Origin: an uncultured Verrucomicrobiales bacterium | Lineage (GTDB): Bacteria > Verrucomicrobiota > Verrucomicrobiia > Verrucomicrobiales > DEV007 | Assembly: GCA_937891465.1 (NCBI GenBank) | Contig: CALAHF010000003.1 | Span: 1 to 40,419 of the forward strand | DNA: 40,419 bases | Direction: 5' to 3' | Shown: positions 1 to 40,419 of the stretch, in pieces | How positions within the stretch are numbered: the first letter of the stretch is position 1 | Layout of the letters: each line of letters starts with the position of its first letter | The notes under the pieces: model-generated | Databases searched by the model: none | What the model was told of the DNA's origin: nothing | What the model saw: the letters and a program-made list of their open reading frames with translations, nothing else | Made by a program: the position numbers and the translations under genes

Positions 1-84
1 GCGCATCAAAAAGGAATGGGCAAGATGCTGAAGACAGCCGAAGAGAAAATTCTGCCACTGTTTGTCAGCACGAATTCTCAGTGA
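1..84 (+). CDS. C-terminal end of an unidentified protein (partial)
   Basis: The frame is open from the first base of the window and ends at TGA 82-84, giving 27 residues that end in KILPLFVSTNSQ. The gene starts outside the window. The tail is a mixed charged/hydrophobic helix with no motif I recognise. It converges on the minus-strand PSD1 gene and overlaps its last codons by 7 bp. Because only 27 codons are visible, an open frame by chance is possible, and I assign no function. Confidence 0.45.
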   Translation, partial: AHQKGMGKMLKTAEEKILPLFVSTNSQ

Positions 85-2279
85 TTGAACATGAATTCGC
101 TCGAATTCAACAGCCCCCACATGACGTCGTTGTAAGCACGATGGAGCTGACTACGGTCCTGCGTTTCGGGGATCGTCTTCAAAATTCCTGACAGTTCGGT
201 TTCACTTGGCTTGCGAGTGAGCGCCCGGATAAAAAGCGCCTCTACAATTTCAGTCGGCGTTTCATGCTGATTCATCAGGTATGGAATCACCTTCGGATTT
301 CGCTGAAGCGCCTGATCAATCGTGTGCCCATTAATCAAATGTAGGGCCTGGCTGAGGTTCGCTTCACTCTTGTCCTCACAAGCGCACACGGATTCACGTC
401 GCGCCTGACCAAACGTTTTAAAGAAATACGAATTGTTGGTGTCACTCCGCCCACCTTCAAAAAGCTGAATCGCTTTTTTCGCACTGGAACGGCGGAACTT
501 CGCCTGATAGTCCAACGCGGCATTGAGTGAATCCAGCATCACGTCGGCTCGCATCCGCCGCAAACTTGCGTGCGAGAAAAAGCGTTCATCAAACTTGTTG
601 CTGTCATTCAAAGACGCCGAAAGCTGGTAGGTCCGGCTCAGGCAAATATCGCGAACGAGCTTTTTCTGATCATACTTATAATCTTCCCCGAGACGTTTTC
701 CAATTTCTAGCAACAACGGCGCATTGCTCGGCGGGTTTGAGATCCGGATATCATCGATCTCGTCGATGATACCTCTGCCGAAAAAATGAGCCCAAATTCG
801 ATTCGCAATGTTTTCACGAAAGAGCTCGTTCCCGGGTTGAGTCATCCATTCCGCGAGCACTTTTCGGGGGTCCTTGTCAGCAACGTCCGCGTATTCACCG
901 CCAAGAAATTTGTGAGGCATCAGCCGATCATCCACCGGGTGTTTGGCGGGTTCCGCGTCAACATCGACGAAGGTGAAATACTCACGCGCCTCAGAACCGT
1001 GCTTCCTTCGAACGCCAGTGAAGAAGGATTGGAACGAGTAGTAATCGTCAATCGTCCATCGATCGAAAGGATGATTGTGGCACTGCGCACACTGCGTTCG
1101 AATACCGAGAAAAATCTGAGCGGTATCTTCACTCAGGCGGATGGGGTCCACCTTCCCTTGCGGGATCATCGTATAATAATTCGAAGGCGGATTCGTGAAA
1201 TTTGAGCCATTCCCAGTCAGCAACGCATAGGCAAATTCGTTCACGGGCGTGTTTTCCACCATCTGTTCGCGGATCCACTCAAAGTAATTCCATCCCGCTT
1301 TTTGGGCCGTCCCTTTCTCAGGGTTTGTGTCCGTAAAATTCCGTAACCACTCCCCCCACTTCGCTGCAAATAGCTCTCCAAATGAGTCACGCGAAAGCAA
1401 GTGATCAACAATCTGAGTTCGTTTATCAGGATCGTCCGACGCCATGAAAGTCTGGTATTCACCGGGAGTAGGAACCGTCCCCGAAAGGTCGATCGTCACG
1501 CGCCGGAGAAACTGTTCATCACTGGAGAGCTCAGACGGGATGATTCGCAAATCCTTCAGCTTCGCAAAGACGAGTTCATCAATGTAATTGTTCACCGGCG
1601 GATTGGGCCATTCAAAATTCCCTTCCGGCAACACTGTAATTTCCATGCCGACAGTGAACTTATCGAACCGCGCGAACACATTGGCCCCGCCTGCTTTTGA
1701 TGTCGTGATTTCCCCAAGTTCATCGATCGCTGCAACGGATTCGTCGTTGGTCATAAACAAAGACCAGCGCGTCACATCACGTTCGGAACCGTCATCATAC
1801 GTCGCGATAACCTTCGTCTTAAGAGCTCCGCCAGGCTTTTCAAATTTGTGGACCTTCTTTTCAAAACGAATGCTCGCAGCGAGCGAAGTATCATCAGGAT
1901 CAATCGGCGCCCCTGCTTCCAGCCATTTCAAAATCAGATCATACGACTCCGATTTTGCGGTGAACAATTCGCCTCCGGTGTGGGAAACCGAAGCGGTCGC
2001 CTTTGTCAGTAGGAGGCTTTTTTCCGGAGCTGCCAAATTCACCCGACGCCCCGGGTGCTCTTCCATCAATCGATAGTGATCACCTTCCGGATCGTATCCA
2101 AAAAGCGAAAGCTTGAATCCATCCTGACCACGGCTCGCCCCATGACAATCACCTGCGTTGCAGCCATTCTTCAAAAAGATGGGCATGACGTCACGCTTGA
2201 AACTGATGTCATCAGCCGCATTTGCAGAAGCACTCAAAAGCACCGATAGAGTTACTAGAAAAGAGCAGTGAAATCTCAT
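78..2279 (-). CDS. DUF1549/DUF1553 (PSD1) cytochrome-like protein
   Basis: Predicted exported protein of 733 aa. Residues 1-21 form a Sec signal peptide ending ASANA. A cytochrome-like segment (about 22-125) carries a CX4CH motif, CNAGDCHG, at 40-47. A Big2-like stretch (about 140-215, with YDDGSERDVT) follows, then DUF1549 (about 225-430) with a canonical CXXCH, CAQCHNHPFDRW, from residue 397, then DUF1553 to the C-terminus (EFMFNH). The two motifs suggest covalent heme c and periplasmic electron transfer, but the family's reaction is not known. I chose the ATG at 2277-2279, 6 bp after the upstream stop; a TTG at 2283-2285 would add two residues. It is last in the run DUF1501-propeller-esterase-PPC-PSD1, so translational coupling to the PPC gene is likely. 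A longer paralog lies at 11662-14481. Confidence 0.93.
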   Translation of the reverse strand: MRFHCSFLVTLSVLLSASANAADDISFKRDVMPIFLKNGCNAGDCHGASRGQDGFKLSLFGYDPEGDHYRLMEEHPGRRVNLAAPEKSLLLTKATASVSHTGGELFTAKSESYDLILKWLEAGAPIDPDDTSLAASIRFEKKVHKFEKPGGALKTKVIATYDDGSERDVTRWSLFMTNDESVAAIDELGEITTSKAGGANVFARFDKFTVGMEITVLPEGNFEWPNPPVNNYIDELVFAKLKDLRIIPSELSSDEQFLRRVTIDLSGTVPTPGEYQTFMASDDPDKRTQIVDHLLSRDSFGELFAAKWGEWLRNFTDTNPEKGTAQKAGWNYFEWIREQMVENTPVNEFAYALLTGNGSNFTNPPSNYYTMIPQGKVDPIRLSEDTAQIFLGIRTQCAQCHNHPFDRWTIDDYYSFQSFFTGVRRKHGSEAREYFTFVDVDAEPAKHPVDDRLMPHKFLGGEYADVADKDPRKVLAEWMTQPGNELFRENIANRIWAHFFGRGIIDEIDDIRISNPPSNAPLLLEIGKRLGEDYKYDQKKLVRDICLSRTYQLSASLNDSNKFDERFFSHASLRRMRADVMLDSLNAALDYQAKFRRSSAKKAIQLFEGGRSDTNNSYFFKTFGQARRESVCACEDKSEANLSQALHLINGHTIDQALQRNPKVIPYLMNQHETPTEIVEALFIRALTRKPSETELSGILKTIPETQDRSQLHRAYNDVMWGLLNSSEFMFNH

Positions 2280-2285
2280 GATCAA

Positions 2286-4844
2286 TTATTTGCGTTTGGC
2301 ATCAATTCGAAGCACACCATCTCCGCTCTGCTGGTGAATTTTTTGGCCACCGTCTTTGATTTCAATGTCGGCTGAGATCTCTTTTGCCTGACCGACCAGC
2401 GCATCTTCTGCAACCTTTAGTTTAAAGGTCACCGTCTCGTCACCCGATTCAATTTTTGCTGGCTCGACCAACTCCACGCCGGTCGGCAGTCGAAGCAAGA
2501 TCCCCTGGGCGACGCCTTCGAACTTTCGAAGGTGATTTATCTTTCCGACGATCTCACCCGTCTTGCCTTGCTCAATCGCAGCTCGTTCCAACTCGATTGT
2601 GAGATACGGATCAAGCACTTTGATTTCGATAAATGGCGCAGCCACAAAATGAAACCCCAATCCAGTTCTGACATTTCCGCCCTCGTTTTCGCGGCAATTA
2701 ATCGACAGCTGATACGTCCCGTCTTTCGCTTGGTTGGTTGCTGAGATTTTATAAAAGCCCTCATTCTTTCCAGCTTCAACAACCATCGGAGGTTGCTTCG
2801 TAAGACCCGGCGGCACCCAATCCATCTCTGCGTAGATCGCGCCTTCAAATCCTTCTTTGCGCTCGACGGTCACCTTCAATTCCAGCTCGGCATCCTTCGC
2901 GAGGCCAACTTTGGGCTGCTCCAGTTTCACGCTGAACGGCGCCTCTTCCACAACCGCAAAAGCAGCGAATCGCGTTTTGTTGAAAACCATGTCGTAACTT
3001 CCCCGCCGCTGAGTCGCTCCCGTAGTCATTGCAAATGCACCGCTGAGATTTGCTTTTTCATCGACGGGTTTTGGAATGAGTTCGAAAAGCCCGCACTTCA
3101 GATCGGCATCATAAGGCGCAGAAAATGTGGTCAAAATTACGAGGTCATTTTTTGTGAAAACAGGGCACTCAAACGTGATATCCGCAGGAAGCCCTTTTGC
3201 TTCCAGCGTCATTGGACCATCATAGCGCGCTCCAAACCCATTCTGAATTGCGATTGGCCGGGAGAATGTCGAGCCACGATGGATATTGATCACATCACGC
3301 GTGATATCCCGCTTCGACGGATACGGTGGGAAGTGCGTAAAAATCGTATTTCGGTGTGGCTGAATCTCGATCCGGTAAATGTAATCCTTTCCAAACTCGC
3401 GCCGCGTATCGCCCACGCCAATCAGGTAATCTCCATCTTCATCCGGCTCGAACATGAATACGGGATCCAGCCGATCCTTTACCTGGTGCCGATAGTGGTG
3501 CCCCTCCCAATCATGGCCGTCCCACAGCGAATCATCTTCCTCATAAAGCCGCGAGCTTTTGTTCCCTTCAGCAGGACGCACCCATATAAACGGATCCAGT
3601 TTCGAACCCAGCGTCCGGGCATAGGCACGAACCCGATAGCGCTCGCCCTTTCTTGCGCTGATTTTATACCAATCTTTTTCACCTTCTTTCTCGACTATTC
3701 CATTCAACGCAACGGGTAACGACTGCCCGATCGATTGCGTATTCTCCGGTTTGTTGTGGCCAGATTCTTCCATCACGTTCGGAAAATTCGCGACTTTCAA
3801 TTGGTTCGGAGACGGAATATCACCGCCATAATTGATCAACGCCTCCTCAAATTCGCCCACGCTTTTCGGAAGTTTCACCTTCTCCGTTTTCTCTTCGCCA
3901 TCTTCCAGAAAAACTCGAAGGGTCAACTCATCACCCGCTTTTCCACCAAGCGGATACGTGACCGCTGGCCGTTCGAAATCGCCAATGTGCAACGCGTAGT
4001 GCCGCACCGCTGTTTCGTAATCCATTTGCTGACGTGCCAACACCAAATATTCGCCCGGCTCTTCCGCGATAAACGAAACCATCGGATCCTGACTAAAGAG
4101 TGGCGAATCATCGCAACGAGCAACGCGCTTCCCTGATGGCGAGCGGACCTCCAGCGCCATATCAGTCAGACCGGCATAGTGATATGTTCCGAGACGCGCA
4201 CTCAATATTTGGGCCGTGCATCGCTGACCCGCACTCAATTTTACTTTGTAGTAATCGAAGTCATTCGGCGGCCCTTGAGGCTGATAGCCAACCACCGTTG
4301 AATTCAGCGGAACCAACTGCGCAAACTCCGGTTCATCATTTTTTGTCGAGAAGGGCTCGACCTCCTCGACGACCGGAAATTTCGTAACCCAAAACGAGAG
4401 CATTTCTGAAAGATGCTTTTCGGTTCGGATTCGGAAAAAATATTCTCCAATTTTTGCATCTTTCGCAATGTTGAAGGTGACCTGAATCGCCATTCCCAGT
4501 TCAGCTTTCTCAGTCCTGCCGTTCCATGAATATTCTGAAAGTTGTTTAATTTTTGTGCAGGCGATTCCTTTCTGGTAAAAAAGGATTTCCTCCGCAGTGT
4601 CCAAAAGCGTCCCCTGCACCAGAGCCGTTACCTCGGTTCCCTGCTGCCCAATTTGAGGGATGATTGATTCAGCCGTTTCTTCCTGGCTCCGACCCAGAAC
4701 AGCGGAAAGCAAAACAGCCAAAACGAACCAATAGGGTCTGTTCGCCGAACCAACCCTATTGCTTCGAAACGCCCACACGAACCAACCCTGTTCGTTCGAT
4801 GAACAGACCCTGTTGCTTCGTGAAATTGATAAACGTTGCTGCAT
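2286..4844 (-). CDS. Secreted PPC-domain protein with a palindromic doublet inside its signal-peptide region
   Basis: Large exported protein of 852 aa from the ATG at 4842-4844. Two bacterial pre-peptidase C-terminal (PPC) beta-sandwiches are visible: about 185-280 (DFDYYKVKLSAGQRC) and 375-505 (EKDWYKISARKGERYRV). Ig-like C-terminal modules follow. It parallels the 839-aa protein at 14648-17167, and both precede a PSD1 gene, which suggests a partner of the cytochrome-like protein. The N-terminus is odd: after MQQRLSIS come 33 residues encoded by two 45-bp palindromes (4723-4821), with an RSNRV motif twice at 18-residue spacing, and then LAVLLSAVLGRSQ. Removing those 99 bp leaves a normal signal peptide. 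Earlier starts are possible: ATG 4887-4889, preceded by AAGGA, or GTG 4929-4931. The gene lies 25-110 bp after the esterase stop and 6 bp before the PSD1 start. Confidence 0.88.
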   Translation of the reverse strand: MQQRLSISRSNRVCSSNEQGWFVWAFRSNRVGSANRPYWFVLAVLLSAVLGRSQEETAESIIPQIGQQGTEVTALVQGTLLDTAEEILFYQKGIACTKIKQLSEYSWNGRTEKAELGMAIQVTFNIAKDAKIGEYFFRIRTEKHLSEMLSFWVTKFPVVEEVEPFSTKNDEPEFAQLVPLNSTVVGYQPQGPPNDFDYYKVKLSAGQRCTAQILSARLGTYHYAGLTDMALEVRSPSGKRVARCDDSPLFSQDPMVSFIAEEPGEYLVLARQQMDYETAVRHYALHIGDFERPAVTYPLGGKAGDELTLRVFLEDGEEKTEKVKLPKSVGEFEEALINYGGDIPSPNQLKVANFPNVMEESGHNKPENTQSIGQSLPVALNGIVEKEGEKDWYKISARKGERYRVRAYARTLGSKLDPFIWVRPAEGNKSSRLYEEDDSLWDGHDWEGHHYRHQVKDRLDPVFMFEPDEDGDYLIGVGDTRREFGKDYIYRIEIQPHRNTIFTHFPPYPSKRDITRDVINIHRGSTFSRPIAIQNGFGARYDGPMTLEAKGLPADITFECPVFTKNDLVILTTFSAPYDADLKCGLFELIPKPVDEKANLSGAFAMTTGATQRRGSYDMVFNKTRFAAFAVVEEAPFSVKLEQPKVGLAKDAELELKVTVERKEGFEGAIYAEMDWVPPGLTKQPPMVVEAGKNEGFYKISATNQAKDGTYQLSINCRENEGGNVRTGLGFHFVAAPFIEIKVLDPYLTIELERAAIEQGKTGEIVGKINHLRKFEGVAQGILLRLPTGVELVEPAKIESGDETVTFKLKVAEDALVGQAKEISADIEIKDGGQKIHQQSGDGVLRIDAKRK
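4723..4767 (+). repeat. 45-bp palindromic element, copy A1
   Basis: Left arm starts ACGAACCAATAGGGT and right arm ends CCCTATTGCTTCGA; 17 of 21 arm positions pair around a 3-nt centre. It carries AATAGGG opposite CCCTATT, a paired change relative to the AACAGGG/CCCTGTT of copy C. Orientation is called forward because the left arm has TCTGTTC and the right-arm complement has TTGGTTC. It lies inside coding sequence. Confidence 0.9.
4777..4821 (-). repeat. 45-bp palindromic element, copy A2 (inverted partner of A1)
   Basis: Begins ACGAACCAACCCTGTT and ends CAGACCCTGTTGCTTCGT. The TCTGTTC-type arm is on the right, so it is inverted relative to A1. Nine bases (4768-4776) separate the two copies, giving a 99-bp doublet with a 54-bp period. 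The left arm is rearranged: it reads CCCTGTT where AACAGGG would be expected. It is translated as part of the PPC protein's N-terminus. Confidence 0.85.
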
Positions 4845-4956
4845 GAATAATCCGAGATGAGCCCTCCCAAGAGATGATTCCCTGAACATTTTCCTTAGCA
4901 AAATCGTTGCTTTTATTTCGAATAATTCCACGCGTTCGGCACAGGTGGTTCATAGG

Positions 4957-6786
4957 TCATTTAACCTGCACTTTCGCTCCTAGCGAAGTCACCGTTTTGA
5001 TGAGGCCGGGGAGATCACCGTATTTTACCGCTCCGGGAACGAATTGCGGATCGCGGTAGCTGGTAATATTTTCAAAACGAAAGGAATCATCGGCAAGCGA
5101 AATCGATTTCACAGAATCTGCTGCGGCTGCGGCAATAGCGGCCAACCCGATTGCTTCGGCGCCCAGATCTGCGGTGATGGTGATTTCATTTCCTGCCGCC
5201 TTCGCGTTGCGGATTTGCGCAAGGATTTTCCGAGCACGCATCGCAAATACACTGTGGTTGTAGCCGTGGGTGTAACCGGCGAATTCACGCTTGTTCTCCA
5301 CGACTGGCGTTTGCTCCATCGCTGGTGGCGTTTTTAAATGGAGGGTGGTGACACCGTTTTGGGTTTTGGTTTCGATCCAGTCAGCGGCCTCATCCTTTTT
5401 GATCGGGTCGTCGACCCCCACGAGAACCTGCCACGCCTCGGCAGAGAGTTCAGTCCGTTTTTCCGGAGTAAGTCCGGCAAGTTGCTTATCGGATTGGTCG
5501 GCGAGCCATTTCGTGAGTGATTTTTCGAACGCATCTCCGCCTTCCGGGCGAGGATGCTGCTCATTGTAGACGGCGTGTTCGTCCTCGGTCAGATGGGGGA
5601 AATCGCGTTCAACAATCGGTGTGTCATGTCCGAGCTTGAGATGATCGTTGAACAGTTCGTACATGAGTTTCCGCGTCACGTAATTGTAGTTGTGAGGAAA
5701 ACGAAGTAGATCGGCGCAGGCCACGTCGTCGGGATTCCCGTAAAGCGTGTAGAGCTTTTTCAATTCGGGGAATCCTTTTCCGGTTACGAGCATTTCTTTC
5801 GTCCAGTCGTTTGCAGACGTCATGGCTTGAGGCTTGGGAGCAAACAGTGCGGCGAGTTCGACATTACCGGTTCCAATCCGGAGCAGGCTGGCATTTTCAC
5901 AGGTGCAACCGCCCTGCATTGAACTGGAAACCATACCGTTCGGGAAGGAAACGATGGGCCGTGAATCGATCGCACAAATCATGATCGACTGGGTGCCGCC
6001 GCCACTCCCTCCTGTGACGCCGATGCGATCGGGATCGACGTCAGGAAGACCCTGGAGAAAATCCAATGCGCGAACTGAATTCCATGTCTGGATGCCGAAT
6101 ATTGACTGAAGCCGCATCTCGGCCTGAGCGCTGTATAGCCCCCAACTTTCTTTCCCCTCGAATTCGGGACGCTGCTTCGAAAATCCGTGTCCGAGCTGAC
6201 GAGACAATTGCTGGTTATCAGCATAACCAATCATGTCGTAGAGCAGAGTTACACAACCGAGTCGCGCGAGAGTGACGCATCGGGCGACTTTAGGGAAACG
6301 ACCGGATTCAGCAAACATCTCGCTTCCGGTTTCGAGATGTTTTTTGACACCATCAACACCGAAATCATAAAGTCGCCCGCCATGGCCGTGAGGAGAAAGC
6401 ACGGCGGGGTAATCTTTTCCGGGAGTGGCGTTTTTTCCTGACGGACGAAAGAGCAGTCCGGTCACGTGAAACCCCGGCACACTTTCGAAATAAACTTTCT
6501 CAACGGTAAAACCCTCACGCTGAATTTTTCCATGAACAACCGCATTCAATGGCGTGCGCTCCGGCAACGGAAACAATCCATTGGCCACCAAAACCCGACG
6601 TCGGAGAAGGTCTGAGCGTTTCTCCCATTCTTCAAGATTGTCGGGAACCTGAAATGGAAAGAAGCCGTTCAGGTCTTTCAATTTCACCTGAGGCTCCTGC
6701 CCATTTACGGTTCCAATTAGCAGAGTGCCGGTGAGGCAAAAAATGGAAAGCACAACTTGATACGAAAATAGCCGGAAAAATCTCAT
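4957..6786 (-). CDS. Secreted alpha/beta-hydrolase, acetylxylan-esterase-like
   Basis: Predicted exported serine esterase of 609 aa, with a signal peptide at about 1-29 ending TVNG. The hydrolase domain spans about 60-420. It has an HGHGG oxyanion-type turn (SPHGHGGRLYD), a nucleophile elbow GGSGGGTQS with Ser261 from codon positions, and HNYNYV as a candidate catalytic His region. About 160 further residues form a Gly/Ala-rich C-terminal domain. Related secreted proteins in this phylum are annotated as acetylxylan or glucuronoyl esterases; the substrate here is an inference. The start is the ATG at 6784-6786. It sits between a propeller-like gene and the PPC gene in the first PSD1 operon; the second triad has no such gene. 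Confidence 0.85.
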   Translation of the reverse strand: MRFFRLFSYQVVLSIFCLTGTLLIGTVNGQEPQVKLKDLNGFFPFQVPDNLEEWEKRSDLLRRRVLVANGLFPLPERTPLNAVVHGKIQREGFTVEKVYFESVPGFHVTGLLFRPSGKNATPGKDYPAVLSPHGHGGRLYDFGVDGVKKHLETGSEMFAESGRFPKVARCVTLARLGCVTLLYDMIGYADNQQLSRQLGHGFSKQRPEFEGKESWGLYSAQAEMRLQSIFGIQTWNSVRALDFLQGLPDVDPDRIGVTGGSGGGTQSIMICAIDSRPIVSFPNGMVSSSMQGGCTCENASLLRIGTGNVELAALFAPKPQAMTSANDWTKEMLVTGKGFPELKKLYTLYGNPDDVACADLLRFPHNYNYVTRKLMYELFNDHLKLGHDTPIVERDFPHLTEDEHAVYNEQHPRPEGGDAFEKSLTKWLADQSDKQLAGLTPEKRTELSAEAWQVLVGVDDPIKKDEAADWIETKTQNGVTTLHLKTPPAMEQTPVVENKREFAGYTHGYNHSVFAMRARKILAQIRNAKAAGNEITITADLGAEAIGLAAIAAAAADSVKSISLADDSFRFENITSYRDPQFVPGAVKYGDLPGLIKTVTSLGAKVQVK

Positions 6787-6854
6787 CTTATAGTTGTTCT
6801 CGCATTCGGAAGGCTTGTCCCATGCGCCATCACGTCCTTGTCAGGGAATTCATG

Positions 6855-6869
6855 ACTCGAATATCGAGT
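6855..6869. other. Small perfect hairpin after the propeller gene
   Basis: ACTCGA, a three-base loop and TCGAGT lie 2 bp downstream of the minus-strand stop at 6872. No T-run follows, so this is at best a weak terminator or mRNA 3'-end structure inside the operon. Confidence 0.35.
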
Positions 6870-6871
6870 GG

Positions 6872-7672
6872 TTATTTTTTAGCAGGGATTAATTCAAGGC
6901 TGCCAGCTTCATTTACGCGCGCTTCATGGAGAATCCCCAGGTGTTTGCCAGCTTCGGTTTTCGGCCCTGTGGCGATCATAAATTTTCCCGGAGCAACTCC
7001 GAAAATTCCCAACGATCCGTTGAATTTAGATTTACCCTGCATCTGGAAATTAGGGCCAGCTTTCACCAGCTCAGCAGGCTTTCCATAACATCCGAACCAC
7101 CACGCGCCATCATGCCAGGCAGCGGTCTGAATCCCGAGCAAGGTCCAACCGCTTTTGATGATGTGTTTTTTCACAAACCGAAATTTCGGGTCGTATTCAT
7201 ACACATAATTTTCTGCCACGCCTTCAGGTAATCCTCCCACTACGAAAAAATGGTCATCACGGACATCCATTCCTCCAGCGCCATGAAAAACTTCCGGAAC
7301 CGCATGCTTGGAAAGTTCTCTCAAATCGCCGGCGTCATAAACGTAAACCCATGAATCCGCATTTCCTTTCGGGTCGTTAAATTTCCCCAGATTGACTGCC
7401 ACGTAGACTTTTCCATCGGTGAAACAAAGATCACCATGATGATCTGCAACCGCCACCTTTTGAATCAGTTTTCCATTCGCGTCCGTCTTGACAAGTTCGG
7501 TAGTGAAAGACCAAAAAAGATTCCCTTCGCCGTCGCGACAAACGCCCTGAAGGTGCTTGGCGTAACTACCATCGCATTCGATAGGCGCGGCGACTTCTTC
7601 AGTTTGCGATTTTCCCGCAGCCGCAGTGAAAATCAGAACTCCTGCCAACAAATGTCGAATCAAGCAATGCAT
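6872..7672 (-). CDS. Secreted propeller-like protein of unknown function
   Basis: Predicted exported protein of 266 aa with a signal peptide at about 1-21 (MHCLIRHLLAGVLIFTAAAG). The body has repeated strand-turn-strand patterns such as GVCRDGEGNLFWSF, GKLIQKVAVADHHGDLCF and VYVYDAGDLREL, consistent with beta-propeller blades. I see no catalytic motif and recognise no family. A GTG at 7727-7729 overlaps the stop of the DUF1501 gene, but the 19 residues it would add do not look like a signal peptide, so the ATG at 7670-7672 is preferred. Lying between DUF1501 and the esterase, it probably acts in the periplasm with them. Confidence 0.75.
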   Translation of the reverse strand: MHCLIRHLLAGVLIFTAAAGKSQTEEVAAPIECDGSYAKHLQGVCRDGEGNLFWSFTTELVKTDANGKLIQKVAVADHHGDLCFTDGKVYVAVNLGKFNDPKGNADSWVYVYDAGDLRELSKHAVPEVFHGAGGMDVRDDHFFVVGGLPEGVAENYVYEYDPKFRFVKKHIIKSGWTLLGIQTAAWHDGAWWFGCYGKPAELVKAGPNFQMQGKSKFNGSLGIFGVAPGKFMIATGPKTEAGKHLGILHEARVNEAGSLELIPAKK

Positions 7673-7725
7673 CCGGTAATATTGGACAGCCACGGTCTTT
7701 ATGTAAAGGGGCGCTACCAAGTCAG

Positions 7726-9102
7726 TCACGCAATCAACGCATCCACCGGTTTGCCTTCATCGACGATTTCAATGGGCCGTTCACCGGCTGCCATCAGCTC
7801 TTTTTGCGAATTGATGCCGATGCATTTGTAAATTGTGGAATGCAAATCACAGAGTGGGACCGCGTCTTTAGACGGATCGCTTGAAGTGGCGTCGCTGTCT
7901 CCGTAGAAGAGACCACGATTCAAACCACCACCAGCCATCCCGATTGAGAAAACGCGAGACCAGTGATCGCGTCCCGCAGAGGCGTTGATCTTCGGCGTGC
8001 GACCAAATTCCGATGCTACCCAGATCAAAGTGCTATCGAGCATGCCTCGTTCATCAAGATCGTTGATTAGCGCCGCAAGAGCATGATCAAAAGACGGCAT
8101 TTGTCGTTCATACTCCTCGCGAAGCTGCACGTGATTGTCCCAGGCCCCGTATTGCAGAGACACAAAACGCGCGCCCGCTTCGACAAGACGACGAGCCAAC
8201 AACATGCGGCCACCGGCTACTGATCCGAGCGATGTCCCGTATGTTTTGCGCTCCAGAAACTTCCCCATGCCATATTTTTCCTTCATCGCCTCCGACTCCT
8301 TCGACATGTCAAACGCATCGCGAACGGCCTGCGAAGAGATCATGGCGTATGCCTGATCGTAATAGGAATCCATCGTTTCGAGTGCCGCCTGATTCGATTC
8401 CAATTTTCGAAACTGTTCATTTACAAGCGACCGAATCGTCTTCCGATCACTGAAGGCCTCCATGTCGACTCCGTTTGGCAATCTCAGATCCCGAACCTGA
8501 AAATTATCGCCGTCTGCAGGATCTCCGCCAACTCCAAACGAACCATATTTTTCGCTCAAATAACCGGTTCCAGCACCGGCAACTCCACTTACATCCGGAA
8601 CCCCGATATAAGCCGGCAGCCCTTTTCGGGGACCGAACTCGTGATTCACCACCGCCCCGACCGACGGGTGCTTGATCGCCTGGCTGGGTTTCTGGCCGGT
8701 GATCATGTTGTAGGTGGCAAGCCCGTGGTCCGGAATATTCCCGACCACTGAACGCACCACGCACACTTTGTCTGCGACCTTGGCAATTTCCGGCCACATC
8801 TCGCCAACCTTAATTCCCGGAATTGGCGTTTTATGAAACCCAAATGGGCCCCGGTATTCCAGGGGTGCTTCCGGCTTCGGATTCCACGTTTCCTGGGCAG
8901 CAATTCCTCCCGGAAGTATGATTTGAATCACACTCTTCGCGGTTCCTTCTTTCGAAACGAAATCTTTCTGCGCGGCTTCCGTTCGGAGAACATTACCGAG
9001 CGAAATCCCCAATCCCGTGAGCGATCCAACCCGTAACATATCGCGGCGGGAATGATTGAGTTTCTGAAAGCCGGAGCAACCGGCCGAACGGGATTTTTTC
9101 AT
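7726..9102 (-). CDS. DUF1501 family protein with Tat signal
   Basis: Protein of 458 aa. Its N-terminus carries a twin-arginine motif, SRRDMLRVG, at Arg19-Arg20, followed by a hydrophobic stretch, so export of a folded protein is expected. The body is DUF1501 (alkaline phosphatase/sulfatase-like fold), with LPGGIAAQETWNPKPEAP, SEFGRTPKINASAGRDHW and the C-terminal IVDEGKPV region. DUF1501 genes in the PVC group usually neighbour DUF1549/DUF1553 genes, as here. The catalytic activity is not established. I chose the ATG at 9100-9102 over a TTG at 9109-9111. It is first in the run 9102-78 and so probably carries the operon promoter within 9103-9262. The paralog at 17200-18531 shares the N-terminal GC-x-x-F and Tat arrangement. 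Confidence 0.92.
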   Translation of the reverse strand: MKKSRSAGCSGFQKLNHSRRDMLRVGSLTGLGISLGNVLRTEAAQKDFVSKEGTAKSVIQIILPGGIAAQETWNPKPEAPLEYRGPFGFHKTPIPGIKVGEMWPEIAKVADKVCVVRSVVGNIPDHGLATYNMITGQKPSQAIKHPSVGAVVNHEFGPRKGLPAYIGVPDVSGVAGAGTGYLSEKYGSFGVGGDPADGDNFQVRDLRLPNGVDMEAFSDRKTIRSLVNEQFRKLESNQAALETMDSYYDQAYAMISSQAVRDAFDMSKESEAMKEKYGMGKFLERKTYGTSLGSVAGGRMLLARRLVEAGARFVSLQYGAWDNHVQLREEYERQMPSFDHALAALINDLDERGMLDSTLIWVASEFGRTPKINASAGRDHWSRVFSIGMAGGGLNRGLFYGDSDATSSDPSKDAVPLCDLHSTIYKCIGINSQKELMAAGERPIEIVDEGKPVDALIA

Positions 9103-9192
9103 AGCGACCAAATTTTAGGGGTTCACCTGAAGAATGGTAACCCAAAGCAATCCTTATCAAAAGAATTCCGGTATTTTTGCGTCCCTAAGTGC

Positions 9193-9238
9193 TCCGTAGC
9201 GACTAGCGCCCCTTAACTACAACGGTATCTGCTACGGA
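9193..9238. other. Intergenic inverted repeat
   Basis: TCCGTAGC (9193-9200) and GCTACGGA (9231-9238) are perfect complements around a 30-base loop. The structure lies between the DUF1501 start and the four-Cys gene. No T-run follows on either strand, so a regulatory or repeat-remnant role is only a guess. Confidence 0.35.
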
Positions 9239-9262
9239 ACGAGCCATTTGCATGATTTCCTC

Positions 9263-9826
9263 TTACCCTACTCCCATCTGCCACTCTCTGCACCAAGATT
9301 CCCACAGAACGCTCGGCCAGACTGCTTTTCCAAGACCCACAGGCGCCGAACGCCGACACTCTCCGAACCGGACTTCGTTACGATCACCTCCTTCGAAGTG
9401 AAAATAGTTACACATTCGGCAAGACTTCTCTTCCATCGTCAGTTCCGGCATTTCAGTGCCATCATGCGAATCAAAATCGGCATCAGACCAAGCCTCAGGG
9501 GCGGCAAAAGCGGTCGGCTGATGATGTGAAGCTACGACCGTTCCCGTCCCTTGTGTTTGCGAAATGGGTTTTGGCTTTGGTTTAGGAGCAGGCTTTAAAG
9601 GTTGTTTGACCGAAAACGGTTTTGGTTCCGGATCTTCATCTTTGAGATCGAATTTTGACTCCGTGAATTCAGCCACCGTAACAACGGGTTCTTTCGGAGC
9701 TGATATTGGATTCGAAACAGTCAGCAGGTCTGTGTTTTGCGGCAACAAATCCGGCTCGCTTTTTTTCTCCAACACGCTCTCGGATTGCAGGGCCGAAGGT
9801 TCAACGTCAGGGCGAATTGGCAGCAA
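9263..9826 (-). CDS. Proline-rich protein with a four-cysteine C-terminal domain (possibly 5'-interrupted)
   Basis: 187 codons from a TTG at 9824-9826. Residues 1-120 are low-complexity and Pro/Lys/Glu-rich (KPAPKPKPKP), probably disordered. The C-terminal 55 residues hold CRMC, GECRRSAP, WP and SWCREWQ, so four cysteines with conserved-looking Trp and Pro. I recognise this as a small, probably metal-binding module seen in uncharacterised bacterial proteins, with the layout CxxC, CRR..P, WP, WC.E. No ATG start exists before the Cys domain. The same frame runs upstream to an ATG at 9941-9943 but is cut by two TAA codons, so the visible ORF may be the 3' part of a damaged gene or may use a rare start. 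Confidence 0.6.
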   Translation of the reverse strand: MLPIRPDVEPSALQSESVLEKKSEPDLLPQNTDLLTVSNPISAPKEPVVTVAEFTESKFDLKDEDPEPKPFSVKQPLKPAPKPKPKPISQTQGTGTVVASHHQPTAFAAPEAWSDADFDSHDGTEMPELTMEEKSCRMCNYFHFEGGDRNEVRFGECRRSAPVGLGKAVWPSVLWESWCREWQMGVG

Positions 9827-9943
9827 TGCTTATTCCTCTGCAGAATGAGGATCAATCAGTTACAACTCCTCCAGAGGCGGAGGGCTCGAATTCTCCTGCG
9901 GAGACGAAGCCTTGATTGAGGGCGCTGAAAACGGATTTTCCAT
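9827..9943 (-). pseudogene. Coding-like 5' extension of the four-Cys gene with two in-frame TAA codons
   Basis: From the ATG at 9941-9943 the frame reads MENPFSAPSIKASSPQENSS, then PPPLEEL, TAA, LIDPHSAEE, TAA, ALLPIRPD, and continues in the frame of the 9263-9826 ORF. The acidic, Pro/Ser-rich composition is the same on both sides of the stops. Each TAA would become Gln (CAA) by a single base change. This looks like the true N-terminus of the downstream protein, now interrupted. A short upstream leader ORF is the alternative. Confidence 0.5.
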
Positions 9944-10132
9944 GATTATTGTAAATATAATTAATATGGAAGTTTAATCAACCTGAAATTCTATGTCCAT
10001 CAGTTGAGTGAGAAATCTATCTCACCAGACGGCGAAGAACGCTCAACCCCCTCTAGAATGCACTTTAGAACACGGAAGCTGGATCAAAAATTCGCCGGAA
10101 CCTATGGTCGGCAAAGAGGAAACTGAAAAAAG

Positions 10133-10217
10133 CAGAAGGGGTGGGATTCGAACCCACGGTACCTTGCGGTACGGTAGTTTTCAAGACTACTGCATTCGAC
10201 CACTCTGCCACCCTTCC
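10133..10217 (-). tRNA. tRNA-Ser (anticodon UGA)
   Basis: 85-nt class II tRNA. The 5' end begins GGAAGGGTGGCAGAGTGG. The anticodon stem GTAGT/ACTAC encloses the loop CTTGAAA (anticodon TGA, plus-strand 10181-10183). The long variable arm contains GTACCGCAAGGTAC, and the T arm reads GGGTTCGAATCCC. The 3' acceptor side is CCCTTCT with discriminator G, so the first pair is G1-U72. CCA is not encoded. A six-T run follows directly and may end transcription. Confidence 0.95.
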
Positions 10218-10287
10218 TTTTTGATTGGCTGTGCCGACCAGATTCATTGGCCAATTTTGCCCATTTGGCAAGGGCAGATTTAAAAGA

Positions 10288-10851
<564 letters not shown>

Positions 10852-10895
10852 TTCGCCGACTGTCGTAGAGGAGTTCAGGAAATCAAAGCCGAACG

Positions 10896-11558
10896 CTATT
10901 TTTCCTGCCATTTCAGCGCAGAATCGAGCGAATTGAGATCCGCATATTCAAAATGCACAAAACGCCGATGAGATGGCGATTTCGAACGACCAGACGCATG
11001 CAGAATTAACGGGGATAGAAGTAAAACATCCCCTGCCCTGCATTCGCAAACCGATTCAATTTCAGAAAAATCACGCGAATCGCCAACCGATTTAATTTTT
11101 CCCTCGCGATGAGATCCCGGAATGACTCTTAGCGCCCCGTTATCTGCTCCTGCATCATCCAAATGAATTCTTGCTGTCACCATTTTCTCCAAAACAGCAA
11201 CCGGCGGTTGCACATGGGGAACGCCGTTCTTCACAGACCAGGGTCCATACCCATCGAGTTCGATTTGCTCTTCCACAGCAATCGTAAGGTCCTGATGCCA
11301 AAGAATCGGCCAGTTTTCTTCAGGGGTCTTATCAAAAAGCAGACTCCGAACCGGTTCGAATCCCTTTGGAATCAGCGCTAGAACTGCTGGGTCGGTTGCC
11401 AGTTGATTAAAAGTCTTCGAACGCTGCCTAATTCCTCGAAGACAAGCGGCACCCGTTTTTGTTGCGAGCCTTCCAGCCTCCTCTCTAAGGGACACCAGCC
11501 TATCACGACCAATCACATCCCGATGAAATTGAAATCCGCTCTTTAAAAATGAGTTCAT
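10896..11558 (-). CDS. Phytanoyl-CoA dioxygenase (PhyH) family protein
   Basis: Non-heme Fe(II)/2-oxoglutarate oxygenase of 220 aa. The iron triad is visible: His88 and Asp90 in WHQD and the distal His187 in LILHASGRS. HRRF follows, supplying the expected Arg for 2-oxoglutarate. IHLDDAGADNGALRVIPGSH is the typical double-stranded beta-helix segment of the family. The substrate cannot be inferred. The frame extends to a TTG at 11619-11621, but that extension runs through an intrinsic terminator (11591-11631), so the ATG at 11556-11558 is chosen. Its stop lies 44 bp before the next gene's preferred start. Confidence 0.85.
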   Translation of the reverse strand: MNSFLKSGFQFHRDVIGRDRLVSLREEAGRLATKTGAACLRGIRQRSKTFNQLATDPAVLALIPKGFEPVRSLLFDKTPEENWPILWHQDLTIAVEEQIELDGYGPWSVKNGVPHVQPPVAVLEKMVTARIHLDDAGADNGALRVIPGSHREGKIKSVGDSRDFSEIESVCECRAGDVLLLSPLILHASGRSKSPSHRRFVHFEYADLNSLDSALKWQEK

Positions 11559-11590
11559 CCGATCACTTGCAGCTTCATAATCCCTTTCAT

Positions 11591-11631
11591 TCAAAAACAA
11601 AAAAACACGCTTCGTTTCCAAAGCGCGTTTT
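11591..11631 (-). terminator. Intrinsic terminator of the second PSD1 operon
   Basis: On the minus strand AAAACGCGCTT and AAGCGTGTTTT pair (10 of 11 positions) around an 8-nt loop, followed by TTT, G and TTTTT. It begins about 30 bp after the PSD1 stop at 11662, in the right orientation. The A-rich 5' arm also gives some terminator character on the plus strand. Confidence 0.85.
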
Positions 11632-11661
11632 CAAAAACTCAATTCAAGAATATCGCAATGC

Positions 11662-14481
11662 TTAGTGGTTGAACATGTATTCTTTCGAATTCAGGACCGC
11701 CCAGAAAACATCATTTAAAACAAGTGTCTGTTGAGCAACGTCCGCTCCCACAGCAGTCACCTGCTCTAGAAGCTGTTTTCTCTCTTCAGCAGTCGGCTTG
11801 CGAGTCAGGCTGCGAATATAAATATCGTCGATGATCTGCTCAGGGGTCTTCTTCTCAGCCAGCATGCGCTTCACTAGACCTCCCTGGTCAATCTTGGTGC
11901 TTACCGTGGTGCCGTTCATCAAGTGCAGAGCCTGAGACAAACTTGGGTCCATTTTCACTTCGCAAGAACAAACGGTCTCCCGTGTCGCTCGTCCAAAAGT
12001 GGTCAGGAAATAATCGGTCGTATTGCCATCCGCAATCTGAACCGCACGTGACCCCAGTGGCAGGCCTTTGAATTTGTTCTTCGTCTCAGTTACCTGAGTA
12101 ATCGTATCGAGCATCACCTCGGCCCGCTGACGACGAATACGGGCTTTTGCGAAATTATTCACGTCGGACTCATTCGTTGGGTTCGCCTTGGTAGTCCGCT
12201 GGTAGGTTTGTGAATTACAAATCTCACGAACCAGTCGTTTGAAATCATACTTCCACTCGCCCTGGAACTTACCTGCTAACGCATCCAGCAATTCGGGGTT
12301 TGATGCTGGATTCGAAACTCGAACATCATCCACAGGATCGATGATTCCCGTTCCGGTGAAGTGTGAGAACACGATATTCACAACGTTTTTCGAGAAATAC
12401 GGATTCTCAGCCGATGCGAGCCAATCACCGAGAATCTTGCGGCGATCTTTGCCTTTCACATCGGGGGTTTCTCCACCAAGGAATTTCGGAGGCATCGTGC
12501 GTCCATCAACCACATGCTTTGTTTCTCCACTTCCGCGGTTGTAAATGATCTGTTCACGAGGATCAACCCCTGCCTTCCGGCCAATCTGGGCGAAAAACGC
12601 TGCCCAGCTATAATAATCATTCTGTGTCCAGCGATCAAACGGGTGGTTGTGACACTGAGCACACTGCAAACGCATGCCCATAAATACTTGGGCCACGTTC
12701 TCAGAAAGCTTCAGTTGATCCCGCTCAACCTGGTAAAAGTTCGTTGCCGGGTTTCCGAATGTTCCGCCAGTGGAGCCCAGTAGTTCCGACACAATTTCAT
12801 TAAACGGCACGTTGTCCGCAATCTGCTCTTTCAGCCAGTTGTGATACAGCAATGCAGCCTTGTATGAAATTCCCCGTGCGACGTTTCCGTCTGACTTGAT
12901 CTGCAAAAGCTCAGCCCATTTCATCACCCACAATTCAGTGAACTCCTTGCGATCCAATAGCTGATCAATCACTTTAGCGCGTTTGTCGGCAGATTTATCC
13001 GCCATGAAGAGGTTGTAGTCCTCAGCTGTTGGAAGTTGGCCCACAACATCCAAATAGACGCGGCGAAGAAATGCCTCGTCCGAACAAATGCCTGACGCTA
13101 CCACTCGGAGCTTGTGCAATTTGTCGTGAACCAAGGTATCGATAAAATTCGTCTCCGGCGGACTCGGACGGGTGTATTCAAGGTTCTCCGGAATCACGAT
13201 CGCCTGAACGCCTTCCGTTTTGGTTTCGTAGCGAGCCATGATGAATGCCTCACCACGCTTTCCTGCTGTCACCAAACCATCTTCGGTGACTGTTGCCGTT
13301 GGATCATTACTGGTAATAAAAACAGCCAGATCCGTAACATCACGATCTGTTCCATCCGAATATATTGCACGAACCGTCATTTGCTGCGTCGCACCATCTC
13401 CCTCCAAAACTAGCTTCGGCGGATAAATCTCCAGTTCCGAGACGAAGGGGATATCCCCCGTGTCATTTTTTGCGCCGTTCTTTACCCACTCAACCATTGC
13501 CTTCCAAGACGGCGAACCTTTTTCAAACAGCTTCCCTCCCGTATGGGGAACCGATTCAACCGATTTCTCAATCAGCAATGATTCTTCAGGAATCGCGAGA
13601 TTCACACGACGACCCGCCATCTCGTGCGTCAGGCGGAAATGATCTCCATTCGGATCGTAACCAAAAAGCGACAGCATAAATCCATCCTGACCCCGTGCGG
13701 ATCCGTGACACGAACCGGTGTTGCAGTTCTCCCGCATAAAAATTGGCATCACATCGAGGTGAAAGCTCACAGGACGATCAACCGCAGCTTCTTTTACCGT
13801 GACTGGGATCTTCGACTCGTGCGCTCCGACTTTTACCGTCAACTCAGTTACTCCGTCTTTCTTCGGAGTAAACGCGTTTCGCTTCGCCAGACCGACCAGA
13901 CTTGCATCCGCAAACGTGAACGTCGCATTTTCCGTGACGTCCTGCGTCGTATCGTCGTCATACGTCGCCATAACCACAACCGACTGTGAGTCGCGCAACT
14001 TCTCCAAAACGATATTCGGAGGATAAACCCCGAGCTTCGCGATCTTTTTACCCGGTTTTTCAACGAATGGTTCAGCACCTTTCCAATCAGCTTCTTTCTT
14101 CGCAACAAGCGTCAGATCTTCCGGAAAATTCGCTCCCTCGGTGATCCATTGTTTCAACTTTCCAAGCTCAGCTTCAGTCAGCGTGCGCCCTTTCGGCGGC
14201 ATTACATCTGTATCATCCGCTGGAAGCGATGAAAGCTCGACCATCAGCGATTCCTCAGGTTTCCCAGCAACAAAAACAGGCCCGCCATCACCACCCTTTT
14301 TGAAAAACTCCGCCGTATCATATCGCAAACCAGCTTTCGCTTCGTCGGCGTTGTGACAGCTCACACAGTTAAATTCAAGAATCGGTTGGATCTCTTTTTT
14401 GAAATCCACAGGCTCGGCAACAGCTGAAACTGTCAAGGCCAGGCCCGACACCAGAGTGGTTATGATTTGGATTTGGTTCAT
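11662..14481 (-). CDS. DUF1549/DUF1553 (PSD1) cytochrome-like protein with an extra N-terminal PSCyt1 domain
   Basis: Predicted exported protein of 939 aa, with a signal peptide at 1-22 (SAVA). In order: PSCyt1 with CVSCH at 39-43; a Big-like stretch (about 155-230, ATYDDDTTQDVTE); a second cytochrome-like domain with CX4CH, CNTGSCHG, from residue 253; a second Big-like stretch (about 350-430); DUF1549 with CAQCHNHPFDRW from residue 607; and DUF1553 ending EYMFNH. It differs from the paralog at 78-2279 mainly by the extra PSCyt1-Big block. Three heme-type motifs suggest multi-heme periplasmic electron transfer, but this is inference. The start is the ATG at 14479-14481; the frame upstream runs into element B1. 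It is last in the DUF1501-PPC-PSD1 triad and is followed by a terminator. Confidence 0.93.
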   Translation of the reverse strand: MNQIQIITTLVSGLALTVSAVAEPVDFKKEIQPILEFNCVSCHNADEAKAGLRYDTAEFFKKGGDGGPVFVAGKPEESLMVELSSLPADDTDVMPPKGRTLTEAELGKLKQWITEGANFPEDLTLVAKKEADWKGAEPFVEKPGKKIAKLGVYPPNIVLEKLRDSQSVVVMATYDDDTTQDVTENATFTFADASLVGLAKRNAFTPKKDGVTELTVKVGAHESKIPVTVKEAAVDRPVSFHLDVMPIFMRENCNTGSCHGSARGQDGFMLSLFGYDPNGDHFRLTHEMAGRRVNLAIPEESLLIEKSVESVPHTGGKLFEKGSPSWKAMVEWVKNGAKNDTGDIPFVSELEIYPPKLVLEGDGATQQMTVRAIYSDGTDRDVTDLAVFITSNDPTATVTEDGLVTAGKRGEAFIMARYETKTEGVQAIVIPENLEYTRPSPPETNFIDTLVHDKLHKLRVVASGICSDEAFLRRVYLDVVGQLPTAEDYNLFMADKSADKRAKVIDQLLDRKEFTELWVMKWAELLQIKSDGNVARGISYKAALLYHNWLKEQIADNVPFNEIVSELLGSTGGTFGNPATNFYQVERDQLKLSENVAQVFMGMRLQCAQCHNHPFDRWTQNDYYSWAAFFAQIGRKAGVDPREQIIYNRGSGETKHVVDGRTMPPKFLGGETPDVKGKDRRKILGDWLASAENPYFSKNVVNIVFSHFTGTGIIDPVDDVRVSNPASNPELLDALAGKFQGEWKYDFKRLVREICNSQTYQRTTKANPTNESDVNNFAKARIRRQRAEVMLDTITQVTETKNKFKGLPLGSRAVQIADGNTTDYFLTTFGRATRETVCSCEVKMDPSLSQALHLMNGTTVSTKIDQGGLVKRMLAEKKTPEQIIDDIYIRSLTRKPTAEERKQLLEQVTAVGADVAQQTLVLNDVFWAVLNSKEYMFNH

Positions 14482-14499
14482 GGTCAAAATTTTAGTTTT

Positions 14500-14544
14500 A
14501 CGATCCAACAAGGTCTATTCGATGAACTAACCCTGTTGTTTCGT
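14500..14544 (+). repeat. 45-bp palindromic element, copy B1
   Basis: Starts ACGATCCAACAAGGTCTATT and ends ACCCTGTTGTTTCGT; about 15 of 21 arm positions pair. Forward orientation. It lies 18 bp upstream of the PSD1 ATG, within the intergenic part of the operon. Confidence 0.9.
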
Positions 14545-14584
14545 GCCCGATTCAGCTTGCTGGATGACGGGATTAATTTTTGTT

Positions 14585-14629
14585 ACGATCCAATAGGGTT
14601 CATTCAATGATTAGACCCTCTTGAATCGT
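14585..14629 (-). repeat. 45-bp palindromic element, copy B2 (inverted partner of B1)
   Basis: Starts ACGATCCAATAGGGTTCATT and ends ACCCTCTTGAATCGT; about 16 of 21 arm positions pair. The TCT-type arm is on the right, so it is inverted relative to B1. The 40-bp spacer between the copies itself contains a CCCG/CGGG-ended imperfect hairpin. B2 lies 18 bp after the stop of the PPC gene. Confidence 0.88.
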
Positions 14630-14647
14630 AAAATGTTGAATTTTATA

Positions 14648-17167
14648 TTACTTGGCAGCTGCCGCGTTCTTAGCGTCAAGACGAAGCTGTTCAAGTCGTG
14701 AAAGTGGTTTTGCGGGTTTCTCCACAGGTGCTTTTGCTACAGCCGCTTTTTTAGGATCAACTGCAGCTTTAGGCGCAGGCTTTGCCGGCTCCTTCGGTTT
14801 AGGATCAACCCGGAGAACGCCACCCATTCCGACACGATGCGAAATCGGCTGGCCATCCTTCATCACAACCAACGTGCAAAACATGTTCTTGTGCTGTCCA
14901 ACCGGAGTATCAATTGCGGTTGCAATCGGGAACCGAATTTCACCGGAATCCTTTTTGATTTTAAGCGGAGGAGTCGTCGCTTTGGCAGGAAGGCCAAAAA
15001 GTTGAACTTCAGCCTCACCGTCGAAATCACGAAGCTGCTCGATGCTCGCAATCATTTCAGCTCCAGCACCTTGCTTAACAGTTGTGAGATTCAGTTTCAT
15101 TCCAACAAATGGCTCTTCCACTGTGAGATTCACATAGGGAGTTGCCGTGACCATTTGCCCCTTGCCGTCGTCTGTTTCGCAAAGCAGAGCGATCTTCCAG
15201 GTGCCCAATTCAGCGTTCGCATTTGCGTTCACTTCATATTCGAGCTCGGTATCTTTCTCATTAAAAGTCATCGTCGCTGGGCAACTGATGCCGGGTGGAC
15301 GCCAAAGCATCCGAACCAAAATCTTCTTGTCGTATCCATCATGGCGATGAGCGCGAACTTTCAGCTTCATCGTTCCGTCACGGACGATTGGGACTTTTGG
15401 CTGATCAATCGTGATGTTGAATGGAACTTTCTCGACGACTGAAATCGGCAATGAATCATTGTTCCGGGTATAATAAGCAACCCCGTTTGGATTGCCGCGA
15501 ACAAAGGCGATGGCTTGACTGTATTTACCGGAAACAGGTTTTGCTGGATCGATTCCTTTCACATTCAAATCATACATTCCACCAGCAATCGGTGCATCGG
15601 GAGCCGCTTTGAACAAAATCGGGAAAGTACTCAGATTTTTCGGGATCGTCGGAGCTTCCCACGTTACTCCAGCGGGAAGTTTTGGAATATCAAAGACCAG
15701 TTCACCAGCCGTATTCTGGCGGGAAACATTCACCGTCATCGCAAACTGATTGCCACGCGGAATGTTAAACTGCTTCCGATACTGATTATCACGACGCAGC
15801 ATTTCAGGCATCGTCACAACAATGTTCGGAGTGTAGGGCTCGGATTCGATCCGATAGACGAAATTCTTTCCACCACGATCCAGCATGTCCTTGATGCGAA
15901 CGAAGTAAACGCCGTCTGCAGGGCTGCTAAAATCAACGCGACTGTCTTTGGAACCGTCTGCATCATCACTTGAGCCGAGCTGCGTTCCCTTCTCGTCGTA
16001 AACATAAAGAACGGTGTCAACCGGTGAGCCAATTCGATCCGCATAGCTCTTAAAACGATATCGCTCACCCTTCTTGGCATTAAACTTGAAGTAGTCAGTG
16101 TCGCCTGCAGTTTCGAGAATTCCATTGAAAGCCAAAGGAAGCGCTGCCGTTGTTGGCGTGCCTTCTTCTTTCGTATTATTCGGCTCAACTTCGAGAACGT
16201 TGTCAAAAGCGCTCACTCGAATCTTATTTCCGGAAACTGGAAAAAGGCCTTCATTTACTCCAAAAACTTCGAATTCCGCCATTTCCTCTGCGGGCATCTT
16301 TGCTTTCGTTTTGTAGTCGCCCTTCGGATCACCCAGGAGGGTAAACTCCTGATCAGCACCAACTTTTGCACCAGCAGGATAAACCGACATCGGACGTGGA
16401 AACGTTCCGATATGAGCCCGATAGCTTCCGCGACCTTGATATGCCGAGTCACGAATTTCGATTGTGTATTCACCGTCTTCAGGAGCTACAATTGAAACAA
16501 TCGACTCCTGCTTCAGCAGCGCAGAATCGTCGGAAACAGCCAGCTCGAACCGTTTACTGTCAAGAATCGCTACATAAGGGTCAATCGCGACCGCATTGCG
16601 AACATTGTTGATCCGCAGTCCTTCAATCTCGACACTGATCCGCTGTCCTTTTTTTGCCGTAACCTGATAGAAGTCAACTTCTTCGGGCTTTGCCGCAGCA
16701 GAGACTGTTACATTCAACGGGATCTTTTGGGGTTCTTCGAAACTATCGTTTGGCTCAACCTCAGCAAGATTGTCGAACTGGGAAATCCAAAACGTGCGTG
16801 CGTAGGACGTGCCCGTTTTGCAGCGAATCCGAATATGATGCTCTCCGAGATGAGCGTCTGGCGCAATGATCAGCGTAGCAGTCAGCTTTCCTTTTTTAGT
16901 CTTCTCATCAACTGTCCATTTCAGATCCTTGAACGAAAGCCCCGGATGGTGAAACAACAATTCTTCAGCATCATCAAAACGACTGCCGATAAAGGTAAGA
17001 ACAACTTCCGATCCGCGCTTGGCACCACGGGGAGTTGTATTTTGAAAATCTGGATTGGCGGCCTGAAGCTGGAGTCCTGATACTAAGAATGCCGCCAGCC
17101 CTAACGCTGTCAGCATTCCTCGCATCTGCTTCATGACCGCACCCTGAGGGTTCAGAACGCGATTCAT
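14648..17167 (-). CDS. Secreted PPC-domain protein of the second triad
   Basis: Exported protein of 839 aa. The signal peptide reads MKQMRGMLTALGLAAFLVSG when started at the internal ATG 17132-17134; the ATG at 17165-17167 adds 11 residues, and either may be real. PPC beta-sandwiches lie at about 145-250 (VDFYQVTAKKGQRISV) and 340-445 (DTDYFKFNAKKGERYRF), followed by Ig-like modules and a Lys/Pro/Ala-rich tail (PKEPAKPAPKAAVDPKKAAV) that may contact cell wall or nucleic acid. The first-triad protein at 2286-4844 has the same layout without the basic tail. It lies 32 bp after the DUF1501 stop and upstream of PSD1, presumably in one transcript with them. Confidence 0.9.
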   Translation of the reverse strand: MNRVLNPQGAVMKQMRGMLTALGLAAFLVSGLQLQAANPDFQNTTPRGAKRGSEVVLTFIGSRFDDAEELLFHHPGLSFKDLKWTVDEKTKKGKLTATLIIAPDAHLGEHHIRIRCKTGTSYARTFWISQFDNLAEVEPNDSFEEPQKIPLNVTVSAAAKPEEVDFYQVTAKKGQRISVEIEGLRINNVRNAVAIDPYVAILDSKRFELAVSDDSALLKQESIVSIVAPEDGEYTIEIRDSAYQGRGSYRAHIGTFPRPMSVYPAGAKVGADQEFTLLGDPKGDYKTKAKMPAEEMAEFEVFGVNEGLFPVSGNKIRVSAFDNVLEVEPNNTKEEGTPTTAALPLAFNGILETAGDTDYFKFNAKKGERYRFKSYADRIGSPVDTVLYVYDEKGTQLGSSDDADGSKDSRVDFSSPADGVYFVRIKDMLDRGGKNFVYRIESEPYTPNIVVTMPEMLRRDNQYRKQFNIPRGNQFAMTVNVSRQNTAGELVFDIPKLPAGVTWEAPTIPKNLSTFPILFKAAPDAPIAGGMYDLNVKGIDPAKPVSGKYSQAIAFVRGNPNGVAYYTRNNDSLPISVVEKVPFNITIDQPKVPIVRDGTMKLKVRAHRHDGYDKKILVRMLWRPPGISCPATMTFNEKDTELEYEVNANANAELGTWKIALLCETDDGKGQMVTATPYVNLTVEEPFVGMKLNLTTVKQGAGAEMIASIEQLRDFDGEAEVQLFGLPAKATTPPLKIKKDSGEIRFPIATAIDTPVGQHKNMFCTLVVMKDGQPISHRVGMGGVLRVDPKPKEPAKPAPKAAVDPKKAAVAKAPVEKPAKPLSRLEQLRLDAKNAAAAK

Positions 17168-17199
17168 AATTGTTGGAGAGTAGATTTTAAAAAATTTCG

Positions 17200-18531
17200 T
17201 TACGAGGATTTCTCGATGATATCTGTAATCACATTACCGCCGTCAACGATTTCCATTGGGCGAGGTCCAGGAGCAACAAGTTCTTTATCAGCATTGATAC
17301 CAAGCTGATGGTAAACTGTTTTCGCAAAATCTTGAACGCCAACTGGATTTTGATCCGGCTCACCCGCAAGTGAATCTGATGATCCATAAACAATACCGCG
17401 TTTGATTCCACCACCCGCAAGCATCGTGGAGAAAACACGCGGCCAGTGATCACGACCGTCAGTCTTGTTGATCTTAGGTGTCCGGCCAAACTCGGAGGAA
17501 ACCATGACCATGGTGCTATCAAGTAAACCACGCTCATCAAGATCACTAATTAGAGCAGCAAGCGCCTGATCAAGAGAAGGAACATTCCGCGCAATACCGT
17601 CTTTAATTCGATCGTGCATATCCCAGCCGCCATAAGTCATCGTAACAAGACGCACACCGCTTTCGACAAGACGGCGGGAGAGAAGCATCCGCATACCCGC
17701 TTGGTTCTTACCGTAGCGCTCTTTGGTTTTCACATCTTCCTTCGTCAAATCGAAGGCATCACGAGCTTCAGGAGAACTAATCATCCCGTAAGCACGCTGA
17801 TAGAAAGAATCCATTGCATCGATCTCATCCGCTTTTTCAGCATTGCGAAAATGGGAATCAACAGTCTCAAGCATTGTCCGACGACGCTCAAAGCGCTTAG
17901 AATCAACTCCACCCGGAAGCGTTAAGTCACGCACCTTGAAACCTGCATCCGCTGCTGGATCAGAACCCAGTGCAAACGGACCATACATCGATGAAAGGTA
18001 ACCGGTTCCCGCAAACTCATTCGGCTGACTTGGAACGCAAACATAAGGAGGAAGGTTCTTACGTGGACCAAACTCGTGAGAAATCACTGAACCAAAAGAA
18101 GGAAACTTGATCGCAGGACTTGGACGATAGCCGGTGAACATGTTGTGCGTGCCACGTTCGTGAGCAGCCTCACCATGGTGCATCGAACGAATAACGCAGA
18201 TCTTGTCCGCAACTTTCGCCATATGCTTCATGTTTTCCGAAAGCTCTATGCCGGGAACATTGGTCTTAATTGGCTTATACGGCCCCCGATATTCCGATGG
18301 CGCATAAGGCTTGGGATCCCACGTCTCCTGGTGAGCGCAACCACCCGGCAAGTAAATGTGAATCAACGACTTGGCGACACCCTCTTTCGATTCGTAAAAC
18401 TTAGTTGCGCCGAGCGCTTCAGTCTTGAGGAGCTCCGGGAGTGCAAGCCCGAGACCGCCGGCAAAGCCGACTTGCATGAACTCACGACGATTCGCGAGTC
18501 CTGAGTTGAAAAAATCTGTACAGCCTTTCAT
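17200..18531 (-). CDS. DUF1501 family protein with Tat signal (second triad)
   Basis: 443 aa from the ATG at 18529-18531; a TTG 66 bp upstream is less likely. The twin-arginine signal NRREFMQVGFAGG has Arg15-Arg16. The DUF1501 core shows YLPGGCAHQETWDPKPYAPS, SSEFGRTPKINKTDGRDHWP and PMEIVDGG, closely matching the paralog at 7726-9102. It is the first gene of the DUF1501-PPC-PSD1 run, so a promoter probably lies within 18532-18720, shared divergently with the histone-like gene. The fold relates to sulfatases and alkaline phosphatases, but no activity is known. Confidence 0.92.
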   Translation of the reverse strand: MKGCTDFFNSGLANRREFMQVGFAGGLGLALPELLKTEALGATKFYESKEGVAKSLIHIYLPGGCAHQETWDPKPYAPSEYRGPYKPIKTNVPGIELSENMKHMAKVADKICVIRSMHHGEAAHERGTHNMFTGYRPSPAIKFPSFGSVISHEFGPRKNLPPYVCVPSQPNEFAGTGYLSSMYGPFALGSDPAADAGFKVRDLTLPGGVDSKRFERRRTMLETVDSHFRNAEKADEIDAMDSFYQRAYGMISSPEARDAFDLTKEDVKTKERYGKNQAGMRMLLSRRLVESGVRLVTMTYGGWDMHDRIKDGIARNVPSLDQALAALISDLDERGLLDSTMVMVSSEFGRTPKINKTDGRDHWPRVFSTMLAGGGIKRGIVYGSSDSLAGEPDQNPVGVQDFAKTVYHQLGINADKELVAPGPRPMEIVDGGNVITDIIEKSS

Positions 18532-18720
18532 AATGGTGAGATCAGTTAATTTGAGATCTAGATATTGTAACGGTCGAGTTGTGCCCCCTATTCTCAAGGG
18601 GCGCTTTCACGTATTACGCTTTTCCGTAAAAGGGAGGCACGCGATTCTGAACTTCGATTTGGCATCAAATTTCAGGAATCAATTAAGCCACCTTTTTAGC
18701 GCGGGAAAATAGTGTTGTTT

Positions 18721-18749
18721 TTGATAATTAAAACAAAAAAGCGTTTAAA
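18721..18749 (+). promoter_or_regulatory. Candidate promoter of the histone-like gene
   Basis: TTGATA at 18721-18726, a 17-base spacer and TTTAAA at 18744-18749 give a sigma70-like arrangement, with a start expected about 48 bp before the ATG at 18805. The surrounding DNA is strongly A-rich. This is read by eye and untested. Confidence 0.4.
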
Positions 18750-18804
18750 TAAAAAGCGGCACGATTCTTGCTTTTGCCTCCAATTCAACAACCTACACTC
18801 AATT

Positions 18805-19152
18805 ATGGCTACAAAGAAAACAGCATCCAAAAAAGCCGCGGCTAAGAAAAAAGATCCCGCAAAGAAGGCTCCGGCTAAAAAAGCGGCACCGACTAAGAAA
18901 AAGTCGGCAGTAAAAAAGAAGGCGCCGGCTAAAAAGGCGCCGGCTAAAAAGGCCCCTTCCAAAAAGGCTCCAGCTAAGAAAAAAGCTCCGGCACGCAAAA
19001 AGCCATCGAAAGTCACGGCCAACTCTCTAACCGGTGAAGAGCTTTACTTGTATGCTCAAGAGGCCGCTTATTATTTGGCAGAAAAAAACGGGTTCTCAGG
19101 CGATCCGGCCGACTATTGGGCGAAAGCTCAAAAAGAGCTCGGAATCGGATAA
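18805..19152 (+). CDS. Histone H1-like Lys/Ala/Pro-rich protein with DUF2934-like C-terminus
   Basis: 115 aa. Residues 1-75 are tandem KKAPAKKA-type repeats, the hallmark of bacterial H1/Hc1-like DNA-binding tails. The C-terminal 40 residues (LYLYAQEAAYYLAEKNGFSG, then DPADYWAKAQKEL) match the DUF2934 pattern of small helical domains (AY..A...G....D.W..A...L). The likely role is nucleoid compaction by charge, with the folded domain adding a contact; this is inference. The ATG at 18805-18807 is chosen because the 31 residues upstream in frame are not repeat-like and cross the promoter candidate. Element C begins 20 bp after the stop. Confidence 0.88.
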   Translation: MATKKTASKKAAAKKKDPAKKAPAKKAAPTKKKSAVKKKAPAKKAPAKKAPSKKAPAKKKAPARKKPSKVTANSLTGEELYLYAQEAAYYLAEKNGFSGDPADYWAKAQKELGIG

Positions 19153-19172
19153 TTTCCTTTTCCTGACTTTTT

Positions 19173-19217
19173 ACGATCAAACAGGGTTAATTCAACGAAT
19201 CAACCCTGTTGGTTCGT
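19173..19217 (+). repeat. 45-bp palindromic element, copy C
   Basis: The best-paired copy: 18 of 21 arm positions pair. It starts ACGATCAAACAGGGTTAATT and ends AACCCTGTTGGTTCGT around an AAC centre. It lies 20 bp after the histone-like gene and could fold in that transcript, but no T-run follows it. Orientation is ambiguous. Confidence 0.92.
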
Positions 19218-19250
19218 ATCAGGGCTATCTTCCGGTTCCGCTCCGCGAGA

Positions 19251-19322
19251 ATCCTCAGACCGCTGGCAAGCCAGCTCGTCGCCCCGTTGCTTCGTGAAAC
19301 CTCACTTCTGAAGTGATTTCAC
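19251..19322. repeat. Degenerate palindromic copy C' with two embedded hairpins
   Basis: CGTTGCTTCGTGAAA (19285-19299) matches the end of copy A2 and its 3' flank, so this is probably the remnant of an inverted partner of C. Its left part is replaced by GCTGGCAAGCCAGC (19262-19275, a 6-bp stem). GTGAAACCTCACTT and AAGTGATTTCAC (19294-19322) form another stem with a two-base bulge. Confidence 0.5.
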
Positions 19323-19373
19323 GGTTCGGAGATTGATCATTTCCGCCGTTTTTGTTATTTCGTCTGTTGGACG

Positions 19374-20744
19374 ATGAAAACAACGGTGAAAAGGATTTGG
19401 TTCGCGGCGGGACTTGGGATTGCTTATCTTTTAAGTTTTCCTGTTTCTGGGCAAAGCCAACCAAACGAGAAAGCGCAGCGTTATTTCTCAGCGCTCGAAA
19501 AGCGGCCCTTTGCGGACTCGTTATTCGACCGTTTTTTTGATGCGTGGTTGGAAACTGCCACTATCGCCGAGTGTGAGGCATTTTTAAACGCACGGGCTGC
19601 TAATTCTTCAGCCGAACAACTGATTTCAGGGCGATTCTACCTTCGTCGGGGAGATGCTGAAAACGCGGCCGACGCCTTTGGTAAAGTCACTGCGACCGAA
19701 ACCTTTTCAGATCAGCATCGGGCCGGTGCGTGGGTTCAACTGGCGAAAATTTCCGGAAGTGCCCGCGATTTCAAAAACGCACTCGTTCAACTTGAAAACG
19801 CAGAAAAAGCCTTCCAACAAGCTGATTTTTGGAATGTAAAAACCGAGACGGAAGTGATCCAGCTTCGGGGAACCTTTCTGATTCGCGCCGGAAAACGAGA
19901 CGAGGACCTCACTGTCTGGACCGCTCTTTTGGAAAAACGAGCTGGAGACGATCTGCTTCGCGAAGAACTCGTCGCGCTGCTGGCAAATTATGGAATATGG
20001 GACAAAGCCATCGAGCAGCAGGAGATTTTGATCCAAAATGCAGAAAAGAATGCCTACGATCAAGTTCTTCGGAAAATCGCATTGGGGCAGCTATACCGTC
20101 GCTCCAACCGTTGGAACGATTCGCTCGAAACGTGGCGGCTCACCTTGCTAAAAGTCGGTCACGATACCTGGATCGAACGCGAACTGATCGACTTGATCGC
20201 CTCGTATTACCGGAGGAACAGCGACTTGACGCGGTGGAAAGTGAAGCTCGATTCGCTGATACAGACTGAGCCCAAGCGAATGGCACTGAAAGTTGAGCAG
20301 GCCGTATTGCTTGCTGATCTCCGCGAAGACGGCCCCGCAATCGAAGCATGGGAGAAAATCCTCGCACTGACTCCAGGCGAGGGCGGGATCGATCTTTCCG
20401 GCGGCGAGAAACAGCGGCTTGCCATTGCCCGGGCAATCTTGAATGACCCTGCGGTTTTGATTTTGGACGAAGCCACTTCGGCCGTGGATTCACAGACTGA
20501 AAAATCGATTCAAGAAGCCATCGCCAATCTTGTGAAAGGGCGGACGACGATCGCGATTGCTCATCGGTTAGCAACGCTCCGAAATGCAAATCGACTTATT
20601 GTAGTCGAAAACGGGCAAATGGTTGAAGAAGGCACCCACGAGGAATTGATGGCGAATGACGACGGCCATTTCGCGACGCTGGTGCGCTTGCAGGCGGAGA
20701 ACAATCAGCTGCGCAGCGAGCAACGCGGCTACAGCTTGGATTAA
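19374..20744 (+). CDS. Chimeric ORF: secreted TPR protein fused to the C-terminal half of an ABC ATPase
   Basis: 456 aa. Residues 1-27 are a signal peptide (FAAGLGIAYLLSFPVSGQ). Residues 30-333 are TPR-like helices (SAEQLISGRFYLRRGDAENA and EAWEKILALTP). At about residue 335 (nucleotide 20376) the sequence changes to an ABC nucleotide-binding domain: GEGGIDLSGGEKQRLAIARA (signature), VLILDEATSAVD (Walker B and catalytic Glu), then IAIAHRLATL (H-loop His). The Walker A and Q-loop are absent, so this half cannot hydrolyse ATP alone, and an ATPase half behind an export signal makes no sense. The Verrucomicrobial TPR family I recall is much longer than 330 residues. A deletion joining two genes, or an assembly join, is the likely cause. 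The ORF itself is certain; a functional product is doubtful. Confidence 0.75.
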   Translation: MKTTVKRIWFAAGLGIAYLLSFPVSGQSQPNEKAQRYFSALEKRPFADSLFDRFFDAWLETATIAECEAFLNARAANSSAEQLISGRFYLRRGDAENAADAFGKVTATETFSDQHRAGAWVQLAKISGSARDFKNALVQLENAEKAFQQADFWNVKTETEVIQLRGTFLIRAGKRDEDLTVWTALLEKRAGDDLLREELVALLANYGIWDKAIEQQEILIQNAEKNAYDQVLRKIALGQLYRRSNRWNDSLETWRLTLLKVGHDTWIERELIDLIASYYRRNSDLTRWKVKLDSLIQTEPKRMALKVEQAVLLADLREDGPAIEAWEKILALTPGEGGIDLSGGEKQRLAIARAILNDPAVLILDEATSAVDSQTEKSIQEAIANLVKGRTTIAIAHRLATLRNANRLIVVENGQMVEEGTHEELMANDDGHFATLVRLQAENNQLRSEQRGYSLD

Positions 20745-20756
20745 TCGAACGCAGCT

Positions 20757-21236
20757 TTATCCTTCAACCCAAATCCGTCCACCATACGGCCCCGGCTCTG
20801 AATCGGGAATGGGAATCGCGCCGACTGTCGTTTTATAAAAGTCGTCGAGCGCCGACCAGCCGATAATTCCGTAGGCGTGTCCGTCATCGCGAAGCGCATG
20901 CAAACTGCGGATTAACAAAGCGGTGCCGATGCAGTTTCCCCGCCACTTGGTATCAACTCCGGTCGGGCCAAAAAAGCCTTTGAACGTCGAGTTGTAACAA
21001 GCAAACCCAATGATGTCGGATTGCTGATCAAGGGCCACGAAACACGAAATAGGGTGCCCGGAAAATGCCATCTCAACTTCACTCGCCCATCGCTCATTAA
21101 AATTTTCCGTGACCCAGCGGACGACCGCAGCTCGCTCGGGTGCAATCGAGCGATGAATTCGCGCGCCTGATTGCTCTACTCGCACGAGGGCAGGTTCGAG
21201 TGGCGGGAGGTCGTAGAGTTTGACGAGTAGATCCAT
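20757..21236 (-). CDS. GNAT-family N-acetyltransferase
   Basis: 159 aa from the ATG at 21234-21236. The GNAT core is visible: the beta-strand IIGFACYNSTFKGFFGPTGV, the acetyl-CoA loop WRGNCIGTALL (R-G-x-x-I-G-T in place of the Q/RxxGxG/A consensus) and the helix LIRSLHALRDDGHAYGIIGW. The acceptor is unknown. The frame extends another 29 codons upstream into the NlpC/P60 gene, which I reject because MDLLVKLYDLPP is the natural start. It lies 16 bp after the NlpC/P60 stop, so co-transcription is likely. It converges on the TPR/ABC chimera with 12 bp between them. Confidence 0.85.
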   Translation of the reverse strand: MDLLVKLYDLPPLEPALVRVEQSGARIHRSIAPERAAVVRWVTENFNERWASEVEMAFSGHPISCFVALDQQSDIIGFACYNSTFKGFFGPTGVDTKWRGNCIGTALLIRSLHALRDDGHAYGIIGWSALDDFYKTTVGAIPIPDSEPGPYGGRIWVEG

Positions 21237-21252
21237 TTTTTGGAGACTAAAA

Positions 21253-22074
21253 TTATCGCAACCCCGGCACGCTTCCGTGGCCGACAAGAACGCCGCGATC
21301 TGGATTGAGTTCGAACACATCAACGCCAGCGCCGGTCAGGCCTTTCACTTTTTTGCCGCGAGCCCCAAACACAAAATGCTGTTTAGTGCTGGGATTCCAC
21401 CCCATATAAATCATGACGTGGCTGACTTTGTGGCCAGAGCTCCATGTTTTTCCCCAGAAAATTAAATCGCCGGAAGACAGCTTTCTCAATAATTTATCAG
21501 AGGCTCGTTTTCCGCTCAGCTTGTTCAGCGTGCCTTTCTTGGCGAGCCATTCATATTGCAGGTAACTGGTCCGTGGAACACCTTTGATCCCGAGACGTTC
21601 ACTCAACAAATACTGAACCGTTGAAGAACAATCCAAACCGCCGCTGTCGACTTCGTCCGCCCCAAAAACATAACTCAATTTTTTCTCCGCAAGTTGGTGG
21701 GCTGCCATGCGGAGGTTTTTAATAGTCGGAGCCAACCTTCCGCTCTCAGCAATCGCCCCTGCAGGGATAGGCAAAGCCCATTCACTAGGTTTTACCACTA
21801 CTTCCGTTTTCGGCAATTTTGGCGCGCTATTCGTCTGCAGCGATTTCACCGAAGCCCTTGGAGTGGGACTCGCACTGTCTTTCGGCTTTGTAACGGTGAT
21901 TCGCTGAACAGAGGCCTCTGGGGCAGGCCGATTCAGCGTTTCGGGGTGCTTTTCTGCGTAACGATCCCGCATCGCGAGCGCTTCCCAACGATCCATTTCA
22001 GCCCGCGCAGTTCCCAACGCTCCAAAAACCGTAAAAAAACTCCAAAAAATTATTCGTAACACTCCCGCTTTCAT
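21253..22074 (-). CDS. NlpC/P60-family secreted cysteine peptidase
   Basis: 273 aa. The signal peptide is about 1-25 (GALGTARA). A Pro/Ser/Lys-rich linker (about 50-110) leads to an NlpC/P60 domain (about 125-270). The nucleophile is Cys149 in LDCSSTVQYLL; the catalytic His is His219 in VSHVMIYMGW; a third polar residue probably lies in QHFVFGARG. GDLIFWGKTW is the usual motif between them. Members cleave peptidoglycan stem peptides. The start is the ATG at 22072-22074. It is divergent from the CehA/McbA gene across an AT-rich spacer and followed by the GNAT gene. Confidence 0.9.
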   Translation of the reverse strand: MKAGVLRIIFWSFFTVFGALGTARAEMDRWEALAMRDRYAEKHPETLNRPAPEASVQRITVTKPKDSASPTPRASVKSLQTNSAPKLPKTEVVVKPSEWALPIPAGAIAESGRLAPTIKNLRMAAHQLAEKKLSYVFGADEVDSGGLDCSSTVQYLLSERLGIKGVPRTSYLQYEWLAKKGTLNKLSGKRASDKLLRKLSSGDLIFWGKTWSSGHKVSHVMIYMGWNPSTKQHFVFGARGKKVKGLTGAGVDVFELNPDRGVLVGHGSVPGLR

Positions 22075-22218
22075 TAAAAAATTTTAAAATCAACCCAAAT
22101 TCAGATTGCTAATTTAGCATAATTTTAATTTATTTAAAGTATCTTAACTAAATATTCAGAATCCGAAATTTGATCTCGATTGTTGAATTGAACCATTCCT
22201 GAACTAAAATCGGCGGCA
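22075..22218. other. AT-rich divergent promoter region
   Basis: 144 bp separate the divergent NlpC/P60 and CehA/McbA starts. The first 75 bp are very AT-rich (TTTAGCATAATTTTAATTTA and similar), with several TATAAT-like hexamers on both strands. I cannot pick one promoter reliably and see no operator palindrome or riboswitch. Confidence 0.4.
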
Positions 22219-23895
22219 ATGCAGCAGACTTTTCTTTCCCTCTCCACCTGCTTGTTTTTATTCGTATCAATTTCTTCACAAGCTGTTGATGACGAATCAA
22301 CTGTGACGGGTTGGATCTTTGATGAAGGCACCGGAAAAGCGATGTCAGCCAGGCTTTATATCGAATCCGAATCCGGGGAATTTCATCTAGCGAAACCCGC
22401 AGATGCCCTGGGATCGAGCGTGACCTACGATCGTAAGCGGAGTAAATACAGTGTCGAAAAACATACCTGTCTGAGCGCACATCCCTTTGAAGCGGCGTTG
22501 CAGCCGGGGAAATACACATTCACCGCTGAGCGTGGCCATGAATATCTAACGACATCGGTCGAAGTGGAGATCAAGGCGGGCGAAACTACTGAAATCGAAT
22601 TGCGATTGCCGCGCTGGATCAACATGAGTGAACGCGGTTGGTTCTCCGGTGAAACCCATTGCCATCGTGATTTGGGTGAAATGACTGTGTTGATGGAGGC
22701 CGAAGATTTGAACGTCACGTTTCCTCTGACCGGTTGGGTTACGGATACAACGAAGTCGCCTGCGAACCCGGAAGACAACAAAGTAAAGGTCTCTGCAGAC
22801 GGCCTGAAGCCGGCGGGAATGGAGATCAATGTCGGCGAAAACCGAACCATGTGGGCAATGAACACGGAATACGAAATTTTCTCGGTTGATGGAGCCAAAC
22901 ACACCCTCGGCGCATTTTTTGTTCTGAATCACAAAGAGCCGCTCGAAGACCTCGTTCCGCCAGTCGGTCCTCTCTTCGAAAAATTGACCGAAAAAGGGGC
23001 GCTCATTGAGATGGACAAGCACAACTGGCCGTGGACGCTCATGCTTCCTACCGTGTTGAAAAAGAACGGGCTGTTTGAATTGTCCAACAATCACGTTTGG
23101 CGAACTCAATTTGGAGTGAAGGACTGGTATCCCGAGATGATGGCCGATTACATGGCCATTCCTGCCACCAGTGACGGCAGTGGTTACGATGAAGAAGGTT
23201 GGCTGAGTTTCGGATTTCAAACCTACTACGCGCTTTTAAATTCAGGTTTCAAACTGCGCCCAACTGCAGGGACGGGATCGGGCGTTCACCCCGTGCAGCT
23301 TGGGTTCAGCCGGGTTTACGTGAAACCCGCTGAAGGAAAATTCTCGTATGAAAACTGGGTAACCGGCCTCCGCGAAGGCAATTCGTTTATCACGACCGGC
23401 CCGATGCTTTCGATCACTGTTGCTGAGAAACCGCTTGGAACGGAGCTCGATGAAGACGCCGCCAAAAAGCTTGATGACAATGAAGTTGATGTGATCGGCA
23501 CGATTGAAAGCCCCTTTTCGATTGAGCGACTCGAAATCATCGTCAATGGCAAACCGATCCCTGTGGAAGTCGGCGGCCCGATCGGATCAAAAGCGCCTCA
23601 CTCTGCTTTTGTGCGTGAAAAGGTGAAACTCGAAGGCGAATCCTGGGTGGCTTTTCGTGCCTTTGCCAGAACGAGTGAAGGACGTATTCGCTTCGCACAC
23701 ACCGCTCCTGTCTGGATTGACGCGAAAGGGAAATCGCTTCTCCCCTCCGTTTTAGAGGCGAAGTATTTGCGTGACCGGATGAGAGAAGAAATCGCCCGCA
23801 ATACTAACGTGATCTCTGAAGAAGCGCTGGCTGAATTCCAGGCCGCTGAAAAATTTTACAACGATCTACTGCAACAAGCCGCAAAAGAAGATTGA
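22219..23895 (+). CDS. CehA/McbA family metallohydrolase, secreted
   Basis: 558 aa with a Sec signal peptide at about 1-22 (VSISSQA). An N-terminal carboxypeptidase-regulatory-like beta-sandwich (VTGWIFDEGTGKAMSARLYI) precedes a PHP-type domain. GWFSGETHCHRDLGE carries metal ligands His147 and His149; EMDKHNWPW and ELSNNHVWR supply further candidate ligands. The family includes carbaryl and carbofuran hydrolases, but most members have unknown natural substrates. The start is the ATG at 22219-22221 with GGCGGC just upstream. Its stop lies 9 bp from that of the convergent carbonic anhydrase gene. Confidence 0.85.
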   Translation: MQQTFLSLSTCLFLFVSISSQAVDDESTVTGWIFDEGTGKAMSARLYIESESGEFHLAKPADALGSSVTYDRKRSKYSVEKHTCLSAHPFEAALQPGKYTFTAERGHEYLTTSVEVEIKAGETTEIELRLPRWINMSERGWFSGETHCHRDLGEMTVLMEAEDLNVTFPLTGWVTDTTKSPANPEDNKVKVSADGLKPAGMEINVGENRTMWAMNTEYEIFSVDGAKHTLGAFFVLNHKEPLEDLVPPVGPLFEKLTEKGALIEMDKHNWPWTLMLPTVLKKNGLFELSNNHVWRTQFGVKDWYPEMMADYMAIPATSDGSGYDEEGWLSFGFQTYYALLNSGFKLRPTAGTGSGVHPVQLGFSRVYVKPAEGKFSYENWVTGLREGNSFITTGPMLSITVAEKPLGTELDEDAAKKLDDNEVDVIGTIESPFSIERLEIIVNGKPIPVEVGGPIGSKAPHSAFVREKVKLEGESWVAFRAFARTSEGRIRFAHTAPVWIDAKGKSLLPSVLEAKYLRDRMREEIARNTNVISEEALAEFQAAEKFYNDLLQQAAKED

Positions 23896-23904
23896 TGACC
23901 GGCG

Positions 23905-24552
23905 TCAGTCTTCGTCCAAGTCGAAAAATTCGACCCGCCCAGTTTTCAGATTGTATTCTGCTCCAACAACCAGCAACTCGCCGTCTTTTTGCATCGTTTC
24001 GATAATTTCAGAGCCGTGGCTCAGGTGATAGACCGATGACCGAATGTTGGCTCTTACGGCTTGTTCAAAGACTTCGTCTGTCGGGGCTGGAGAATGCTCG
24101 TTCACCAAATCGCTTAATGCCGGCCCGATCCGATTGACGATTGATTTCAGATTCTTGGACTGATTCTCCGTTGGGCGTCGAATTTCATCCAATGTTGCCT
24201 GAATGGCACCGCATTTAGAATGCCCGAGAACCACAACTAGTTGCGTTCCAAATTGGGACGCCGCAAATTCGACACTTCCGATTTGCGACGGAGCCACGAT
24301 ATTTCCGGCCACTCGAATCACAAATAGATCTCCAAGCCCCTGATCAAAGATCAATTCCACCGGCACCCGTGAATCCGAGCACCCCAGAATGATCGCGAAA
24401 GGCTGTTGCCCGTCGGCCAGCTCATACCGTTTCATGCGGCCGGAAACCGACTCGTTCTCAGTCAAATCCAACGCATATCGCCGATTGCCTTCCCGTAACC
24501 GGTTCAGCGCTTCCAAAGCAGGGATCTCGTTTTTTTTGCAGTCGGTGTTCAC
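23905..24552 (-). CDS. Beta-class carbonic anhydrase
   Basis: 215 aa, cytoplasmic (no signal peptide). Zinc ligands are visible: Cys58 and the Asp60/Arg62 dyad in CSDSR, and His111 and Cys114 in GHSKCGA. It catalyses reversible CO2 hydration to bicarbonate. The length is normal for a single-domain enzyme. The start is a GTG at 24550-24552; no suitable ATG exists before the CSDSR region. Element D lies upstream at 24629-24673, so any promoter is in or around it. The gene is probably monocistronic. Confidence 0.95.
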   Translation of the reverse strand: MNTDCKKNEIPALEALNRLREGNRRYALDLTENESVSGRMKRYELADGQQPFAIILGCSDSRVPVELIFDQGLGDLFVIRVAGNIVAPSQIGSVEFAASQFGTQLVVVLGHSKCGAIQATLDEIRRPTENQSKNLKSIVNRIGPALSDLVNEHSPAPTDEVFEQAVRANIRSSVYHLSHGSEIIETMQKDGELLVVGAEYNLKTGRVEFFDLDED

Positions 24553-24628
24553 TAGTGGGCAGTTCAGTTGGTGACGATATTTTGAGCGTGGATCGCGCCG
24601 TTAGCAATGACTGAATTCGACAAACTCA

Positions 24629-24673
24629 CCGATCAAACAGGGTCTATTCAGCGAATCAATACTATTGGATCGT
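24629..24673 (+). repeat. 45-bp palindromic element, copy D
   Basis: Starts CCGATCAAACAGGGTCTATT and ends ATACTATTGGATCGT. Forward orientation from the TCTATTC arm. It lies 12 bp after the vccD stop and 76 bp before the carbonic anhydrase GTG. The right arm has drifted (TACTATT), so pairing is weaker than in C. Confidence 0.85.
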
Positions 24674-24685
24674 TAGCGGCCAGCT

Positions 24686-25315
24686 TTAGTATTTTCTAAC
24701 GCTGCCTGTCACAGGATTAATCACCAGTGTTCTGAAATTTTCGGGAAGGATATCCTCATCTGCCCGATTTTCGTTCACCAAAGTCACACACCAAATTTTA
24801 TCTTTGGGGAGAGTCGTTGAGCCATCCGGACGATATTGAATTTCAATGTAGGAGTATTCATCGCTCGTCTGATTTCCCAGAGGAATTGTCGGATCCTGCT
24901 GACCAGCATCTTGCTCACCGATATCCAGGATACCGGAGAAATTTTCCAGTTCATGAATGACGATTCCAATTTCGAAGTGGGTGATGCGATTGAGCGGGAT
25001 GACGTCGCCGGTTTTCCCATCTCGTTTCACCAATTGATAACTGCGAAATGCCTTTAGATTTCGACCTGAGTTCAGATCGTCGTGCCGATAAAACCGAAAC
25101 TCGATGGGAACGTTGAGTTTCCCTGAGAGTTGAGAGCCATACGCCAAATCTGCCTGAAGCTGACCCGCGCTGGAAGACAGACGGTAGGCGTGTAGCATCG
25201 GCAATACGCCTCCCAGCGTCACACCAACAAGCATCCCCATGATCGTGATGACGATCATTAACTCAATGATGCTGAAGCCGCGGGAACGCCTTATTTTTGA
25301 GGGCTGGTGATCCAT
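24686..25315 (-). CDS. vccD: Verru_Chthon cassette protein D (pseudopilin-like)
   Basis: 209 aa. The N-terminus RRSRGFSIIELMIVITIMGM is a type IV prepilin/pseudopilin signal: cleavage after Gly13, Phe at +1 and Glu at +5, then a hydrophobic helix. The globular part (about 45-209) resembles GspH-like minor pseudopilins. It is last of the four-gene cassette, starting 25 bp inside vccC. Cassettes of this type are characteristic of Verrucomicrobium and Chthoniobacter relatives; their role is unknown but the architecture suggests an assembled pseudopilus tip. No prepilin peptidase or assembly ATPase lies in this window. Confidence 0.88.
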   Translation of the reverse strand: MDHQPSKIRRSRGFSIIELMIVITIMGMLVGVTLGGVLPMLHAYRLSSSAGQLQADLAYGSQLSGKLNVPIEFRFYRHDDLNSGRNLKAFRSYQLVKRDGKTGDVIPLNRITHFEIGIVIHELENFSGILDIGEQDAGQQDPTIPLGNQTSDEYSYIEIQYRPDGSTTLPKDKIWCVTLVNENRADEDILPENFRTLVINPVTGSVRKY

Positions 25316-26397
25316 TTTCCGCTGCGAAGCGCGATGGTGGTTGAGAAAATCCGGTGGTCGAGTTTCAGGCTGGCTAATTTTTCTTCAAGAATTTTGAGAT
25401 CCTCATCGAAACGTTTGGATTCCGTGAATAAGGAATTTACAAATTCAAGCAACCCAAGAGCATCCCCGCCACTTTCATCGAAACGATTCCACGATGCCTC
25501 AGTCAGGGCGATGAGCGTCATATCAATCACCGGAGGAATTTGATGACGAGTGATTTCAGAGAGCGAATTCCCATCATCCCACTGGTAGCGCCGGCTATCA
25601 AAATGGTAATCGGGCGCAATGTCCGTCTCTTCAATAGACTGGCTGGCCACTTTCCCCGGCGCTCGTGGCGTCAAAATCATAGTGAGAATATTCTCAGCAA
25701 CGGGGCTGGAATTCTCTACCCGAGTGATGCTATCGGAAAACCAGTGATTGATATCGGACGAGCTGAGGGCTTCGCTCAGGGGGGCTCCCGCTGCAAAATC
25801 GTCATCGAAGAGCGCCAACCGCTCGGTCGGCAACCGATATTCCATGAGCCGGAAACGCATTCTCTCACCACTGGTGGCCGGGGATGATTCCAGAAAATCC
25901 GGCCGCAGCGGCCTACCAATCTCCATATCTGAATTGTATTCCACATAATACCCCCAGCAATTCAAAGCATCGTCTAGCTTCTCGTAATCTTTTCCGCCGC
26001 CCCGGGCACCGGCTTCTTCACCGCCATATCCAAACGGAGCTTGAAAAAACACGGCGCTTCCGCAATTTTCACGGGACGCTTCCAGAATAACGTCCGAGGG
26101 TCCGACTACAAAATGAAGCTCTGACTGACGCGCATACTCCGTCGGATTCTCCGCATCATCATACCCCCAATAGGGATTGAGAATCGCATTGCTCAACCTC
26201 CGTGAAACGGTTTCGAATCCGATCCGCGCTTCCCTGAATTTCTCAGCGCGATCCTGCGTTTGGTTCCACAAGTTCTGAGTTTGGCCAAGCGCAGTAACCA
26301 GCGCTATCATGATGAAGCTCATGATCACCATCGAGACCAACATCTCGATGAGAGTGAAAGCCCGATGACGGCCTGGATGTTGTCGCCCGGTTTTCAT
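25291..26397 (-). CDS. vccC: Verru_Chthon cassette protein C (pseudopilin-like)
   Basis: 368 aa. The prepilin-type N-terminus HRAFTLIEMLVSMVIMSF has Glu at +5 but Ala13 rather than Gly before the predicted cleavage site, then a membrane helix to about residue 35. The remainder is a large GspJ-like globular region without recognisable catalytic motifs. Its ATG at 26395-26397 overlaps the vccB stop (ATGA), and its own 3' end overlaps vccD by 25 bp, so tight translational coupling is expected. Confidence 0.88.
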   Translation of the reverse strand: MKTGRQHPGRHRAFTLIEMLVSMVIMSFIMIALVTALGQTQNLWNQTQDRAEKFREARIGFETVSRRLSNAILNPYWGYDDAENPTEYARQSELHFVVGPSDVILEASRENCGSAVFFQAPFGYGGEEAGARGGGKDYEKLDDALNCWGYYVEYNSDMEIGRPLRPDFLESSPATSGERMRFRLMEYRLPTERLALFDDDFAAGAPLSEALSSSDINHWFSDSITRVENSSPVAENILTMILTPRAPGKVASQSIEETDIAPDYHFDSRRYQWDDGNSLSEITRHQIPPVIDMTLIALTEASWNRFDESGGDALGLLEFVNSLFTESKRFDEDLKILEEKLASLKLDHRIFSTTIALRSGKWITSPQK

Positions 26398-26900
26398 TTA
26401 TCGAGCTTCACGATCAGAGTTGAAAATTCCCGGACAAACCGGCTATTCGCGAACGGGCCCTTCGCATTCAATTGCGTGGAAATCTCGATTTTCACGCGAC
26501 GACTTTCTTCCGACCACTGAGGCCTGCCTGTCAATTTTGCCTTCGCTTGTGCTGAAATACCCGGTAATCCAGGCGGGTCCAGCAACAGGACTCTTGCTAC
26601 ATAAATAGCGGCAAAGTCAGCCTTCTCAACGGCCTCGCCTTTTTCGTCAAAATAGAAAAACTCAAGTTTTTCGTTTTCAATCTTGGAAATGGAATCCCAA
26701 TCTTTCATTTGAAAGTCGTCTGCCAATTCCTGAAAAATTCTCGCCGTGGCAAAACGATCCACGGTTTCACCCGATGTCGTGATTACTCCGCCCATCAACG
26801 CCATCACGCTGACGAGCGTCACCGCAACAATGCTGAACGCAATTGTAGTCTCGATGAGACTGAACCCTTTCTCGGGATGAATCTGAGAGGTCGCAATCAC
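26394..26900 (-). CDS. vccB: Verru_Chthon cassette protein B (pseudopilin-like)
   Basis: 168 aa with the prepilin signal EKGFSLIETTIAFSIVAVTL (Gly12 before the cleavage site, Glu at +5), then a GspI-like small globular domain. It starts at a GTG (26898-26900) overlapping the vccA TGA as GTGA. The short length and the position between vccA and vccC match the known cassette order A-B-C-D. It is predicted to be an inner-membrane protein until processed. Confidence 0.88.
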   Translation of the reverse strand: MIATSQIHPEKGFSLIETTIAFSIVAVTLVSVMALMGGVITTSGETVDRFATARIFQELADDFQMKDWDSISKIENEKLEFFYFDEKGEAVEKADFAAIYVARVLLLDPPGLPGISAQAKAKLTGRPQWSEESRRVKIEISTQLNAKGPFANSRFVREFSTLIVKLDK

Positions 26901-29900
26901 GGAGCGAATTGTTTTTTACGAATGACTCGAAAACGATAGTACTGACTCAACGACTGATTCGCCCCGTTCATCGGACCGGAAGCAAAGTCAGGAATATCGG
27001 GATCATTCGGATCGATATAACGCTCCAGCAAAGTGGAACCTCGATATTCACCGAGAACGGCTCCCATTTTTTCATCCCACTCGGCGGGTGGTTGCTGGCG
27101 GGGGGGTTTCAAAAGTTGCACCCGATAATGAACCTGAAAAACGTTCGACTGCGTTGTTAACCTCGGCACGATGTGGTTATACGGAGTCTCGCGTGCGTTG
27201 TCTCCCGTCGCGCGAAATTTCTTCCACCAGTCATTCATTGTCGAATACGTCGGCTTCGGTATTCCCCGAGGATAAGGCAATCGCGCATCATCCAGTGGTC
27301 GCGGCACCAGAAAGATTTCACACATTTCTGAGGCCGACCGAAAAATGTCGCCCTCAGCAAAGCGATTTTCGAATCCTCGAAGCGTCCCGTTCTCTTGATC
27401 CGTCGAAATGGCGTAACGGACCTCTTGGCGGTGAGCCTGATCACGCCCGCCTTTGATGCTTCCGAGATTCGTCCGTGAAAGAGCTTTTTCTTCGATCGCC
27501 ATGATCTCGATTGAGTCCAGCACGGCTTTGATTCCTGTCTGCCTTTTAATATATCGGAACGGCATGATTTCGTAATTCATGTTCACTTTTCCCGCTGTGG
27601 AAAAAGGTTCGCTGATCGCATACGGCTCAGTCACCGGCATCCAGAACAGATCGAGCATCAAGTGATCACGTGGCAATGAAAATCCTATATGATCAGACTC
27701 CGTTGGTGTCGAATCAGCCCCCGTATCCCGTCCTGCTGGATTGGGGCAGAATAAAAGCGTTTCCCAGGGACGGATTGATTTCACACCGGTCGAAAGTGAC
27801 CCGAACATGACTGCCGAGGCGATCTGACGATTCGGACTGAAATTCACACCATTGGGATCGACGTCGAAATAGCCACGCTGAAAATAGCCTCCCCGCTGTG
27901 CCGGCCCCCAATCTCGGTAGAGTTTTGATGAATTCGTCTCGTCTGGTTTATTGATGAACGGGCCGTCTTCATTACTGCCGATTCCCTGATCCCAATCGCC
28001 TTGTTTTTCATCAACTCGATACGCGGCTTCCTGGCCCCGTGCGGCAACAGGATGCGCATCCCGATAAAGTTTCGTCTTACTCCGATCACTCCCGCGATTA
28101 AATGAATACCCCGTTGATCCCTCGAAAATACTACCCGCTGTGCGATAGGCTGATTGGCGGACGTAGGGATTCCGCGGTTGCCCCGAGTTAGAATGAATCA
28201 CGTCGTTGTAATGCTCTCTTTTATTCTCCGTGGCAAAATTGCCCCAGTACTGCCATGAAGTTCCATTTCGGAGCCCCTGCGCGAACCGCCGCTTCGGATC
28301 AAAATATTGAAATGAATCGCCATTGTCATCGATCTCGCCGCCAGCCTTGAACCATGTAGCCGGAACCTCAGGAGTTGCCGCGTAAAGCCTCAAATCGCCG
28401 CCAGGCAACCGTTCACCACCTATCCCGATGAGATCTGCCGTAACCTCCATGGAACGAACCACATCTCCCGGCCGAATCAGATGATGCCCCATGTCATTTG
28501 GCCGGCGGTGGCGAATCCGGGCGTTCAGAGACGTCTCAACGTTATGCGGAGCCGGCAACTTTTTCGCCTGCTCGGTCCACGCATACGGCACTGGAATTTG
28601 TGTCTTCGGAAACTCCATGTTGATCTCCTGAATCACTTCAGCCCCCGTTGGATCTCGCAGAACAATTTTTATGGGGCCGCCGGAAAATTCGAGCGTGTCA
28701 TCATCATCGCCATCCGCAGGCGTTGAATTCTCTCCCGCAGGAACGGTTAACGAAATCGGGCTTGCTGAATGCCAAGCGTATCCAGTTATTGGATCCAGCG
28801 AGTTCATATCCCGATGTTTCAAAACGGTCGTTTTTGAGCCCGGATTCTGCTCCTGGTTATAGTAAAATGGCTGGAAAATATTCATGTGAGCACACGCATG
28901 TCCACTGCCATTGGCACCTCCAAAAGGATGCAGGCCGTTGATCGCATGAGTGGTCAACGCCGCGTCTATTGGGAAATTCATGCTCTTGTCATCAACCGTC
29001 CAATTGTCCATCCCCTCAATGGTGATCGACACATTTTGACTCCACGAAGGCAACCCCGGGCTTGGCGTGAAAAATTCCAACACCAGAAACGCTTTCATTT
29101 CCTTTGCGCGATATCCCGATGCAAATTGAGTTCGACGTCCTGGATAATCGACTCGGATCGTCTTTTCATCGTCTCGCTTCGTCGCGTAAAAAACGATGGC
29201 TGCTTCGGAGATCGTGACATTCCGGCCAAATCCCATCGTATCGTCGATTTTCAAAGGCAGTATCTGACCTTCCCCCGCAATCGAATTGATGCCTTCCACC
29301 TGACGCGGCGGAGTATAAAAATACCCCTTTTCGTTATTCGCCGTTTCCAGCCCGAGCGACATTGTATTCAAACCTGAGCGGCAATAATCGACCATCTCCG
29401 TCAAAATTTGATCTCGATCGAGCGGGTATTTTGTTCCAAAACTCTTTCCGAATCCCGGCACTTCCTGATCCGTCACAAACTGCAGGTATTTGTAGAGATC
29501 CTGATTTCGCGGAATTTCTTCGAAATCATCCACCGTGCTCTGACTACTCCCATAGCCGTCTTTGATATCCGTCAAATCGTGCGTGCTGAGCCGTTGAAAA
29601 TAGTAAGGTAACCGTGCATCACCCGCTTGCGTCGTTTCAGAACAAAATGCAAATAACCGATCCACCACGTTTCGATCTCCCTCGTCATTTTGAATCGGCC
29701 ACAGTGAAATTCTCGGACGATCCAACAGATTAACCTCCGGCGAACGACTGTGAGCTGTCAGCAAAAATCGGGTTTCCTCAAGCATCTGCCGCGTGATCCC
29801 CGGATGATTGATCCGCCGATTTTCCTGATCCTTCGTTCCCTCTGCGTGAAAGAAAAACTCATCCACGCTGGCATACAAACGATCTGAATCCAGCGCCACC

Positions 29901-30916
29901 GGCGGTGTATTTCCATTCACATTTACGGTTCCGTGCTCCGAGCCGCCGTGTTCAACAAAGGGAGCCAGATCAAAATAAACCTCGGGATCTACTTTCTTCC
30001 CCGGCTCAGTTTCCAAATACGGTTCTAAAACAGCGCTGAGTGATGTTGTCGCCGGATGCCCGGGATAACGCTGATACTCGTTACGGACAGGCTGCTTGTC
30101 CGCGTAATTGTATCCATCGTAGTGCGTATTTGCCCGCGGCACATCCCAGTAACGACCTTCGCTCGCGGTATTGATGTTCACTTTCGAAGTCTCGTCATCG
30201 GTCCAAAAAGCAATCCTTCCGACAATCGGATTTTCCTTGGTCGGCTGGTTTCCACCAGAAAATTTTGCCAGCGTCCCCTCACCACCGACACTTGGCACGG
30301 CTAAATTCCCGTCTTCCAACACATACAACCAACGGACCGGCATTGGAATGGGTTGATCTTCTTGCGCGCCTTCAAAAGGCCCTACATCAAATCCATCATG
30401 CCCGGCCACTGCCGCATTGGCGTGAATGATCGGAAAATCCCGCTCCAAGACCCCATCTCGTTTTACGAAAACAGGTTCATTTAAATCCACAAAATGCGCT
30501 GGCTGGATATCCCAATCTCCCGGCGGCAACTCGTTATCAGGGTTAAATTTACTGAGCTCCACCATCGCATTCGAAGAATAGAGTTTATAAACCGCGTCGA
30601 CTTCTGCCCGCCCCGTGGAAGGATTGGCTTTAGTCTCATAGGTGCGGATCATTCCCGGTTGCGATGCCCATGTTCGCTTTCCGTTTTGGCTATCCGTTGC
30701 CGCCCGCAGCTGTCCGATGACCAAATTCGTGGGCCACTCCGCCAGTGAACGAATTTCCGTGCTGTCGCCGAAGGCGTGAGTCGATCGATGCTCAGTCCTC
30801 ACCAATCCCAAGAGAGCGATCAACAACATCGTAATGATCGCGATCGCCCCAAGAACTGCCACAAGAGAAGATCCTCGCCTAGTGGATTTGATTTTAATGA
30901 AGCGAACAATTTTCAT
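26897..30916 (-). CDS. vccA: Verru_Chthon cassette protein A
   Basis: 1339 aa from the ATG at 30914-30916. Residues 13-40 (RRGSSLVAVLGAIAIITMLL) form a basic stretch plus a membrane helix like that of GspK-type minor pseudopilins, but with Ala rather than Glu at +5. The long extracytoplasmic region has FWTDDETSKVNINTASEGRY, with GspK-like wording (KVNINTA), and many Asn/Gly/Tyr-rich loops. The frame stays open to 31096, but that extension is encoded by element E and an 18-bp tandem repeat and looks unlike protein. It is the first gene of the vcc cassette, and its promoter should lie in 30917-31048. Confidence 0.88.
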   Translation of the reverse strand: MKIVRFIKIKSTRRGSSLVAVLGAIAIITMLLIALLGLVRTEHRSTHAFGDSTEIRSLAEWPTNLVIGQLRAATDSQNGKRTWASQPGMIRTYETKANPSTGRAEVDAVYKLYSSNAMVELSKFNPDNELPPGDWDIQPAHFVDLNEPVFVKRDGVLERDFPIIHANAAVAGHDGFDVGPFEGAQEDQPIPMPVRWLYVLEDGNLAVPSVGGEGTLAKFSGGNQPTKENPIVGRIAFWTDDETSKVNINTASEGRYWDVPRANTHYDGYNYADKQPVRNEYQRYPGHPATTSLSAVLEPYLETEPGKKVDPEVYFDLAPFVEHGGSEHGTVNVNGNTPPVALDSDRLYASVDEFFFHAEGTKDQENRRINHPGITRQMLEETRFLLTAHSRSPEVNLLDRPRISLWPIQNDEGDRNVVDRLFAFCSETTQAGDARLPYYFQRLSTHDLTDIKDGYGSSQSTVDDFEEIPRNQDLYKYLQFVTDQEVPGFGKSFGTKYPLDRDQILTEMVDYCRSGLNTMSLGLETANNEKGYFYTPPRQVEGINSIAGEGQILPLKIDDTMGFGRNVTISEAAIVFYATKRDDEKTIRVDYPGRRTQFASGYRAKEMKAFLVLEFFTPSPGLPSWSQNVSITIEGMDNWTVDDKSMNFPIDAALTTHAINGLHPFGGANGSGHACAHMNIFQPFYYNQEQNPGSKTTVLKHRDMNSLDPITGYAWHSASPISLTVPAGENSTPADGDDDDTLEFSGGPIKIVLRDPTGAEVIQEINMEFPKTQIPVPYAWTEQAKKLPAPHNVETSLNARIRHRRPNDMGHHLIRPGDVVRSMEVTADLIGIGGERLPGGDLRLYAATPEVPATWFKAGGEIDDNGDSFQYFDPKRRFAQGLRNGTSWQYWGNFATENKREHYNDVIHSNSGQPRNPYVRQSAYRTAGSIFEGSTGYSFNRGSDRSKTKLYRDAHPVAARGQEAAYRVDEKQGDWDQGIGSNEDGPFINKPDETNSSKLYRDWGPAQRGGYFQRGYFDVDPNGVNFSPNRQIASAVMFGSLSTGVKSIRPWETLLFCPNPAGRDTGADSTPTESDHIGFSLPRDHLMLDLFWMPVTEPYAISEPFSTAGKVNMNYEIMPFRYIKRQTGIKAVLDSIEIMAIEEKALSRTNLGSIKGGRDQAHRQEVRYAISTDQENGTLRGFENRFAEGDIFRSASEMCEIFLVPRPLDDARLPYPRGIPKPTYSTMNDWWKKFRATGDNARETPYNHIVPRLTTQSNVFQVHYRVQLLKPPRQQPPAEWDEKMGAVLGEYRGSTLLERYIDPNDPDIPDFASGPMNGANQSLSQYYRFRVIRKKQFAP

Positions 30917-31008
30917 ACGAGGAGGAATGGTACTGAGACCGAGAATTCGTATCGATAAGCTATTTATATTCAATCGAGCGCCGCAGGAGATTAAATCGAT
31001 TTTTGAAT

Positions 31009-31044
31009 ACTTTGTCAACACATTCGACTTTGTCAACACATTCG
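31009..31044. repeat. 18-bp perfect tandem duplication
   Basis: ACTTTGTCAACACATTCG occurs twice without a gap (31009-31026 and 31027-31044), 4 bp before element E. It lies between the divergent vccA and DUF1592-type genes. A recent duplication is likely; it could also hold a duplicated protein-binding site. Confidence 0.9.
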
Positions 31045-31048
31045 AAAT

Positions 31049-31093
31049 GCGATCCAACCGTATTGATTCGCCGAACAGACGCTGTTGAATCGA
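31049..31093 (-). repeat. 45-bp palindromic element, copy E
   Basis: Starts GCGATCCAACCGTATTGATT and ends CAGACGCTGTTGAATCGA around a GCC centre. The TCTGTTC-type arm is on the right, so the orientation is reverse. It is the most diverged full-length copy (CCGTATT in place of CAGGGTT). It sits in the divergent vccA/DUF1592 intergenic region. Confidence 0.8.
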
Positions 31094-31151
31094 CAACGTC
31101 TCCGCACAGTTACGCCATTGAAGAATCCCGCCACCACCTGAGAATCAGAGT

Positions 31152-33590
31152 GTGATTTCCCTTCGTTCCATAGTTAGCACCATCGCATGCGTCAGTGCTT
31201 CGACCTGCCTCGCTCAGGTGCCAGATTTCGAAACCGATGTCCGCCCGATTATAGAAAAGCATTGCGCAAAATGCCACGGCCCTGAAAAGCAGAAGTCAAA
31301 AGTCCGTCTCGATACACTTTCCACGGATTTGATATCCGATCGTCCCGCCGCGGAAACCTGGCACGACGCCCTGAATGCAATCAACCTCGGGGAAATGCCT
31401 CCCGAGGACGAACCTGAGCTTTCATCCGAAGACCGCAAGATCCTGACCACTTGGATCAGAGGCACCCTCAAGTCCGCCATTGCAGCTCAGAAATCGACCG
31501 GCGGCGAAGTCATCATGCGACGGCTCAATCGCATGGAATACCAAAACACGATGACTGATCTCCTCGGCATCAAAGCGGATTACGGGAAAAACCTCCCGCC
31601 GGATACTCCATCCGAAGACGGATTCAAAAACAACGGAGCAGCCCTCAGCATGTCGCCGCTTCAGCTTGAATATTACCTCGCGTCCGCCCGCGAAGGCCTT
31701 TCTCGCGCCATTGTTTCCGGACCGCCGCCGGAGAAAATAAAAATTACCACCACTGAATCGACAAAAAAGAGCAACCGTGAAAATTCCACCAACCGACTCG
31801 GATACAGTGGCTCATTCGTTGGAAAATTTCTCGAATTCCCTGATGAAGGCGCCTTCATCATTCGAGTCAAAGCACGCGCCGAATTGGTCGAAGGAAAAGC
31901 GTTTCCTCGCTTGAAAGCCACCTTCGGATATCGCGCCGACACCCAAACGCCGAGCGCAGAGTTGGGTGAAATTGACATCATCAGCTCCGAAGCGACGACC
32001 TACGAATTCCGGGGGCGAATGGAGCAATTTCCCGTGCAAAGCCGAACTCAGAGCAAATATCCCGGCCAGCTGGTCATGCTCGAAAATGCTTTCGACGACG
32101 GCATTAAGCGCAAAGACAAACGGACGATCGAAAAAGAGGTCGAGGTGAAAAACAAAAAGGGAAAAGTTCAGATCAAAAAACAAAAACAGACTGAGTGGAT
32201 CGAACACGACGATGTCCCAAAAATCGTGATCGATTCCGTCGAATTTGAAGGGCCGATCTACAAATCGTGGCCGCCCGAGCATCACACCCGAATTTTTCTT
32301 CCTTCGGCAAATCGGGAAAACGGCGAACTGATTTATGCTCAAGAAATCGTCGGGAATTTCATGACTCGCGCCTACCGCCGCCCCGTCGAAAAAACGGAGG
32401 TCCAGTCCATGCTGCGACTTTACACAAAAATCCGTCCCACCTCCGCCACGTTCGAGGACGCTATTCGCGACACCCTCGCCCTCGTTTTGGTGTCGCCAGA
32501 TTTCCTCTATTTGGTCGAGCCTGAAACCGGCGACGGCAAAGCAAAAACCGCACTAACCGATCACGAACTGGCTTCGCGATTGTCCTACTTTTTGTGGAGC
32601 ACGATGCCGGACGCTGCTCTTTTTGAAGCCGCGTCGAATGGCGAACTACGCGCCCCAAAGAAACTCGCAACTCAGATCGATCGCATGCTTGCCCATGAAA
32701 AGTCATGGCAATTTGTCGAACAATTCACCAATCAATGGCTCGACCTCGCATCAGTCGATCGGGTCGCCGTGAATCCCGATTATTACGCGGATTGGGACGA
32801 CATCATCAAACCCTCGATGCAAGCTGAGACTCGTCATTTCTTCGCGGAAATTTTGAGACATGATTTAAGCGCTCTAAATTTCATCGACTCCGATTTTGCA
32901 ATGCTGAACGAGCCCATGGCCCGCCACTATGGAATCAAAAACGGCCCTCGCGGAAACGCATTCGAACGCGTCACGCTGCCTGCAGACTCTCCACGCGGCG
33001 GCTTGATGACTCAAGCATCCGTTCTTCTGGGAAATTCCACCGGCGAAGATTCTCACCCGATTTTGCGAGCCGTCTGGATTCGCGAGCGCCTCCTCAATGA
33101 CCCGCCGGCACCTCCGCCACCAAACGTTCCACCACTCGAATCGGAAGATCCAAATTTTGCGAAACTCTCCGTTCGCAAGCAACTTGAAATTCACCGGAAC
33201 GATCCCGCCTGTGACGATTGCCATCGCGGAATTGATCCATGGGGAATCGCCCTCGAAAATTTTAATGCCATCGGAAACTGGCGAACAGAAATTCGTCGGA
33301 AAAACGGCAAGAAATTCATCACCCAACCAGCGGAAGCCCAAACTGAACTCCCCGGCGGTCACACCATCGACGGCGTCGCCGATTTACAGGATTTTCTAAA
33401 AGAGCATCGCAAAGATCAATTCGCACGCGCCATCGTTGCAAGACTCACCGGTTATGCTCTCGGCCGAAATCTTGAATTCACTGATGAATCTGAACTTGAT
33501 GCCCTGACCGAACAATTTTCTGAAGCAGATTACCAGCTTCGCCCGCTGATTTATGGCATTGCCAACAGCGATCTTTTTCAAACAAAATAG
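31152..33590 (+). CDS. DUF1592/DUF1588/DUF1585 planctomycete-type cytochrome protein
   Basis: 812 aa with a signal peptide at 1-21 (STCLA). In order: PSCyt1 with CAKCHG (about 38-43); DUF1587 (about 120-185, IMRRLNRMEYQNTMTDLLGI); a carbohydrate-binding-like beta region with a Lys/Glu-rich insert (about 215-380); DUF1595 (about 390-455); DUF1592 (about 470-600, ASRLSYFLWSTMPD); DUF1588 (about 610-715) with CDDCHRGIDPWGIALENF; and DUF1585 at the C-terminus (GYALGRNLEFTDESE). Two CXXCH motifs imply heme c. The reaction is unknown. The start is a GTG at 31152-31154, directly followed by the signal peptide. The DUF1552 gene follows after 9 bp. Confidence 0.92.
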   Translation: MISLRSIVSTIACVSASTCLAQVPDFETDVRPIIEKHCAKCHGPEKQKSKVRLDTLSTDLISDRPAAETWHDALNAINLGEMPPEDEPELSSEDRKILTTWIRGTLKSAIAAQKSTGGEVIMRRLNRMEYQNTMTDLLGIKADYGKNLPPDTPSEDGFKNNGAALSMSPLQLEYYLASAREGLSRAIVSGPPPEKIKITTTESTKKSNRENSTNRLGYSGSFVGKFLEFPDEGAFIIRVKARAELVEGKAFPRLKATFGYRADTQTPSAELGEIDIISSEATTYEFRGRMEQFPVQSRTQSKYPGQLVMLENAFDDGIKRKDKRTIEKEVEVKNKKGKVQIKKQKQTEWIEHDDVPKIVIDSVEFEGPIYKSWPPEHHTRIFLPSANRENGELIYAQEIVGNFMTRAYRRPVEKTEVQSMLRLYTKIRPTSATFEDAIRDTLALVLVSPDFLYLVEPETGDGKAKTALTDHELASRLSYFLWSTMPDAALFEAASNGELRAPKKLATQIDRMLAHEKSWQFVEQFTNQWLDLASVDRVAVNPDYYADWDDIIKPSMQAETRHFFAEILRHDLSALNFIDSDFAMLNEPMARHYGIKNGPRGNAFERVTLPADSPRGGLMTQASVLLGNSTGEDSHPILRAVWIRERLLNDPPAPPPPNVPPLESEDPNFAKLSVRKQLEIHRNDPACDDCHRGIDPWGIALENFNAIGNWRTEIRRKNGKKFITQPAEAQTELPGGHTIDGVADLQDFLKEHRKDQFARAIVARLTGYALGRNLEFTDESELDALTEQFSEADYQLRPLIYGIANSDLFQTK

Positions 33591-33599
33591 CCCTTTCCC

Positions 33600-34934
33600 A
33601 TGAGCAATAAACCTTGGCACCTCAACCGACGCACCTTTCTCCGAAGCACTGCGGGCGTATCGCTCTCGCTTCCTTTTCTCGAATGCATGGGCGCTGGCGA
33701 AATCGCGAAGAACGGGCCGAAACGAATGTGTGCGGTCTACTTTCCCTACGGCGCGTCACTTCCTAAAAATGACTCACCCGATGCCAATTGGAGTTGGATG
33801 CCGAACGGCGAAGGTCGTGATTTCACATTCAACAACAGCCTCAAATCGCTCGAACCGTTTCAGAACGATCTGACCGTTTTCAAAGGGCTCTCCCACCCGA
33901 ACGGTCGCAAAATGGGCGGCCATGACACCGCTGACATTTGGCTAACGGGCGCTCAATTCAAAGGCGGAAATTTCCGAAACTCCACGTCGATCGACCAACT
34001 CGCCGCACAACATTTTGGCGAAACGACTCGTTACTCATCATTGACGATGTCCACTGATGGTGGTGTCGGTGAGCCCACCCGCTCAAGCACCCTTTCCTTT
34101 GGCAGAAACGGTCAGCCCGTCCCTGCGCACAATCGGCCACGCCTTATCTTTGATCGCTTTTTCGGGATCAACGCAGACTCGATGAAATCACAGCGGCAGG
34201 AATTGAAGACCTCCGGCAGCATGCTCGACCTGTTGCTCGATCATTCAAAATCTGTTCGCAAAAATCTCGGTCATCAGGACCAACAAAAATTCGACGAATA
34301 TCTCGAATCCGTCCGTTCGATCGAAAAGCGCGTCGATCGCTCCCAACGCTGGCTCGATATTCCCAAGCCTGAAGTCGATGCTTCCAAGTTGCATCTCGAC
34401 TCCGATGAAAGCACGCCCGCCGAATACATCCGCACGATGTATGATCTCATTTTCCTCGCCTTCCAAACCGACTCGACCCGCGTTGCCACCTACCAACTCG
34501 GCAACATGAATGGCGCTACCTCAGTCGCCGGGCAGTTCCCGCAGCTTCTCGGATTTGGAAATAAAATTCACAGCCTCGCCCACGGTTGGAACAAAACCGG
34601 TGGCGCCGAAAAACTCGGAAAATGGGATCAATATCTCGCCGAACAACTCGCTCATTTCTTAACACGACTCAAAGAAACTCCCGAGGCCGACGGCTCGATG
34701 CTCGATTCAACGATAGTGCTCTATGGCAGCTCGAACAGCAACACGCACAACAACAACGACTACCCGTTGCTGCTTGCAGGCGGTTCAAAACTCGGGCTCA
34801 ATCACGGACAGTTTCTCAAGTTTTCCAAAGACACACCGCTGACAAATCTACATGTCACCATGCTGAATCGCCTCGGCGTCCCGACCGAAGGATTTGTGGA
34901 TAGCACGGGTGAGCTTGCGGAGATTGTGGCGTGA
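33600..34934 (+). CDS. DUF1552 family protein with Tat signal
   Basis: 444 aa. The twin-arginine signal LNRRTFLRSTAGVSLSLPFL has Arg10-Arg11. The DUF1552 body shows YFPYGASLPKNDSPDANWSW, GLSHPNGRKMGGHDTADIWL and VLYGSSNSNTHNNNDYPLLL, with the last segment metal-site-like. This is the standard downstream partner of DUF1592-type genes and a distant relative of DUF1501. Nine bp separate it from the upstream stop, so it is co-transcribed and probably translationally coupled. The function is unknown; the partnership suggests a Tat-exported enzyme served by the cytochrome protein. Confidence 0.92.
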   Translation: MSNKPWHLNRRTFLRSTAGVSLSLPFLECMGAGEIAKNGPKRMCAVYFPYGASLPKNDSPDANWSWMPNGEGRDFTFNNSLKSLEPFQNDLTVFKGLSHPNGRKMGGHDTADIWLTGAQFKGGNFRNSTSIDQLAAQHFGETTRYSSLTMSTDGGVGEPTRSSTLSFGRNGQPVPAHNRPRLIFDRFFGINADSMKSQRQELKTSGSMLDLLLDHSKSVRKNLGHQDQQKFDEYLESVRSIEKRVDRSQRWLDIPKPEVDASKLHLDSDESTPAEYIRTMYDLIFLAFQTDSTRVATYQLGNMNGATSVAGQFPQLLGFGNKIHSLAHGWNKTGGAEKLGKWDQYLAEQLAHFLTRLKETPEADGSMLDSTIVLYGSSNSNTHNNNDYPLLLAGGSKLGLNHGQFLKFSKDTPLTNLHVTMLNRLGVPTEGFVDSTGELAEIVA

Positions 34935-34981
34935 GCGGTGTTTATCCAGGATTGAATGCTCTGAAATGCGAACCAAGTCGA

Positions 34982-35524
34982 TCAACTTTCGGACTTGTGT
35001 ACCGGCTCATGAAGATTGAGTTCAGCTTCTACTTCTTGGTAATAATTTCTTAGAGAAGAGACCAGCGCACCACTCCTTTGTAATATCGTATCTGCAATCT
35101 GGACGACAAGTAAATTGGGTATCGCTTCAGGGCGAATCTTTAGGATTGCTTGTAGGGATTCATCTTCCCGCCCTATCCCAAATTGATGAGCGATTCCCAC
35201 GAATGCCAACGCGGGTGAACGTGACGCACCGCAGTTACAGTGAATCAAAATTCTGGTCGAACCAGAACTCTATGCACGACTAAAAAAGTCGATTGCCTGA
35301 CGAATATCATCAGCATCTGGCGCTCTCGTTCCAAGACTCGCTGCATCAGACACTGAAATTACATCTCCGAACTGAAAGGTCATTCGATCGCCCTCGAACC
35401 AATCAGGAATCGACGCCGTTATGCCCAGATTCGAAACGCTGATAACGTGAGTGATGCCGAAGTCCCTGTAAGCACCGATCTCGTGCTCCCCGCATATTAC
35501 GAGTCCCTTATCTATTGCACTCAT
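34982..35524 (-). pseudogene. Dual-specificity-type protein phosphatase interrupted by one in-frame TAG
   Basis: One continuous 181-codon frame. Codons 1-84 (MSAIDKGLVICGEHEIGAYR onward, ending AIDFFSRA) end at TAG 35270-35272. The same frame continues SSGSTRILIHCNCGASRSPA to the stop at 34982. HCNCGASRS is the HCxxGxxR(S/T) cysteine-phosphatase loop. DIRQAIDFF before it and the AHQFG helix after it are typical of the family, so both halves belong together. A single C-to-T change from CAG would explain the amber codon. The 3' half has only non-ATG starts (TTG 35246-35248). Inactivation is likely unless the stop is read through. It overlaps no neighbour and lies downstream of the F doublet. 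Confidence 0.75.
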
Positions 35525-35666
35525 TTTTTAGGCCGAAAGATTCGTTCAATTGAAGCTTTCCCATTCAAGTTTTCCTTTGTTCGACCACCTCTCCATTGGA
35601 TCCTTAAATGATGGGATTCACCAGTATTTTTTCCAACGAACATCCGATACCGCAAAACACTCCAAC

Positions 35667-35711
35667 ACGAACCAACAGTATCCGACCGACGAACCAACCC
35701 TATGCGATCGT
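35667..35711 (+). repeat. 45-bp palindromic element, copy F1
   Basis: Starts ACGAACCAACAGTATCCGAC and ends AACCCTATGCGATCGT. Forward orientation from the GAACCAACCC right arm. Several left-arm bases have drifted. Confidence 0.82.
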
Positions 35712-35720
35712 GGAGTCATT

Positions 35721-35765
35721 TCGATCCAAAAGGGTAAGTTCGATAAACATACCCTGTTCGTTCGT
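35721..35765 (-). repeat. 45-bp palindromic element, copy F2 (inverted partner of F1)
   Basis: Starts TCGATCCAAAAGGGTAAGTT and ends ATACCCTGTTCGTTCGT. Its reverse complement aligns with forward copies, so it is inverted relative to F1. The spacer is 9 bp (35712-35720), the same as in doublet A, giving another 99-bp unit. It ends 49 bp before the TMEM220-like start. The remaining 141 bp of this spacer (35525-35666) hold nothing I recognise. Confidence 0.82.
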
Positions 35766-35814
35766 GAAACGGGATTTCAGTTGAAACCTTCCTCACCCCG
35801 CACCATTTTTTCAC

Positions 35815-36222
35815 ATGAAAATCGTCAATGCCATTGGAGTCCTTTTGTTCGTCCTGTTCGCGTGGTTTCAACGGAATGACATCGACCCGGAAATTTACTA
35901 TCACGCTTCAGAAATTGATTCGGTGCTGTGGTTCCTATTTTATTTACTGATCGCTGGGATGTTTATGATGGCAATTTTTCGGGAAGCCCCCATTTGGCTG
36001 CTCGCCCTCGGAGTCCTTGCCTGCGTTGTCGAAATGGCAATGTCCGGGCCAGGCTTATGGGAAAACGTTTTTGGAGATGCCGAATTCAACATGACTCAGG
36101 GCGGTATGAACGCAGAAGACCCGCGCGTTGAATTGTCCCGTGAATTCTTCGGCGCACTCATCGCGTTGGCAGCAGTCCTGTTTTTGTGGTGGCAACGAAG
36201 GCGCGTTGCCAAACAAGGTTGA
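35815..36222 (+). CDS. TMEM220-like small membrane protein
   Basis: 135 aa with four predicted membrane helices (about 4-17, 37-54, 59-77 and 110-126). NAIGVLLFVLFAWFQRNDID followed by P is the TMEM220-type N-terminal signature (…Q.ND.DP). The loop before the last helix is acidic. It has no catalytic motif and the family function is unknown. The start is the ATG at 35815-35817. It converges on the TPR gene with 17 bp between them. Confidence 0.8.
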   Translation: MKIVNAIGVLLFVLFAWFQRNDIDPEIYYHASEIDSVLWFLFYLLIAGMFMMAIFREAPIWLLALGVLACVVEMAMSGPGLWENVFGDAEFNMTQGGMNAEDPRVELSREFFGALIALAAVLFLWWQRRRVAKQG

Positions 36223-36239
36223 ACTGCTTTAGAAAAATG

Positions 36240-37019
36240 TCACTTCACCCAACCGCGCACTTTTGCATGAACTTGAGCGGTTTTTCCCATGTAGTGATCC
36301 ATTTTGTAATCCACCGCTGCCTTCACCATGTGCATCTTGGCTTTTTTATCTTCGCCAAGGGCTTCGAAATACAGCCCCAGATAAAGGTGAGCGTAGCAAA
36401 GATGATTTTTGCGCGCCTCGGAATTTTCCGGCGTCCCTGAGTTAGCAGATTTCAAAACCGCTTCCTCGGAACCCGTGCCCTCGAACAGCTGATGAATTTC
36501 CGCCATCGGCACGCGCGAATCGCGTTTGATATCGATGAAATCTTTCCGCGCTTTTTCGACGGTTCCTTCGGGGGCACGAACCGCACAGATGAAATGCCAG
36601 ACGGCGTTTTCTACATCCTGAGAGTTTACCGTTTGATGCCGCTCGAACTGGGCTACCCCCTTCTCATATGCCCCTGCATAGTAGTAGGACAAACCACGCT
36701 GCCAGTGATGCGGGTCTTCTTCTGGAACGATCGCCAGATAGGCGTCGAAATCAGCGATTGATTCCTTTATCTTCGCATCATAGAAATTCTCCACTCCGCG
36801 CATCTGAAATGCTCGTGCTCTCAGGGATTCATATTGAGAACCTTTTTCAGCTCCAGCGGTCAGCTTGATAATTGCATCCAAATCCTTTTCCTGAGCGGCT
36901 TTCTCCAGGGCAGATTCATCAATGGCGGGAGCTTTGTCTTTTTCTTCGGCAATGCTGCTTGCCGCTAGAATGAAAGGAACCAGAGCGACAACGAATGAAG
37001 ATAGAAAAATTTGTTTCAC
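36240..37019 (-). CDS. Secreted TPR-repeat protein
   Basis: 259 aa from the GTG at 37017-37019, giving the signal peptide MKQIFLSSFVVALVPFILAA. A GTG 15 bp upstream (37032-37034) would add MLCLA and is less natural. TPR-type helix pairs follow (ARAFQMRGVENFYDAKIKES; HHWQRGLSYYYAGAYEKGVA; YAHLYLGLYFEALGEDKKAK). The arrangement, with VWHFICAVRAPEG in the middle, resembles uncharacterised NlpI-like TPR proteins of the PVC group. Probably a periplasmic scaffold. The 105 bp upstream (37020-37124), shared divergently with the broken secreted gene, hold a TTATCCACA 9-mer at 37115-37123. Confidence 0.8.
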   Translation of the reverse strand: MKQIFLSSFVVALVPFILAASSIAEEKDKAPAIDESALEKAAQEKDLDAIIKLTAGAEKGSQYESLRARAFQMRGVENFYDAKIKESIADFDAYLAIVPEEDPHHWQRGLSYYYAGAYEKGVAQFERHQTVNSQDVENAVWHFICAVRAPEGTVEKARKDFIDIKRDSRVPMAEIHQLFEGTGSEEAVLKSANSGTPENSEARKNHLCYAHLYLGLYFEALGEDKKAKMHMVKAAVDYKMDHYMGKTAQVHAKVRGWVK

Positions 37020-37124
37020 TGCTAAACAAAGCACAAAATCCCGTTTTCTGATCCTTTAATTTTCATTACATTCAATTCGTTTTTCGGTTCATTGTGAATG
37101 CCTAACGTCAGAACTTATCCACAA

Positions 37125-37734
37125 ATGAAATCATTCCGTTCTCTTACCTTGATCATTCTCGTTGCTTGCGCTTTTTCGACTGCCCATGCTCAATCGCTTC
37201 GAGAAACAATAAAGCCACGGCGAACACAGCAACCGTGCAGCCAAACCTAAAATTGACGCCTGCCCAAATTGCTGAAAAAGCTCGGCTTTCAAAATTACGG
37301 CAAGCGAAACTTCGGGAGGAAATTCGCCAGCGCCAGACAACACAACACAACGCAGCTCTGCTCAGAACAGTGCGCCGATGGCAAAAGTCCGACGGGTCTC
37401 TCATGAAGCGGAGAGTTCCAGAAAACCGGAAACAACCAGACCGATCGCCGAAGTCAGAAAAATTCAATTTCCAATTCGCGAGAACACAGAACCCTCGGAA
37501 GCGACTGCGCAGGCAAAACGAATTACGCTTCCCGCTCCCGCCGTTGTGAATCGCTCCGCCGTTCAAGGTGATCGTTCAGTTTCTCTGAAGGGGCTTAATC
37601 AACTTCCGTCGAGAGCCACCGCACCATCCGCCGAGGGTGAGCCCGCACCTTCAAAGAAATCGCAAGGCGTTAAACTGAAGGGCATGGTCATTTCCGGCCA
37701 GACGCTTCAAGCCAAAGCCATTCCCAGCGAGTGA
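37125..37734 (+). pseudogene. Small secreted basic protein broken by two frameshifts
   Basis: From the ATG at 37125 the frame gives a clean signal peptide (MKSFRSLTLIILVACAFSTA, then HAQ) and stops after 41 codons. Coding-like sequence continues in a second frame (KATANTATVQPNLKLTPAQI, then AEKARLSKLRQAKLREEIRQ, to about 37390). It then moves to a third frame (MAKVRRVSHEAESSRKPETT... GVKLKGMVISGQTLQAKAIP) that stops at 37732-37734. The basic, Gln/Arg/Thr/Pro-rich composition is continuous across the breaks. I recognise no family. Two indels, one near 37195-37215 and one near 37380-37410, would restore about 200 residues. Decay or sequencing error is possible. Confidence 0.6.
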
Positions 37735-37804
37735 TCTGTCGGCAGTGTTACAACAAACCGGAGCAACCCAGCAACTCAAAAGACCAGCATTCGTCGGTCT
37801 ATTT

Positions 37805-40201
37805 CTATTTGCTTTGAGCTTGTTTGATTAAGAAATCGACAAGCTCCTGACATTCGAAAAAGCCACGCCAATAATTGTGGCCTTGATCTGGAATTCGGAT
37901 CACGTCAATTAAATCACCGGCACCTTTTGCCTCGTAGATCTTTTCGAGAGCCGCTGAGTTTTTCTCAAGCGGAACCACTTTATCAATTTCACCGTGAATG
38001 TTAAAAACAGGGATTTTTGCATCCGCCAATTCGCCGCCCCGCTTGATGGGATTCAACGTGTCCTGCTGAGCCAGCAATTCTTCTTCAGTCAATCCATAAA
38101 CCGGCGCCGCACGTTTGACACCGGGGTATGAAGTGAAATCGTAAACCGGATAAATTCCGCCAATTCCGGCGACGCGATCTGGGTGTTCCAACGCCCAGCT
38201 GCTGACCCACAAACCTCCGCGACTCCGACCAAGCAAGGCCGGCGTTTTCGAATAGCCGTCAGCGACCATTTTTTGATACAATGCTTCGAAATGCGGAAAA
38301 ACTTTTGGGCTGCCGTAGCCCTCGCCCACATCGATGCCGGCAATCGCGACCCCTGCATCGAGAAATTTCTGATGCATCCAGCTTTCGGACTTGTCAGGTG
38401 TCCGCTGCAAAGTCGGACCGTAAAAAATCCATGGCTTTCTGTTCTCCGATTTCGCGGGGCTTTTCGGTTTCATCGTAAATGCGTGACGACCATTCAACAA
38501 AAACGATTCGCCGTTCAGAAGCACCTGATTCCGCTTCGGCCGCGCGGCTTCCTGAGCCGCATTGAACTTGGCCGGCTGATTCATTTTCGCTTTCGCCTTT
38601 TCCAAAATTGCCGGTGGAAGATCTGCCGAAGCCTGTTCAGTAAACAAATCCAGCTGACGCTCCCATTCCGTGACCAGTTTCTTTAACTGTTCCTGATTCG
38701 CCGTCGCGAGGTCGGTCGATTCGTCCCGATCGTTTGCCAAATGGTAAAGCTCCCACGGCTCCGCGATCGGAGCGACCGCTTTCCAGTCGCCCATGCGAAT
38801 CGCTTTGTGCCCGTCGTGAAACCACCAGATTGAATCGTGGTTTACCGAACCGTCGCTCTTAAAAACTGGCTTCAAACTTTTTCCAGGCGAAGCGGGAGCA
38901 TCTTCCCGAGGCGAAGCTCCGGCCAGTTCCAGCAAAGTCGGAACCACATCAATCACATGACCAGGATTTCGCCGAATTTCGCCACGCGCTTCGATTGCTT
39001 TCGGCCATGACATCAGGAACGGTGTCGAAATTCCACCCTCGTGCGTCCATGTTTTGTGGCGACGAAACGGAGTATTTGCAGCCGTCGACCACCCCGGTCC
39101 GAGACACAGATAGGTCCCGGCTGAACCCGGAGGCAACGCCGGATCGTGTCCATCATCACGAACCATGATTTCGGCACTCGCGCCGTTGTCCGATAGAAAA
39201 ATCACCAACGTATTTTCCCACTGGCCCATCTTTTTTATTTGATCAAAAACCCGACCGATCTCGATATCCATCCGGTGAATCATCGCGGCATGAATCGCCA
39301 TTTTTTTCGCCTGAAATTTCTGCTGCTCTGGATTCAATGACTCCCACGCAAGCGGCTTGTTCATCTCCCCTGCTCCGAGAGTTTTCAACGCATCTGGAAA
39401 ATGATACGGCGGCCCAAGATCTCGCTCCACGCGCGAAAGCTCGCTCACCATTTTCTCATCAAGCAAACCCATCGCCCGCATTTTCTGCCAACGCTTTTGT
39501 CGAACTACATCCCAGCCAGCTTTGTAAACTTCATCGTAAATTGCGATATCTTCCGGCAGCCCGTGTAACGGAAAATGCGGAGCCGCAAAAGCGAGGTAAT
39601 GAAAAAATGGAGTTTCAGCATGATTTTCTGAATGGTCTGTCAGGACATCAATCACATGATCCGCCAGCGCTGTTGTTGCATAATAATCCGTGCCTTTTTC
39701 GACCGGCGGCAAAGCTTTATCATCCATCCAAAGTTTCGTCGGGTTAAAAAATCGGCCCTGATCTTTCACCATGTATGAATGGTCGAATCCACCTTCGAAC
39801 GCCATTCCATCGATGTGCCATTTACCGGTGTGATAGGACCGATAGCCCGCCGGCTTGAGAAGCTTCGGAGCCAACACCGCCCACTCAGGTCGCTTCCCAC
39901 GATTGCCACCACCCGAGGGAATTCCAGGCAACGTATCGCGGCGGATTTGCTGAGCGTAGAACCCCGTCATCAGTGATCCCCGCGTCGGCCAACAACGCGC
40001 CGTATTGTAAAACTGGGTGAACTTCAATCCATTCGCAGCCACCGAATCCAAATTCGGAGTCGCAATCTCGCCGCCGTAACACCCCAGATCTGAGAAGCCC
40101 AAATCATCCGCCATGATGAGCAAAATGTTCGGTTTTGGTGATTCCGCCCCAGCCATCGAAATCGAAGCGAAGGCCAGCAGTGCTGGAAAAAAAATCTTCA
40201 T
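37805..40201 (-). CDS. Bifunctional secreted sulfatase-alpha/beta hydrolase fusion
   Basis: 798 aa with a signal peptide at 1-19 (SMAGA). The type I sulfatase domain (about 22-540) has metal-ligand ADD, the formylglycine motif CWPTRGSLMTG with Cys70 (CxPTR variant of CxPSR), HTGKWH, and SDNGAS for the second half of the metal site. After a linker (about 540-575), an alpha/beta-hydrolase domain (575-798) has nucleophile Ser660 in LGRSRGGL, a candidate acid in HGEIDKVVP and a catalytic His in QGHNYWRGF. It could remove a sulfate and an acyl ester from the same glycan; the substrate is unknown. No anaerobic or FGE maturase is in the window. The start is the ATG at 40199-40201. Confidence 0.9.
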   Translation of the reverse strand: MKIFFPALLAFASISMAGAESPKPNILLIMADDLGFSDLGCYGGEIATPNLDSVAANGLKFTQFYNTARCWPTRGSLMTGFYAQQIRRDTLPGIPSGGGNRGKRPEWAVLAPKLLKPAGYRSYHTGKWHIDGMAFEGGFDHSYMVKDQGRFFNPTKLWMDDKALPPVEKGTDYYATTALADHVIDVLTDHSENHAETPFFHYLAFAAPHFPLHGLPEDIAIYDEVYKAGWDVVRQKRWQKMRAMGLLDEKMVSELSRVERDLGPPYHFPDALKTLGAGEMNKPLAWESLNPEQQKFQAKKMAIHAAMIHRMDIEIGRVFDQIKKMGQWENTLVIFLSDNGASAEIMVRDDGHDPALPPGSAGTYLCLGPGWSTAANTPFRRHKTWTHEGGISTPFLMSWPKAIEARGEIRRNPGHVIDVVPTLLELAGASPREDAPASPGKSLKPVFKSDGSVNHDSIWWFHDGHKAIRMGDWKAVAPIAEPWELYHLANDRDESTDLATANQEQLKKLVTEWERQLDLFTEQASADLPPAILEKAKAKMNQPAKFNAAQEAARPKRNQVLLNGESFLLNGRHAFTMKPKSPAKSENRKPWIFYGPTLQRTPDKSESWMHQKFLDAGVAIAGIDVGEGYGSPKVFPHFEALYQKMVADGYSKTPALLGRSRGGLWVSSWALEHPDRVAGIGGIYPVYDFTSYPGVKRAAPVYGLTEEELLAQQDTLNPIKRGGELADAKIPVFNIHGEIDKVVPLEKNSAALEKIYEAKGAGDLIDVIRIPDQGHNYWRGFFECQELVDFLIKQAQSK

Positions 40202-40263
40202 AAGAAAGCAACTATGAAGCAGTAGAACTCACGACACAAGACCGTTGGCGTGCGATGCAATTT

Positions 40264-40359
40264 TTGATCAAACAGGCCTCCAAGGAACGGCGGCTTTCCA
40301 AGCGACGACGGAGCCTCGAGTGGACAGGAATGTCCACACTCCTTGTTACGAACCAATAG
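40264..40359. repeat. Split palindromic-element arms around a second composite repeat
   Basis: TTGATCAAACAGG (about 40265-40277) matches a left arm and ACGAACCAATAG (40348-40359) another. Between them, CAAGGA (40281-40286) and TCCTTG (40340-40345) bracket a GC-rich segment containing the perfect hairpin GTGGACA-GGAA-TGTCCAC (40320-40337). It looks like a different repeat inserted in or beside degenerate 45-bp copies. In the remaining 60 bp to the window end I see no gene. Confidence 0.5.
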
Positions 40360-40419
40360 AAGCTGTCGGAATAATAAATCATTGATTTTTCTGGGCGGAT
40401 TTGTGGATATCGTGAGCGA

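Follow-up and report, generated by a model that had tools for sequence, protein, structure and literature searches.

An in-frame open reading frame joining truncated giant TPR protein and ABC exporter sequences in a draft Verrucomicrobiales genome

We analysed a 40,419-nt stretch of DNA (hereafter the window), which is the entire contig C3 of a draft genome of an uncultured Verrucomicrobiales bacterium (5.97 Mb in 229 contigs, 95.6% complete). One open reading frame (ORF) of the window consists of the N-terminus of a giant tetratricopeptide-repeat (TPR) protein joined in frame to the C-terminal end of an ABC exporter (Table 1). No trace of either reciprocal half was found in the assembly, and no second instance of the fusion was found in the searched data. 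The reading we favour, with a probability of roughly 0.6, is a real and recent rearrangement, after which the reciprocal halves were lost, the frame was kept by chance and no ABC function was left. We infer that a deletion was the mechanism, that function was lost and that the join exists as DNA. An earlier examination of the letters and ORFs alone (the sequence-only reading) had preferred an accident, by short-homology deletion or false assembly join, to a designed fusion; the lack of a second instance and of both reciprocal halves bears this out.

Table 1 Features of the fused ORF and its upstream flank (window coordinates)
Feature	Coordinates	Strand	Basis or detail
Whole fused ORF	19374-20744	+	456 aa, no internal stop
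Signal-peptide-like start (by eye) and truncated giant-TPR N-terminus, 334 residues	19374-20375	+	28-38% identity to giant TPR N-termini, 8 places in 7 family genomes
Junction GGCGAG (Gly-Glu), common to both parent families	20376-20381	+	Codons compared across 6 TPR sequences and 8 exporters
Last ~122 residues of ABC exporter	20376-20744	+	74-79% identical to the C-terminal ends of exporters of 759-803 aa; only positions 103-137 of the 137-position ABC_tran profile
Dispersed intergenic repeat copy just upstream of the ORF (context; role in join not implied)	19170-19299	.	Also present, whole or in part, on 24 further contigs of the genome

Two truncated parents in one reading frame

In the Pfam scan, weak TPR-type matches precede a match to ABC_tran at residues 335-369. 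The ABC part starts mid-domain, at G335/E336, and the TPR part could be aligned with six giant TPR sequences from five genomes up to residues 336-343, so that the switch placed by the sequence-only reading near nucleotide 20376 is confirmed. The ABC part retains LSGGE, LILDEA, SAVD and AHR, which we take to be the signature, Walker B, D-loop and H-loop motifs, respectively, and which are common to eight relatives. Walker A and the Q-loop are absent, as the exporter alignment starts downstream of both, and the membrane domain (ABC_membrane, PF00664) had no match in the Pfam scan of the fused protein, whereas it was found in both full-length relatives scanned; all three absences had been correctly recognised from the letters. 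Because these elements are missing, the product would not be expected to work as an ABC ATPase or to bind ATP. On visual inspection, the start of the ORF resembles a signal peptide. Single-sequence structure prediction gave a mean pLDDT of 45.4, too low for use, and a scan for sigma-70-like promoters, whose model is not meaningful for this bacterial group, returned none on the plus strand between 19000 and 21000.

Its homologues identify the TPR part as the N-terminal portion of giant secreted TPR proteins. Used as a query, its 334 residues match 15 of 74 family genomes (own genome included) at E <= 0.001, with strong matches (E 1.2e-48 to 1.1e-35) at eight places in seven family genomes besides its own; in an even draw from the order, 55 of 386 genomes match at 1e-8 or better. 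The resulting table holds 104 places, two of them in the own genome, and 83 of the 102 others lie within open frames of at least 2,000 aa. We inspected 17 of the 19 places in shorter frames (G310:C160 and G380:C312 were left out; G222:C562 was checked for the ABC part only). Most of them reach a contig end; at both places in G056 a stop or frame change occurs, after which the sequence continues, that in G188:C105 ends after 1,111 further residues, and in G051 the reading frame is lost. Relatives of the same order align with the fused ORF throughout this N-terminus and mostly occupy frames of 2,000-4,000 aa, whereas in the fused ORF homology ends at residue 334 and the continuation of at least 2,000 residues is absent. 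We found no curated name for the family in Pfam or NCBIfam, and a literature search for giant tetratricopeptide-repeat genes in Planctomycetes gave no match. One other close family member was found in the own genome, a 155-aa ORF on contig C35 (L018, G000:C35, 11657-12121). Its first ~120 residues are 47-56% identical to five of the six giant TPR N-termini and 29% to the sixth, and are followed by a different short tail. Since this only other copy found is a truncated N-terminus too, the family looks to be decaying in this genome.

The ABC part has its counterparts in eight genomes, G001 (the only one of the same genus), G027, G051-G054, G063 and G064, all with intact exporters. In the alignment of these complete proteins the membrane domain, Walker A and Q-loop sit upstream of the junction point. 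NCBIfam NF052233 (cyanophycin metabolism-associated ABC transporter) was the top-scoring model for the fragment as well as for both full-length relatives scanned. The fused ORF thus shares its last ~122 residues with complete exporters of this kind and differs from them in lacking membrane domain, Walker A and Q-loop. The scores, 163.5 bits for the fragment and 552.6 and 566.2 bits for the relatives, all fall below the curated cut-off of 880, and the link to cyanophycin is therefore not established.

Compared with G001, the ABC part shows a dN of 0.117 and a dS of 1.76, the latter near saturation, and for the most part it appears to have diverged as a working gene does. Amino-acid changes number 9-12 on its side vs 3-7 on the G001 side with seven outgroups (chi2 > 3.84 with one of the seven), i.e., a mild acceleration that is mostly not significant and gives no date for the event. 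The end branch of the TPR part measures 1.71 against a median of 0.77 in a seven-row tree of unresolved branching order, and likewise provides no date.

The junction and the search for missing halves

The junction reads ACT CCA GGC GAG GGC GGG ATC in the window. At this point the six TPR sequences (five genomes) have T/S-P-G-E/D followed by R in five and L in one, and the eight exporters have V/L-G-E-G/S-G. The Gly-Glu codons (GGCGA or GGCGAG, ~5-6 nt) alone are common to both parent families, with relatives' sequences standing in for the parent alleles, and both parents are in the same codon phase there. The sequence-only reading had taken 12 nt, GGCGAGGGCGGG, as readable in both parents; by this codon comparison, so long a stretch was probably not shared. 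An overlap of ~5-6 nt would fit illegitimate recombination. It also makes a false join by k-mer overlap unlikely, being far below the k-mers usually employed in assembly (21 or more).

Both searches proposed in the sequence-only reading, for the missing halves in the assembly and for the same fusion in relatives, were carried out. The TPR continuation of G053 (2,428 residues) matched nothing in the 229 contigs of the own genome; the same query recovered five of five loci in four relatives at 239-503 bits, the best pieces spanning its first 600-1,600 residues. With the first 632 residues of the G001 exporter, the three best loci of the own genome reached 28% identity, against 58-67% in seven of seven relatives. 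The whole G001 exporter matched the tail in the window at 78% and all other ABC loci of the genome at no more than 35%, i.e., no intact ortholog was found. Hence neither the full TPR gene nor the N-terminal ABC half was recovered with queries that succeeded at every relative locus tested. A misjoin should have left both halves on other contigs of a 95.6% complete bin, and is disfavoured by their absence.

The same architecture was not found in any independent genome examined. Among the 52 loci compared, none of the 45 that bear the TPR part carries the ABC segment (a few places are held twice, and some end soon past the junction point). A degenerate junction pattern run over the GTDB r220 collection gave a single chance match (L165), dropped as a radical-SAM-like reading frame recognised by eye, and no true fusion. 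In the plasmid collection no single place covers 80% of the fused protein among the best 5,000 of at least 5,000 matching records. No relative came up when the TPR part was scanned against the proteins of the genome collection, but the method relies on short exact peptide matches and overlooks homologues as distant as these, so that this negative is of little weight. The genome and plasmid collections may leave out records of the window's own genome.

Origin of the join

In the rearrangement that we favour, a deletion or other event in this lineage would have joined about the first tenth of a giant secreted TPR gene to the 3' end of an ABC exporter gene, with the shared ~5-6 nt of Gly-Glu as the joining point. 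Comparison with relatives suggests a loss of at least ~2,300 residues from the TPR protein and ~630 from the exporter; that the frame survived would be a matter of chance (1 in 3). Any protein made from the locus would be exported and consist of a TPR fragment followed by an ABC-derived tail unable to bind ATP, and the locus would be a recent relic of two genes rather than a working fusion. Support comes from the intact exporter tails of the relatives, the halves not found, the short overlap, the truncated copy on C35, the flanking repeats, the absence of N from the contig and the mild excess of changes in the ABC part. Chimeric pseudogenes that arise when a deletion at short homology joins two genes are known, and the locus resembles them in that two truncated genes are joined at a few shared bases and both missing halves were not found; it differs in that former adjacency of the parents is not established. 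The sequence-only reading had invoked a deletion between neighbouring genes, which our comparison does not support: in all three relatives with both parents (G051, G052 and G053) they lie on different contigs, in G053 deep within long ones, while in G052 the TPR gene is followed, and in G051 the exporter preceded, by another gene. Ancestral adjacency is thus an assumption of the mechanism. In the stretches of relatives that we examined, the right-flank genes did not turn up together, and gene order is no guide to the ancestral arrangement.

The functional-like divergence of the ABC part and the fact that the fusion is known from a single assembly also count against a rearrangement, and the best evidence against it is an intact partner gene. 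Of 72 family genomes, 20 encode a protein with DUF1854 (NF052234, with every score under the cut-off; PF08909 for the copy in G053), and so do all nine genomes in which this exporter or its tail is present. In 17 of the 19 genomes besides the own one, an exporter match lies on the same contig, in five of these in one frame with DUF1854; in the other two, G001 and G063, an intact exporter is located on a different contig. An intact DUF1854 ORF is also present in the own genome (L190, C175:21405-21962), with no ABC gene within the 13 kb around it, and more distant exporters lie on C31, C97 and C165. The orphan points to a very recent loss of the exporter, to an exporter missing from the assembly alone, or to service by the exporters on C31, C97 or C165. 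A literature search joining cyanophycin, DUF1854 and ABC transporter gave no match.

An orphan partner that looks as though its exporter still worked is what one would expect if the join were an artefact, i.e., if a chimeric read, an insert or the assembly had brought together two loci of the same genome, while the organism possesses an intact TPR giant and exporter that are missing from the bin. We regard this as unlikely, though it deserves to be taken seriously: the evidence comes from one assembly in 229 contigs, the parents are unlinked in the three relatives mentioned, and this assembly breaks at repeats, as the right end of the window matches the start of C195 (96% over 72 nt). Against it stand the failure to find either reciprocal half in so complete a bin, the overlap far shorter than usual k-mers, the join in frame and the truncation of the second TPR copy on another contig. 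Of the false join considered by the sequence-only reading, therefore, the form produced by k-mer overlap is improbable, and that produced by a chimeric read or insert is possible. A join between two different organisms was rejected as the main reading: related dispersed repeats on both sides of the junction indicate that the two sides belong to one genome or to closely related ones, and the GC3 values of the two ORF parts, 0.53 and 0.61, fall within or near the 0.45-0.61 span of 15 other genes in the window.

The ORF is open over 456 codons, in frame and headed by an export-signal-like start, as would be expected of a selected fusion in which an exported TPR adaptor with a newly gained ABC-derived C-terminal tail is made and used. 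We consider such a protein improbable in view of the absence of the ABC segment from the 45 TPR-bearing loci compared, the chance nature of the sole junction-pattern match, the plasmid result and the prevalence of long frames among the TPR matches. The ABC part starts mid-domain without Walker A and Q-loop, to our knowledge no ATP is expected beyond the cytoplasm, and the long TPR end branch also speaks against selection. That a newly born exported protein, a TPR scaffold with the captured signature/Walker B half of an ABC ATPase, is expressed and useful seems more improbable still.

Implications and genomic surroundings

The locus is of an ordinary kind and serves mainly as a caution: in a draft genome, an ORF with two domains cleanly joined in frame can be a deletion scar or a false join, and catalogues of domain fusions would take such an ORF as a functional link between a TPR protein and an ABC exporter. 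Searching the same genome for the reciprocal halves, with positive controls in relatives, is a cheap and general test. If the join is real, a short-homology event preserved the reading frame across two unrelated genes.

The window contains several dispersed intergenic repeats of ~100-140 nt. Besides the copy listed in Table 1, they occur at 4689-4829 and 35652-35769, with short pieces at 14496-14636 and 24630-24673. The first of these has a 71% copy at 35652-35769, and that upstream of the fused ORF has an 84% piece at 24630-24673; both have many copies on other contigs of the genome, and some copies of the latter type are also present in the same-genus genome G001. The repeats had no Rfam match and are of inverted-repeat character; the segment 4723-4821 is 71% identical to its reverse complement. 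The match to C195 at the right end of the contig (40348-40419) concerns the first 72 nt of that contig, on the reverse strand. Upstream of the fused ORF, at 18712-19152, a histone H1-like protein, rich in lysine and alanine and ending in DUF2934, is encoded within a direct-repeat stretch.
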